In this document: in pieces, positions 1 through 42,989 of the stretch
Numbering within the stretch: position 1 is the first letter of the stretch
Layout: the number at the start of each line of letters is the position of its first letter
Virus record (IMG/VR): IMGVR_UViG_3300047557_002321
Span: 1 to 42,989 of that record
DNA from: a virus
Strand: one strand, 5' to 3'
DNA length: 42,989 bases
The notes under the pieces: generated by a model
The model's database searches: none
Seen by the model: only the letters and a program-made list of their open reading frames with translations
What the model was told of the DNA's origin: nothing
Program-made: the position numbers and the translations under genes

Positions 1-135
1 CTATATGTACACGATGGATATGTGAGCAAAGGAGGCGTGCGAATGCCAGCAAGGCCATTTACGGACAATGCCATTGCAAGACTTCCTCAAATTGTTGATT
101 CTTTAATCGTCGCGGAGATTCGGAACAATGGCTGA
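1..135 (+). CDS. C-terminal end of HK97-gp10-like tail-completion protein (partial)
   Basis: The frame is open from base 1 to the TGA at 133-135 and gives 44 residues, so the gene begins outside the window. The piece reads GGVRMPARPFTDNAIARL and ends EIRNNG. The P-A-R-P-F motif followed by a short helix is typical of the C-terminus of HK97 gp10-like neck/tail-completion proteins. Its stop overlaps the tape-measure start by 8 bases, which suggests translational coupling. No frameshifted tail-chaperone pair lies between it and the tape measure, unlike the common lambda order. The family call rests on one short motif; that it is the end of a real gene is more certain. Confidence 0.55.
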   Translation, partial: LYVHDGYVSKGGVRMPARPFTDNAIARLPQIVDSLIVAEIRNNG

Positions 136-3100
136 GTACAGGCTTGAATTTTCTGCTGATACTTCGCGCGCTGGCAGAAGTATTTCTGACCTCCAAAAAG
201 CTATTAAGGAGGTCACTAAAGAATTCAACAATTCTGAGATTGGGGCCGAAAGCTTTAAGAAAGCCGCCGGCGATTTAAGTTCCCTCAAAAAAGAGCTGTC
301 CGACGCTCAATCTGCAGTTGTCAATCTTGATAGGGCATATCGCAATCTTGGGCGTGCCATTGAGAGTCAATATCAAATTTATGGAAAAGCGTTAAAAGCT
401 GGAGAAAAATACCACAACGACATCCTTAAGCTTGCACAAGATCAACTTGCGGAAGAAGATCGACTTCGCAATAAAAACTATCAAGCAGAGCTTGATGACT
501 GGGACAGGCGTTTAAGTGCTGCTGTATCTGCGCGTAATAAAATCCAGGCGCAACAGCGTGCGATCATGGAATTTCGTGCGGGCATGGGATCCGAAGGGGC
601 TATCCCTGAGGTTGCGAGTCCAATTCGTGGTGGCGCCGATTTTCCTGGCAGTCCAGCATACAAAGAGGAATTTGAACTAAAAATTCAGCCTGAAAAAGCT
701 TCTCTTGCTTACTTTGAAGATCGTTTAAAAAATTTACAAAAAGAAGCACGTTTAATACGCCCCGATACACCGGAGTGGAAAAAACTTAACCGAGAAATCC
801 TTAATACAGAAAAAAATCTTGAAATTATCCGTCGCAAGCAGCGTCCTACAAACGTAAGTAGTCGTCTTGGCGCTGCCGGTGGAGCTTTTCTTTACGGTGG
901 CGGTCTTGGTGGCGGCGTCGGAAGCGCATTAGGAGGCGTCGTAGGCGGTCTTGCTGGAGGTGTGCCTGGCGCCTTTACTGGTGCAGCTATCGGCCAAGCA
1001 GTGGACACTATTGGCAGAAGCTTGGCTGGTGTCACGGCACAGGCAGCTAATCTGCAAAGGCTCCAGAGGGGCCTAGCTCAAGCGTCAGTTGATGCCCAGG
1101 ATTTTGCAAGTGCACAAGCAGCAATTGAAGCTTCAAGCCAGAAGCTTTTGATGCCTCTTGATCAAACAACAAAATTCTTTACTCAGTTAAGAGCTAATAC
1201 CAAGGAATACAATCTTTCCGTTCAGGATACGCAACAAATTCTTGAGGGCACCGCTCTTGCCGTCATGGCGACTGGAGGCAGCCTTGAAGATTTAGACGGT
1301 GCAATGAGGGCCGTCGTTCAAATTTTCTCTAAGGGTGGCGTGCAGGCCGAGGAACTTCGTGGTCAATTAGGTGAGCGTTTCCCAGGAGCTGTAGTCAAGT
1401 TTGCACAAGCAAACAAGATGAGCTTCGAGGAGCTTCAAAAGGCTCTTGAGGATGGGAAGGTTGGCATTAAAGATTTCATTGAATTTGCGAAAAAGAACTA
1501 TGAGGATTACGCAAAATTTAGCGAGCAGCTAGCAACTGCTCCAGAGTACGCCGGCCAGCGCTTGCAGGTTGCATTTGAAGAAATGCAAAGAACAATTGGC
1601 GCCACATTTGGAAGCACTGGCGCTCAAATCCAAGATACCTTGACATATATCGTTAAAGGCATTACAAATTTCGTCAAAGAGAATCAGAAGTTTATCAAGC
1701 AATTCGTAGAAGATTGGAAGACAATTATTACCCCCATTGGAAAAGTTTTTGGTCAATTACTCGGGATTCTTGGCAAATTCTTGGTCAAGATTGGCGAGGG
1801 CTTTCAGTGGTTATTCTCTCAGATTCGCCAAGCCGTTGGCCTTGCCAATATTGGAGAGCTTAAGGCGAGATATGACAGGGCTGCTGCAGCGGTCGAAGGA
1901 AAACAGCGTCCTACTGGGCAAGGCGGTGAGCGCACTGCTGCTGGTGGTGAACTGCGCCGCCAGTTCGCGGAATTTGACGCAGCACGAAAAGCTTTCTTGG
2001 CTGCTGGTGGAGAAGCCGCCTATCAACGGTCAGTTGCAACAGGCCCACAAAATCTTACCTTTGGCGGTCTAGGTGCTGGAATGCCCCTAGAAAGAACTGG
2101 GGACGACGAAAAGCTCAAAAAGCAGAAAATTAAAGAGGCGAGTGAGTTAAACCAACTCGCCCAAAGAGAAGTAGAACTTCAGGCTGCACTTGGTGTCATT
2201 GGGAAAGATTCATTAACAAAATTAGAGGCCAAGGTTTCAGTTGCAAAAGAGATACTGAAACTAACGTTGCAAGATATTCGCTCAACCAAGACTGGAGAAA
2301 TTCAGGCAAAAGCTATTGCAGTGGCGACGCTTGAATATCAAAAGCTTGTCCAAGAGGCAAATGATGAATGGGGTGAAACGATTAAAAATATTGCAAAAAT
2401 AAAGAGTGAAGCAGACGAATTACGACTTAAAGTCCAAGGTCAAGAAGCTCCAGGCAAGACTCCGTTGGAGCAAGCTCTTTTTGATATTGAAAAGCAAGCA
2501 ATTGCAGACATACAGCGCATTGATGAGCTGCTGAAAAAAGTTAACGAATTAGCAGGCAATCGTCCAGAGGGGGGAGCGGCTCGTACTATTCTCGGGAATT
2601 TAAAAGGAGACATTGAAGGCTTAACGCCAGAGCAAAAACAACTGCGAGCTAGTAAAGCTATTACAGAAAATGTATTTACCGATCTTCGCTCTCAACTTGC
2701 GGAACTAAAAAATGCGGGGAAAGATATAAAGACTATTGACGAAATAATTTTAAAACTTGGCTCTGACTGGAGCAATCTGTCGCCTCAGATCAGGAGTGGT
2801 TTAACGGCGCTGGCGGAACAGATTGATGCAGCTAAGCCATTTGCTGAAATGGCTCAAGCAATCAAGAATGCAAGAGATGAACTTAAAGCTCTTGCTAGCA
2901 CTCAAGGGCTTGTGGTTTTTGGGGCGGAAGCAATTGGTTCTTCTTTTGCCCAATCTTTCAAGGACACAATTAGTGGTGCTCAAACTGCGCAACAAGCGCT
3001 TTCCAGTTTCTTCCAGCGCGTCGCAGATTCATTCCTTGACATGGCAGCGCAGATGATCCAGAAATGGATACAGATGCAAATGCTTGGCTTGGTTCAAAGC

Positions 3101-3580
3101 TTACTTACGCCTGTAGCAGGAGGATTTGCTGGGGCATTTGGCGCTTCTGGTCCATCATTTAATTCTTCAATCTTCAGCGGCTCTGCGCTTTCGCCGGGTG
3201 CTGCTTTTGGCGCCGCTGGCGCACCAAATCTCTCTGGTGCTTTTGGGGGCGTGTCCAACGCATCGACGGCATTCTCTGGCATCAAGCTATTTGCAGATGG
3301 AGGCGTCGTCACAGGCCCCACGCTGGGTCTCGTAGGAGAGGGCCGCTTCAATGAGGCAGTAGTTCCCCTTCCTGATGGCAAGAGCATTCCTGTGGAGCTT
3401 GGCAGTAACGGCGCTGGCGATATATCGACTAACATTGTTATTAATGTAAACGGTAATGGTCAGACACAATCAAGCATGTCTGGCACTGGAGCTTCTGATC
3501 TTGGCAGAAAGATGGAAGGTGCCGTTAAGCAAGTAATTGTGAATGAACTGCGGCCTGGTGGCCTGCTCTCGCGGAGGTAA
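128..3580 (+). CDS. Tail tape measure protein
   Basis: This 1150-residue protein is the longest of the tail region and sets tail length by running through the tail tube. Residues 1-240 are charged and helical. Residues about 245-295 form a Gly/Ala-rich hydrophobic stretch likely to insert in the membrane during DNA ejection. Residues about 309-560 match the conserved tape-measure N-terminal domain, including the GGVQAEELRGQLGERFPGA segment. The end (about 1054-1090) has the FADGGVVTGPTLGLVGE motif seen at the C-terminus of lambda gpH-type proteins. It is followed after two bases by the M-L-K-I-J tail-tip series, which is the expected position. Confidence 0.95.
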   Translation: MAEYRLEFSADTSRAGRSISDLQKAIKEVTKEFNNSEIGAESFKKAAGDLSSLKKELSDAQSAVVNLDRAYRNLGRAIESQYQIYGKALKAGEKYHNDILKLAQDQLAEEDRLRNKNYQAELDDWDRRLSAAVSARNKIQAQQRAIMEFRAGMGSEGAIPEVASPIRGGADFPGSPAYKEEFELKIQPEKASLAYFEDRLKNLQKEARLIRPDTPEWKKLNREILNTEKNLEIIRRKQRPTNVSSRLGAAGGAFLYGGGLGGGVGSALGGVVGGLAGGVPGAFTGAAIGQAVDTIGRSLAGVTAQAANLQRLQRGLAQASVDAQDFASAQAAIEASSQKLLMPLDQTTKFFTQLRANTKEYNLSVQDTQQILEGTALAVMATGGSLEDLDGAMRAVVQIFSKGGVQAEELRGQLGERFPGAVVKFAQANKMSFEELQKALEDGKVGIKDFIEFAKKNYEDYAKFSEQLATAPEYAGQRLQVAFEEMQRTIGATFGSTGAQIQDTLTYIVKGITNFVKENQKFIKQFVEDWKTIITPIGKVFGQLLGILGKFLVKIGEGFQWLFSQIRQAVGLANIGELKARYDRAAAAVEGKQRPTGQGGERTAAGGELRRQFAEFDAARKAFLAAGGEAAYQRSVATGPQNLTFGGLGAGMPLERTGDDEKLKKQKIKEASELNQLAQREVELQAALGVIGKDSLTKLEAKVSVAKEILKLTLQDIRSTKTGEIQAKAIAVATLEYQKLVQEANDEWGETIKNIAKIKSEADELRLKVQGQEAPGKTPLEQALFDIEKQAIADIQRIDELLKKVNELAGNRPEGGAARTILGNLKGDIEGLTPEQKQLRASKAITENVFTDLRSQLAELKNAGKDIKTIDEIILKLGSDWSNLSPQIRSGLTALAEQIDAAKPFAEMAQAIKNARDELKALASTQGLVVFGAEAIGSSFAQSFKDTISGAQTAQQALSSFFQRVADSFLDMAAQMIQKWIQMQMLGLVQSLLTPVAGGFAGAFGASGPSFNSSIFSGSALSPGAAFGAAGAPNLSGAFGGVSNASTAFSGIKLFADGGVVTGPTLGLVGEGRFNEAVVPLPDGKSIPVELGSNGAGDISTNIVINVNGNGQTQSSMSGTGASDLGRKMEGAVKQVIVNELRPGGLLSRR

Positions 3581-3582
3581 TT

Positions 3583-4596
3583 ATGGTTCAACCTACTTTT
3601 GCCTTTCCGTGTGAATATGGCTTTACGGCACGACGAAGCGCTTATGGCGAGCGGATTAAAATTTCTACTACTAGCAGTGGCGCTACTCCCTCTTCTAATG
3701 AGATTGGCATTACTGCCTATGAAATTACGACCGTTCCCATTGGAAATGATGTTGCCGTAAGCCTTGATAATTCATTAAGAGCACTAAAGGGGTCGTATTT
3801 TTATAGCAGATTTTATTTTGATGACCAACAATATAAATATCGCATTGTAGACGACACGTGGGATTGGCAAGTAATTGGTCCCACTGCAAATATTTTTACT
3901 CTTGCCGTTGAGCGCGTTTATGAGCCCACTGTTGAATTTGCCATTGACTATGGGCAGTCTCAGGCGCAGCAGGTGTCAGCTCATCTGTTCAGGCTTGCCA
4001 CGACTTCAGGAACCGCCATTGCCTCTGGTAACGTCCGTTCGATGAAGCAAGTGGATGTAACGACAAAACCAATGTCGAAAGCATCTGCTATTGGCCTCAA
4101 CAATACGCTTACCACTCTTAGTGGCTCCTCCTTTTATTCGCAAATATATCTCGATCAGTCTCCTGTTCTATACAGACTGCAGCCTTATGAATGGAAGTGG
4201 AGCCCAGAGGGAGAAGATGCCTATGTGTGTACGTTTACCATGGCCGAAACAATGGCCAACACCACAGATATTCCATGTGTGGACACTTTAAGCTTGGAGC
4301 GCAGGTCAAGAGTAAAGAATGTGCAGTTTGGAGATGGCTATGAACAGAACTCTCCCGATGGTATCAATAGCCAAGATTATTTCTACGCCATTGAAACTCT
4401 GCCTTTATCAGATGCTCAAGCCGTTGCGATTGAAAGCGGGCTAACAGCTCTTCAAGGGAATACATTTTTTGCGAAATTCAAGAACGATACGCAAGTATAC
4501 AAATATCGCCTTGATGGAAATAACTGGACGTGGCAATCCCAAGGTAAGGATGCTAATGTTTTCTCGTTCAGAGTGAAACGAGCATACGACCTATGA
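3583..4596 (+). CDS. Lambda gpM-like minor tail protein with three tandem domains
   Basis: The 337 residues fall into three similar units of about 112 residues each, roughly the full length of a single lambda gpM. Each unit ends with an aromatic strand pair: YKYRIVDDTWDWQ, LYRLQPYEWKWS and YKYRLDGNNWTWQ. Only the third unit (from about residue 225) keeps the clear gpM signature KNVQFGDGYEQNSP. gpM is a tail-tip component between the tape measure and gpL. The gene starts 2 bases after the tape-measure stop and overlaps the next gene by 4 bases. The family call follows from the third unit and gene order; the triplication is read directly from the translation. Confidence 0.8.
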   Translation: MVQPTFAFPCEYGFTARRSAYGERIKISTTSSGATPSSNEIGITAYEITTVPIGNDVAVSLDNSLRALKGSYFYSRFYFDDQQYKYRIVDDTWDWQVIGPTANIFTLAVERVYEPTVEFAIDYGQSQAQQVSAHLFRLATTSGTAIASGNVRSMKQVDVTTKPMSKASAIGLNNTLTTLSGSSFYSQIYLDQSPVLYRLQPYEWKWSPEGEDAYVCTFTMAETMANTTDIPCVDTLSLERRSRVKNVQFGDGYEQNSPDGINSQDYFYAIETLPLSDAQAVAIESGLTALQGNTFFAKFKNDTQVYKYRLDGNNWTWQSQGKDANVFSFRVKRAYDL

Positions 4597-5276
4597 GCCT
4601 TGAAGAAGACGTTGTAAAAAGTTGGCACGATGGAATTGTCGAGATGTTTGATCTCGATCTTGAGCCAATTACTGGTGACGTAAATGATAAATTTTATTTC
4701 ACCAATCAAATCAAGCCAAATGGTACAAAGATTCAATGGAAGGGAAATACATACGAGCCGCTGCCAATTCTCTCATCCGGCTACGAGAAAAACACCACTG
4801 GTCAAATTGCTCAGCCAACGCTAACAGTAGCCAATGTTCTCGGCACTTTTACACAGGTTGTCGATAGTTTTGATGATTTGGTAGGGGCAAAAGTCACAAG
4901 GCGTCGCACTCTTGGCAAATATCTTGATGGTGAACCCACAGCAGATTCCACTCAGGAATTTCCCATTGATATCTTTTTTATTGAGCGCAAAACCGCCGAA
5001 AACGCGCTGACCATTACCTGGCAATTGGCAAGTATTTTTGATCTTGAAGGACTCTCTCTTCCTCGACGTATCATTACGCAAAATTATTGTCAATGGAAAT
5101 ATAGGAGCAGTGAATGTGGCTACACAGGAGGAGCAGTGGCGAAAGTAGATGATACGCCAACGGCAATTTTGAGCGAAGATATTTGCGGTAAACGTGTTAG
5201 TAGTTGCCAATTGAGATTTCCTAATCAGTCGCTACCATTCGGAGGATTCCCTGGCGCAATTAGGGGCAGGCAATGA
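4593..5276 (+). CDS. Lambda gpL-like minor tail (tail tip) protein
   Basis: This 227-residue protein overlaps gpM-like by 4 bases and the next gene by 4 bases. The N-terminal two thirds resemble the gpL beta-domain. The C-terminal part has four cysteines at residues 166, 175, 198 and 205 (QNYCQW, SECGY, DICGK, SSCQL). Lambda gpL uses four C-terminal cysteines to hold an iron-sulfur cluster, so the spacing supports the same here. It is expected to lie in the tail tip between gpM and gpK/gpI/gpJ. Confidence 0.85.
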   Translation: MSLEEDVVKSWHDGIVEMFDLDLEPITGDVNDKFYFTNQIKPNGTKIQWKGNTYEPLPILSSGYEKNTTGQIAQPTLTVANVLGTFTQVVDSFDDLVGAKVTRRRTLGKYLDGEPTADSTQEFPIDIFFIERKTAENALTITWQLASIFDLEGLSLPRRIITQNYCQWKYRSSECGYTGGAVAKVDDTPTAILSEDICGKRVSSCQLRFPNQSLPFGGFPGAIRGRQ

Positions 5277-5986
5277 GCTGGCAAGAGCTTAAACAAGAAA
5301 TGGTGGCTCATGCAAGGCAGCATGAGAATCAAGAAGTTTGTGGAATTATCGCAGGCGGGAAATACTGGCCATGTGAAAATTTGCATTCTTCTCCATCGGA
5401 ACATTTTGCTATTTCTGCCGAGGACTATACGCGAATTGAGCCATTTGGGATAGAGGCAATTTTTCACAGTCATTTATATTTTTCGGAGGATAAATTTAGC
5501 CGCCACGATATTATGTCGTGCAAGCAAATCAACGAACCATGGGTGATGTATTGCTTGCCTGCAAATTCCTGGCATTTCATGGACCCTACTGGCAATGCTC
5601 CTTACCTTGAGCGACCTTGGATTTATGGCATTTACGATTGCTATGGATTAGTTCGCGATTATTACCGCCGAGAGTTTTCAATTCAGCTTGACGATTACGA
5701 ACGTGGCGCAGAGTTTGAATGGAAGAGCAATGAATGGCGAATGTTTGAAAAGAATTTTAAAGGGCAAGGTTTTATAGAGATTGGCGACAGTGACATTCGC
5801 AAGGGCGATGTACTGCTAATGCAACTGCAAGCTGATTCTCCAAATCACGTTGGCGTCATTCATTCGCCCTCCGAAAATATTTTTTACCAGCATCTTCTTG
5901 ATAGACTGTCGGAAGCCAATATCTATGGTGGTTATTGGCAAAAGAATACGGTTAAGATTTTGCGTCACCAGGAGCTATTTCAATGA
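5273..5986 (+). CDS. Tail assembly protein K-like: JAB metalloprotease plus NlpC/P60 cysteine peptidase
   Basis: The protein (237 residues) has two enzyme domains as in lambda gpK. The N-terminal JAB/MPN domain carries E21 and the metal site H65-S-H67 with S76 and D79, one residue longer between H67 and S76 than the usual seven. The C-terminal NlpC/P60 domain has Cys123 in YDCYGLVRDYY, His192 in NHVGVIH and a probable third residue His207. gpK acts in tail-tip maturation and can cut peptidoglycan during entry. It sits between L and I with 4-base overlaps on both sides (ATGA at each junction). Confidence 0.9.
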   Translation: MSWQELKQEMVAHARQHENQEVCGIIAGGKYWPCENLHSSPSEHFAISAEDYTRIEPFGIEAIFHSHLYFSEDKFSRHDIMSCKQINEPWVMYCLPANSWHFMDPTGNAPYLERPWIYGIYDCYGLVRDYYRREFSIQLDDYERGAEFEWKSNEWRMFEKNFKGQGFIEIGDSDIRKGDVLLMQLQADSPNHVGVIHSPSENIFYQHLLDRLSEANIYGGYWQKNTVKILRHQELFQ

Positions 5987-6609
5987 AAATGATTGAAGTG
6001 AAGCTCTTAGGAGAGCTTGGCAGAAAGTTTGGTAGATATTATCGTTTTGCCGCTGAATCTCCTCGTGAAGTTATGTCAGCTCTGACGAATCAACTTGTGG
6101 GATTCAAGGAGTACATGGTGACTGCGCACGAGCGCGGTATTGGTTTCAAAGTAGTAAACGAAGACCCAGAGGGAATGGACTATGAAAATTTATTCATGCC
6201 GTGCCAACGCATGATCATTGCCCCCATTGTCAGTGGAAGTGGAGGCGCTGGCCGGATTTTGCTTGGCGTTGCTCTGATTGGTCTCGCCTTTGTCTCTTTT
6301 GGTGGTAGCGTTGCTGGTGGAGCGATGTTTGCTGGATTTGCGGCTGGAAAAGGCTTTGCGATTGGCAGTAGTATTTTCTTTTCGCTGGGTTTGTCGTTAA
6401 CGCTAAGTGGCGTAGCTGCACTGTTGAGTCCACAGCAAGCAATAGCCAATAATACAACTGATACAGAAAGAAAAGAAAGCTTTTTATTTGATCGTGCAGC
6501 AGAACTAACCACGCAAGGCAATCCAGTACCAATTCTTTACGGTCGTTTTCTTGCTGCCTCTCCATTGATTATTTCTGCTTCTCTCACCACTCAACAAGTG
6601 CCAGTCTGA
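5983..6609 (+). CDS. Tail assembly protein I-like
   Basis: This 208-residue protein begins with a ubiquitin-like beta-grasp region (about 1-85, KLLGELGRKFGRYYRF), then a Gly/Ala-rich hydrophobic segment (about 85-150), and ends with the conserved NPVPILYGR motif near residue 182. This is the layout of lambda gpI, which works with gpK and gpL in assembling the tail tip. The start overlaps the K-like stop as ATGA, and the last base is shared with the J-like start (TGATG). Confidence 0.85.
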   Translation: MKMIEVKLLGELGRKFGRYYRFAAESPREVMSALTNQLVGFKEYMVTAHERGIGFKVVNEDPEGMDYENLFMPCQRMIIAPIVSGSGGAGRILLGVALIGLAFVSFGGSVAGGAMFAGFAAGKGFAIGSSIFFSLGLSLTLSGVAALLSPQQAIANNTTDTERKESFLFDRAAELTTQGNPVPILYGRFLAASPLIISASLTTQQVPV

Positions 6610-8744
6610 TGAGCGAAATCATCAAGCAACGCAATGGTGGATGGACTACCTACGTCAGCGGTGCTGGCGGTGGTGGTGGCGGCGGCAAAGGCGGCGGTAA
6701 GGGCGGTGGTGGCGGTGGAGGACGCAAGCCACAGGAAGATCCAGAGTCGCTACGCAGTCGCTCGGAAGCCGTTGTCGTTGGCGTTATCAGCGAAGGAGAA
6801 GTGGAGGGTTTTGAAGATGGAGTGGACCCTCTAACTCGCGTGTACTTAGATAATGTGCCAATCAAGAACCAAGACGGCAGCTTTAATTACACAATCACGT
6901 CGTTTTTCACTGGCAGTCCTGCTAGTGCCAATGGGAAAGGAGGACTGATTCCAGAAATCAACGCGTCCATTCCATCGCTAAATAGGACAAGTGCTACTGC
7001 TCCAGTTAACTCTCTGACCATTGATTATCGCACTGGCACGCAAAACCAAGACCCGATGCCAGGCTTTGATGATGTACGTGTTGAACAGGGCGTTGGAGTA
7101 AAACTGACTAATGCCATTGGAGCTATTTCGCGAACAACGGTTAGCAATCTTTTAAGCAAGGTTCGTATTCGCGTAGGCGTTGGAGCCCTGTTCAGAATTG
7201 ATAAGGATAGCGCAGACGTGAAAGGAACTAACGTAACTTTTAATATCAAAATTCGCCCTGACGGTGGCGCTAATTTTGTTAATGAAGATAAAACCATTTC
7301 CGGGAAAAGTCGTGGTCCCGTTGATTTTGAATATGAATATCAATTGCAAGGTGCTGGACCATGGGTGATAACTCTTCAACGGACATCTTCGGACCCAAGC
7401 AGCACAGCTATTAGCGATGATTTGTTCTTCAAGGCAATTGTTGGCATCTATTCCAAGTCATTCCGCTACCCCAATACAGCCCTAATTGGCATCAAAATTG
7501 GCGCTGAAAATTTTACTGCTGTACCACAAATTTCCGCCGACATGCTTGGCGTAAAGATCAAAGTGCCAACTAATTACGATCCCATTGCCCGCACCTACTC
7601 TGGTATTTGGGACGGCACTTTTAAAACGGCTTGGAGTAATAATCCTGCTTGGGTGTTTTACGATATTCTTACAAATACTCGCTATGGAGCAGGCCAGTTT
7701 ATTGCAGAAGCAAATGTCGATAAATATTCTCTCTATTCCATTGGACAGTATTGCGACCAACTTGTTCCAAATGGAAAAGGCGGACTAGAGCCTCGTCTTA
7801 CTTTTAACGCTTACATTACTGATCGCGGTGAAGCTTATGAAGTATTAAATGCAATGGCGACGGTGTTTCGGGGAATGCTTTATTTCAATGAAGGAACAAT
7901 TGTTGCCATTCAGGATAAGCCTAAACCTCTTACAAAGATTTTTTCTCCAGCTAATACAATTCAAGCTGTAGATGAAAGCGGAAATGTGACAGAGCCTCCC
8001 TTCACTTATGAAGGCACTGCTCGTAAAGCTAGAAAAACAATTGCTCTTATTTCCTGGAACGATCCCGAGGACCAATACAAGGCAAAAACAGAATACGTTG
8101 AAGACAGGGAAGGTCTTGAGCGCTATGGCTACCAAGAAATTGAGCTGCGTGCCTTTGGCTGCACTTCTCAAGGACAGGCACAGCGTCTTGGAAGATGGAC
8201 GCTTCTTAGTGATCAACTAGAAACAGAGACAGTTACTTTTAAAACCGGAGCAGAAGGTTTTTTTATCCTACCTGGTGAAATCATTGGCATTGCAGATCCC
8301 GCAAAGGGAGGAAAGCGCTATGGGGGAAGAATTGTTAGTGCTACCGTGTCTGGTTTAACTATTGATGCGCCTTTCACTATTGCCAGTGGTTCCACTTATC
8401 AAGCTTCTGTAATGACGCCTAGCGGCGCAGTAGAAACACGTAGCGTAACGAACAGCGCTGGATCCACGAGCGTGCTTGCACTTGCTTCTGGCCTTAGTGT
8501 TGCTCCAGTACCAGGGGCTCCGTGGGTATTGCAAGAAGATAGCGATGGAGTAAGGAAGTTTAGGGTGATTTCTGTCGCGGAGGACGAAGGTATCGTGACG
8601 GTAATGGCTTCGTTATATGATGAGACAAAATTTACTTCAACTGATAATGGCACCATTCTTGGCGCTAGTCAAATTTCAATTGCTGGCCCAAGCATTGTTC
8701 CAGCAGTGAATGGAAGCAATATTATTTTGGAGGTAAATCAATAA
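6609..8744 (+). CDS. Host-specificity / central tail tip protein J-like
   Basis: The protein (711 residues) has a Gly-rich linker at about 18-38, followed by the conserved J segment RKPQEDPESLRSRSEAVV and EGEVEGFEDG...VYLDNVPI. Later parts match the J core (VKIKVPTNYDPIARTYSGIW, then WVFYDILTNTRYGAG near residue 350). J forms the distal tip and contacts the host receptor. At 711 residues it is much shorter than lambda J (1132). The C-terminal fibronectin and receptor-binding parts are absent, and the next gene looks like a detached fibronectin-III domain. Confidence 0.9.
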   Translation: MSEIIKQRNGGWTTYVSGAGGGGGGGKGGGKGGGGGGGRKPQEDPESLRSRSEAVVVGVISEGEVEGFEDGVDPLTRVYLDNVPIKNQDGSFNYTITSFFTGSPASANGKGGLIPEINASIPSLNRTSATAPVNSLTIDYRTGTQNQDPMPGFDDVRVEQGVGVKLTNAIGAISRTTVSNLLSKVRIRVGVGALFRIDKDSADVKGTNVTFNIKIRPDGGANFVNEDKTISGKSRGPVDFEYEYQLQGAGPWVITLQRTSSDPSSTAISDDLFFKAIVGIYSKSFRYPNTALIGIKIGAENFTAVPQISADMLGVKIKVPTNYDPIARTYSGIWDGTFKTAWSNNPAWVFYDILTNTRYGAGQFIAEANVDKYSLYSIGQYCDQLVPNGKGGLEPRLTFNAYITDRGEAYEVLNAMATVFRGMLYFNEGTIVAIQDKPKPLTKIFSPANTIQAVDESGNVTEPPFTYEGTARKARKTIALISWNDPEDQYKAKTEYVEDREGLERYGYQEIELRAFGCTSQGQAQRLGRWTLLSDQLETETVTFKTGAEGFFILPGEIIGIADPAKGGKRYGGRIVSATVSGLTIDAPFTIASGSTYQASVMTPSGAVETRSVTNSAGSTSVLALASGLSVAPVPGAPWVLQEDSDGVRKFRVISVAEDEGIVTVMASLYDETKFTSTDNGTILGASQISIAGPSIVPAVNGSNIILEVNQ

Positions 8745-9142
8745 TGGCTTACAACGAAGTTGTTTGGGACTTTCCGCAATACTCCGGCTATTCCGTTTTA
8801 AACGCCGCTGTTCATCCTGCTATTTGCTGGAATACGCTGCAAAACAATCCATTCATTTCCTCTTTCGAGGTGGATTACCTAGACACCTTGGATAACCAGT
8901 GGATCAGGATTGGCACAACGGCCTCTAATTTTATTCGCTTTCCCTCGGATGTTTATACGACCAACGGATCTTATCGAATTAGAATTGCTACAATTGGCAC
9001 TAATGGCAGAAAATCTCCTTATGCCTATAGCACAGTTGTGCTAGCAAGTCCGTTGGTTTTCGATTTTTCTGCAAGCCAGACAGTTCGCTACTCTAATGGC
9101 ACGACTGTTCCAAACCAGCGCTATCTGTTTTTGATTCTTTGA
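8744..9142 (+). CDS. Fibronectin-III-like tail protein
   Basis: This 132-residue protein overlaps the J-like stop by one base (TAATG). Residues 1-105 look like one fibronectin type III domain: an early Trp, a central SFEVDYLD strand, and the closing YRIRIATIGTNGRKSP strand-turn. Lambda J carries such domains inside one chain. Here J is short and this domain follows at once, so I infer it docks on J or on the fibre base. Fold is judged by eye. Confidence 0.6.
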   Translation: MAYNEVVWDFPQYSGYSVLNAAVHPAICWNTLQNNPFISSFEVDYLDTLDNQWIRIGTTASNFIRFPSDVYTTNGSYRIRIATIGTNGRKSPYAYSTVVLASPLVFDFSASQTVRYSNGTTVPNQRYLFLIL

Positions 9143-9143
9143 T

Positions 9144-9554
9144 ATGGCCAATCTTTACGGACTTGACGCTCTTGGTAACGCCGCTTATGTGCGTGCTACT
9201 GGCGCTGGTAGCAATGGCGACCCTTATGTGGTGCAAAATGATTTATACAATGCTGGCCTAAAAAGCGCACAAATTACTGGTAGCGCAAGTGCTGATGTCA
9301 TTGCAGCAGTGGCTAGCACCAAGTTGCGCGTACTTTCCATGGCAATCACTTCCGTGTCTGGCTGCACTGTAAAACTGCAAAGTGGAGCCAGCTCTGATCT
9401 CACGCCCCCATTCCATATTGGAGCCAACGGCAATATTACGCTTTCCAATCCATTGGGGCTTTTTGAAAGCACAAGCGGACAAAAGATCAACGCAGTAGTT
9501 AGTGGAACTACCACTTATTCAGTATTCCTCACTTATCGAGAAGTGGCCGCATGA
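9144..9554 (+). CDS. Hypothetical virion protein, probable beta-sandwich
   Basis: The 136 residues contain a Gly/Ala-rich N-terminus (LYGLDALGNAAYVRATG) and a C-terminal part of alternating strands rich in Thr, Ser and Val. There is no enzyme motif and no membrane segment. It starts 1 base after the previous stop and overlaps the next gene by 4 bases, so it belongs to the tail/fibre operon. A small decoration or fibre-attachment protein is the best guess; I do not recognise a named family. Confidence 0.6.
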   Translation: MANLYGLDALGNAAYVRATGAGSNGDPYVVQNDLYNAGLKSAQITGSASADVIAAVASTKLRVLSMAITSVSGCTVKLQSGASSDLTPPFHIGANGNITLSNPLGLFESTSGQKINAVVSGTTTYSVFLTYREVAA

Positions 9555-10246
9555 CGGTATTTATTCCTACTGGTCTTGCTCCTCGTCTTGATCTGCACGT
9601 TCTGCGCAGAGATTTTTTTGATGGCTTTAGCCTTCTGTTGCAGAATGCTAGTGGAACGCCCATTGATTTAACCGATGCAACTGTTTGTGCTTCCATATGG
9701 CGCACAACATCTTCTGGTACTCGCAGTCAAGTTCTTTCTATTAATACCGAAAAGCAAGAGCCGTTATCGGCTGGTCGCATTCGACTATGGCTTACATCTG
9801 CACAGACCAGTCAGCTTTGGGATGCTTACGAAAGCTTTTTCGTCGGAGTTGATAATTCTGTCTTTTTCCCATCGGCTTATGTCAATCAACAAGCTGTAAA
9901 TTCTCTTGAATGGGACGTGCGCATTGAAACACAGGAACTCCTTTCAGACTTAACTAGCGTTGCATCAGGCGTATTCATTTCTCAGACTAATCATACTCTG
10001 GGCTCTTCGGAACGCACTATTTTCAAGAATACGGCAGCAAGTGGTATTAATTACAATGGCACAAGCGCAACTATTTACAGTGGTCTAACCAATATCACCT
10101 ATCAACCGCCCTATTCCTTTACCATTGCGTCTCTTTCTGGCATTACTGCTAGCGGAATTGGCGGTAGTGTCTATAGACTAAGGCAAGACACTGTTATTGC
10201 TGGCAGCGTATTTGTCGGCTCTACTGTTTCCAACTGTTTTCCCTGA
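9551..10246 (+). CDS. Probable fibre/baseplate attachment protein (BppU N-domain-like)
   Basis: The 231 residues open with LDLHVLRRDFFDGFSLLL and a beta domain (about 15-135). It has the pattern 'intrinsic effect ... IDLTDATVCASIW ... GRIRLWLTSAQTSQL', as in N-terminal domains of upper-baseplate and other fibre-docking proteins. The C-terminal part is Ser/Thr/Gly-rich beta. The gene overlaps the preceding one by 4 bases (ATGA) and is followed after 9 bases by the first large fibre gene. The domain comparison is from memory and moderate. Confidence 0.55.
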   Translation: MTVFIPTGLAPRLDLHVLRRDFFDGFSLLLQNASGTPIDLTDATVCASIWRTTSSGTRSQVLSINTEKQEPLSAGRIRLWLTSAQTSQLWDAYESFFVGVDNSVFFPSAYVNQQAVNSLEWDVRIETQELLSDLTSVASGVFISQTNHTLGSSERTIFKNTAASGINYNGTSATIYSGLTNITYQPPYSFTIASLSGITASGIGGSVYRLRQDTVIAGSVFVGSTVSNCFP

Positions 10247-10255
10247 TAAGAGGCC

Positions 10256-12004
10256 ATGGCAGACGAACTGAAAGAAGGCGTAGCAGTAGTTACTGTTGGC
10301 AGGACTGCACCCATTCCTCCTGGCCCTCAGCCTGCAGAAAATAGCCTTCCTGTTGTCATTGCCGCTGATCAAGATGCAGTGCCAGTGGAGGTGCAAAACC
10401 AGCAGATTAGTGAGGTTAGTCTCAGTCTTCTTGGTATTCCTCGTGCGGAAGTAGCACTTGGTATTTTTGCTGATGTTACAACTTACGATGTAAATCCTTC
10501 CGAGTGGCAGGCCGAAGGTGCTGGTACTGTCACTCATGTGGCAACAGAAAGTGCAGCAAAAATCACTGTAGGTGTTGCTGTTACTAATAACTATGAAATC
10601 CTTAGTAGCAAGCGCTTTTTCCGCTATCAACCTGGTCGAGTAAGTGCTGCTACGTTTGGCGTGAGAACTAATACTACCACTGATAGCACTGATATTAAAA
10701 AGTTTGGCGCATTTGACAAAAGAGACGGTTATTACATTGAAGTGCAGGGTGGGGCGCAAACTTCTATTTCAGACAAGGAATTTAACTTGTATTGCGTAAG
10801 GAGATCTAGCGCTTTTCAGAGCAATGAAATTGGAATTCGCACCGCTAATACTGCCGATGGAGACAGGGGCACTGCTGGCACTGACCTAGTAATTGTTCGG
10901 GCTGGTCTTACTTATATTCACGCCGGATTATTTGATTTAAGCCTGCGAGGTGTTGGCGTTACTATTGCAGGCAACGCCTCGTCGGACGGCACCGCTACAG
11001 CTTCGGCCCAGTTATCATTTACTGTTTTACCAGAATATCAATACACCTACGAATATCGTGTACCAAGGAAATATTTCAGCCATGATCGCCTAGATGGCCA
11101 AGATCGCACGCAGTATTATTCTGACAGAACTCCAGGTCGTTCTAGCTTTGGTCTTTCCGTTGGCGGTACGGCTACAAGTCCGTCTGTCACGTATTCCAAC
11201 AGCACTGCTGTAACAGACGTTAATGGTGATATCGTCACTCGTGAAAGCGTATGGGATGCTGACTTTTCAAAAGTCACCATGTTCAAAATGGAATATAGCT
11301 GGTATGGCGCTGTTGGCGGCCATTTTCTTGCCTATGTTCCTGACGCCACTACGGCTGGTGAAGCACGATGGGTGAGAATGCACCATATTCGCGCCTCTAA
11401 CCAACTGACTAGCCCGAGCCTCGCCAATCCCACTTTGCCATTGTCCTATCTTGCTCAGAAGGCGGGCAGTGGAAACGAGAATTCTCTTTATAAATATGGA
11501 GCCTCTTACTACATTGATGGGGGCGACAAGGGAACTATTGTTGCACGTTCGCAGAGTAATACAGCAGATAGAGCTATAACTGTTAGTGGCACCACTCTAT
11601 TGGCTTTGCGCACTAGAAACACTATTAATTCAATTCGCAATCGCATGCAAGTGTATCCCACTCGCTTGGGAATTGGAACTGATGCTCGTGCCACTGTATT
11701 TCTAATTAAAAACCCGACGACTGTTTCTGGCACTCCATCGTTTATATCTGCTGACGCGCTCAGTCCTATTGAATTCACTACCAGCAGTGGTGTAAATACT
11801 GTTTCTGGTGGCACGACTGTAGCAACATTCTTTGTTGGAGTTGGCGGTGTTGATATTGATTTGGCTCCTTATTTTGGTTATAACAAGGATTATCTTTCTT
11901 ATCCATTGACTGCCACTACTGGAGACACTCTTTACGTTTTCGCTCGTTCTGCTACAGGTACTGCCAATATGAGCGCCTCCCTCACCTGGGAAGAGCAGGT
12001 GTAA
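10256..12004 (+). CDS. Tail fibre/structural protein, paralogue 1 of 3
   Basis: This 582-residue protein has a ribosome site AAGAGG just upstream. The N-terminal segment (about 30-80, LPVVIAADQDAVPVEV and VSLSLLGIPRAE) recurs in the next gene. The shared core has RFFRYQPGRVSAATFGVRT, FSKVTMFKMEYSWYGAVG, GEARWVRMHHI and YYIDGGDKGT. The end reads SLTWEEQ. The same core recurs in the genes at 12023-14401 and 20105-21337. Members of this family occur as structural proteins in cyanophages; a fibre or adhesin role is inferred from position. Confidence 0.7.
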   Translation: MADELKEGVAVVTVGRTAPIPPGPQPAENSLPVVIAADQDAVPVEVQNQQISEVSLSLLGIPRAEVALGIFADVTTYDVNPSEWQAEGAGTVTHVATESAAKITVGVAVTNNYEILSSKRFFRYQPGRVSAATFGVRTNTTTDSTDIKKFGAFDKRDGYYIEVQGGAQTSISDKEFNLYCVRRSSAFQSNEIGIRTANTADGDRGTAGTDLVIVRAGLTYIHAGLFDLSLRGVGVTIAGNASSDGTATASAQLSFTVLPEYQYTYEYRVPRKYFSHDRLDGQDRTQYYSDRTPGRSSFGLSVGGTATSPSVTYSNSTAVTDVNGDIVTRESVWDADFSKVTMFKMEYSWYGAVGGHFLAYVPDATTAGEARWVRMHHIRASNQLTSPSLANPTLPLSYLAQKAGSGNENSLYKYGASYYIDGGDKGTIVARSQSNTADRAITVSGTTLLALRTRNTINSIRNRMQVYPTRLGIGTDARATVFLIKNPTTVSGTPSFISADALSPIEFTTSSGVNTVSGGTTVATFFVGVGGVDIDLAPYFGYNKDYLSYPLTATTGDTLYVFARSATGTANMSASLTWEEQV

Positions 12005-12022
12005 TCACAAAAGGAAGCAACA

Positions 12023-14401
12023 ATGGAAGATCTGGAGCAGCGGTATCAACTTCCTGAGGATATTCAGCCTGCTGGCACCGTAACAGCAGAAAGTGAGTTA
12101 ATTGATTTTGTTACGGGAGTAAGTCTGGTTGATGCCAATACTCAGGAAATTCTTACCGGGGATACTTTTGAAGCACAAGCCTTAGCTTCTGCTGGTAATT
12201 GCATTCCCATTGTAATTTCAAACGATGCGGAAACTCCTGCTCCAGTAGATATTGTTAATAGACAGCAAAGCGAAGTAGAAGTTAGCCTTCTTGGTATTCC
12301 CCGATCGGAGACTGCGCTTAATTTATTTAGCGCTGTAAATATTTATGGCGTAAATACAAAAGAATGGGCTCAAGGTCCAGTCGTTGCTTCAGCATATCAA
12401 TACTACCGAGACCCCTCTGAATGGACGTTCGATGGAGATTATGGTTATTACTGGCGGCATTTGCCAGCAGAAAGCGCAGTTCAAGCCTATGCTTTTCCGC
12501 CACCAACAAGTTTTGTTTATTCAACTGATGATGGATCTGGACGATTCCCTGGTGGATATACAGATGGCGTAATAACTACATACTGGGAGAGTAAGCGGGC
12601 TTTCCGCTACCAGCCAGGTCGCGTTACCGGCTTCACGCTTGGCGTGAGAATGTCAACTGAGACAAATACAAGCGGAGAAATAATTCAATGGGGATGCAGG
12701 AATTCATATGGAGACGGATATTATTTCCAGCTTGAAAGGGGAACTGATTTGTATATTGTTCGCACATCACCAGACCTTGGCACGCTGAAAGTAGCAAGAG
12801 CCGACTGGAATGGCGATCCCCTGTTAGTAGGAGAAGGAACCACTGGATGGGGGCTTAATCTGTCCAGGGTGACGATGTTCAAGATTGAATTTAGCTGGTA
12901 CGGAGCTGTAGGAGCAAATTTCTATGCATATGTACCAGCAGGAAATGGAGAAGCTCGCTGGGTTCGCCTCCATCGTATTTTTGCTGAAAATCAATTCACA
13001 GTGCCAAGCCTGCGCAGCGCCTACCTGCGAATGTTTACTCTTGCCAAAAGCGTTGCAGGCGCTACAAAGCCTACATTTATTAATTTATATGGCAGCAGTG
13101 TTTATATCGACGGGGGTGACAAGGGCACTGTTACAGTTGGTAGCGCTGCCTTAACCACTCCCAAAAACATCGACTCGACTGGGCGTTCGATTTTAGGTAT
13201 CAATGTAAAAAATAAAATCAATGATGTTGATAACCAGAAGGCGGTTTATCCGGTTGGACTTGCGGCATATGCGTCGGTGCCAGCTCGTATTGATTTGATT
13301 TTCAAAAGCGCATTTTGCCGAGATGTTCAATATGGTTATGGTGCTGGCACTTCTTTATCCAGGGGATCTAGCTCACCATTTACAGTTACAAAGATTGGTG
13401 GCAATCAACTGACGATTGCCAGTGGCACTTTCCCTGATATAAGCGCAGAGCTGTCTGGCTCAACAAATTACTTGACTGGCAGGCGAGTAAAGGTAGTTGG
13501 GACAAATATTTTTAACACGCATGTAGTATCTATTAATCCATCGCTGACTACTATTACAACTGATCGTCCCATCCCGGACGGCACCACGTCAATTAGGCTT
13601 GCGCGGTTTAATGCAAATGCAGTTGGAAATGTAACCATTTCTAGCGGCGTTACAGAGGGAACTATTTACCGTCGAGATAATACGGGATTTTGGAGACTGG
13701 GATTATGGCCTCAAGCAAGCGGCACGTACAATGAAAATTCTCCAGTGCTATGGTTCGCTAGCTCGTATCCTGGATTGCGTTTTAACAGGAGTGGAGTGGT
13801 CACTGGAGAATTACAACTACCCAGAGACTTTGGGGGATGTAACGATAAAACTTCGTTTGCAGTGGTTATCGACAGTGGCTCTACTTCTTACACAATTACA
13901 GCCAGTAGCGTTGCAAGTGGTTTAACGGTAAATGGATCTACAAATCCATGGCCCATTGCTGTTGTTGCTGAGCTTCTTGATGGCGCAACAATTAGTGATA
14001 TTACAATTGCAGAAACAAGCGTTGTTGACGTTGTTGGCAGTGGCGCAATTAAAGCAGTGCCAAGCTTTGCTGTGTCTGGCCTCACTGAAAGCTCAACCGC
14101 TGCTGGTGGCACTTCATATGTTGCCCATAAATTTGAAAATTCACTTTCTGATCCATTGTCCGCAGTGATGGTGGATACTCAGGGATATAAAGTGATAACG
14201 CCAGATTCAAGAGTGGCAACATATTTTATTGGTTCTGGTGAATCAAAGCAATTTGATCTAAGTAATCTCTTCGGTCCTGATAAAATGTATATTACTGGCC
14301 CTCCTGGCAGCGAATACAATTCGGGAGCACTATTTGTTGTTGCTACGGCAAGGGTTGGAAGTGGCGTGGCTAGTGCTACATTGAATTGGGAGGAACAGTA
14401 A
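12023..14401 (+). CDS. Tail fibre/structural protein, paralogue 2 of 3
   Basis: The 792-residue protein is preceded by an AAGGA ribosome site. It shares with the gene upstream the CIPIVISNDAETPAPVDIV / SLLGIPRSETAL start, FRYQPGRVTGFTLGVRMS, LSRVTMFKIEFSWYGAVG, GEARWVRLHRI, VYIDGGDKGT and the closing LNWEEQ. A block of roughly 200 residues (about 430-630, beta-rich with TVTKIGGNQLTIASGTF) is inserted relative to paralogue 1. The insertion before a conserved end fits domain shuffling of receptor-binding parts. Its TAA shares one base with the next start. Confidence 0.7.
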   Translation: MEDLEQRYQLPEDIQPAGTVTAESELIDFVTGVSLVDANTQEILTGDTFEAQALASAGNCIPIVISNDAETPAPVDIVNRQQSEVEVSLLGIPRSETALNLFSAVNIYGVNTKEWAQGPVVASAYQYYRDPSEWTFDGDYGYYWRHLPAESAVQAYAFPPPTSFVYSTDDGSGRFPGGYTDGVITTYWESKRAFRYQPGRVTGFTLGVRMSTETNTSGEIIQWGCRNSYGDGYYFQLERGTDLYIVRTSPDLGTLKVARADWNGDPLLVGEGTTGWGLNLSRVTMFKIEFSWYGAVGANFYAYVPAGNGEARWVRLHRIFAENQFTVPSLRSAYLRMFTLAKSVAGATKPTFINLYGSSVYIDGGDKGTVTVGSAALTTPKNIDSTGRSILGINVKNKINDVDNQKAVYPVGLAAYASVPARIDLIFKSAFCRDVQYGYGAGTSLSRGSSSPFTVTKIGGNQLTIASGTFPDISAELSGSTNYLTGRRVKVVGTNIFNTHVVSINPSLTTITTDRPIPDGTTSIRLARFNANAVGNVTISSGVTEGTIYRRDNTGFWRLGLWPQASGTYNENSPVLWFASSYPGLRFNRSGVVTGELQLPRDFGGCNDKTSFAVVIDSGSTSYTITASSVASGLTVNGSTNPWPIAVVAELLDGATISDITIAETSVVDVVGSGAIKAVPSFAVSGLTESSTAAGGTSYVAHKFENSLSDPLSAVMVDTQGYKVITPDSRVATYFIGSGESKQFDLSNLFGPDKMYITGPPGSEYNSGALFVVATARVGSGVASATLNWEEQ

Positions 14402-15270
14402 TGGCTCTACCTGGACTTGTTGCCGCAAATAACTTAAGTGATGTTGTTGACAAGGAAAAAGCCTGGGATAATTTAGGACTGAGTATATCTGCTGATTTTT
14501 TGCTGGAAAATCTAGATGCTGATGCTGCGGCTTATTTGATAGCCGTGATGCAAGCAGACCAAGTGGGATTAGAGCCTGCTGTTCAATTAGCAGTAAGCAA
14601 TTTTGTAGCTGGATGCAAAAGTGATGGCATTTGGAGTGCAATTAAAGCTAGCTGCATACTCATGGGTGCTAGGACTCTTGCCGGAGCGCTGATTCCTCTT
14701 GCTGGAAACGCCCCTACGAATGTTGGCCCCTTTGTAAGTAGCGACTATAACCGCAGGACTGGGCTAAAGGGAAATGGTTCTACTAAATATTTAAATACAA
14801 ACAGAAAGCCATCCGACGACCCGCAAGACAATGCTCACATTTCTTGTTATGTAACAGAACCATCTAGTGTAGTAAGTAGGCACTATATGGGTGCAGGTGT
14901 TACTAGCCCATCAAATTCATTGTCACAAATTGTTGATAGCGCAAACAATCTATCGTTTACTGTAAACGGGGCGAGTTCTGTAACTGCGTTAGGAGTGGGT
15001 CAGTCAGCGCTTGGGTTTATTGGTGCTATTCGTCAAAACAGCAGTGAAATATCTGGAAGAGTAAACAATGTAACTGCAACACAAAGCTTTCCGTCTACAG
15101 CACGAAGTTCTCAGGACATTTTTGTGTTTGGAAGAAATGTAAATGGCTCACTAAATGCACCGTCTAACAGGAGAATGGCTTTTTACTCTATTGGAGAAGC
15201 AGTGGATTTGGCATTGCTTGATACAAGAGTTACGACATTAGTCAATGATCTTGGTGCAGCAATTCCATGA
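14401..15270 (+). CDS. Tail fibre protein with NLSD...NLG cassette and LamG-like domain
   Basis: I start this gene at the ATG at 14401, where GGGAGG lies ten bases upstream, rather than at an earlier codon inside the previous gene. The 289 residues begin with the fibre cassette NNLSDVVDKEKAWDNLGL (about 10-27). The rest looks like a concanavalin/LamG-type jelly roll: GLKGNGSTKYLNTN near 118 and a closing SNRRMAFYSIGEAVD...LLDTRVT. Such heads bind surface glycans. It overlaps the next gene by 4 bases. Confidence 0.65.
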   Translation: MALPGLVAANNLSDVVDKEKAWDNLGLSISADFLLENLDADAAAYLIAVMQADQVGLEPAVQLAVSNFVAGCKSDGIWSAIKASCILMGARTLAGALIPLAGNAPTNVGPFVSSDYNRRTGLKGNGSTKYLNTNRKPSDDPQDNAHISCYVTEPSSVVSRHYMGAGVTSPSNSLSQIVDSANNLSFTVNGASSVTALGVGQSALGFIGAIRQNSSEISGRVNNVTATQSFPSTARSSQDIFVFGRNVNGSLNAPSNRRMAFYSIGEAVDLALLDTRVTTLVNDLGAAIP

Positions 15271-15725
15271 CATCTACCATTTTTACTATTAAAGGCAAAG
15301 ATATTTTTGCTCTCAATGGAGTGAGGAACACGTCGCCTCGCGACTTTTCCTTCATCAGAGGTCTTACTGCTGCAGCTCAGCCTCGTATTACAACTGCATC
15401 AAACAATACTGTGTCGGGGGTGGCATTGCGCGATGCAGCAATGCTCAGGAATGCCCCTACTACAAGCGGAAATTACTTCTTTTCCTCTGGGCTTACGCTG
15501 AGTGGCGTTTCAACTCGTATTAACGGAGCTGATGCCTTATCCATTGCGACTGCTCCTTTTTCTGGCTCTACCGCTACCACCAGTGTTTTACTGAGGGAAT
15601 TGCGGCCTCAAGCAAATTGGCGCTTTACGCAGGCAATGTCATCGGGCTCAATTACCTCTCCTGAATATGCCATTCCATTTGAGACAGATGATTTTGTATT
15701 CTTTATAAAGGCGGGACAAAGCTAA
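15267..15725 (+). CDS. Hypothetical fibre-associated protein
   Basis: The 152-residue protein is Ser/Thr/Ala-rich and beta-predicted, with DIFALNGVRNTSPRDFSFIRG near the start and an acidic FETDDFVFFIKAGQS end. I recognise no family. It overlaps both neighbours (ATGA upstream, TAATG downstream), so it is co-translated with two fibre genes that share an N-terminal cassette. A fibre cap, connector or chaperone is possible. Confidence 0.6.
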   Translation: MTSTIFTIKGKDIFALNGVRNTSPRDFSFIRGLTAAAQPRITTASNNTVSGVALRDAAMLRNAPTTSGNYFFSSGLTLSGVSTRINGADALSIATAPFSGSTATTSVLLRELRPQANWRFTQAMSSGSITSPEYAIPFETDDFVFFIKAGQS

Positions 15726-17032
15726 TGGCGCAGCAGTATGGATTTCGGGCATCTAGCAATTTGTCCGAAGTATTGAATCGAAATACTTGCTTAGATAATC
15801 TTGGTATTGACAGGCGTGATTTAGCTTTGTTGGTAGGCACTTCAGATGCTGGGGTGACTGAGAATGATTACCAAGCAATTATTGGTCTTTCAAGCAGTTT
15901 AGAAACTCAAGTTGCTGCACTTAGCAATCTTGCTTCTGTTCAGCTATCTGGAATAAGCTCAAAGGTATCGAAATTTGGTGATACTTTTACCGGGGCAATT
16001 TTTTCTGACATTGTTAATAATGATCGTCCGTATGTAACGCAAAGCGGACAAATTATTGGGCCATCTACGGTTTCATATTTTTCTCCAGTTGCTAGTGGTA
16101 ATTTTGCTACTGGTGCCGAATATAAACTTGGCCCTGTTACCGCTAGCACGGTACAAGCTAGTGGCTTGTCATATGCAGGGGAATTGCGAGAATGGACAAA
16201 CCACTACGCTGCCTATAAGAATTTTGCAAGGGTTCAAGAGCAGCCATCTTGGGACGTAAGACGCGTAAGACTTTTTCTTCCTCCTCCCATCGTTATTTCA
16301 GGATGCGTGACATGGCTTGATGCAGAGTTTAGTCCATTTGTTTTAGACGGTAGCAATGGAGTGAGCCAGTGGCAGGGAGTAGGTAATTCACCACAAGCCT
16401 CTCAATCAACTGCAGCAAATCGACCGTTGTACGTCACAAACGTAATGAACGGAAAACCAGCCGTTCGCTTTGACGGTACTAATGATTTTCTTTCCATGGG
16501 AAATCTTGGTTATCTATTTCCAAGTGGTGCAACTATCGTGGTCAAAGCGCGAGTGCTAGATACCACTTATAACTTATTTAGCACTCTTAATAGTACGCTG
16601 TGCCGTTGGAATGATGGCACTCGGAATGCTGATTTTGGAGTATTTACCACTGCCATTCAAAACAATGTTGCGGCTGGTCTTGCTGAAGTGAATGGCACTT
16701 TTACTTTTGCGATACGGATTAGCAGTACGTATGGCCTTGAGTTTAGAGAAAACGGAGTTGCGTTAGCTTATCGTGCTCCTGCAAGTTTTACTTATACAGG
16801 TGGAGATACGTTTTTAATTGGAGCAGCGCCAAGTGCAACTGCTGCGATGAATGGAGACATTCATTCCATTGCTCTTTTTAATAGAGTGCTATCAGACAAA
16901 GAATTACGCACTGTCGAAGAATACTTTGCTTGGCGCTATGATGGCGTATATGATCCAAGTCGTACACAGCAACTTCAATTAGAAGATTTTGCGACCATTG
17001 ATCTTGAAGACGGCACACCAATTACAGCTTGA
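15725..17032 (+). CDS. Tail fibre protein with NLSE...NLG cassette and LamG-like jelly roll
   Basis: The protein (435 residues) starts with the fibre cassette SNLSEVLNRNTCLDNLGI and a coiled stretch (about 45-85). Residues about 190-415 form a LamG/concanavalin-like domain: VTWLDAEFSPFVLDGSNGVSQW, KPAVRFDGTNDFLSMG, and the typical end DIHSIALFNRVLSDKELRTVEEY. Such domains bind sugars, so this is a candidate receptor-binding fibre. The start shares a base with the previous stop. Confidence 0.75.
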   Translation: MAQQYGFRASSNLSEVLNRNTCLDNLGIDRRDLALLVGTSDAGVTENDYQAIIGLSSSLETQVAALSNLASVQLSGISSKVSKFGDTFTGAIFSDIVNNDRPYVTQSGQIIGPSTVSYFSPVASGNFATGAEYKLGPVTASTVQASGLSYAGELREWTNHYAAYKNFARVQEQPSWDVRRVRLFLPPPIVISGCVTWLDAEFSPFVLDGSNGVSQWQGVGNSPQASQSTAANRPLYVTNVMNGKPAVRFDGTNDFLSMGNLGYLFPSGATIVVKARVLDTTYNLFSTLNSTLCRWNDGTRNADFGVFTTAIQNNVAAGLAEVNGTFTFAIRISSTYGLEFRENGVALAYRAPASFTYTGGDTFLIGAAPSATAAMNGDIHSIALFNRVLSDKELRTVEEYFAWRYDGVYDPSRTQQLQLEDFATIDLEDGTPITA

Positions 17033-17035
17033 ACC

Positions 17036-18820
17036 ATGACAAAAATTTCTCAGCTTCCAAGTATTGGTGCAAACCTTGCTGCTGACGATGAATTTGTCAT
17101 TAGAGACGTAAGTGATGGTTCCACTCCTAACAAAAAAGTAACGGCTAGCGGCTTCATTGATTATGTTATTAATCAAGGCACAGGATCTGGCTTTACGCAG
17201 ATTGCAGCAGGTGCCGGACCTTTAGCGCAAGTGCAAACCACTTTTAGTGGCACCACTGGCACGATTACTTTTGGCACGGCTTCTGCTGGGACTATTAGTG
17301 AACGTGCCCGTATTGACAGTTCTGGCAGGCTGTTAGTAGGCAACTCCTCTTCTTTTGATTTAAATGCAGGGATTCAGAGCATCGGCACCAGTGCATATCG
17401 ATTTGAAGGATTCAGATTTGGATCTGATAGTGGAATTCTTGTGCTTGGCTCATCAAATGGCACACAAGCAAGTCCTTCTGTCTTAACGTCGCCCAACTTG
17501 GGCCTTGGTATTATCCAGTTCCGCAGTTATGACGGGGCTGCATATAGAGATGGAGCCTGGATTAGCAGCACTGCGGAAAGTCAGTGGTCTTCTGGTAGTT
17601 GTCCAACTCGTCTGACTATCAGCACGACAGCTTCGGGGGCCTCAACACCCACCGAGCGCGTCAGGATCGACTCAAGTGGTCGAGTGGGAATTGGCACTAC
17701 TGCGGCTCACAGTAGGCTATACATTCAAGATAGTAATACTGGAGAACAGCTAACTATTCGTTCCACCAGTGGGAACGCGGGTGTTGCCGGACTGCGATTT
17801 AACATCGCTGACAGCTCTGTAACCACAGATCAATACAGCAAGGGCAGTATATTGTTTGTCGGAGACGGAATCGGCTCTGGGCGCGGCTCTATTACATTTA
17901 ATATTAACAGCGCTAATGATGCAACAAATGTAAGTACGACTAACGAGCGACTGCGAATCGACGGCTCGGGACGCCTTTTGGTGGGCACGCCTAGTGGCAA
18001 TGCGTTGTTTAACGCAGGCACCCAGAATCCTCGGTTCCAGATTGAAGGAACAGTTGGAGACGGTATTCTTGCGAGCTTGACAGCTAATCGCAACGATGCA
18101 TCCGGTCCAACTTTCTACCTTGCACACAGCCGTGGGACCGCTGTTGGTGGCACAACTGTTCTTCAATCTGGCGATCAGTTTGGAATTATTGCCTTTGCAG
18201 GTGCCGATGGTACTGACTACGCCACAGGTGCTTCAATAACTGCTGTCGTAGACGGCACACCCGGCTCCAATATCATGCCAGGGCGATTAATTTTTAGCAC
18301 AACTGCTTCGGGAGCTGCATCACCTACCGAGCGCGCCCGCATAACAAGTGATGGCTACCTCCGCCTCGCCTCCGGCACTGGCGGCATCCAGTTTGGCGGT
18401 GACACCGCAGCGGCTAATGCGCTGGATGATTATGAGGAGGGGACGTTTACGCCAACGATTGTGGGCACGACGGATGCGGGTACTGGAACATACACTGGCC
18501 AAACTGGGAGATACGTCAAAATAGGCAGGCAAGTATTGTTCGAGCTTTCATTGACATGGACTGCTCACACAGGGACTGGGAATATGGAGGTTGGAGGACT
18601 ACCTTTTACATCTTACAATTCTGGCGCAAATACAACTCCATTTTCTATAAACTCGTCAAACCTAACTGTTCCCGCCAATAGCTACCCAACCAGTCTTATC
18701 ACTGGCAACAGCACGCGCATCAGGCTTTATTCAGTGACAACAGGTGGCTCTGCTATTGCCCTTCTAGCTATTGATACTGCGGCATCATTGTGGCTGTCTG
18801 GTCATTATGAAGTGGCATAG
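17036..18820 (+). CDS. Tail fibre protein with repeated RIDSSGRLLVG motifs
   Basis: The 594-residue protein carries four copies of a pattern T/SERxRIDSSGRxxVG at about residues 88, 207, 304 and 424. After these comes a segment with ALDDYEEGTFTPTIVG and GRYVKIGRQVLFEL. Repeat units of this type, and the EGTFTP...GRYVKIG end, are common in fibres of phages infecting picocyanobacteria and other marine bacteria. The repeats likely form a trimeric beta shaft and the end a head or intramolecular cap. It starts three bases after the previous stop. Confidence 0.75.
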   Translation: MTKISQLPSIGANLAADDEFVIRDVSDGSTPNKKVTASGFIDYVINQGTGSGFTQIAAGAGPLAQVQTTFSGTTGTITFGTASAGTISERARIDSSGRLLVGNSSSFDLNAGIQSIGTSAYRFEGFRFGSDSGILVLGSSNGTQASPSVLTSPNLGLGIIQFRSYDGAAYRDGAWISSTAESQWSSGSCPTRLTISTTASGASTPTERVRIDSSGRVGIGTTAAHSRLYIQDSNTGEQLTIRSTSGNAGVAGLRFNIADSSVTTDQYSKGSILFVGDGIGSGRGSITFNINSANDATNVSTTNERLRIDGSGRLLVGTPSGNALFNAGTQNPRFQIEGTVGDGILASLTANRNDASGPTFYLAHSRGTAVGGTTVLQSGDQFGIIAFAGADGTDYATGASITAVVDGTPGSNIMPGRLIFSTTASGAASPTERARITSDGYLRLASGTGGIQFGGDTAAANALDDYEEGTFTPTIVGTTDAGTGTYTGQTGRYVKIGRQVLFELSLTWTAHTGTGNMEVGGLPFTSYNSGANTTPFSINSSNLTVPANSYPTSLITGNSTRIRLYSVTTGGSAIALLAIDTAASLWLSGHYEVA

Positions 18821-18879
18821 CAGCCCGCAACGGCTCAAAACTACGGCCATAAACCTGTCTCATCTGGAGGATGACCCTA

Positions 18880-19086
18880 GTGGCTCTCACTAAAGAAACC
18901 GTTGTTGACAAGATCGAAGTGCTGGAAAGCGGCGCTATTCAAGTGCGCGCTGCTATCCGCGTTCTGGAAGACGGCGAAGTGCTGTCCCAGTCCTATCACC
19001 GTCACGTTCTGCAGCCTGGTGATGATCTGACCGATCAAGACCCGAAGGTGGTGGCGATTGCCAATGCTGTTTGGGGAGAGCAGTAA
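18880..19086 (+). CDS. Small conserved fibre-region protein
   Basis: I choose the GTG at 18880 over the ATG at 18871. GGAGG at 18866-18870 touches that ATG but lies nine bases before the GTG, a normal distance. The 68-residue product has KIEVLESGAIQVRAAIRVLED, SYHRHVLQPGDDLTDQD and an IANAVW end. I recall small proteins of this pattern next to cyanophage fibre genes. Role unknown; an accessory or assembly factor for the neighbouring fibres is inferred. Confidence 0.7.
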   Translation: MALTKETVVDKIEVLESGAIQVRAAIRVLEDGEVLSQSYHRHVLQPGDDLTDQDPKVVAIANAVWGEQ

Positions 19087-19089
19087 ATT

Positions 19090-19617
19090 ATGACAAAAGG
19101 GCTGGTTCGCAAGAATAATCTTTCTGACTTGCCTTCTCCAGAGCAAGCCAGGATCAATCTTGGCTTGGCTACTGAAGATTACAATCGCATTAGAGGGCTT
19201 TTTACCAGCGCTGGTGTTAGCAACGTAGATGTACAGCGTATTGCGGGATCTGTTGGAAATTACCAGCAACAAATTAACAGCATAAACAGCACGTTATCTG
19301 GCATTGTTCCAGAGTTGTATGTTACCAGGAGTGGTGATACCATCACTAGTGGATGGACGAACACTGGCTATATACAAGCTGGCAGCATTATTCAAAGCGG
19401 AGTTGTTTTAAGCGGTTCCACCGATAGTCTTTTTAGCTTGACTGTTTCAGGGCTTTCTTTTTCTCTTTCCACTTCCGAGCTGATTTGCAATAGTGGTCTG
19501 ACCGTGCAAGGTTTTAGGGACAATGGAAATGTGGAATTTGCCAGTGGAGTGACGAGTGCAAACAAGCTCGTACCGATACGCATCAATGGCATTCAATACT
19601 ATTTAGAGGCGGCTTGA
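19090..19617 (+). CDS. Short tail fibre protein with NLSDLPSPEQARINLGL cassette
   Basis: The 175 residues open with the fibre cassette NNLSDLPSPEQARINLGL, close to the widespread phage fibre motif NLSDLxxxxxARxNLGL. Then come a coiled-coil-like stretch (about 45-75) and a beta-rich Ser/Thr end. There is no recognisable receptor head, so it may be a fibre stub or a linking fibre. It begins 3 bases after the preceding stop; a small basic gene and a terminator follow. Confidence 0.7.
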   Translation: MTKGLVRKNNLSDLPSPEQARINLGLATEDYNRIRGLFTSAGVSNVDVQRIAGSVGNYQQQINSINSTLSGIVPELYVTRSGDTITSGWTNTGYIQAGSIIQSGVVLSGSTDSLFSLTVSGLSFSLSTSELICNSGLTVQGFRDNGNVEFASGVTSANKLVPIRINGIQYYLEAA

Positions 19618-19664
19618 CACCAAAAAGAAACGCCCTAAACTTGTAAAGCCTTTCTTCTTCCATT

Positions 19665-19799
19665 GTGGCAGTTAAGAGCAAAATTGGCGCCTCCAGCAGC
19701 AAGCGCATCATTATCAGCAAGCCAAAGCGCACCCGTCAAGGCGATGGCAAGCACAGCAGGCCAAGTCATGGCAGGAAACTCAAGCGCGGACAGGGCTGA
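19665..19799 (+). CDS. Small basic protein (44 residues)
   Basis: A GTG-started frame encodes 44 residues, very rich in Lys, Arg and Ser: it begins MAVKSKIGASSSKRIIISK and ends GRKLKRGQG. I recall similar short basic proteins with an RGQG end in cyanophages, and the regular basic composition makes a chance frame unlikely. It could bind nucleic acid or act in the virion. No clear ribosome site precedes the GTG. It lies between the fibre genes and the terminator at 19816-19845. Confidence 0.6.
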   Translation: MAVKSKIGASSSKRIIISKPKRTRQGDGKHSRPSHGRKLKRGQG

Positions 19800-19815
19800 T
19801 TGACAGGCACCACGC

Positions 19816-19845
19816 AGGAGGCTACCCTTCGGGGGCCTCCTTTTT
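19816..19845 (+). terminator. Rho-independent terminator after fibre operon
   Basis: AGGAGGC (19816-19822) pairs with GCCTCCT (19835-19841) around a GC-rich loop that can pair further, followed by five T. It lies 17 bases after the small basic gene and ends the fibre operon on the + strand. Confidence 0.85.
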
Positions 19846-19851
19846 CATGCA

Positions 19852-20091
19852 GTGGCTTTCGTTGATTCTCATTCCTTTTCCCATCGTTTCACTGATGACA
19901 ATGCAGGGATTGATGGAATTGGCTGGCAGGAAGTAGTGCATCAATGCAGCGAAGTGAGTGCAATTGGTCTCACGCGACACTACTTCCACTATGCTCTTGG
20001 GTGCGGATTTGCTCCTAAAAATATTATTGAAGCAATGGAAACATTGGCGCAAGAATATAGTGCAGCTTATGGCTACGATGAAGGGAAATAA
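19852..20091 (+). CDS. Hypothetical protein
   Basis: A GTG-started frame of 79 residues begins only seven bases after the terminator T-run. It has GIDGIGWQEVVHQCSEVSAIG and TRHYFHYALGCGFAPKNIIEAME, a mixed helical pattern that looks like a real small domain. There is no ribosome site at normal distance, so it may be read at a low level or start elsewhere. The next gene follows after 13 bases. No family recognised. Confidence 0.55.
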   Translation: MAFVDSHSFSHRFTDDNAGIDGIGWQEVVHQCSEVSAIGLTRHYFHYALGCGFAPKNIIEAMETLAQEYSAAYGYDEGK

Positions 20092-20104
20092 GTAGGAAGT
20101 AATC

Positions 20105-21337
20105 GTGGGACAAGTCGTTCGTGGTGGTGAGCAGTTTGAAACTCACATCGAGGCTGATCATCGCGGACAACTTGTCCAAAAAGGACCGGACAGTGGACTC
20201 GTTGATGCGTTCGGTCGTCAACGCTTTAGTCAGCCATTTACGCTTTTTGATTCGATGTTGCGTTATACAAAACGCACAGATCAATGGAACGAATCAACTG
20301 TTGGCGGTGGCACTACAAATTATTTAATCAATGAAAGTTCGCTGGAACTGAAGACGACAACTGCCTCTGGAGACACAGCTTTACGGCGTTCTCGTAGGCA
20401 TTTTCCTTATCAGCCCGGCAAAAGCTTATTTGTTTTGGCAAGCTTTGTTGGCAGTCCATTGCAAAGTGGTCTAATTCAAGAAGTGGGATATTTTGATGAT
20501 GGCGATGGCATTATGCTTCGCGCTAGTGGCACGACTCTACAGTTTGTCATTCGCAGTTCCGCCACTGGATCCCCAGTGGAAAGAACGGTGAATCAAAGTG
20601 AATGGAATATTGACACTTTTTCAGGCTTTGATTTTTCCAAGGCCAATATCTTTGCCACTGATTTTGAATGGCTTGGCGTTGGAAGAGTGCGCTGTGGTTT
20701 TGTAGTTGATGGCGAGATTCGCTATTGCCATGAGTTTAATCATGCCAATGTTCTTAATTCTGTCTATATGACTTCGGCCATCTTACCGTTGTCTTATCGC
20801 ATTCATAATTCTTCCTCCATTGCTTCTCCTGCCGTATTTAGACAGGTGTGTGCAAGTGTGATGAGCGAGGGAGGGTATCAACCCACCGGGCCTATTTACA
20901 CTGCTGGTCGAGGAGCGGCCAATTTCGCTTCTGTCACTTCTGAAACTCTTGTGGCAGCCATTCGCATGGCAAGCGGTCGCACTGATAATGTGATTATTCC
21001 AGCTCAAATTGATGCAAGTATTGGCGGAAATCCAGCGTCCAATACAGTGGCGCAATGGCGTCTTCGCTTGAATCCAACAGTTAGTGGTGTGTGGCAGCCT
21101 GCTGCTAACGGACGCGGAAACGTGGAAGTGATGAGCAGTGGCACGTTTAGCGGCGGCACTGCAATTGGAGGGGGTCTTGTCGCCTCTAGGACTGCTATTG
21201 AGTTTGATCCTGAAAGTGGTTTGGGCCTTGCTTTAGGGCAAAATATCAATGGAGAAAGCGATATTCTTATTTTGACTATTGAATGCAGCGGTGCAGAAAA
21301 TGCTACCGGCTTGATTGGCTGGAGGGAGGTAGTGTGA
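20105..21337 (+). CDS. Structural/fibre protein, paralogue 3 of 3
   Basis: The 410-residue protein starts at GTG 20105 with AGGA nine bases before. It shares the core of the genes at 10256 and 12023: HFPYQPGKSLFVLASFVG, FSKANIFATDFEWLGVGRVR, a WR-containing end and IGWREV closing like their LTWEEQ. The N-terminus (FGRQRFSQPFTLFDSMLRY) is its own and resembles structural proteins I recall from T4-like cyanophages. It is the most diverged of the three and lies after the terminator, so it may be expressed separately. Confidence 0.7.
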   Translation: MGQVVRGGEQFETHIEADHRGQLVQKGPDSGLVDAFGRQRFSQPFTLFDSMLRYTKRTDQWNESTVGGGTTNYLINESSLELKTTTASGDTALRRSRRHFPYQPGKSLFVLASFVGSPLQSGLIQEVGYFDDGDGIMLRASGTTLQFVIRSSATGSPVERTVNQSEWNIDTFSGFDFSKANIFATDFEWLGVGRVRCGFVVDGEIRYCHEFNHANVLNSVYMTSAILPLSYRIHNSSSIASPAVFRQVCASVMSEGGYQPTGPIYTAGRGAANFASVTSETLVAAIRMASGRTDNVIIPAQIDASIGGNPASNTVAQWRLRLNPTVSGVWQPAANGRGNVEVMSSGTFSGGTAIGGGLVASRTAIEFDPESGLGLALGQNINGESDILILTIECSGAENATGLIGWREVV

Positions 21338-21376
21338 TGAGGCTTGCCTGTTTAGCGAATTAGGATGGAGACCTTT

Positions 21377-21589
21377 ATGGCGTTTTCCATGGATTCTTCC
21401 TTTCGCGACGAATGGAAGCAAAAACAGGCAGACAGCATTGCTGATGCTCTTCACGAGCTAATGCAGGGAGACAATGGAAAAGCAAATGCAAAGGAGGCTA
21501 TTTACGCTGCCATCATGAGCTGGTACGATTACCACAATGCTGAGGCGATGAAATGGAGCAGTCTGCTGGTGGCACTCAAGACACTTTGA
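21377..21589 (+). CDS. Hypothetical small protein
   Basis: I choose the ATG at 21377 because GGAG (21367-21370) lies six bases before it, whereas the in-frame ATG at 21365 has no ribosome site. The 70 residues (MAFSMDSSFRDEWKQKQADS...) are helical and charged, with no known motif. Its last 37 bases overlap the next gene. Confidence 0.55.
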   Translation: MAFSMDSSFRDEWKQKQADSIADALHELMQGDNGKANAKEAIYAAIMSWYDYHNAEAMKWSSLLVALKTL

Positions 21590-21912
21590 AAAGCTGGCTT
21601 AATTCTCCAGAGCTGCAAGAATTACGGAAAGCGTGGCGAGCGTCTGAGTTGCAAACTAAAGCAGAAGACCAAGCATGGTGGGATAGCCTCACCATAGATG
21701 AACGTGCTCGTGCTTTTCGTCAAGTGGTGAGCTTGATGTACAAGGCGGAAGTAAAGGAACGTGGCTCGTATCGCTATGCAATGTATGACGTATTTGAAAT
21801 TGACTATTTAGACGGAATAATGTGCAATTATATGGAACTGCACAATTTTATTCATCAAGGGATTGAAAATCAGCAAAGCTACGTCGTTCGTGATGACGAC
21901 GATCAGCCTTAG
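21553..21912 (+). CDS. Hypothetical protein
   Basis: The 119-residue acidic, aromatic-rich protein contains WWDSLTIDERARAFRQVVSL and ends in a run of acidic residues (VVRDDDDQP). I do not recognise it. It overlaps the previous gene by 37 bases and its 3' end overlaps a small minus-strand gene by 65 bases, at the meeting point of the structural and lysis operons. Confidence 0.6.
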   Translation: MEQSAGGTQDTLKSWLNSPELQELRKAWRASELQTKAEDQAWWDSLTIDERARAFRQVVSLMYKAEVKERGSYRYAMYDVFEIDYLDGIMCNYMELHNFIHQGIENQQSYVVRDDDDQP

Positions 21913-22036
21913 CTCCACAGCAATATTTCTTATTTTCTTGGTATTGACAGTAAAGAATAAAGCAGCGATGGAGGTAGAAGGTAAAAGAAATGCCTCCCAT
22001 TAGGAAGCATGCAATACCAAGAAGAACAAGTTCCAT
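21848..22036 (-). CDS. Small membrane protein at end of lysis cassette
   Basis: The frame encodes 62 residues with one hydrophobic segment (about 2-30, MELVLLGIACFLMGG...) followed by a basic tail. The ATG begins two bases after the stop of the upstream gene, which argues for coupled translation. Its codons contain a 12-base inverted repeat, and it overlaps the convergent + gene by 65 bases, so it might be an accident. If real, a membrane role in lysis is likely. Confidence 0.4.
   Translation of the reverse strand: MELVLLGIACFLMGGISFTFYLHRCFILYCQYQENKKYCCGAKADRRHHERRSFADFQSLDE
21935..22023. repeat. Long inverted repeat between convergent operons
   Basis: TTCTTGGTATTG (21935-21946) is matched perfectly by CAATACCAAGAA (22012-22023), 65 bases apart. 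Inside, GATGGAGG and CCTCCCAT can pair with one bulge. The element lies where the + strand structural operon meets the - strand lysis operon. It has no T-run, so it is not an ordinary terminator. Confidence 0.7.
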
Positions 22037-22038
22037 GG

Positions 22039-22428
22039 TTAGTCGAGGCGATAAGTGATGCGCATTTCGCCTCCCAACGCTTTCACTTCTTCTGAGGCAT
22101 TTGGCGCTGCTTCTCTAATGATCATCACGCTTGGCACTGGCGCATCTGGCACGGGCGTCACCTTGGCGTCAGGGTAAAGCTCTTGAGCCTTTGCTGCAAG
22201 CGCTTTAGAGCGGGCCTGTTTCTCTTCTCTGTCCCATTGCTCCACCAGCACCTTGGCCTGCTTATCAACGGCCTGGAGCGTGGCTTGCGCTTTCCATTCA
22301 ATCCATGGTTCCTTGCAATAAGCAAGCAACATTTTCATCCATGGAGAAAAGCGCAAACGAGGAAAACGCTCCACCAAGCGAATTGCCACTTCGTAGCAAA
22401 AAGCAAAGAAGAGCGTTTCGTTGTTCAT
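22039..22428 (-). CDS. Hypothetical protein of the lysis cassette
   Basis: The 129-residue protein starts in an ATGA overlap with the C39 peptidase gene. The N-terminal 30 residues are hydrophobic and aromatic (NNETLFFAFCYEVAIRLVERF), then comes a charged helix (about 45-85, EQWDREEKQARSKALAAKAQ) and a Pro-rich segment. The layout loosely recalls spanin-like proteins, but no lipobox or clear transmembrane helix is visible, so I leave the function open. Confidence 0.6.
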   Translation of the reverse strand: MNNETLFFAFCYEVAIRLVERFPRLRFSPWMKMLLAYCKEPWIEWKAQATLQAVDKQAKVLVEQWDREEKQARSKALAAKAQELYPDAKVTPVPDAPVPSVMIIREAAPNASEEVKALGGEMRITYRLD

Positions 22429-23132
22429 GGCCGCACTATTACAGCCCAGCCAGTATTCTTACCATCGACTTCCCAGCGAGGAAGCCAGTTTTTCCGAGAG
22501 TAACGAACTCCCTTTCCTTTATTGTGATTGGCGTAGCCACCATTCACCATATCTGCCTCTCCGTAGGGGTCATTGAAGACAAAGGCTGATTGATCAAAGC
22601 CAATGCAGCAAGTCCAATGACCACCTCCGCGAGGGGCTGAAGCAGGGCCATGGTGAAGCCATCCAGTTAAGACTGGACGCTGCGCTAGAAGTTCGCGCTC
22701 TAGCAATTCGGCGTTGCCATTGGTGACAAAAGAAGCATTTAGATCCAGCGAACGCAAGGCTTTCACTTGAGCTTCTGCGCTTGTTGTGTCGCCGTAACGA
22801 GAACGAATGCGATTGTATTCGTCATCGTTTTTGACTTTGCCATAGTACATGGCCACCATGGCAGCAGAGCTGCTAAAGCATTCTCGCTGACCTGCACCTG
22901 ATTGATTGTCAAGCTGCGCTTGATACGGCACATTCAGCAGAATACCATTGGCTTCCTGTTTACCGTCTTGTGTCCATAACTTGTACCATTCTTCGCTCCT
23001 GTTCATTAGCTCAGGAGCCTCTTTCATGATTTGCTCTTCAAGCATTTTCACGGCTGCCATTTGATGGGGCAGCCCATGCTTGTAATACTTAAAAAGATCA
23101 GAAAGCTTGATTGAGGGGCTACTGGATGTCAC
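22425..23132 (-). CDS. C39-like cysteine peptidase, probable endolysin
   Basis: The 235-residue protein starts at a GTG that overlaps the stop of the holin-like gene (GTGA). Residues about 65-235 match the Peptidase_C39_2/papain-like fold: Cys85 in QRECFSSSAAM, His172 in GGGHWTCCIGFD, and FNDPYGE (N187/D188). The N-terminal LSDLFKYYKHGLPHQMAA segment is one I associate with phage lysis proteins. Its place directly after a small membrane gene suggests it cuts peptidoglycan cross-links as the endolysin. There is no signal peptide, so release would depend on the holin. Peptidoglycan specificity is inferred. Confidence 0.75.
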   Translation of the reverse strand: MTSSSPSIKLSDLFKYYKHGLPHQMAAVKMLEEQIMKEAPELMNRSEEWYKLWTQDGKQEANGILLNVPYQAQLDNQSGAGQRECFSSSAAMVAMYYGKVKNDDEYNRIRSRYGDTTSAEAQVKALRSLDLNASFVTNGNAELLERELLAQRPVLTGWLHHGPASAPRGGGHWTCCIGFDQSAFVFNDPYGEADMVNGGYANHNKGKGVRYSRKNWLPRWEVDGKNTGWAVIVRP

Positions 23133-23272
23133 TTTCCCACTTTGAAGATGGTTTTCAGTCCTTCCATGAGGAGTTGCAGAATATTATTGCTTTTCCAAGG
23201 GGAATGATCAAGAATTTGGTCGGCGGCTGCAACAATGATGCCACCAATAACGAACCATTCGATACCAGACAT
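23129..23272 (-). CDS. Holin-like small membrane protein (47 residues)
   Basis: The frame starts at ATG 23272 with GGAGG five bases upstream, one of the clearest ribosome sites in this region. The product begins MSGIEWFVIGGIIVAAADQIL, one transmembrane helix, followed by a short amphipathic tail ending FKVGK. Its TGA overlaps the GTG of the peptidase gene by the classic 4 bases. Size, membrane segment and position fit a small holin or holin partner. Confidence 0.75.
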   Translation of the reverse strand: MSGIEWFVIGGIIVAAADQILDHSPWKSNNILQLLMEGLKTIFKVGK

Positions 23273-23311
23273 GACTGCCTCCATTGAGGGGTTTATTAAA
23301 GGCTAGCGCTC

Positions 23312-23521
23312 TTATTGCCTGGTTTCCAAGTTCCTCACGCGAGCCTCAAGCTCTTGTACGTTTTCAGTGAGAGTGTCGAGATTTTTAGTAATGCTTTCTA
23401 TTTGCGTGGTGATCTTCACTTGCTGATGGCCAATGGTAATCATCATGCCGCCAGTAGCCAAGAGCATGCCAGCCGTTACCGTGGCAGCGAAGTTCGCCAG
23501 ACTCTCTTGCCAAGGCTTCAT
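23312..23521 (-). CDS. Membrane/coiled-coil lysis-associated protein
   Basis: The 69 residues consist of a transmembrane segment (about 8-31, LANFAATVTAGMLLATGG) followed by a heptad-patterned coiled coil to the end (ITKNLDTLTENVQELEARVRN). This is the first gene of the lysis operon. It could be a holin, a holin regulator or an i-spanin-like protein; the order membrane-then-coil fits the last two best. Confidence 0.65.
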   Translation of the reverse strand: MKPWQESLANFAATVTAGMLLATGGMMITIGHQQVKITTQIESITKNLDTLTENVQELEARVRNLETRQ

Positions 23522-23613
23522 TTCTTTAGAAAGTGTTTATATTTATTTTCTAATTCTAGGCAAGGCGTTTTTCTTTCCATTGTTGACTAAGCTTAAGAAA
23601 ACACAATAGTTTT

Positions 23614-24102
23614 ATGGGCGGGAGAAATGGGCCTGACGATCTTCTCCATTCTCTTCTTGAGCTTCGTCCTTCTGAAGCGAAACGCCGATTCCGAAAATCT
23701 ATCTTTGAAGACTATCCATTGCGTGGTCCGCTCGGACAGCCAGCATGCGCATATTGTGGGAAGTGGCACGAGAAGCTAACGCTTGATCATCTCGTTCCAA
23801 AGAGCAAAGGTGGTCCGCACTATGCAAAGTGGAATTTAGTGCCTGCATGTCGCGAGCACAATGGAGCCAAGGGAGATCTGCCAGTGTTTGAGTTTTGGCG
23901 GCCCTTAGATTGCTGGACTCCTTATCGCGAAGAACTTCTTCTCTCGTGGGTGCATTCTCACAGTTTTGTGAGCGCACATACAGACATTGCTGATTGGGAG
24001 CAATGGATGGAAAGTCTGCAGCGAGTGGTACCTATTCACGAAAGACATAAAGAAAAGGCGCCTATTTGGGCGCCTTCGTTGCAATTAAGACTGGCTAGTT
24101 AG
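23614..24102 (+). CDS. HNH endonuclease
   Basis: The 162-residue protein has a full HNH centre: C45-x2-C48 zinc ligands, [13 protein letters not shown] with D58-H59, N74 and a second pair C79/H82 (PACREHN). It stands alone on the + strand between two - strand operons, typical of mobile HNH genes that home into phage genomes; a packaging-associated nuclease is the alternative. No ribosome site is seen before the ATG. Its last codons contain a hairpin that serves as terminator for the opposite strand, and it overlaps the convergent DUF3310 gene by 8 bases. Confidence 0.85.
24055..24076 (-). terminator. Terminator for the nucleotide-metabolism operon, inside the HNH coding region
   Basis: AAGGCGCC (24055-24062) and GGCGCCTT (24069-24076) form a perfect 8-base stem with a 6-base loop. 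On the - strand it is followed by TTCTTT, giving a good terminator 19 bases after the DUF3310 stop. On the + strand the following T-run is poor. Confidence 0.75.
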
Positions 24103-24484
24103 CTGGTGGGAACATTGATTCAGAAGGGCCTTGCCTTACAGAGGGCAATGGACAGAAACCATCAGGACAGCCGCTTGCCATGTAATCGTCAGGGTCGTGA
24201 TTCACTTCATCGAAGAACGTTTTAATCACTTCTTTGGTTTGTTCTTGAATACGTGCCGCCATTGCATCTTCTTGTTCAACAATGGAGATGAGACGATCAA
24301 GATACCAGCGACATTTCTTTAGTGATTCGCTGCGTCCTTTCTGCTCGTAGCGCCAAACATATTTAATGATGTTTGCCTTTAATGCGCCCTTGAAGGCTTC
24401 TTTGCTCATTGAGGCTTCAATGGCTTCAATACATTCGATGGAGCCAGAAGCGTAATGAAGGGGATGATTTACTGAATCGTTCAT
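24095..24484 (-). CDS. DUF3310 protein (T7 gp1.7-related nucleotide kinase superfamily)
   Basis: The 129 residues carry the DUF3310 pattern: [20 protein letters not shown], then [15 protein letters not shown] and [12 protein letters not shown] (up to residue about 66). Proteins with this domain are widespread in phages and related to T7 gp1.7, a thymidylate kinase. The C-terminal half is unconserved and acidic. It lies 15 bases after thyX, so it may act on dTMP made by ThyX; that link is inferred. Confidence 0.85.
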
Positions 24485-24499
24485 GATTGGAAGTGAGAA

Positions 24500-25240
24500 T
24501 TAAGGGGCGAGACGGGCTTTATGCAAGCGGCTTTTTTCGTACCATCCTGCAATTTCTGGCGTCCATTGCTGAAGATGGGGCCACATCAGATCGCAAAGCT
24601 GGCGAATTTCCAACTGTGCATCAAGCTTGGCGCGTAAATCCAAGAAATGCAAGAAGGCACGCAGCGTAAAGCTCACAACAAAATGCTGCCGATAATCAAA
24701 TGGCAAAATGCCACGAGCATGCTCTTCTGCATAGCCTTGATCAATAAGCTGTGCATAGCGTTGGGCTGCTGCTAGGCATAGGCCAAGATCGGTATTCCTT
24801 TGTGCGATGGTGTATTCATAGCTTTTTCCTTGGCGGTCGTGATAACGGCCAGCGGGGCGCAGGTAGAACACCTCCTCCAGCTCCAATTCGCCATTAGCAG
24901 CACGACAAATCCGCTCGCCCGTGTAGCGCATCGATTGCACATCGAAGCTCACGCCCACCCGGTGGGTGCGGGCCTGCTGCATCACCGAATGGGGAAACCA
25001 GCCCACGTTCAGGACGATCTGAGCGTGCTCCAGTGGCCCGTAGTGGCCGCGTTCACCCGCCAGCAGCCGCTTCACGCAGATCTCGCCAGCGCGAGCCTCA
25101 TCAGGCCAGCTCTCGCGCATATCGACCACGAAGCCTTCGGAATAATCTTGGTGCATGCTCGCGTACACGCACTGTTGCGGGCTGGGGGTGGCAGCGATTA
25201 GATCTACCTTGAACAAGGGATCAATGGAAGGAAAAATCAT
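24500..25240 (-). CDS. thyX: Flavin-dependent thymidylate synthase
   Basis: ThyX makes dTMP from dUMP using FAD, NADPH and methylene-tetrahydrofolate. The 246-residue protein has the family signature region at residues 91-106 (RTHRVGVSFDVQSMRY). This is one residue longer than the usual RHRxxxxxxxSxRY form, a variant I associate with cyanobacterial ThyX. It overlaps the upstream gene by ATGA and precedes DUF3310. G+C in 24901-25140 is about 65% (156 of 240 counted) against 43% at 26161-26220, so part of the gene looks recently acquired from a GC-rich host. Confidence 0.93.
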   Translation of the reverse strand: MIFPSIDPLFKVDLIAATPSPQQCVYASMHQDYSEGFVVDMRESWPDEARAGEICVKRLLAGERGHYGPLEHAQIVLNVGWFPHSVMQQARTHRVGVSFDVQSMRYTGERICRAANGELELEEVFYLRPAGRYHDRQGKSYEYTIAQRNTDLGLCLAAAQRYAQLIDQGYAEEHARGILPFDYRQHFVVSFTLRAFLHFLDLRAKLDAQLEIRQLCDLMWPHLQQWTPEIAGWYEKSRLHKARLAP

Positions 25241-25542
25241 TTGTTGTCTTCGTACAGTTCTTTGTTGACTTTGCCCATTGCAAGCCTTGCGTTTTCATGT
25301 TCTTCGATCATGCAAATGCCCATCGCGTAGCAAACTTTAGCAATGTCAGATGCCACACAATCCACTTCCATCTCTTTAGATAAATCAAACTCCTTCAATA
25401 GTGGAGCGATGGCGCGAAGCGTGATAGTGGCATATTCTGCCACCTTGTCCAAGTCTTCTTGTGTGTAAGGCTGCTGTTTCATGATGGTGGAACACACGCC
25501 AGAATCATAGGCTGCCACTGGGTTTTCGGCAACCCGTCCCAA
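25237..25542 (-). CDS. Hypothetical protein upstream of thyX
   Basis: The frame can start at TTG 25542, with GGAGGAGA about 10 bases before, or at ATG 25482 (81 residues, MKQQPYTQEDLDKV...), which has no ribosome site. The C-terminal part is helical with Cys residues (EVDCVASDIAKVCYAMGICM). The stop overlaps the thyX start as ATGA, indicating co-translation. No family recognised. Confidence 0.6.
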   Translation of the reverse strand: MGRVAENPVAAYDSGVCSTIMKQQPYTQEDLDKVAEYATITLRAIAPLLKEFDLSKEMEVDCVASDIAKVCYAMGICMIEEHENARLAMGKVNKELYEDNK

Positions 25543-25611
25543 TTATTTCGGCTCTCCTCCATCGCCCTTCTTTTCCTTCGCGTTAGCCTTTACTGAGGGA
25601 AATGAAGCTTT

Positions 25612-25977
25612 ATGAAATTTTCATTGCCGGTTCAGTTAGATTATGGCAGTCGCCGCTATACGGCTTTCATGGGACCATTTGAGCATTCAATGCAGAGGGA
25701 GTTTGCCCTAACGGTAAGCAAAAAGGCTCTTCAGGAATGCAACGATAAGGAAAAGCTTCGTGAAGTGGCCCTAAACCTGCTTGAAGGCTGGGCAATGATG
25801 AATACAGCCGTGCAGGGGTTGATGAAAGAAAATCTTGAGCTTCGGCAAGCAATGGCACTGAGGGACAGTTCCCTGGAAGCTGCAGATGCTTTACTTACGG
25901 AAGCTGGTGAAGCTTTGAAGAAATATGAGCGCCAATCATCTCGTGCCAAGTGGCGTCTTTGGCCATTTGAGCGGTGA
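25612..25977 (+). CDS. Hypothetical coiled-coil protein on the opposite strand
   Basis: The 121-residue protein has a beta-like start (MKFSLPVQLDYGSRRYTAFMG) and a long helical, coiled-coil-like remainder (KENLELRQAMALRDSSLEAAD). I recall similar proteins in T4-like cyanophages but no function. It is the only + strand gene inside the - strand block 24095-30945 and overlaps the Vsr-like gene tail-to-tail by 83 bases. Confidence 0.7.
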   Translation: MKFSLPVQLDYGSRRYTAFMGPFEHSMQREFALTVSKKALQECNDKEKLREVALNLLEGWAMMNTAVQGLMKENLELRQAMALRDSSLEAADALLTEAGEALKKYERQSSRAKWRLWPFER

Positions 25978-26272
25978 GAAGAAAAATTGTCCAGCCGCTA
26001 GCAAAGGCAAGATTGTATTTACGACAATCCCTTTCGTAGCCCGAACCAGTGACGTGACGACCACGATTGTAAACGCCACCTTGGATTTCGATGCCAGTGC
26101 AAGAGAAGGGATGAGCAAAGTCAAGGCGGTAACGTTTTGAACGCTTTGAACGAGAATAGCGCTCCTGAAAATCTTCTTCCCACTTTGTGATGTCACTAAA
26201 TTCCCGCTGCAGAATTAGCTTTGGGAATTTGGACTGCCACAGAGCGTGGAATTGATCTTCAAGAGCGCTCAC
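25895..26272 (-). CDS. Vsr/DUF559-like PD-(D/E)xK endonuclease
   Basis: The 125-residue protein shows YRLDFAHP (catalytic Asp), GIEIQGGVYNRGRH (E-x-Q in the catalytic strand and a following His), and a YERDCRKYNLAFASGW helix ending in a TIFLLT strand. This set is typical of small phage nucleases of the Vsr/DUF559 fold. It lies 3 bases after the dCTP-deaminase-like gene. A role in recombination, mismatch nicking or host DNA degradation is possible; the substrate cannot be told from sequence. Confidence 0.75.
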   Translation of the reverse strand: MSALEDQFHALWQSKFPKLILQREFSDITKWEEDFQERYSRSKRSKRYRLDFAHPFSCTGIEIQGGVYNRGRHVTGSGYERDCRKYNLAFASGWTIFLLTAQMAKDATWHEMIGAHISSKLHQLP

Positions 26273-26275
26273 TAA

Positions 26276-26872
26276 TCAGACGGCAGCTAACTGTACGTTA
26301 GCCCCTTGATTCTGATAGTGGCCCGTATAGGCTTCTCCAACGTCGCCGTTGAGTTGGTACAGCATCACTTGCACGATGCCCTCGTTCGCATAAATGCGAG
26401 CAGGAAACGGCGTGGGATTGGCAATATGCATGGTCAAATGACCACTCCAGCCAGGCTCGATGGGCGTCACGTTGATGATGATGCCGCAACGAGCGTAGGT
26501 GGATTTGCCATCACATAGCCCCATGATGCACGGTGGCATGGAGATCAGCTCAAGACTGACGCCAAGACCAAAGCTATGGGGAGGAAGCACGAAAAAAGAA
26601 CTTCCATTGTCATGTACGAGCGGAGCATGGTAAGGCACCGTTGCATCAGACAGTTTGGGGTCGAGAGTGGGCTTGCGCTCTCCCTTGAATTCCTTCCCAT
26701 CGAACACCAGAAACTGATCTGGCGATAGGCGAATGTCGTAGCCTGCTTGGGAAAGGCCATAAGAAATGGCCTTTGTCCCATTGTCAAGTGTGCGACGCTT
26801 TTCGCCTACGAAAGGAAGAAAAACATCCAGTTCAGCAAGCTGCTGAATTTCCTTGTCGTAGAGCAGGCTCAT
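26276..26872 (-). CDS. dCTP deaminase family protein lacking the catalytic Glu
   Basis: The 198 residues match dCTP deaminase: SYGLSQAGYDIRL (37-49), GKSTYARCGI (122-131, with the nucleotide-binding Ser124 and Arg128), INVTPIEPGWSGH, then PARIYANEGIVQV. In the family the segment after the PGW motif reads LE(I/F)xN, where the Glu (E138 in E. coli Dcd) is the catalytic base. Here it reads LTMHIANP, with His149 in its place. The protein may bind dCTP/dTTP without deaminating, or use another base. Active enzyme would feed dUTP, and after conversion dUMP, to ThyX. Confidence 0.85.
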   Translation of the reverse strand: MSLLYDKEIQQLAELDVFLPFVGEKRRTLDNGTKAISYGLSQAGYDIRLSPDQFLVFDGKEFKGERKPTLDPKLSDATVPYHAPLVHDNGSSFFVLPPHSFGLGVSLELISMPPCIMGLCDGKSTYARCGIIINVTPIEPGWSGHLTMHIANPTPFPARIYANEGIVQVMLYQLNGDVGEAYTGHYQNQGANVQLAAV

Positions 26873-26874
26873 CT

Positions 26875-27129
26875 TCAGAAGAGATCGTCAGAGCCGCCTG
26901 CAGCTTCGTTAACCCATACGCTCGCATAGGATTTTGGGCTGTCCTTTTGACCCTTGACTTTCACTGTTCCTGTATAACCAGGGGCGCGATCGGAAGAGCG
27001 TTTTTGGTTTACCCATACCGCTACGTCAAGCGAATAATTGCCACGCTCATTTGGGCCTGCCTGTTTCAAGGCATTGAGCGTATCCGCAGTCAAATCAATG
27101 GCGGCAGTAATGGGAGGGCGGTTTGCCAT
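26875..27129 (-). CDS. Possible internal gene: SSB-like protein (84 residues)
   Basis: This is the in-frame 3' part of the 408-residue gene. The ATG at 27129 is preceded by GGAGAAA at a normal distance (GGAG, then 8 bases). The product begins MANRPPITAAIDLTADTLNALK, contains a Lys-rich strand region (APGYTGTVKVKGQKDSPKS) and ends GGSDDLF, like the acidic C-terminal tip by which SSB proteins recruit partners. The adjoining annealing protein and exonuclease fit an SSB. Whether one or two products are made cannot be seen. Confidence 0.5.
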   Translation of the reverse strand: MANRPPITAAIDLTADTLNALKQAGPNERGNYSLDVAVWVNQKRSSDRAPGYTGTVKVKGQKDSPKSYASVWVNEAAGGSDDLF

Positions 27130-28101
27130 GGGTGTTTCTCCATCAGGAGTAATTGGATGCCCGTCAGGGCTCAGCCACTTTAGCCATTCTATTGCGTATC
27201 CGTCAACCCCAGCCATGCCAGCCAGCTCGACAATGCTTGAAACTTCAAGGTCGGAGGTACTCCAGTTTTCTCTTGTGCCAGAAATCACGCAATTCTTTTT
27301 CTTCAGCCATTGCTTAATAATGTTTTCAATGTAAAGCGCAAAATCACCGCTTACCAACCCAAGCCGTTCGACCAATGTCCATCCATTTTTCTTGTGCCTA
27401 GAAAAACGAGTTTTCCACGTATTTGTAATGCCAACTTTTTGTTCTTTACCGCGAGATAGCAGGTAGATCCATGCTGGCTCGTTTGTCTTGTATCCAAATT
27501 TTGCGCATTGAGCACAGCCAGTTCCGCCTAGTGCACGATCACAGACTTTTGCTTCGTATATGTGACCATTTTTGCATTTCCATTTCATCTTGCGAGAGCT
27601 GCTGCCAGGCTTGACAGTGGATGGATCCCATCCATATGCTTCTTTTGCGAGCCATGGCATCACTGTGGCTAAATCGTTTTCTCCTTTAATTGCGTAACGT
27701 CCGCTGCAATAAGGACAGCCGTGACTATTTCTAGTCCTTTGATTTGGCGACGCAATCCATTTATGACCCTTATCGCAAATCCATTCAAGTTTCTTATTGC
27801 TTCCTTTTGTATAACAAGATGGATCCCATCCATGAGCCTGCATAGCCACATCTGGGCATGTCGTGGCCAAATCGTTGAAGCCAGCAAGCACGCGTTTTCC
27901 GCTACAAAAATGACATCCATTTCCAGTTTGTACTCGGCAATTAGGGCTCATTAGCCATACATGCCCACGACCGCAAATCCATGGCATCTTTTTATTTGAA
28001 CAAGCGTGAATCTCCTTTGGATTCCATTGATAAGCTTGACTTGCTAAATCAGGACGCAACGTATACAAATCATTGATGCCGACTACAAGTGGTGATGCCA
28101 T
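26875..28101 (-). CDS. Triple zinc-ribbon / GIY-YIG-like nuclease fused to an SSB-like domain
   Basis: The 408-residue protein has three zinc-ribbon repeats with ligands C43/H47/C63/C66, C109/H113/C129/C132 and C176/H180/C196/C199. A GIY-YIG-like nuclease segment follows (about 210-270: WIYLLSRG, KVGIT at 222-226, R232, E259). The last 84 residues (from Met325) look like a phage single-strand DNA-binding protein, with beta strands and an acidic SDDLF tail. It lies between exonuclease and dcd-like genes. A SD-preceded ATG at 27129 would give the SSB-like part alone. The N-terminal part looks like a homing-type insertion kept in frame. Confidence 0.75.
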   Translation of the reverse strand: MASPLVVGINDLYTLRPDLASQAYQWNPKEIHACSNKKMPWICGRGHVWLMSPNCRVQTGNGCHFCSGKRVLAGFNDLATTCPDVAMQAHGWDPSCYTKGSNKKLEWICDKGHKWIASPNQRTRNSHGCPYCSGRYAIKGENDLATVMPWLAKEAYGWDPSTVKPGSSSRKMKWKCKNGHIYEAKVCDRALGGTGCAQCAKFGYKTNEPAWIYLLSRGKEQKVGITNTWKTRFSRHKKNGWTLVERLGLVSGDFALYIENIIKQWLKKKNCVISGTRENWSTSDLEVSSIVELAGMAGVDGYAIEWLKWLSPDGHPITPDGETPMANRPPITAAIDLTADTLNALKQAGPNERGNYSLDVAVWVNQKRSSDRAPGYTGTVKVKGQKDSPKSYASVWVNEAAGGSDDLF

Positions 28102-28102
28102 A

Positions 28103-28867
28103 TCAACCCCTATCGACTGTAAGCGTCATCGCTTTCCCCCCAGGATACCACTGATCAAAGTACCTATTTACGGTGTCCACCATCACGTATTGCTGGCTCA
28201 CCAGCTCAAAGCCATCAAGATGCACCAGTTGCAACGATGGCTCGCTTTTCTCGTTTTCTGGGTCGTAGCAGGCAATAACACACCAAGCTTCATCAATAGA
28301 AGTGCCATATAATTGTTCTGCCGCCATTGAATATGCACCAAGCTGACGTTTATAGTCAGCCAATTGATAATCAGGCTTTTCCTTAAATGATGTTTTCCAA
28401 TCCACGAGAGCAATGGTTCCGTTAGACATTTGCGCCACCATGTCTAGCGTGCCGCTATAGCCAACTCCACGCTCTTTGTCATACCAGGCCACTGCACTTT
28501 CCACCAATATTGGACTTTGAATGGCAATCAGGAACTCCTCTACGGCATTGAAATATGGTCGCCATTCAGGCATCTTTTCAAGATGATGTTCAATGTCTTC
28601 TCCATTGAACCAATCTTCAAGAATGCCATGCAGCCAAGTGCCGCGATTAGCAGCAAGACGAGTGCGACGATTTGCTTCTTCATCGCCAACTTTCTTGCGC
28701 CAATTAATGAGCGCCATAATTTTTGACACTGGTGCCATAGAGGAGAGCACTGTTGTCACAGAAGGAAGAAGCATGCCCTCAGGCACATTCGGAAACCCAA
28801 CACATTGGTAGTGCCTTTTTCCATTGAGGCTAATGCGATTGGGCTCAAAGCGTTCCATGGAGGGCAT
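28103..28867 (-). CDS. RecB/Cas4-like PD-(D/E)xK exonuclease
   Basis: I choose ATG 28867 (AGAGG five bases upstream) over the TTG at 28900, giving 254 residues. Motifs in order: RGTWLHGILEDW (His), GYSGTLDMVAQ (Asp), ALVDWKTS (D-x-K centre) and YKRQLGAYSMAAEQL (the QxxxY helix of RecB-type nucleases). These enzymes resect DNA ends. With the annealing protein at 29494-30450 it would form a phage two-component recombination system. The next gene begins 1 base after its TGA. Confidence 0.85.
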   Translation of the reverse strand: MPSMERFEPNRISLNGKRHYQCVGFPNVPEGMLLPSVTTVLSSMAPVSKIMALINWRKKVGDEEANRRTRLAANRGTWLHGILEDWFNGEDIEHHLEKMPEWRPYFNAVEEFLIAIQSPILVESAVAWYDKERGVGYSGTLDMVAQMSNGTIALVDWKTSFKEKPDYQLADYKRQLGAYSMAAEQLYGTSIDEAWCVIACYDPENEKSEPSLQLVHLDGFELVSQQYVMVDTVNRYFDQWYPGGKAMTLTVDRG

Positions 28868-28900
28868 GAGGGCCTCTAAGCAGAGATCAAGACAGGCCAA

Positions 28901-29038
28901 TCAGCGATTAGGCACGCAGTAGCCGTTGGAGGCATAGTAGCCGAGAGGGCAGCTATTGCCTTGCTTTTGAATGGGCTGATTGCAGGCCACTGCAGGCGTC
29001 GAAAGAGCAATGGAAGCGAGGATGATGATCAGTTTCAT
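28901..29038 (-). CDS. Small exported Cys-containing peptide
   Basis: I start at ATG 29038, which overlaps the upstream TGA as ATGA; the longer frame has no support. The 45 residues begin with a signal peptide (MKLIIILASIALSTPAVA) ending in an AxA site directly before a Cys. The mature part is about 27 residues with three Cys and the motif CPLGYYASNGYCVP. CPxGY...YCVP motifs are frequent in small cyanobacterial secreted proteins, so it may be host-derived. A lipoprotein is less likely because the lipobox is poor. Confidence 0.6.
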   Translation of the reverse strand: MKLIIILASIALSTPAVACNQPIQKQGNSCPLGYYASNGYCVPNR

Positions 29039-29292
29039 GATTGCGTGAGAGGAGGAATGATTTTGCCAGTGTCGCGGTCCCAAGTGGTGCGACAATCAGG
29101 ACAGCGCCACGCAATGGTGCAGTCCCGATCACGGTCATAAATACCTTGCACACGACTGAACCATTTCGCCCCTCCATAGAGATCTTGTTGATCTTCAGGA
29201 ATAGGCTTACCTTGCCAACTTGCTTCACATTTTGGACAGGCCCCAAAAAGGGTGAAATCAATTGGTGCGTGTTCTTTTTTCTTAGTAGCCAT
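29035..29292 (-). CDS. Small zinc-ribbon protein
   Basis: The 85-residue protein has two CxxC knuckles (GACPKCEASW and WRCPDCRTTW) about 45 residues apart with an IPEDQQDLYGG...WFSRVQGI segment between. I recall similar proteins in cyanophages, function unknown. Its start shares one base with the upstream stop and its stop overlaps the exported-peptide start by 4 bases. Confidence 0.7.
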   Translation of the reverse strand: MATKKKEHAPIDFTLFGACPKCEASWQGKPIPEDQQDLYGGAKWFSRVQGIYDRDRDCTIAWRCPDCRTTWDRDTGKIIPPLTQS

Positions 29293-29417
29293 TAGAACTG
29301 CCAGGGATCTTGATCAAAAAGGACATTGGCAATAAACCAAAAGATGGTATAACCAACAGCAAATAGCACCACGCAAGTACCAATTGCAGCCAAAAGCGAA
29401 ATCGGAAATGGAATCAT
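29292..29417 (-). CDS. Small membrane protein (41 residues)
   Basis: The frame gives MIPFPISLLAAIGTCVVLF... and ends FDQDPWQF, with one transmembrane helix at about 5-33. Its TAA shares a base with the ATG of the zinc-ribbon gene (TAATG), which supports it as a real, coupled gene. AAGG directly touches the ATG, so the ribosome site is weak. Function unknown. Confidence 0.6.
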   Translation of the reverse strand: MIPFPISLLAAIGTCVVLFAVGYTIFWFIANVLFDQDPWQF

Positions 29418-29461
29418 CCTTGATAAGGCGAACCGTCTTCGTCAATGATTAAGGAGCCTGC

Positions 29462-29482
29462 AAAAGCCCGCTCAAGGCGGGC
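29462..29482 (-). terminator. Terminator after the annealing-protein gene
   Basis: GCCCGC (29466-29471) and GCGGGC (29477-29482) form a 6-base stem with loop TCAAG, followed on the - strand by four T. It lies 12 bases after the annealing-protein stop and separates the first three genes of this block from the rest, probably as a partial terminator. Confidence 0.65.
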
Positions 29483-29493
29483 CGCTGCAAGAT

Positions 29494-30450
29494 CTATTGC
29501 TTTCCCGCGATAAAAGCCTCCACTCCCTTCACGGCTTGTTCAATAGTTCCTTCAGTGCAAATGGCACGAAGAGTTTCAATCTCTTGAGTCATGGCAGCTT
29601 TTGTAATTTTGATGCCATTGTCTTTTGTCCAAGTTGTCACCATCGTGGTGACGACATTGGCAAACATTGCCTTGTCTTTAATGTCTTCGCCTTTTGACAG
29701 TCCGAGGCTTTCAAGAGCAGCCTTGCCTTTCATCATGCTGGTGCGTTCATCTGCTTCGTTGAACACATTGGCTTTACAGAAGCTAAGAAGCGCTGCTTTG
29801 CCATCAAACTCGGCTCCTCCATTGGAGGCAGGAACTGTTGCTGTTCCAGCAGTTGCAGGAGCTGCCTTAGTTCCTTCTTCCTTCGCCGCTGCCCGCGCAG
29901 CAGGCTTCGGGCTTTCCTGTTGGATCGGGAGCCTGGGTGATTGCGCTTCATCAGCTTTAGGAATGTCTTCACCTGCGTAAAGCTTGAGACCAAGGCCAGT
30001 AAAAGTGGCAATGCACTTCACGCTGGCACGTTGGATGTTGTCGCTAACGGCACGAGCATCAAGCTTGGTGAGGGCATTGTGCTTGTTGTCCATTAGTGGA
30101 AATACCAGCGCAGGAGTACGCTTCATACCATCCGTGATGTAAGGACGCAGCAGCCAGCATCCTTCTTGACCGAATACGGGCCAGCCAATGCTGCTTTCTT
30201 CAAAAGCAACAAAGAAGCCAGGGAACTGCTCTTTGAGATAGCGGAAAGCAAAAGGCCAAGAAAGATAGGACAGGCCCTTGTAGTTCTTTTCTACATGTTC
30301 GCCAATGGGCAGCTCGTAGGCTTTCGTGAAAGCATCGGCAGGAATTTCAAGAGGCTGGAACATGCCAAGTTGACGTTCGGCCATCATAGTGGTGGAAGCT
30401 GTGTCCATTGAAAAATCTTCTGGGCGGTAGAGCAGTGTAGTGTGCTTCAT
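29494..30450 (-). CDS. Single-strand annealing protein, DUF1071/Sak3-like
   Basis: The 318-residue protein has the DUF1071 core (about 50-170): KGLSYLSWPFAFRYLKEQFP, then DNIQRASVKCIATFTGLGL and KLYAGEDIP. An Ala/Pro/Glu-rich linker (about 175-220) leads to a helical C-terminal domain. DUF1071 proteins belong to the Sak3 group of phage annealing proteins, which coat single strands and promote annealing. It pairs functionally with the RecB-like exonuclease and the SSB-like protein in the same strand block. It overlaps the upstream gene by ATGA, and a terminator follows. Confidence 0.8.
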   Translation of the reverse strand: MKHTTLLYRPEDFSMDTASTTMMAERQLGMFQPLEIPADAFTKAYELPIGEHVEKNYKGLSYLSWPFAFRYLKEQFPGFFVAFEESSIGWPVFGQEGCWLLRPYITDGMKRTPALVFPLMDNKHNALTKLDARAVSDNIQRASVKCIATFTGLGLKLYAGEDIPKADEAQSPRLPIQQESPKPAARAAAKEEGTKAAPATAGTATVPASNGGAEFDGKAALLSFCKANVFNEADERTSMMKGKAALESLGLSKGEDIKDKAMFANVVTTMVTTWTKDNGIKITKAAMTQEIETLRAICTEGTIEQAVKGVEAFIAGKQ

Positions 30451-30710
30451 GCTTCGATAGAACTATCGAGCTTGTAATGATTGTCATACAAGATGACAAC
30501 TTTCTTTGGCTTTTCGCCTTCGTAATTGACGAGGCTGGTGCCAGGGAGTGGCCAATCATCAATTAGGCGAACATCGCTGATTCCCTCTGTATGTTGAGGG
30601 TCATAGCCATCTTCCATGACTGCTTCTTCATAGGCAAGAAGAATGCCAGCGTCAGGGCCAGTTTGAGCTTGCGCTTTATTCAGCAGCTCAATCAATTGAC
30701 AAATCTTCAT
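30447..30710 (-). CDS. Hypothetical protein
   Basis: The 87-residue acidic protein begins MKICQLIELLNKAQAQTGPD and contains YEEAVMEDGYDPQHTEG. It overlaps both neighbours (22 bases upstream, ATGA downstream), so it is co-transcribed with the annealing protein. No family recognised; similar small acidic proteins occur next to recombination genes in phages. Confidence 0.6.
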   Translation of the reverse strand: MKICQLIELLNKAQAQTGPDAGILLAYEEAVMEDGYDPQHTEGISDVRLIDDWPLPGTSLVNYEGEKPKKVVILYDNHYKLDSSIEA

Positions 30711-30945
30711 CAGTCAAAGCATGAGAGAGATCAGAGTCGGCGGCATAATCCACGCATAGCTTCCATGCTCCATTTGCGAGAGAGGAACTTCCTTCCCAAA
30801 CTGGCACTGAACGAATGAGACGCTCAAGAGCTTCAGAGCGAGAAAGCTTTGCGTCAGCAGCAATGGCCATCAAATGATTGAAGGCTGTTTCTGACAGGGT
30901 GAAATGCCGTTTCTTTTTGCCGCCTTGATAAAGGCTTGGAGGCAT
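30688..30945 (-). CDS. Ribbon-helix-helix-like DNA-binding protein
   Basis: The 85 residues begin with a basic segment KKKRHFTLSETAFNHLMAI, then AKLSRSEALERLIRSVP. The strand followed by two helices with SxSEALExLI is the usual ribbon-helix-helix pattern. It is the first gene of the - strand block and faces the primase-helicase gene across 91 bases, a good place for a regulator of the divergent promoters. The regulatory role is inferred. Confidence 0.55.
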   Translation of the reverse strand: MPPSLYQGGKKKRHFTLSETAFNHLMAIAADAKLSRSEALERLIRSVPVWEGSSSLANGAWKLCVDYAADSDLSHALTDEDLSID

Positions 30946-31036
30946 AGGCTGTTGGGCAGCAACTGCGTCACCTTAGTCCGGCTGATTGCCATTGTCACCC
31001 CCTTGTGCTATCAGTTCTTCTTATCTGTAACGAGGC

Positions 31037-34000
31037 GTGCAGAGCCAAGAAATGGCTGCCACAATGGGGAGCGCTGTTCGACCGTGCTGCGTGGCATTCT
31101 CGATTCTTGATCACCTCGACGCCTTGGAGCCCAGCAACGAACCTGGGAAATACCGTTGCCCAGCATGTGGTGGCAATGATTTCACCGTGAACAAAGACAA
31201 CGGAGCGTTCAATTGCTGGCACGATACCAGTCCTGCGCATCGCGCCGAAATTCGTGATGCCATTGCTCCCCTTACTCGCTGGGAAAAACCACCACGAGAT
31301 CCAGGCTCCTACGTGTTTGGCTACAAAAATGCCAATGGGAAAGAAGTGGTAGTAGTGCATCGTGATGATGCCAGTGGTAGTAAAAAGATCTGGCAAGAAT
31401 TTCCCACTATTGATAAAACTTCCAACGGCTATAAAACTCAGCTTCAGGAAGTAAAGGCTGGTGTGTTGCCCTATAAATACGAGGAAGCGATTAAAACCAG
31501 CAAGGAAACTGGTTTACCTATCTTCGTCGTAGAAGGAGAGCTTGCCTGCGAGCAATTATGGGCTATTGGCATTCCTTCCATTACATTTCTTGGCGGCAGC
31601 AAACAGTATCGAACCAATGGTGATTATTCCCATCTTCTGAAGAACGAAAAGCTTGTTCTTTGCCCTGACCGTGATGAACAGGGCGTTGCCTTCATGGCAG
31701 AAGTGGCGGCAGATAATCCTGGCGCACAATGGCTTTATGCTGATCCGCTTTCCTGGGAATGGGACAATCTGCCATCAGGCAATGGTTATGACGTTGGAGA
31801 CTATATCAGCGATGGAGCGGAGAAAGATGATTTGCTTTCTTCCATTGTTTCCAAAAGCCGCCACAAGAATAATGATGGCAAGCCGTCCTACGAAGAAATC
31901 ATTTCAACTGTCGAAAATTTTGTTGGCCTGTACGCTAATGAAGCTCGTATTGGCTATGAAACTTCTCATTGGCTAGAGCAACGTAGCGTGAAGATGAGCC
32001 AGCAAAATATTGACAAGATTATTGAAGAAGCGCGAGCAAGGGTATATGGAAAAGAAGAAATTGAAAGCATTGACGCTCTTGCCATTGCCAACTCTGATAA
32101 GGCTCGTGATTGGTTAATTGCTGGAATTATTCCCTTGGGAAGCGTTACGTTACTTGCTGCAGCAGGCGGCACTGGTAAAGCCCAGGCTTTGTGGTCCAAG
32201 GTGCTAACGCCTACTGGCTGGAAGCTCATGGGTGACATCTGCGTGGGCGATGAAGTCATTGCGGGCGACGGCTCCGTTACAAAGGTGATTGACGTCTTCC
32301 CGCAAGGTAAGAAGCCCATTTTCAAGGTGCAAATGAGCGACGGCGCCACGACGCATTGTTGCGATGAACACCTCTGGCTTACCAAGACTCAGCGGGATCG
32401 TGATCGCGACAGGGATTGGAGCGTGCGGCCTCTTAAGGAGATCCGCGAGACTCTTCATTTGCATAAGTCGAACGGGCGCAAGGATCGCAATCACTCCATT
32501 CCCATGGTGGGCCCAGTTCAATTCAAGGAGCGTGATTTACCAATTGATCCTTATGTGCTTGGCGTTCTTCTTGGGGATGGCTGCATGTCGTCTGGCAATC
32601 TTGATATCACTGTTTCAGACGATGAAATCACCGATAGTTTCTGGGCTCGACTAGAGGAAAAGCATTCCTTGGCTCTTAAAGAAGATCGTGGTGGCTGCAA
32701 GAGCTATACGATTGCCGAGAATGGCTCGCGCAATGGAATCAGGAATGCACTAAAGGGGCTTGGTTTGTGGGGTTGTCGTTCTTGGGAAAAGTTTGTGCCT
32801 GATCAGTATTTGTATTCTTCTGTTCAGCAACGTCTTGATTTACTTCATGGCTTGATGGATACAGACGGAACTACTGGCGGCACTTCTACCACCTTTGATA
32901 GTTCCTCAAGGGATTTGCGGGATGCCGTGGCGACTATCGTTATGTCGTTGGGCGGCAAGGTGACATGCAGTGAACGGCAGCCTTGGTTCAATTACAAAGG
33001 CGAGAAGAAACAGGGTCGCATCAGTTACCGCGCTTTTATCTCCATGCCCCCTGGATTCAAGAGCTTCAGCATTGAAGCAAAGGCTTCAAAAGAAATCGAG
33101 CGCACCAAGTATGTGCCTGCACGACTAATTGATTCTGTCGAATACATTGGAGACGACGAAGCCCAGTGCATCATGGTGGATCATCCTTCTCACACTTATG
33201 TGACGGATGATTTTATCGTTACCCATAACACCACTCTTGTCTACAACTGGGCATTGCACGTTGCTCTTGGTACGCCATGGAGTGGAAGGCGCTGCATGAA
33301 AGGCCGTTGCTTGCTGATCAGCGCCGACGAGCCTCTCACTGATACGGCTGAGAAACTTTCAGTGATTGGCTATCAAGATGCTGGACTGGAGCCGGGTGAT
33401 ATTAGTTTCTGGGAGACTTGGCGCTTTGCCCATATGAAGCAGCTTGAGGATTACATCAGGAAGGAACGTCCTTCTCTGGTGATGATTGACAGCCTGACTG
33501 CTTGTCTTGCTGGTATGAACGTGGACCTAGCGAAGAGCAGTGCTGGTGATGCCATTTATGGCCTTCGGGACATGGCTAATACTTACCGCTGCTCCATTGT
33601 GATTCTTCACCATCTCAACAAAAGTGGAGGACTTCGTGATTCCACCAGCTTTGTTGACAACGTAAGTGAAGTGGTGAAGCTCACTCGTTCCGAAAGCTTC
33701 GATCCAAATGAATTCACCTTGGAGTGGCTGAAGAGCAGGAGTGGTCTTGCTGGCAAGCACGTTCTGAAGCGCGATAGCTTGAACTATGGCTGGCATTATG
33801 AAGGACCGCTTGGTGGCTCTCTTGAGGAGCTTACTCGCGTGGTGAATGCCGTGGAGATGCGTAAAGCAGAACGTTTTAGCAAGCATCAAGTGTCGGCTCT
33901 TACTGGCTCGTTTGAGGTTGGTTCTACTGGCAAAATGCTGGAAATTGCGCGTCGTCAAGGTCTTATCACTTCATCGTTTCAGGATGGTCTCAATGGAGAA

Positions 34001-34156
34001 AAAGAGCGTCTTTATCATTCATGGGAATGGCAAGAGCCGGATCTTACTTTCCCTGCCCCTGACTCTGCCCTCGACTCTGCCCTCGACTCTGCCCCTGAAA
34101 TCGTTGCCGACGAGCCTGATGATACCGAAGAAGCCAATTACGACGATCTTTTCTAA
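31037..34156 (+). CDS. TOPRIM primase-RecA-like helicase, interrupted by an intein
   Basis: The 1039-codon frame gives a 689-residue protein after removal of a 350-residue intein. Zinc finger C41/C44/C60/H62, TOPRIM with VVEGE (164-168) and CPDRDEQG (D211, D213), then a RepA/RecA-like ATPase: Walker A AAGGTGK (375-381) completed by TT after the intein, and Walker B LVMIDSL near 815-821. It primes and unwinds at the phage fork. The tail is acidic with three DSA(L/P) units and ends YDDLF. The start is uncertain: GTG 31037 has GAGG one base away, and ATG 31052 or 31064 are alternatives. A terminator follows at 34202-34228. Confidence 0.9.
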   Translation: MQSQEMAATMGSAVRPCCVAFSILDHLDALEPSNEPGKYRCPACGGNDFTVNKDNGAFNCWHDTSPAHRAEIRDAIAPLTRWEKPPRDPGSYVFGYKNANGKEVVVVHRDDASGSKKIWQEFPTIDKTSNGYKTQLQEVKAGVLPYKYEEAIKTSKETGLPIFVVEGELACEQLWAIGIPSITFLGGSKQYRTNGDYSHLLKNEKLVLCPDRDEQGVAFMAEVAADNPGAQWLYADPLSWEWDNLPSGNGYDVGDYISDGAEKDDLLSSIVSKSRHKNNDGKPSYEEIISTVENFVGLYANEARIGYETSHWLEQRSVKMSQQNIDKIIEEARARVYGKEEIESIDALAIANSDKARDWLIAGIIPLGSVTLLAAAGGTGKAQALWSKVLTPTGWKLMGDICVGDEVIAGDGSVTKVIDVFPQGKKPIFKVQMSDGATTHCCDEHLWLTKTQRDRDRDRDWSVRPLKEIRETLHLHKSNGRKDRNHSIPMVGPVQFKERDLPIDPYVLGVLLGDGCMSSGNLDITVSDDEITDSFWARLEEKHSLALKEDRGGCKSYTIAENGSRNGIRNALKGLGLWGCRSWEKFVPDQYLYSSVQQRLDLLHGLMDTDGTTGGTSTTFDSSSRDLRDAVATIVMSLGGKVTCSERQPWFNYKGEKKQGRISYRAFISMPPGFKSFSIEAKASKEIERTKYVPARLIDSVEYIGDDEAQCIMVDHPSHTYVTDDFIVTHNTTLVYNWALHVALGTPWSGRRCMKGRCLLISADEPLTDTAEKLSVIGYQDAGLEPGDISFWETWRFAHMKQLEDYIRKERPSLVMIDSLTACLAGMNVDLAKSSAGDAIYGLRDMANTYRCSIVILHHLNKSGGLRDSTSFVDNVSEVVKLTRSESFDPNEFTLEWLKSRSGLAGKHVLKRDSLNYGWHYEGPLGGSLEELTRVVNAVEMRKAERFSKHQVSALTGSFEVGSTGKMLEIARRQGLITSSFQDGLNGEKERLYHSWEWQEPDLTFPAPDSALDSALDSAPEIVADEPDDTEEANYDDLF
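32180..33229 (+). other. Intein with LAGLIDADG homing endonuclease, class 3 type
   Basis: Residues 382-731 of the frame split the Walker A motif exactly between Lys381 and Thr732. Intein residue 1 is Ala, not Cys/Ser. Block A is KVLTPTGWKLMGDI and the region continues CVGDEVIAGDG. Block B has CDEHLW (intein Trp66). Block F is AQCIMVD (intein Cys330). Block G is IVTHN with Thr348 before His349-Asn350, followed by +1 Thr. Trp in block B, Cys in block F, Thr in block G and no position-1 nucleophile are the marks of class 3 inteins. LAGLIDADG motifs: YVLGVLLGDGCM (about 504-515) and LLHGLMDTDGT (about 602-612). Confidence 0.92.
34061..34096 (+). repeat. Three 12-base tandem repeats in the primase-helicase tail
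   Basis: GACTCTGCCCTC occurs at 34061-34072 and 34073-34084, and a third unit with two changes (GACTCTGCCCCT) at 34085-34096. They encode DSAL-DSAL-DSAP in the acidic linker before the DDLF end. Confidence 0.9.
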
Positions 34157-34180
34157 GATTGTGAAAGCTGCGTTTTAATT

Positions 34181-34324
34181 GTGCGCATCATCTGGGAAAA
34201 CGAGGGCTCTTATGAGCCCTCTTCTTTTACGCCTGTTGTAGAAGAAAAAGAAGAAGAAACCGTTATCGAGGAGAAGCCTGCTGATGCCCCAAAGGGATTC
34301 TGGCCTTCGTCTCAAAATCGTTGA
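34181..34324 (+). CDS. Possible small acidic protein (47 residues)
   Basis: A GTG-started frame encodes MRIIWENEGSYEPSSF... with an EEKEEE run and an end KGFWPSSQNR. It spans the terminator at 34202-34228 and overlaps the next gene by 41 bases. There is no good ribosome site. The composition is not random, but the hairpin inside argues against it; it may be an antisense of selection on the terminator. Confidence 0.25.
   Translation: MRIIWENEGSYEPSSFTPVVEEKEEETVIEEKPADAPKGFWPSSQNR
34202..34228 (+). terminator. Terminator after primase-helicase
   Basis: GAGGGCTC (34202-34209) and GAGCCCTC (34214-34221) form a perfect 8-base stem with loop TTAT, followed by TTCTTTT. It lies 45 bases after the primase-helicase stop. 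Confidence 0.85.
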
Positions 34325-34511
34325 AGGAGGCTATGCCATTGCTCGATGGTCTGAACAAGGCTTTCTGGAGCAACTAAGCTTTCCATTTGATTCCATTGAA
34401 AAGGCCAGGGAGTTCCTGGCCATCGCAAGTTACGAACTGCGTTTCATTCCAGGCGTTCTCCCTTCCATCGACAAACGATTCAAGGAAAAAGCATTTGTTA
34501 TTTGCGAATAG
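34284..34511 (+). CDS. Hypothetical small protein
   Basis: The 75 residues include LRLKIVEGGYAIARWSEQGFL and FPFDSIEKAREFLAIASYELRF, a plausible alpha/beta mini-domain. GAGGAG lies about 10 bases before the ATG. It follows the primase-helicase terminator and is itself closed by the terminator at 34517-34543. No family recognised. Confidence 0.55.
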   Translation: MPQRDSGLRLKIVEGGYAIARWSEQGFLEQLSFPFDSIEKAREFLAIASYELRFIPGVLPSIDKRFKEKAFVICE

Positions 34512-34516
34512 CAAAC

Positions 34517-34543
34517 AAAAAAGGGGCGTAAGCCCCTTTTTTT
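34517..34543. terminator. Bidirectional terminator between convergent genes
   Basis: GGGGC (34523-34527) and GCCCC (34532-34536) with loop GTAA are flanked by an A-run before and seven T after, so it works on both strands. It lies between the + gene ending at 34511 and the - gene ending at 34542. Confidence 0.85.
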
Positions 34544-34754
34544 ATTTAGGACAATGGAGGAAATATTGGTAGCGCTGTGATGGATCTAAGAATTGCACCA
34601 CTTCACAGCCTTTGTATTCGGCCACTGTTTTGAACTGATTTTCGGGACGTTTTTCCGCGTCAAACACTGCAACAATAAGAAACAGGAAAAAGATGAATAC
34701 AGCACCATATAAGCCGCCAATAAAAAGATTTTGAAGAAGTTCTGCTGGTTTCAT
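34542..34754 (-). CDS. Small membrane protein
   Basis: I start at ATG 34754: GAGGA lies seven bases upstream and the ATG overlaps the previous stop as ATGA. The longer frame from 34778 lies inside that gene. The 70 residues have one strong transmembrane helix (LFIGGLYGAVFIFFLFLIVA, about 9-30) and a soluble end with two Cys (KGCEVVQ, YFLHCPK). Function unknown. Confidence 0.65.
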   Translation of the reverse strand: MKPAELLQNLFIGGLYGAVFIFFLFLIVAVFDAEKRPENQFKTVAEYKGCEVVQFLDPSQRYQYFLHCPK

Positions 34755-34927
34755 TTCTTCTTCCTCATTGATTTCCATCGCCCTTGCTCTAAGGCACGCT
34801 CTTCAGCGCGTTGCTTGCCTTTGAGCCAAGCTTCTGTGCTTTGACCAGGCTTGGGACCATTGCGGGGCAGACGAGTGATCTTGGGGGATTCTGGGGATGG
34901 TTCAGACATTGATTTCGGAGGAACCAT
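34751..34927 (-). CDS. Hypothetical basic protein
   Basis: From ATG 34927 the product is 58 residues; ATG 34909 (MSEPSPESPKITRLPRNG...) is an alternative. Neither has a clear ribosome site. It is Pro-rich at the start and strongly basic at the end (KQRAEERALEQGRWKSMRKKK region). Its TGA overlaps the next start as ATGA. I see no reason to extend it to 35023. Confidence 0.5.
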   Translation of the reverse strand: MVPPKSMSEPSPESPKITRLPRNGPKPGQSTEAWLKGKQRAEERALEQGRWKSMRKKK

Positions 34928-35096
34928 GGAAATAGTAGCAGAATAAGCAATGTGCCAATTCAAAACTGTCACAGTGAAATTTGACAGGGGCTTTACAATC
35001 GTCCAGTAGTTGCCTGGCAGCATCTACGGGCCTGGCGCAACGTCCACAAATCTACGCTGCGGCCCTCTCGACGAGAGGGTTCTATGGAGGCGAAAA

Positions 35097-35143
35097 GTTA
35101 TTGCGAATCCTGATAAACATCGTTTATTGGCTTTTTCAATAAC
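35097..35143. repeat. Hairpin H1 of the triple hairpin element
   Basis: GTTATTG (35097-35103) pairs with CAATAAC (35137-35143). Inside, ATAAAC (35113-35118) pairs with GTTTAT (35122-35127) around ATC, extendable with G-T pairs. The 3' inner strand reads GGCTTTTTCAA before the closing arm, as in H2 and H3. Confidence 0.65.
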
Positions 35144-35149
35144 CTTCGC

Positions 35150-35204
35150 GAAAATGCCGACGCGCAGGGCGAGCCCCAAGCGAGCCTTATCCAACGGCAT
35201 TTTC
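35150..35204. repeat. Hairpin H2 of the triple hairpin element
   Basis: GAAAATGCCG (35150-35159) pairs perfectly over 10 bases with CGGCATTTTC (35195-35204). The inner region begins ACGCGCAG, can form GGG/CCC, and ends GCCTTATCCAA. Inner start and end are similar to H3 (ACGAGCAG ... GCTTTATTCAA). Confidence 0.8.
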
Positions 35205-35247
35205 TTTAAGACTTCCTCTCGATTATTTCTTCTATAAAGCGTCTTTC

Positions 35248-35301
35248 GGAAATGGCCTACGAGCAGCGCCCCTTTAGGGGCTTTATTCAAAGGCCATTTC
35301 C
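35248..35301. repeat. Hairpin H3 of the triple hairpin element
   Basis: GGAAATGGCCT (35248-35258) pairs perfectly over 11 bases with AGGCCATTTCC (35291-35301). An inner stem GCCCC/GGGGC (35268-35272 and 35277-35281) has a TTTA loop. The internal loop is symmetric, nine bases on each side. Confidence 0.85.
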
Positions 35302-35347
35302 TTCCCAGTAATCACTATTTAAACTACAAGGGCGAATTCAAAGGCTT

Positions 35348-35584
35348 ATGCCTCGTCCTCCTCAATCTCCTGATAAGCTGCCTGTCATTGACTATCAGGG
35401 AGTTACCATCGAGCCCATTCAGCATTACGGCTTCTGCATTCCTGATAAAGGCCCTATCCCTAAGCCTCGCGTGATGTATGGTGCTCGTAATCCTGAAGAT
35501 GGTGAACGTCACTGGCGCTCAAGCTACGACGAAATCATCTCTTTGATTAATCGTGGTTTTGTAGTTGCTAGCGGTGAATCCTGA
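35348..35584 (+). CDS. Hypothetical protein
   Basis: The 78-residue protein begins MPRPPQSPDKLPVIDYQGV and contains GFCIPDKGPIPKPRVMYGA and a WRSSYDEIISLINRG helix. AAGG lies close before the ATG. It is the first gene to the right of the hairpin element and shares its TGA with the next start (TGATGA). No family recognised. Confidence 0.65.
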   Translation: MPRPPQSPDKLPVIDYQGVTIEPIQHYGFCIPDKGPIPKPRVMYGARNPEDGERHWRSSYDEIISLINRGFVVASGES

Positions 35585-35694
35585 TGAATGAATCAGTTAT
35601 TGATGCCTATGCAATTGCTGCTGCTGCATTCTTCTTTTCCTTCGGTCTCATTGTTATCAATGGATTGATCAATGAAAATGGTAAAGAAAAATGA
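35584..35694 (+). CDS. Small membrane protein (36 residues)
   Basis: The frame gives MNESVIDAYAIAAAAFFFS... and ends NENGKEK, one transmembrane helix. Its ATG overlaps the previous TGA by one base, and its TGA overlaps the next ATG by 4 bases. Tight coupling on both sides makes it likely to be real. Confidence 0.6.
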   Translation: MNESVIDAYAIAAAAFFFSFGLIVINGLINENGKEK

Positions 35695-35798
35695 CATGGC
35701 CAGTTGCATTTGTCCTCGCTGTTGGCATCATTTGTCTGACCATCGGTTTTTCTGAAATCCTTCACCATGACAGCAAGTCCAATGGACGAATTGAATGA
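35691..35798 (+). CDS. Small membrane protein (35 residues)
   Basis: The frame gives MTWPVAFVLAVGIICLTIGF followed by a polar tail ending NGRIE; one transmembrane helix. It starts in the previous stop (ATGA) and its last 32 bases overlap the next gene. Function unknown. Confidence 0.55.
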   Translation: MTWPVAFVLAVGIICLTIGFSEILHHDSKSNGRIE

Positions 35799-36093
35799 TC
35801 TCCTGAAGGAGCTTGAAAGCATTAAAGCTTCTCAAAAAGCTCTTGCAGAAAAGGAAACTCAATGCAAAGAAGACTTGCTAGAGCTAATGAAAGAAAATGG
35901 CATTGAAAAAGAAGAAACCGACTATGGCTCCATTCGCATTCAACGCCGTTACGAAAAGGATTATGGTGCGCAAATCCGCACAATGGAAGTAGAGTTAAAG
36001 GAGGCCAAGAAATTGGCTGATGACATGGGCGATTATGAAGTGCTGGGCTTCAAGGAAAGCCTTGTCTACACTCCCCCAAAGGATGTTTTCTGA
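35767..36093 (+). CDS. Coiled-coil protein, function unknown
   Basis: The 108 residues have a long N-terminal coiled coil (about 5-45, LNDLLKELESIKASQKAL) followed by a beta/alpha end with YGSIRIQRRYEKDYG and a YTPPKDVF end. This is the general shape of small phage proteins of the siphovirus Gp157 or host-nuclease-inhibitor kind, but I cannot assign one. ATG 35782 is an alternative start. Confidence 0.65.
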   Translation: MTASPMDELNDLLKELESIKASQKALAEKETQCKEDLLELMKENGIEKEETDYGSIRIQRRYEKDYGAQIRTMEVELKEAKKLADDMGDYEVLGFKESLVYTPPKDVF

Positions 36094-36105
36094 GCGCATC
36101 TTCTT

Positions 36106-36312
36106 TTGACCCTAATCCTTCCTCTCCATAGCTCTCCATTTCTTTCCATTGAAGAATGGGAAGAATTACAGGCATTGCGAGAGGCCATTAGTGATGCTCC
36201 GTCTTCTGTGGTGCCATGGAAGATGGAGCGTTTTTCTTTCTTGTTTGCTAGGAGCCTACAAGGAAAAGGCGATGGCGTGGTATTATCAGCAGGCGAGCGG
36301 GACATCCTTTAA
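36106..36312 (+). CDS. Hypothetical small protein
   Basis: A TTG-started frame of 68 residues contains LSIEEWEELQALREAISDAP and KMERFSFLFARSLQGKGDG, which looks like a helical domain. The true start is uncertain; there is no ribosome site. The stop shares one base with the next ATG (TAATG). Confidence 0.5.
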   Translation: MTLILPLHSSPFLSIEEWEELQALREAISDAPSSVVPWKMERFSFLFARSLQGKGDGVVLSAGERDIL

Positions 36313-36593
36313 TGACCAACTTTCGCACAAAGCCACCTTGGCAAAGCGGCGAGTCAGTTCCAAGTGAATATTCAATTGTCGCGGAATTCCCGCATGTCTC
36401 TTGGGGGTGGGATTGTGATGCACATTACTGGATTCTCCTTGACAAAGACGGCAATCGTGTTTTAGGCACAACAAGCCATGGCAGCTTTTTTATTTGTAAG
36501 GACGCGCAAGAGTGGCTTAATGGCCAGATAGAAGATTTAAAAGAATACATTGCAGACACCCGAAAGGCGCTAAGGCAATTAACGAATGACTGA
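36312..36593 (+). CDS. Hypothetical protein
   Basis: The 93-residue protein is Trp-rich in the first half (VSWGWDCDAHYWILLDKDG) and ends in a helix (GQIEDLKEYIADTRKALRQL). It overlaps the next gene by 8 bases. No family recognised. Confidence 0.6.
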   Translation: MTNFRTKPPWQSGESVPSEYSIVAEFPHVSWGWDCDAHYWILLDKDGNRVLGTTSHGSFFICKDAQEWLNGQIEDLKEYIADTRKALRQLTND

Positions 36594-36951
36594 TTCTCAA
36601 TACCACGCACCTGCGTCTTGGGTTGCCTTGATTGAATCGAGCGAAGAAGTGATACGACTCGATAAGGAGGGCTTTCACTACCGAGGTGAGTTTATTGCTG
36701 ATGCCGGTGAGGCTCATCGGCTAATGGTGGCTTTCCTGCAACGTCAGCTCTCGACTCAAGAGCCCTCTGCGGAGTGGCTTGAAGCTCGCGAGAACGAAAT
36801 GTGCAAGCACTCAGCGTGGGCTGAAGACGGCGTTTTGAAAATGGCCAATAACGATGACGGCTACTACGTTGAGACGTTTAAAAGCCATCAAGAGCTGGAG
36901 CAATTTATTGCTTATCTACGCCTTCAGGCCAATGAAGCTTGGCCGCTGTAG
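36586..36951 (+). CDS. Hypothetical protein
   Basis: The 121 residues contain DKEGFHYRGEFIADAGEAHR, then a helical middle and a FKSHQELEQFIAYLR end. Similar short proteins with the F(H/Y)YRGxxIxDAGEAHR pattern are ones I associate with picocyanobacteria and their phages. Function unknown. Confidence 0.6.
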   Translation: MTDSQYHAPASWVALIESSEEVIRLDKEGFHYRGEFIADAGEAHRLMVAFLQRQLSTQEPSAEWLEARENEMCKHSAWAEDGVLKMANNDDGYYVETFKSHQELEQFIAYLRLQANEAWPL

Positions 36952-37005
36952 CCGAATGCATTAGAGAATATTGGCGATACACTGTTGCAAGATTAATTAT
37001 TCTCC

Positions 37006-37773
37006 ATGGCAGAAGAAAAGAAAAAGCGCAATATTCCACCTCCGAAGCAGCGTCGCGTGCCATTTCAGAGCGATGAGGCCCTGGTGGAACATTGCGTGAA
37101 GATTCTAGTGAAAAGTGGAATGACGCCAGAACAGATTGATATCCTCAGGAATAAAAATTATGATATGTTCTCTAAAGAGGTTGTTGGACAGCGTAGGTAC
37201 GCTACAAGCATGCTTCTCGCAGCCAATTTAAGCAACGAGCAAATTGCAAAAGTATTCAAGCTAAGTAAAGAGACAGTTGCTTCTGATAGGGAACATCTTC
37301 GCAAGGTTTACACTGAAAGTATTCTTCAGAATGCAGACCACTGGCGAGCAAAGCTTCTCAAGGAGCAAGATGAAATTAAAAATAAAGCAATGAAAAGCTT
37401 CGAGGCTAGCAAGCAAAAGATTATTCGCAAAATTCAAGAACGCAATGGAGACGAAATTATCACCACGGAAGTATATGAAACTGCTGGCGAATCAAGCTTC
37501 TTAAGTGTTGCAAAAGGCTGCTTAGAACAGCAAGCAAAAATCCTCGGCCTCTTTGACAAGAAGCCTGAAGTAAAAGACGACGATAAAAGTTATAAAAAAT
37601 TCCTCAATAACTTATCAAGCGAAGTTAAAAAAATCCGCGAAGCTGAAAAGAACGCTGGTGATCGTGCCTCTGCCATTGACGCAGAAGCCACTTTTGACGA
37701 TGAAGGAAATCTTGATGGAGATAGCCGTCCTATGTTGCCTGCCAATCCTGAAGACAATCAGGACGATGCTTGA
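37006..37773 (+). CDS. HTH protein resembling a terminase small subunit
   Basis: The 255-residue protein has a basic start (MAEEKKKRNIPPPKQRRVPF), a helix-turn-helix at about 71-97 (LSNEQIAKVFKLSKETVASD), a long central helix, then SFLSVAKGCLEQQAKILGL near 165-185. The last is the pattern of small terminase proteins before the oligomer interface. The end is acidic. No large terminase lies next to it, so a general DNA-binding role is the alternative. Confidence 0.45.
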   Translation: MAEEKKKRNIPPPKQRRVPFQSDEALVEHCVKILVKSGMTPEQIDILRNKNYDMFSKEVVGQRRYATSMLLAANLSNEQIAKVFKLSKETVASDREHLRKVYTESILQNADHWRAKLLKEQDEIKNKAMKSFEASKQKIIRKIQERNGDEIITTEVYETAGESSFLSVAKGCLEQQAKILGLFDKKPEVKDDDKSYKKFLNNLSSEVKKIREAEKNAGDRASAIDAEATFDDEGNLDGDSRPMLPANPEDNQDDA

Positions 37774-37818
37774 CAGGGCTATTGTGAACAGCGACAATGC
37801 TTATGATTTCTCTCCTCC

Positions 37819-38265
37819 ATGGACTTTTCTTCAGTAAACGAATTCCTTAAAGCAGCACGTTCTGCCAAGAAAGACCAGGAGGCGATTATCAACGAAAAGA
37901 TTGAGCCGTTCATGGACGATCCGTCCACAATTGGCATCACGCCAGAACTGTCCGAAAGCCTTGATGATCTCGTGGAGAAATATGGCGATGAAGCCCTAAG
38001 GGCCACTGCTATGTTCTCCATCGGTAAGTGGATGGAAGTGCATAACGATATTCTTCAGCAGCATTGCATGAACGATGACATGCAGGCAGCGTTATGGGTG
38101 ATGAATGATATCAGCAAGCTTTCCCTTATCCTCCAAACCATGGAAGACATTAGTAGCTTTGGCGGTGACGATGACTGGCGCAAAATGCTCAAAAAAGTTG
38201 TGAGCCAAGCAGTGTTAGAAAATTGTGAAGAGCGTGGCATCAACCCAGAGGATTTGCTTTCATGA
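37819..38265 (+). CDS. Hypothetical protein
   Basis: The 148-residue acidic, all-helical protein begins MDFSSVNEFLKAARSAKKDQ and ends EERGINPEDLLS. It follows the HTH gene after 45 bases and its stop overlaps the next start as ATGA. No family recognised. Confidence 0.65.
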   Translation: MDFSSVNEFLKAARSAKKDQEAIINEKIEPFMDDPSTIGITPELSESLDDLVEKYGDEALRATAMFSIGKWMEVHNDILQQHCMNDDMQAALWVMNDISKLSLILQTMEDISSFGGDDDWRKMLKKVVSQAVLENCEERGINPEDLLS

Positions 38266-38441
38266 TTAAGGGCAACGTACAGGACGCCTACCAGCTTTCC
38301 TTTCGTGAAGGGCAAGTAACCATGATCCTGGCTTCTTCAGAAGAACAGGCTCGTAGTCTTGCTTCTTACCATTTCCCTTCTCTTTCCATCGTCTCAATTA
38401 AAAGGCTCAACAACAATGGAGCAACTGACGATTGCAACTAG
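38262..38441 (+). CDS. Small conserved-looking protein (59 residues)
   Basis: The frame begins MIKGNVQDAYQLSFREGQV and contains SSEEQARSLASYHFPSLSIV, then a polar end. The pattern 'AxSEEQARxLxxxxFPxLSIVSI' is typical of tiny phage proteins with one beta-alpha-beta unit. It starts in the previous stop (ATGA) and overlaps the next gene by 26 bases. Confidence 0.6.
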   Translation: MIKGNVQDAYQLSFREGQVTMILASSEEQARSLASYHFPSLSIVSIKRLNNNGATDDCN

Positions 38442-38814
38442 CCTGCCACCCATGGCAAGCGTGTTCATTCCGCCTGTCCTGAAAGATGACATGGAGGCTG
38501 CACTGTCCGATGATGTGCATCCTGCATGGAAAAAGCTTCAACGCCACGGCAATCATTTTGTGCTTCAAACCAATAGCCTCGATGATCTGACGGAAGTGGC
38601 TGATTGGGCACGCACTGCTCTGGTGGAGCCTGAGAAGCCGCTTAGTAAGGCACGACGGCAGGCTTACCAGGCAGTTGTGAACAGGGCTGCTCGTTGGGCC
38701 ATCCTGGAGCCGCTAGGCGACTGTCACGTTCTGGCAGTGCAATGGAGGGAGGGAAAGCTAAGGGGCAAGTTTGTGGTGAAGGGCAATGGAGAAATGAGCT
38801 ATAAGCAAAACTAA
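38416..38814 (+). CDS. Hypothetical protein
   Basis: I start at ATG 38416, nine bases after AAAAGG, not at 38359, which lies within the small gene upstream. The 132 residues contain WKKLQRHGNHFVLQTNSLDD and EKPLSKARRQAYQAVVNRAA, then a C-terminal beta part (CHVLAVQWREGKLRGKFVV). No family recognised; a basic helix suggests nucleic-acid contact. Confidence 0.6.
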   Translation: MEQLTIATSLPPMASVFIPPVLKDDMEAALSDDVHPAWKKLQRHGNHFVLQTNSLDDLTEVADWARTALVEPEKPLSKARRQAYQAVVNRAARWAILEPLGDCHVLAVQWREGKLRGKFVVKGNGEMSYKQN

Positions 38815-38878
38815 TTGTCTTTTCCATTGACAAGCCTCCAGGCCAGACGGCACACTGCTTTCAGTTCGCCATTCCTCT

Positions 38879-39175
38879 GTGGCTCACGTTTCCTATCTCA
38901 TTCCTGACAGGCCCTATCTTTCCTGGGGCTTTGAGGTGAAAGACTTGCAAAAGTATGTCACCACTCTTGAAAAGATTTGCGACAACCCAGACTTTGCTAT
39001 CGACCATCGCAATGACTGGCTTGATCTTCTCTCTTTGAAGTGGAATCTGCAGGCTGCTCTTGGTCTCTATGAAAAGGAAAAGCAAGAGCGTTCTGAAGAG
39101 CCTTCTGCTGATGATTTTATGAACTATCTAACTGACTATTCCACTTCTGTCGCGAAGGAGAACAACAATGGCTGA
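38879..39175 (+). CDS. Hypothetical protein
   Basis: A GTG-started frame of 98 residues begins MAHVSYLIPDRPYLSWGFEV and is helical after that (DWLDLLSLKWNLQAALGLYEK). No ribosome site is visible. Its end overlaps the next gene by 8 bases. Confidence 0.55.
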   Translation: MAHVSYLIPDRPYLSWGFEVKDLQKYVTTLEKICDNPDFAIDHRNDWLDLLSLKWNLQAALGLYEKEKQERSEEPSADDFMNYLTDYSTSVAKENNNG

Positions 39176-39521
39176 CTACCGCGCAACGCCCGAGCAATGG
39201 GTAAACATGGAAAAGTATGGGAGCAACATTGACGGCGGCTACGCCGCCTGCATCCTCGAACTCCGCGCCAGGGTCGAGGCACTGGAGGCCAACTCATCAG
39301 CCAGGCTTACAGGTTCCAACTATCCGGAAAAACCAGATGGTTCGCTGGTGGAGCGAGTGGCCGGCGCAATTGCTAAGGCCGAGCACCTCTGCGACGCGGA
39401 GGATGCGCTTCCAGAAGCACGAGCCGCTATCCGCGAGGTAGCGGCGTGGATGGCCAGTAATCCCGACCATTACTTTCCGCCAGCTCTCGTCTTTACTCTT
39501 GAACAGCAGGTCGAGGAATGA
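39168..39521 (+). CDS. Picocyanobacterial-type small protein (ATPEQW)
   Basis: The 117 residues begin MADYRATPEQWVNMEKYG and contain ILELRARVEALEA (coiled coil), SLVERVAGAIAKAEHL and ARAAIREVAAWM. I recall proteins of this pattern from Synechococcus genomes and their phages. AAGGAG precedes the ATG. G+C is high (40 of 60 at 39241-39300), above most of the window, fitting transfer from a GC-rich host. Function unknown. Confidence 0.7.
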   Translation: MADYRATPEQWVNMEKYGSNIDGGYAACILELRARVEALEANSSARLTGSNYPEKPDGSLVERVAGAIAKAEHLCDAEDALPEARAAIREVAAWMASNPDHYFPPALVFTLEQQVEE

Positions 39522-39589
39522 CCAATTACCAATCAACTCTACTTTTCGCCGTTCTGCTCATCGCCATCATTGCTTGGTACTTCAAATGA
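39518..39589 (+). CDS. Very small membrane protein (23 residues)
   Basis: The frame encodes MTNYQSTLLFAVLLIAIIAW plus three residues, essentially a single transmembrane helix. Its ATG overlaps the previous TGA and its TGA overlaps the next ATG, both as ATGA, which is the main reason to accept so short a gene. Confidence 0.45.
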   Translation: MTNYQSTLLFAVLLIAIIAWYFK

Positions 39590-39792
39590 CCAACCTCTCT
39601 CCCGTAGCCCAAGCTGTTTTAGAAGCCCACGACATTGGCTTCTCGACTCCAGCAATTTGCCTAGCGGAGGCGTTGCGTGCTCTTGCGGATCAGGTGGTGC
39701 CACCCTGTGGCGCTACTTCTGAGAGTGGAACTAAGCAGTTGCTCATCCGACACCAAATCCTCGCCATCGCAAACGAGCTGGACAACCAATGA
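39586..39792 (+). CDS. Picocyanobacterial-type small protein (LSPVAQAVLEA)
   Basis: I start at ATG 39586, in the ATGA junction; the longer frame from 39499 runs through the upstream gene. The 68 residues begin MTNLSPVAQAVLEAHDIG and contain AEALRALADQVVPP and an ILAIANELD end, a pattern I associate with Synechococcus and its phages. Function unknown. Confidence 0.6.
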   Translation: MTNLSPVAQAVLEAHDIGFSTPAICLAEALRALADQVVPPCGATSESGTKQLLIRHQILAIANELDNQ

Positions 39793-39962
39793 AACTTACA
39801 AAGAAAAATCTGATCTGGGCTCTCTGTCGTCTTATGGATGGAGTCAAAGAGCATGAAGTCTACGGGATGACTGGTTTAGCTCCATACGACTGCTCCATTC
39901 TTTGGCAGATCTACACCCAGGCTCGGAAAGAACCTTTTTCTCACCCTTCTTACAATGACTGA
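39789..39962 (+). CDS. Small protein (57 residues)
   Basis: The frame begins MKLTKKNLIWALCRLMDGVK and ends ARKEPFSHPSYND. It starts in the previous stop (ATGA) and overlaps the next gene by 8 bases. No family recognised. Confidence 0.55.
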   Translation: MKLTKKNLIWALCRLMDGVKEHEVYGMTGLAPYDCSILWQIYTQARKEPFSHPSYND

Positions 39963-40302
39963 ACAACATCGCATCACTCCACCACCAAGCCTGGTCGAGC
40001 AGTGGTGCCGTGAATACGGCATTGAACAGCTACCGACCCTTGCTTGCTTCATTGCCGATAAGGCCGCCGAGTGGGGCGCCGATCAGGAGCTGGAGGCGTG
40101 CTGTGAGTGGACTGCTGCCAACTTTGGCGAGTTGCCTGGTCAAAATTTGCACCTATATCGACGCCCCAAGCCCCGGAGCCTCAAGCAGCAAGCCCAAGCG
40201 GCTTTGCTTCGACTGGCGAATGAGTCCAATGATCTGGCCTCCGAGGAGGCAGCCGACATGGAAACTATCCGCCGCGCACTGGAGGCACTACCTAATGACT
40301 AA
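39955..40302 (+). CDS. Picocyanobacterial-type small protein (ITPPPSLVEQW)
   Basis: The 115 residues contain ITPPPSLVEQWCREYG, AAEWGADQELEACCEWT and YRRPKPRSLKQQAQAALLR. The combination ITPPPxLVxQW ... AAxWGADQELEACCEW ... RRPKPxSLKxQA is one I recall from marine Synechococcus and cyanophages. G+C is raised (36 of 60 at 40021-40080). It overlaps both neighbours by 8 bases. Function unknown. Confidence 0.7.
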   Translation: MTEQHRITPPPSLVEQWCREYGIEQLPTLACFIADKAAEWGADQELEACCEWTAANFGELPGQNLHLYRRPKPRSLKQQAQAALLRLANESNDLASEEAADMETIRRALEALPND

Positions 40303-40561
40303 AGAACAACACGTTGAATACAAGGCAGATGTCATGCTTCAGTTCATTCAGGAGCATGGTCGTCTGCCTAAAGGCAACGAAGAATACAACGGTGTCAAGC
40401 TTGGTCGATTCCTTTCTGCTGCAAGGCAATCACGTAGCAAGCTTGCAATGGAAGCATTAGCTAAACGTGGCATCGACTTTAGTGTTGGTACCAGGAGCTA
40501 TATGCGCCAGGTGAACTTGATGAGTGTCATTAAGTCTTACGATGTCAAGCACGTTTTTTAA
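40295..40561 (+). CDS. Small protein resembling a helicase-associated domain
   Basis: The frame is open from 40010, but the ATG at 40295 overlaps the previous stop and gives a well-formed 88-residue product. It has FIQEHGRLPKGNEEYNGVKL and GRFLSAARQ, similar to the helicase-associated domain pattern 'Hgrlpkgn..ynGvkLGrfl..aR'. Such domains contact DNA. Alone it may be a small DNA-binding protein. Confidence 0.55.
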   Translation: MTKEQHVEYKADVMLQFIQEHGRLPKGNEEYNGVKLGRFLSAARQSRSKLAMEALAKRGIDFSVGTRSYMRQVNLMSVIKSYDVKHVF

Positions 40562-40564
40562 ATC

Positions 40565-40915
40565 ATGAAACTGTTTCGCTTTTTTCACGACAAAGAATAC
40601 GAGCATGCCTTTTATTTCGACTTTCTTTCCGTTGGAAACTTTGTTGCCCTTGCCATTGATTTAGACCTGAATGAATATCCTTCGAAGCCACAAATTGGTG
40701 GCAATATCTCCTGGCCCTACAAGGGCTTTGTGGCTAACGGTCACATTCATTGTGGCGTTATTTCGTTTTACGTTTCCGTCCTCGGCTTTGGAGTGAAACA
40801 GGCGCGAGACTATTACTATCACCCCGACAAGCTTTCCCCTTGGGATGCTTATTTAGAAGATGAAAAATCTCGCTCATCACTCCCATCGTCTTCTTCAGAG
40901 GATGCTGCAAGCTGA
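40565..40915 (+). CDS. Hypothetical protein
   Basis: The 116 residues begin MKLFRFFHDKEYEHAFYFDF and contain IGGNISWPYKGFVANGHIH, a beta-rich pattern, then a Ser/Asp-rich tail (SSLPSSSSEDAAS). The tail overlaps the next gene by 56 bases. No family recognised. Confidence 0.6.
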   Translation: MKLFRFFHDKEYEHAFYFDFLSVGNFVALAIDLDLNEYPSKPQIGGNISWPYKGFVANGHIHCGVISFYVSVLGFGVKQARDYYYHPDKLSPWDAYLEDEKSRSSLPSSSSEDAAS

Positions 40916-41036
40916 ACTTGCCCCTTCTCATGAAGAGGCCCTTCGCATATTGCATAAAGCTGAAAAACACCAGCGCAAAATCAACAAACTTCGTCGCCTT
41001 CTCTCGCCATTCATCAATGCCTTCAAAAAGGACTGA
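40860..41036 (+). CDS. Small basic protein (58 residues)
   Basis: The frame begins MKNLAHHSHRLLQRMLQAEL and ends LLSPFINAFKKD. It is basic and helical (KAEKHQRKINKLRRL). ATG 40902 after CAGAGG is an alternative start. It overlaps the previous gene by 56 bases, so the shorter form may be the true one. Confidence 0.45.
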   Translation: MKNLAHHSHRLLQRMLQAELAPSHEEALRILHKAEKHQRKINKLRRLLSPFINAFKKD

Positions 41037-41067
41037 GCTGGGCTTCACGAGGCCCAGCCCTCACTGC

Positions 41068-41208
41068 GTGTCCTCAACGCAGGTAACGCCTCATGAAGAA
41101 TCAAAAGGACGTTCCAAGCTTAGCAAAGAAGAAAGCCTCATTCTGAAGCTCATGCAAGAGCAAGAAGAAGCACTCTTGCGAATGTATAAACTTGCTACTG
41201 GCATATAA
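41068..41208 (+). CDS. Small protein (46 residues)
   Basis: The frame is open from 40918, but its upstream part runs through the gene before. GTG 41068 gives a 46-residue helical, charged protein with SKLSKEESLILKLMQEQEEA and an end YKLATGI. The strong terminator at 41214 follows its TAA directly. Confidence 0.45.
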   Translation: MSSTQVTPHEESKGRSKLSKEESLILKLMQEQEEALLRMYKLATGI

Positions 41209-41213
41209 AAAAG

Positions 41214-41236
41214 AAGGGGCCTTTCGGCCCCTTTTT
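41214..41236 (+). terminator. Strong terminator after the accessory operon
   Basis: AAGGGGCC (41214-41221) and GGCCCCTT (41226-41233) form an 8-base stem with loop TTTC and a T5 tail. It starts six bases after the previous stop. Confidence 0.9.
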
Positions 41237-41331
41237 AATGACGGGAACATCCTGGCGCCGAGAAGCTGAGTGCTTCACAGACAGAACATCCTGCCTGCCA
41301 TTCATACCGTCAGCATCTTAAGACAAAAGAA

Positions 41332-41347
41332 AAGGGGCCTTGCGGCC
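41332..41347 (-). terminator. Second terminator, better on the - strand
   Basis: GGGGCC (41332-41337) and GGCCCC (41342-41347) with loop TTGC. On the - strand it is followed by TTTTCTTTT, so it is a good terminator for a - strand transcript coming from the right. On the + strand the tail is TCTCCCC, weak. It copies the stem of the terminator at 41214. Confidence 0.8.
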
Positions 41348-41356
41348 CCTCTCCCC

Positions 41357-41557
41357 TTACTTTGGCCTCCGATCCCCTCGCTCCCAGGAGATTCTCGACT
41401 GGGGAACAGTGGCCTCACGAGGTCCAATGCTCCTCTGGCGGGCTTCGCAGCATCCGCCCCACTGTTCAAGAGGTTTCACCCTTACGGCACCAACGGTGGG
41501 AGCAATTAAGCTCCAGAAACGACCAAAGCTCAAGAATCGTAGCACAAGCCGGACCAT
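41357..41557 (-). CDS. Possible small basic protein on the - strand
   Basis: The 66 residues begin MVRLVLRFLSFGRFWSLIA, contain TVGAVRVKPLEQWGGC and end ISWERGDRRPK, a composition that looks selected. No ribosome site is seen. The main support is the terminator at 41332-41347, which follows the stop by ten bases and points the same way, with no other - strand gene to serve. A structured RNA made from this strand is the alternative. Confidence 0.4.
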   Translation of the reverse strand: MVRLVLRFLSFGRFWSLIAPTVGAVRVKPLEQWGGCCEARQRSIGPREATVPQSRISWERGDRRPK

Positions 41558-41630
41558 GAAGGAATCATGGTAAGGTGGGGCTTGCTAGGAGGCGACTCCC
41601 TGGCACCTTGCTACTTATTTTCTTCTTTTG

Positions 41631-41987
41631 ATGCTTTTTCGACTTTTTCTTTCTTCCATCGCTGCTCTCTCCTTCTTTCCATCTTCAGCTCATGCGCGAA
41701 GCTGCGGCTACGCTTCCCATTACGGCATTGGCGATGGCTATCACGGTCAGCGAGCAGCAGATGGAAGCCGCTTTAACGCGCATGGCCTCACCGTTGCTTC
41801 TCCGCATCTTCCGTTTGGCACCTGGCTGCGCGTGACGAACCAACGGAATGGCAGGAGCGTCATCGTCAAGGTGACGGACAGGGGGCCCTACTACGGCGAT
41901 AGGGTGCTCGATCTGAGCTACGGAGCCTTCGCTCGCATTGCCCATCCGGACAATGGAGAAGTGAGGGTGTGCTACTCCAGGGTGTAG
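41631..41987 (+). CDS. Exported RlpA-like (double-psi beta-barrel) protein
   Basis: I start at ATG 41631; the codon before it is a TTG. The 118 residues have a signal peptide (MLFRLFLSSIAALSFFPSSA, cut near AHA-RS) and then an RlpA-like barrel: ASHYGIGDGYHGQRAADGS, TVASPHLPFGTWLRVTN, VKVTDRGPYYGDRVLDLS. RlpA proteins cut or bind septal peptidoglycan. In a phage this could help lysis or superinfection control, or be a captured host gene; G+C (37 of 60 at 41821-41880) is high. A terminator follows. Confidence 0.85.
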   Translation: MLFRLFLSSIAALSFFPSSAHARSCGYASHYGIGDGYHGQRAADGSRFNAHGLTVASPHLPFGTWLRVTNQRNGRSVIVKVTDRGPYYGDRVLDLSYGAFARIAHPDNGEVRVCYSRV

Positions 41988-42009
41988 GATGGTTCTGGAA
42001 TATCTGCAG

Positions 42010-42034
42010 AGCGCTCCCTCGGGGGCGCTTTTTT
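42010..42034 (+). terminator. Terminator after the RlpA-like gene
   Basis: AGCGCTCC (42010-42017) pairs with GGGGCGCT (42022-42029, one G-T pair) around loop CTCG, followed by a run of T (29-34). It lies 22 bases after the stop. Confidence 0.8.
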
Positions 42035-42089
42035 GTTGCTATAGTTCTTCAAGCCTCCTTCAATGGAGTCCCTAACAGGGGAAGAGCTG

Positions 42090-42302
42090 ATGTTCAATCC
42101 GAAAGCTCGTTTGGCCAGCCAATGGCAATGCGGCATTTTATTGCTGCAACAAAAAGGTCTTTGCGCTTGTTGCAATGAGCCTTTGACAGACAAGTTTGAG
42201 GCGCATCATAAACAGCTCTATTCCGAAGGAGGCGCTACATCCCTTCAGAATCTGGAGCTACTATGCCCACCTTGCCATCGAGCAAAGCACAGGAAAAGCT
42301 GA
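42090..42302 (+). CDS. Small HNH endonuclease
   Basis: I prefer ATG 42090, which follows GGGGAAGAG, over ATG 42063, which has no ribosome site; the 9 extra residues are not part of the domain. The protein (70 residues) has the HNH centre: GLCACCNEPL (C-x2-C), FEAHHKQLYSEGG, LQNLELLCPPCHRAKH. It is a minimal HNH domain with no DNA-recognition extension. It overlaps the helicase gene by 40 bases, a typical place for a homing or helper nuclease next to a replication gene. Confidence 0.8.
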   Translation: MFNPKARLASQWQCGILLLQQKGLCACCNEPLTDKFEAHHKQLYSEGGATSLQNLELLCPPCHRAKHRKS

Positions 42303-42989
42303 TCAATCAAGCTCTTCCTTCCGTCTCAAAATACAATCCCCGTAAAGGACAGCTTGCACTTTTAAATGCTCTTGCTGCGAATCCTTGCGTCAAAACTGTT
42401 AAATGCGTTTTCCCTACTGGCTATGGGAAAACTGATGCCATCGAGCTTTCTTACAAGCTGTTAAAACAGCAAGGCCGCGTAAATGCCTTGTTCATTATTG
42501 TTCCGTCTAGGGAGCAATTATCAAGTTATCTGGCAGATATTGAGCACGATTTCAAAACTAAGTGGGGAGACGAAGTTGTCGCTTATCGTTTTAGTGCAGA
42601 CTTCTTGAAAGTTGTCACTCGTGATGTTTACCACAATAAGTGTGAAGTGGTCATCGCCACTTGTCAAACGCTTATGAGCCCTGGCAATTTAGAAGTGGCA
42701 AAGCGCTTGATTGCTGATTCTGGCAAGAAATGGATGATTGCTCTCGACGAGCTTCATCGCTATTCAGAAATGGGGCAATGGGGACAAGCAGTAGGAATTT
42801 TGCTTGAGCAGAATCCTGAGATCGTCATTGGTCTTACTGCTGCTAAAGATCGTACTGATGGTCAGCCTGTCGCAATGGCTGAGCCCGAAATTGTCATTGA
42901 AATTACCCATGCTGAAGCCTTGGCCGAAGGCGCCATTCGTCCATTTGTGCCAATGATTCACGATTATCTTGTGACCATTGAATTTCAGG
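42263..42989 (+). CDS. SF2 DNA helicase (partial, runs off the window)
   Basis: The frame is open from ATG 42263 (GGAG upstream) to the window end, 242 codons and one base. Walker A is VFPTGYGKTDAIEL, Walker B/DEAD-type box is IALDELHRY, and LTAAKDRTDG follows where helicases of this family have motif III. An IVPSREQLSSYL segment lies between. This is the N-terminal RecA-like lobe of a DEAH/UvsW/ResIII-type helicase. The second lobe lies outside. It overlaps the HNH gene by 40 bases. Confidence 0.85.
   Translation, partial: MPTLPSSKAQEKLINQALPSVSKYNPRKGQLALLNALAANPCVKTVKCVFPTGYGKTDAIELSYKLLKQQGRVNALFIIVPSREQLSSYLADIEHDFKTKWGDEVVAYRFSADFLKVVTRDVYHNKCEVVIATCQTLMSPGNLEVAKRLIADSGKKWMIALDELHRYSEMGQWGQAVGILLEQNPEIVIGLTAAKDRTDGQPVAMAEPEIVIEITHAEALAEGAIRPFVPMIHDYLVTIEFQ

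Follow-up and report, generated by a model that had tools for sequence, protein, structure and literature searches.

The question raised by this locus is what a 350-residue insertion is doing between the Walker A Lys and Thr of a phage primase-helicase, that is, whether the insertion is able to remove itself from its host protein and, if so, by what chemistry. At a probability which we place at roughly 0.95, it is predicted to be an active class 3 intein, one that carries as well a two-motif LAGLIDADG homing endonuclease. By ‘window’ is meant here the whole stretch of DNA that was analysed, i.e., a 42,989-base record from an uncultured phage. Its genes include that of a tape measure protein along with a replication set (thy1, dcd, Sak, and the primase-helicase) like that of Synechococcus phage S-CBS4, and a cyanobacterial host is plausible. 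Adjoining nucleotide metabolism genes (dcd, 26276-26872; thy1, 24500-25240) there is also, on the minus strand at 26875-28101, a gene whose 408-residue product has matches to endonuclease/HNH endonuclease PHROGs.

The primase-helicase is found on the plus strand, within an open reading frame that runs uninterrupted from 31037 to 34156. Its start codon probably is the GTG at 31091, since several relatives possess a Met at this position (MSFSILDHL or MAFNILDHL vs. VAFSILDHL in the window). The initial annotation had supplied a precursor of 1039 residues, spliced to 689; going by the start position of relatives, these lengths probably are instead 1021 and 671, and residue numbers counted in the earlier manner, under which the insert consists of residues 382-731, therefore fall by 18. 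The N-extein matches DNA primase/helicase phrog_239 of PHROGs (4e-17) and, weakly, Toprim_2 of Pfam (E of 0.022). The C-extein matches AAA_25 (profile positions 47-194, 5e-17) and is 58% identical to the RecA-family ATPase of S-CBS4. The C-terminal tail of the protein displays a repeat, DSALDSALDSA (34060-34095), which is absent from aligned relatives.

The insert is in frame and translates without a stop, with AQALW following upon GGTGK and THN preceding TTLVYNW; the protein reads LLAAAGGTGK before the insert and TTLVYNWALHVALG after it. The two flanks are one ATPase, as the AAA_25 profile runs on from N-extein to C-extein, i.e., the first match (9-46) stops at profile position 46, with 47 falling on the residue at which the C-extein begins. 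That same junction is shared by alleles lacking the insert. Thus, with IMG/VR scanned using a C-extein alignment, and the best 80 loci kept, the intein is absent from 74, in which the frame passes uninterrupted across GG[TVES]GK|[ST], and is present in the other six, ending there in THN. Empty as well is the gene of S-CBS4 (GSGK|STLIYNW), which, among cultured phages, was the only one found to have a close C-extein. An exact splitting of GGTGK from TT, as originally described, hence is upheld. It follows from the empty-allele junctions that the intein has Ala first and Asn last, with the C-extein beginning in Thr, a residue that in some relatives is Ser. An accident of assembly may be ruled out, as eleven further contigs are filled at the same site. 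Because 350 residues separate GGTGK from TT, the precursor likely is without ATPase activity prior to splicing; a P-loop intein, that of P. horikoshii RadA, has been reported to disrupt ATPase function (PMC6195587).

Table 1. Features of the primase-helicase gene and its predicted intein, in positions of the window; residue numbers are those of the intein unless PI-SceI is named.
Feature	Positions	Strand	Description or basis
N-extein, primase-helicase	31091..32179	+	Cys-rich N-terminus, TOPRIM-like region, start of AAA_25 ending in GGTGK; start codon probable
Predicted class 3 intein, 350 residues (AQALW...FIVTHN)	32180..33229	+	Empty alleles, residue set, tree, alignment
Block B	32342..32383	+	Cys61 B:7, His64 B:10, Trp66 B:12 (32375-32377); H 70/70, W 70/70, C at B:7 29/70
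LAGLIDADG homing endonuclease domain, residues 113-307	32516..33100	+	PI-SceI profile 7e-21; fold TM 0.72
LAGLIDADG motif 1, block C, PYVLGVLLGDG	32549..32581	+	Asp133 (32576-32578) aligned to PI-SceI Asp218
Nuclease Lys204	32789..32791	+	Aligned to PI-SceI Lys301; K in 69/70
LAGLIDADG motif 2, block E, DLLHGLMDTDG	32837..32869	+	Asp229 (32864-32866) aligned to PI-SceI Asp326
Block F	33158..33205	+	Cys330 = F:4 (33167-33169), expected internal nucleophile; C 70/70
Block G	33209..33232	+	Thr348 G:5, His349, Asn350, +1 Thr (33230-33232); T, H, N each 70/70
C-extein	33230..34156, stop codon included	+	Walker A TT and remainder of AAA_25 helicase

Class 3 inteins are defined as lacking a nucleophile at position 1 while possessing Trp at B:12, Cys at F:4, and Thr at G:5, the ‘WCT’ set (PMC3196547). 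Both parts of this description, which had been read initially from the letters of the window, hold up. Residue 1 is Ala, with this boundary fixed by the 74 empty alleles, and the WCT set is complete, H64-L65-W66 constituting B:10-B:12 and T348-H349-N350 constituting G:5-G:7. When 70 inteins, drawn from bacterial genomes as well as viral contigs, are aligned, H64, W66, C330, T348, H349, and N350 all are invariant, these rows being non-independent, however, because of shared descent; residue 1 is Ala in 42 of the 45 inteins for which it could be aligned. The patterns employed in the main scan were without the W, F:4 Cys, and G:5 Thr positions. General intein profiles miss this type, as within the window NCBIfam intein_Nterm has no match, intein_Cterm has a weak one (E of 0.45), and Pfam LAGLIDADG_3 and Hom_end score under their own cut-offs. 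A complete WCT set is seen also in combination with an apparent Cys start (TQK|CQPLYSK, GLGK|CEPKD) or Ser start (GVGK|SQPLSAN, GLGR|SQPLDAK), in L202 (1998-3041) and L208 (1998-3029), at the match starts of L153 and L212, and upstream of the match starts in L185 and L198. Given correct boundaries, these possibly are intermediate between class 1 and class 3.

Assignment to class may be addressed also by phylogeny. The maximum-likelihood tree employed is of 38 inteins, with six phage Cys1 inteins serving as class 1 controls and gp41-1 left out. A 100/100 branch parts those six from the window intein and 31 others, consistent with the clustering with class 3 inteins that had been anticipated. 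The window intein groups with other primase-site inteins (100/100), nested within a larger class 3 group (96/93). Likewise phage class 3 inteins are mycobacteriophage TerL1-c (Bethlehem gp10) and Catera Gp206, which reside, though, in different host proteins and on the other main class 3 branch; the former has been seen to splice and to cut DNA (PMC5050341) and the latter to splice (PMC3196547). Standing in for these two are L129, the TerL intein of a Fromanvirus, as is the tested Bethlehem gp10, and L117, each presumed from phage group and gene to be the respective orthologue. Near the primase inteins are those of L105, L106, and L107 (Verrucomicrobiales, Microvirga, and Zavarzinella assemblies), which are 44-49% identical and at a GK|A site. 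The intein of L126 (Vibrio phage 12VC501 terminase) possesses Ala1, Cys F:4, and Thr G:5, but HIN, thus no Trp in the B:12 column, and falls on the class 3 side of the tree.

The predicted structure is a HINT fold like that of solved class 3 inteins. The AlphaFold model used is that from the 70-row alignment (mean pLDDT 96.2, pTM 0.93), an 8-sequence alignment having given a poor model (pLDDT 63). With Foldseek, the top solved matches are PI-SceI entries (1ef0_A, TM 0.72 by query length), and lower in the list are class 3 DnaB inteins (6bs8_B, TM 0.79, and 6rix_B, 0.77, both by target length); with single-sequence searching, the best PDB matches are class 3 DnaB inteins (6rix, 5.5e-13; 6riy, 1.4e-12). 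These Mycobacterium DnaB inteins (MsmDnaBi1, 6bs8; MchDnaB1, 6rix) have in common with the window intein a nucleophile-free start, the WCT triad, and the HINT fold, with MsmDnaBi1 likewise a P-loop insertion in a helicase (PMC6195587), but are without a nuclease domain. PI-SceI, the yeast VMA intein, instead has in common with the window intein the nuclease fold and its aligned catalytic residues, while splicing as class 1 and residing in another host.

Asp218, Asp326, and Lys301 are catalytic residues of PI-SceI. By profile alignment with that protein, both catalytic Asp and one Lys are intact in the window intein, and a two-motif nuclease indeed would appear, as first suggested, to have been kept. 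Median pN/pS is 0.17 for the splicing domain, 0.37 for the nuclease, and 0.26 and 0.27 for the exteins, values which point to purifying selection on the intein but which are rough, most pairs of alleles being close to saturated at synonymous sites.

Inteins in the same primase-helicase, at the same codon position, are seen in L002-L009, L090, L095, and L097, and are 61-80% identical to that of the window. The primase-site inteins of IMG/VR, that is, are allelic variants of the window element, with those in the tree forming one clade. Comparison of these alleles with their hosts suggests mobility. L090 and L095 have exteins that are 99.2% identical vs. inteins that are 63.2% identical; with L005 and L095, it is the inteins that are closer (86.3%) vs. 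the exteins (63.5%). By AU tests, for which pairs were picked once distances were known, the exteins reject a pairing of L005 with L095 (p 0.003), as do the inteins a pairing of L090 with L095 (p 0.001). As intein and host-gene trees thus conflict, inteins appear to have moved repeatedly at this site, with repeated horizontal acquisition at one codon the simplest reading, which lends weight to the initial annotation's suggestion that the element may be mobile. Intein presence is scattered over the extein tree (6 changes vs. a shuffled mean of 7.6-7.7). The inteins of L090 (4951-6000) and L095 (4001-5050), at the same codon in near-identical hosts, could represent either allele replacement or separate invasions.

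From the window's own copy, taken alone, transfer is not evident: its intein is closest to that of L004 (79.7%), and the closest host genes, of L011 (85%) and L012, are empty. Co-conversion around the intein site is only hinted at. Among four pairs compared, identity is lower near the junction for L009/L038 and on one side for L095/L085, and is not lower there for L090/L088 or L097/L075. For L009/L038, identity in the flanks, taken to 60 bases from the insertion, is 0.78 and 0.85, below most sequence farther out. Base composition, considered as a mark of foreign origin, is uninformative (50% G+C for the intein vs. 47% for the window).

Other accounts of the insertion nevertheless deserve weighing. 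Were this a decayed, non-splicing class 3 intein, then the phage's helicase gene would be either dead or replaced elsewhere. Nucleophile-free inteins that do not splice exist, e.g., Arthrobacter FB24 Arth_1007 (PMC3196547). Here, however, none of the six catalytic positions has been lost, the splicing domain is under tighter constraint than are the exteins, the host frame is intact to both sides, and no second primase-helicase is seen among window proteins tested, such that decay strikes us as highly improbable. Even harder to credit is that the Cys at F:4 is incidental, i.e., within a class 1 intein minus its Cys1 or within a class 2 intein, for which the +1 residue attacks directly. The tree parts the window intein from Cys1 inteins; the three residues of the WCT set co-occur, invariantly in the 70, along with Ala1 in 42/45; and class 2 is found, as reported, only in KlbA (PMC3196547). 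These outweigh, in our view, that Cys at F:4 is known among class 1 inteins (PMC3196547) and that gp41-1, which by sequence is the nearest class 1 relative, is close to the window intein.

A further alternative accepts splicing but has the nuclease dead and the scattered distribution a product of repeated loss following old vertical inheritance. Empty alleles do outnumber filled ones, and could come from precise deletion. Loss alone is insufficient, though, because intein and host-gene trees disagree in either direction; in addition, the catalytic residues of the nuclease are intact and its pN/pS is below 1. This alternative, too, we therefore view as unlikely.

With the insertion taken, then, to be an active class 3 intein, its chemistry may be described by extension from studied relatives (PMC3196547, PMC7891396). 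Cys330 (F:4) would attack the peptide bond preceding Ala1, giving rise to the branched intermediate of class 3; the N-extein would then be transferred to the +1 Thr, Asn350 would cyclise, and the exteins would ligate, with ATPase activity restored by the resulting GGTGK-TT. The nuclease, for its part, presumably would cut empty alleles of co-infecting phages near GGCACTGGTAAA|ACC, with repair of the cut allele then copying the intein in.

The element belongs to a known family, as class 3 inteins are numerous and relatives at GK|A are common. By 2020, the count of class 3 inteins stood at 1701, with LAGLIDADG motifs in 82.5% (PMC7891396). In the phage collection, 563 records match the window intein at an E of 1e-5, the weak end of which may include class 1 inteins, and a GK|A junction is the site of most of the relatives examined. 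Phage P-loop ATPases are a usual home of class 3 inteins. What is added is one more host gene, as a non-exhaustive literature search found no intein in the AAA_25 primase-helicase of S-CBS4-like siphophages. What is added also is something of a natural experiment, i.e., a single site with 74 empty and several filled alleles, over which repeated homing would be traceable in uncultured phages. As to how class 3 inteins function, it brings no change of view.

A feature of note in the primase-site inteins is found at B:7. All of those examined possess Cys-Cys at B:6-B:7 (window 32357-32362), as do 26 of the 70 aligned inteins, whereas B:7 in characterised class 3 inteins is Gly or Asp, or Ser in AceL NrdHF (PMC7891396). 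In the structure of the latter, the B:7 Ser and F:4 Cys are found to either side of the same peptide bond (PMC7891396). Cys61 thus would adjoin the splice junction at which the F:4 Cys acts, and a Cys61/Cys330 disulfide therefore is conceivable. Such a disulfide could halt splicing under oxidation, thereby making phage replication responsive to host redox state, a speculation that we consider to have little chance of being correct. The redox switch of MsmDnaBi1 is Cys48-Cys118 (PMC6195587). That intein possesses Asp at B:7 (DxxH) vs. the Cys of the window intein (CxxH), and the residue equivalent to its Cys48 is in the window intein other than Cys, such that any switch here possibly would be a distinct one.

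Two further loci possess interrupted frames. In L189 (2001-3071), an intein frame of class 3 type has one in-frame stop, which may be due to decay of that copy or to sequencing error. In L111 (Pseudomonas phage PA1C), the intein frame shifts partway, and the annotation splits the gene into two SNF2 helicase genes that overlap, which may represent a frameshift, an error, or a decayed intein.

Follow-up and report, generated by a model that had tools for sequence, protein, structure and literature searches.

What are the three large hairpins that follow one another in a gene-free stretch of an environmental virus genome, and would they act as DNA, as RNA or as binding sites for a protein? The window, meaning the whole stretch of DNA analysed here, is an entire IMG/VR virus record of 42,989 bases. 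The hairpin region is flanked by two small leftward genes and by a rightward operon that starts at position 35348. The closest cultured relative found for the window is Synechococcus phage S-CBS4, whose RecA-family ATPase is 56% identical to that of the window and whose homologue of the 78-aa gene, the first gene of the operon, is 52% identical. Both phages have the same gene order, with the RecA-family ATPase, the 78-aa gene homologue, a Sak-type annealing protein and a gene labelled RNase E. The virus is an uncultured S-CBS4-like cyanophage and the hairpin region is the predicted 5' leader of its long rightward operon. The features of this leader are collected in Table 1.

Table 1. Features of the leader and first gene of the rightward operon, with positions in the window.
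Feature	Positions	Strand	Evidence
Palindrome TGTGCCA-N9-TGTCACA, candidate repressor operator upstream of the leader promoter	34951-34973		Alignment; function inferred
Promoter-like region, -10 TACAAT at 34994-34999	34981-34999	+	TACAAT or TTTACCCT conserved here in 16 aligned leaders
Element E1 (ACGGGCCTGG...CTGCGGCCCT), stem GGGCC/GGCCC	35026-35066	+	About 40 loci conserve it as ACGCGCCTGGGG...CCCTGCGGCGCT
Candidate short upstream ORF (MEAKSYCES)	35084-35113	+	ATGG present in almost every leader, without conservation of the peptide
Stem-loop SL1, the extended H1 (GCGAA..TTCGC closing stem), adjoining H2	35090-35149	+	Folding; H1-type hairpin also in relatives and S-CBS4
Hairpin H2 (SL2), member of the conserved family, class A	35150-35204	+	In R1 seed; R2 58.5 bits; covariation
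Hairpin H3, same family as H2, Watson-Crick tip	35248-35301	+	Match of model R1 without H3 in its seed, E = 5e-6
78-aa gene, first of the operon, after the leader	35348-35581	+	117 tblastn matches in fetched viral loci

Three observations on other parts of these genomes were made along the way. The primase/RecA-family ATPase gene of the window (31037-34156) carries about 1,060 extra bases (approximately residues 375-735) with LAGLIDADG signatures, missing from relative L003. This stretch is very probably an intein, and the several PHROG "terminase" matches of the gene, which fall inside it, are probably misleading. The gene at 37006-37773 weakly resembles PHROG 645 (E = 1e-11), which bears the possibly mistaken label "RNase E"; its S-CBS4 counterpart also lies 3' of the same leader. 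Finally, the minus strand of S-CBS4 (NC_016766) contains at about 4440-4520 a tRNA-like sequence (complement of GCCCTTGTAGCTCAGTGGTAGAGCAG...), seemingly unannotated in the record.

The arms described in the initial annotation are present in the sequence. H1 is closed by 7 bp (GTTATTG at 35097-35103 with CAATAAC at 35137-35143), H2 by 10 bp (GAAAATGCCG at 35150-35159 with CGGCATTTTC at 35195-35204) and H3 by 11 bp (GGAAATGGCCT at 35248-35258 with AGGCCATTTCC at 35291-35301). The interior of H3 is also as it was described: its internal loop is nine-by-nine (ACGAGCAGC / TTTATTCAA) and its tip reads GCCCC-TTTA-GGGGC. All three hairpins exceed chance, with RNA folding z-scores on the plus strand of -5.3 for H1, -3.9 for H2 and -5.9 for H3, and with no equally stable sequence among 200 shuffles of each. 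The entire leader (35003-35350) has a folding z-score of -4.4. A coding role for the two basic reading frames of this region, which would have spoken against structure, is ruled out by their poor conservation in the fetched loci, where they give 8 and 3 weak matches, gapped or interrupted by stops, compared to 117 for the 78-aa gene.

In the minimum free energy fold of the leader, H1 extends beyond its 7-bp arms, as GCGAA (35090-35094) pairs with TTCGC (35145-35149). The closing stem of this extended hairpin, SL1, ends at 35149 and H2 starts at 35150, so that not a single unpaired base separates them. SL1 and SL2 abut both in the window and in relative L092, and for each of the 33 leaders checked one can draw a stem that ends at SL2; statistically this comparative evidence for SL1 is weak, a 5-bp stem being easily found within 75 bases. 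The grouping of all three hairpins as copies of one motif does not survive for H1, which is missed by models built from H2-type hairpins that detect both H2 and H3. H3 itself reads as a duplicated SL2.

The 78-aa gene led to a relative, L003, whose hairpin at the corresponding position shares the internal loop but not the arms. Hairpins of further relatives were collected by descriptor search. A covariance model, R1, seeded with five copies that included H2 and excluded H3, matched H3 (E = 5e-6) and about 25 further copies. In unrelated phage loci its best E-value was 0.48, except for a few weak hits, which fell in loci retrieved with a pattern of the same motif. An alignment of 35 copies has standard pairs in 97.5% of cells, with changes on both sides in 8 of 8 outer pairs. 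Its covariation score is 0.58, compared to 0.17 when shuffled and at most 0.13 in slid controls; the copy alignments are fitted to the model and hence biased towards it, and both kinds of control are nonetheless far lower. Extending the search by means of the 78-aa family gave 80 loci, and a second model, R2, was run on 77 of them and on the window. It found 68 copies, partly overlapping those used in building it; 67 of the 68 lie 5' of the 78-aa gene and share its strand. The 55 distinct copies of this wider set are 93.7% paired, with a covariation score of 0.43 against 0.14 shuffled.

In this family the bases of the outer stem vary freely without loss of pairing, the internal loop (CGMGMR... 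/ ...UUCA) is conserved and the tip is small. The 5' side of the loop reads (U)ACGMGCA and the 3' side reads UUAUUCA or GUUCA. Many copies have the tip GC-GA-GCC-CCCAA-GGC-GA-GC, in which the G-A/G-A step would be, from known RNA structure, a tandem sheared pair. The tip of H3 differs, being a plain GCCCC/GGGGC stem. A second class (CGAGAGGGUAG...CGUCGUUC) is found in other leaders, and four phages (L011, L012, L017 and L020) as well as S-CBS4 have hairpins at the same leader position with yet another loop.

The initial annotation had suggested a structured RNA family whose arms change under selection for pairing, and had named a covariance-model search as the way to check it. That search was run and passed, and the relatives keep the pairing with strong compensatory change. 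From this pattern of substitutions, the leader almost certainly contains a structured RNA, and the hairpins very probably form a new family of viral control RNA.

As for the surroundings of the hairpins, the alignment of 16 leaders has the order palindrome (in many), -10-like box, E1, purine-rich stretch with ATGG, SL1 and one or more family hairpins. The palindrome is better kept in relatives, as TGTGCCA-N10-TGGCACA in many of the 16 leaders, and is possibly the operator of some repressor. The -35 of the window is uncertain, with a TTGACA only 7 bases 5' of the -10, and several relatives carry TTGACT at normal spacing. The stem of E1 is compensated, with GGGCC/GGCCC in the window and GCGCC/GGCGC in others. 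In a subgroup (L296 and L271) the hairpin begins a few bases past a sigma70-like TTGACT-N16-TATTGT and stops 20 nt before the start codon. The predicted RNA would therefore start with the hairpin itself, a layout that ties the motif to predicted RNA 5' ends.

Whole-contig searches reveal in about ten long relatives a second cluster of copies, locus B, at 11-16 kb from the leader locus (A) and facing it; these distances allow for circular permutation where needed. Locus B spans 0.5-1 kb without long ORFs, has in some relatives a TACAATAG-like box at its start, and holds 2-5 family copies, usually one of them reversed and with a T-rich tail. In the window, the corresponding site would fall past the end of the record. 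Some copies are nested. Inserted in the tip of the G003 hairpin (L239 3025-3165) are one full family hairpin and a second, small hairpin (GCCGCC/GGCGGC); the G004 homologue (L243 9270-9320) is plain. Another conserved block is present at the far end of locus B, composed of a GTGCGC...GCGCAC hairpin and AAAAAGTCGTT..GCGTCG..GGGGTGCCCCGCCCC..TACTGCTC (L239 3490-3700, L241 4880-5090, L240 2660-2870). The comparative evidence establishes that SL2-type hairpins are under selection for pairing, that bases of their internal loop are conserved, that they are located on the operon sense strand, 3' of a promoter-like site and 5' of the first gene, and that they recur at locus B, facing the operon.

Searches for known counterparts gave little. 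Rfam 15, used with permissive E-values on the window and its relatives, returned chance-level matches only, far below gathering cut-offs. In 200 genomes of a picocyanobacterial order the covariance search, with strict filters and no positive control there, had no match. Nothing related turned up among cultured phages when the leader, locus B and the consensus hairpin served as nucleotide queries. A short GC-rich pattern searched in cellular genomes gave mostly chance matches, in actinomycetes and other GC-rich genomes; the sole cyanobacterial one among the matches listed resembled coding sequence, lacked the outer stem and was rejected. We found no description of these hairpins in the literature. 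Within phage leader RNAs this is a new RNA family, and its facing pair of loci and its nesting are unusual.

Among known systems, the closest in layout is the put RNA of phage HK022, about 70 nt with two bulged stem-loops near early promoters, which acts without a protein (PMC9378689). Here too a phage leader RNA lies near a promoter that would be early, and the two adjacent stem-loops, with bulges or internal loops, are SL1 and H2, which abut 3' of a -10-like site. Two sites per genome and terminators in the operon are further likenesses; here, some of the terminators are followed by promoter-like sites. Unlike put, the present leader has no known sequence likeness to it, is about 330 nt long with the extra element E1, belongs to phages of cyanobacteria, has up to five copies, some nested, and has one gene-free site that faces the other. 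The nut sites of lambda (boxA/boxB with N) are likewise leader hairpins in a phage operon, and many relatives have a boxA-like GCTCTTTAAC at the 3' arm. This sequence is absent from the window copies, the hairpins are far larger than boxB and no N-like gene was identified; identity with nut was rejected. In S-CBS4 the leader has the same gene order, with an H1-type hairpin and a variant hairpin 5' of the 78-aa gene homologue; that variant hairpin has a different internal loop and gives no match to the family model.

We tentatively favour, by analogy with HK022 put, a cis-acting leader RNA that would modify RNA polymerase. The leader carries in order E1, the abutting SL1 and SL2, and the duplicated SL2. 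While still nascent, these hairpins would act in cis on the host polymerase during elongation, either by themselves or through a phage or host factor, and the modified polymerase would read through the internal terminators of the operon. Contact would be made by the conserved internal loop, with the stems as a mere scaffold. This reading is favoured by the two abutting stem-loops near the promoter, together with the conserved loop, and by the density of intrinsic terminators between co-directional genes, with 18 in 111 kb 3' of the leader against 3 in 103 kb of the late module (about 5 times denser, counted per kb of interval and not per intergenic length). It is disfavoured by the lack of qualifying terminators in two intervals, that of G003 and the main S-CBS4 segment, and by the -10-like sequences that follow some terminators, which may thus separate independent units. 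Locus B also stands against it, since it holds several copies but no long co-directional operon, so that antitermination would have no use there.

The protein-binding array offered by the initial annotation becomes, moved to the RNA level, the main rival, and it is nearly as likely as the put-like leader, if also doubtful. The hairpins would be RNA operators for a trans-acting phage or host protein that controls translation or stability, and the predicted noncoding RNA of locus B, with its 2-5 copies, would sponge that protein. Conserved internal-loop bases inside a variable stem are typical of protein recognition, and some hairpins stop 20 nt before a start codon. Being gene-free, with a -10-like site to itself and multiple copies, part of them nested, locus B fits better here than with the put-like reading. 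CsrB RNA soaks up CsrA, and that system likewise combines a single hairpin motif in an mRNA leader with a multicopy gene-free locus; its GGA loop motif is missing from the family hairpins. Against this reading, part of the locus B copies are reversed and no candidate RNA-binding protein was identified; the 78-aa protein has a confident predicted structure with no recognisable match in the PDB. Simple shielding of phage mRNA against the host nucleases RNase E and RNase J, by the leader hairpins at the 5' end and by those of locus B at the 3' end, is unlikely. In some relatives the RNA would open directly with the hairpin, and the reversed B copies with T-rich tails sit where the operon transcript would end; a conserved internal loop is unnecessary for shielding, and the window hairpins are about 90-300 nt from the predicted start.

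A transcription attenuator, where a ribosome on the short leader ORF (ATGG at 35084) decides termination at downstream hairpins, is improbable. The ATGG, often with a purine-rich Shine-Dalgarno-like stretch, is present in nearly all leaders and overlaps the 5' arm of SL1. The leader peptides are not conserved, though, and no U run follows the leader hairpins, which excludes them as intrinsic terminators on tail sequence; in the leader the terminator scan gave a score only to the tip inside H3 and to a weak stem expected by chance, and none to the outer stems. Very improbable is an element acting as DNA, such as a replication origin, a site for packaging or recombination, or a mobile hairpin able to insert into other hairpins. 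The presence of copies at two loci, which at B have both orientations, and the G003 hairpin nested within a tip where G004 is plain would agree with it. Against it are the strand bias of 67 out of 68 in leaders, the tight link to promoters and to the 78-aa gene, and the G-U pairs in H1-type stems. The origin in particular, also suggested by the initial annotation, is made unlikely by most copies lying on the transcribed strand of 5' leaders and by a second set at an unrelated site. The mobile hairpin was rejected: nesting is compatible with it, and the variable arms, unlike those of transposed copies, and the strand bias contradict it.

To our knowledge, very little is known of transcription control in cyanophages beyond the T4-like and T7-like groups. 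The boldest version of the put-like reading is distinctly unlikely: a new, protein-independent class of phage RNA that would reprogram cyanobacterial RNA polymerase, built on a self-multiplying and self-nesting hairpin, whose facing pair would join a cis-acting leader to a stand-alone multi-hairpin RNA across an 11-16 kb operon. Whichever reading holds, a leader RNA in dozens of metagenomic phages, with a matching multicopy locus at the far end of the operon, is a defined handle that can be tested. Action on RNA polymerase would add one more natural example of put-type control, in hosts far removed from E. coli. Binding of a protein would point to a phage regulator not yet known.
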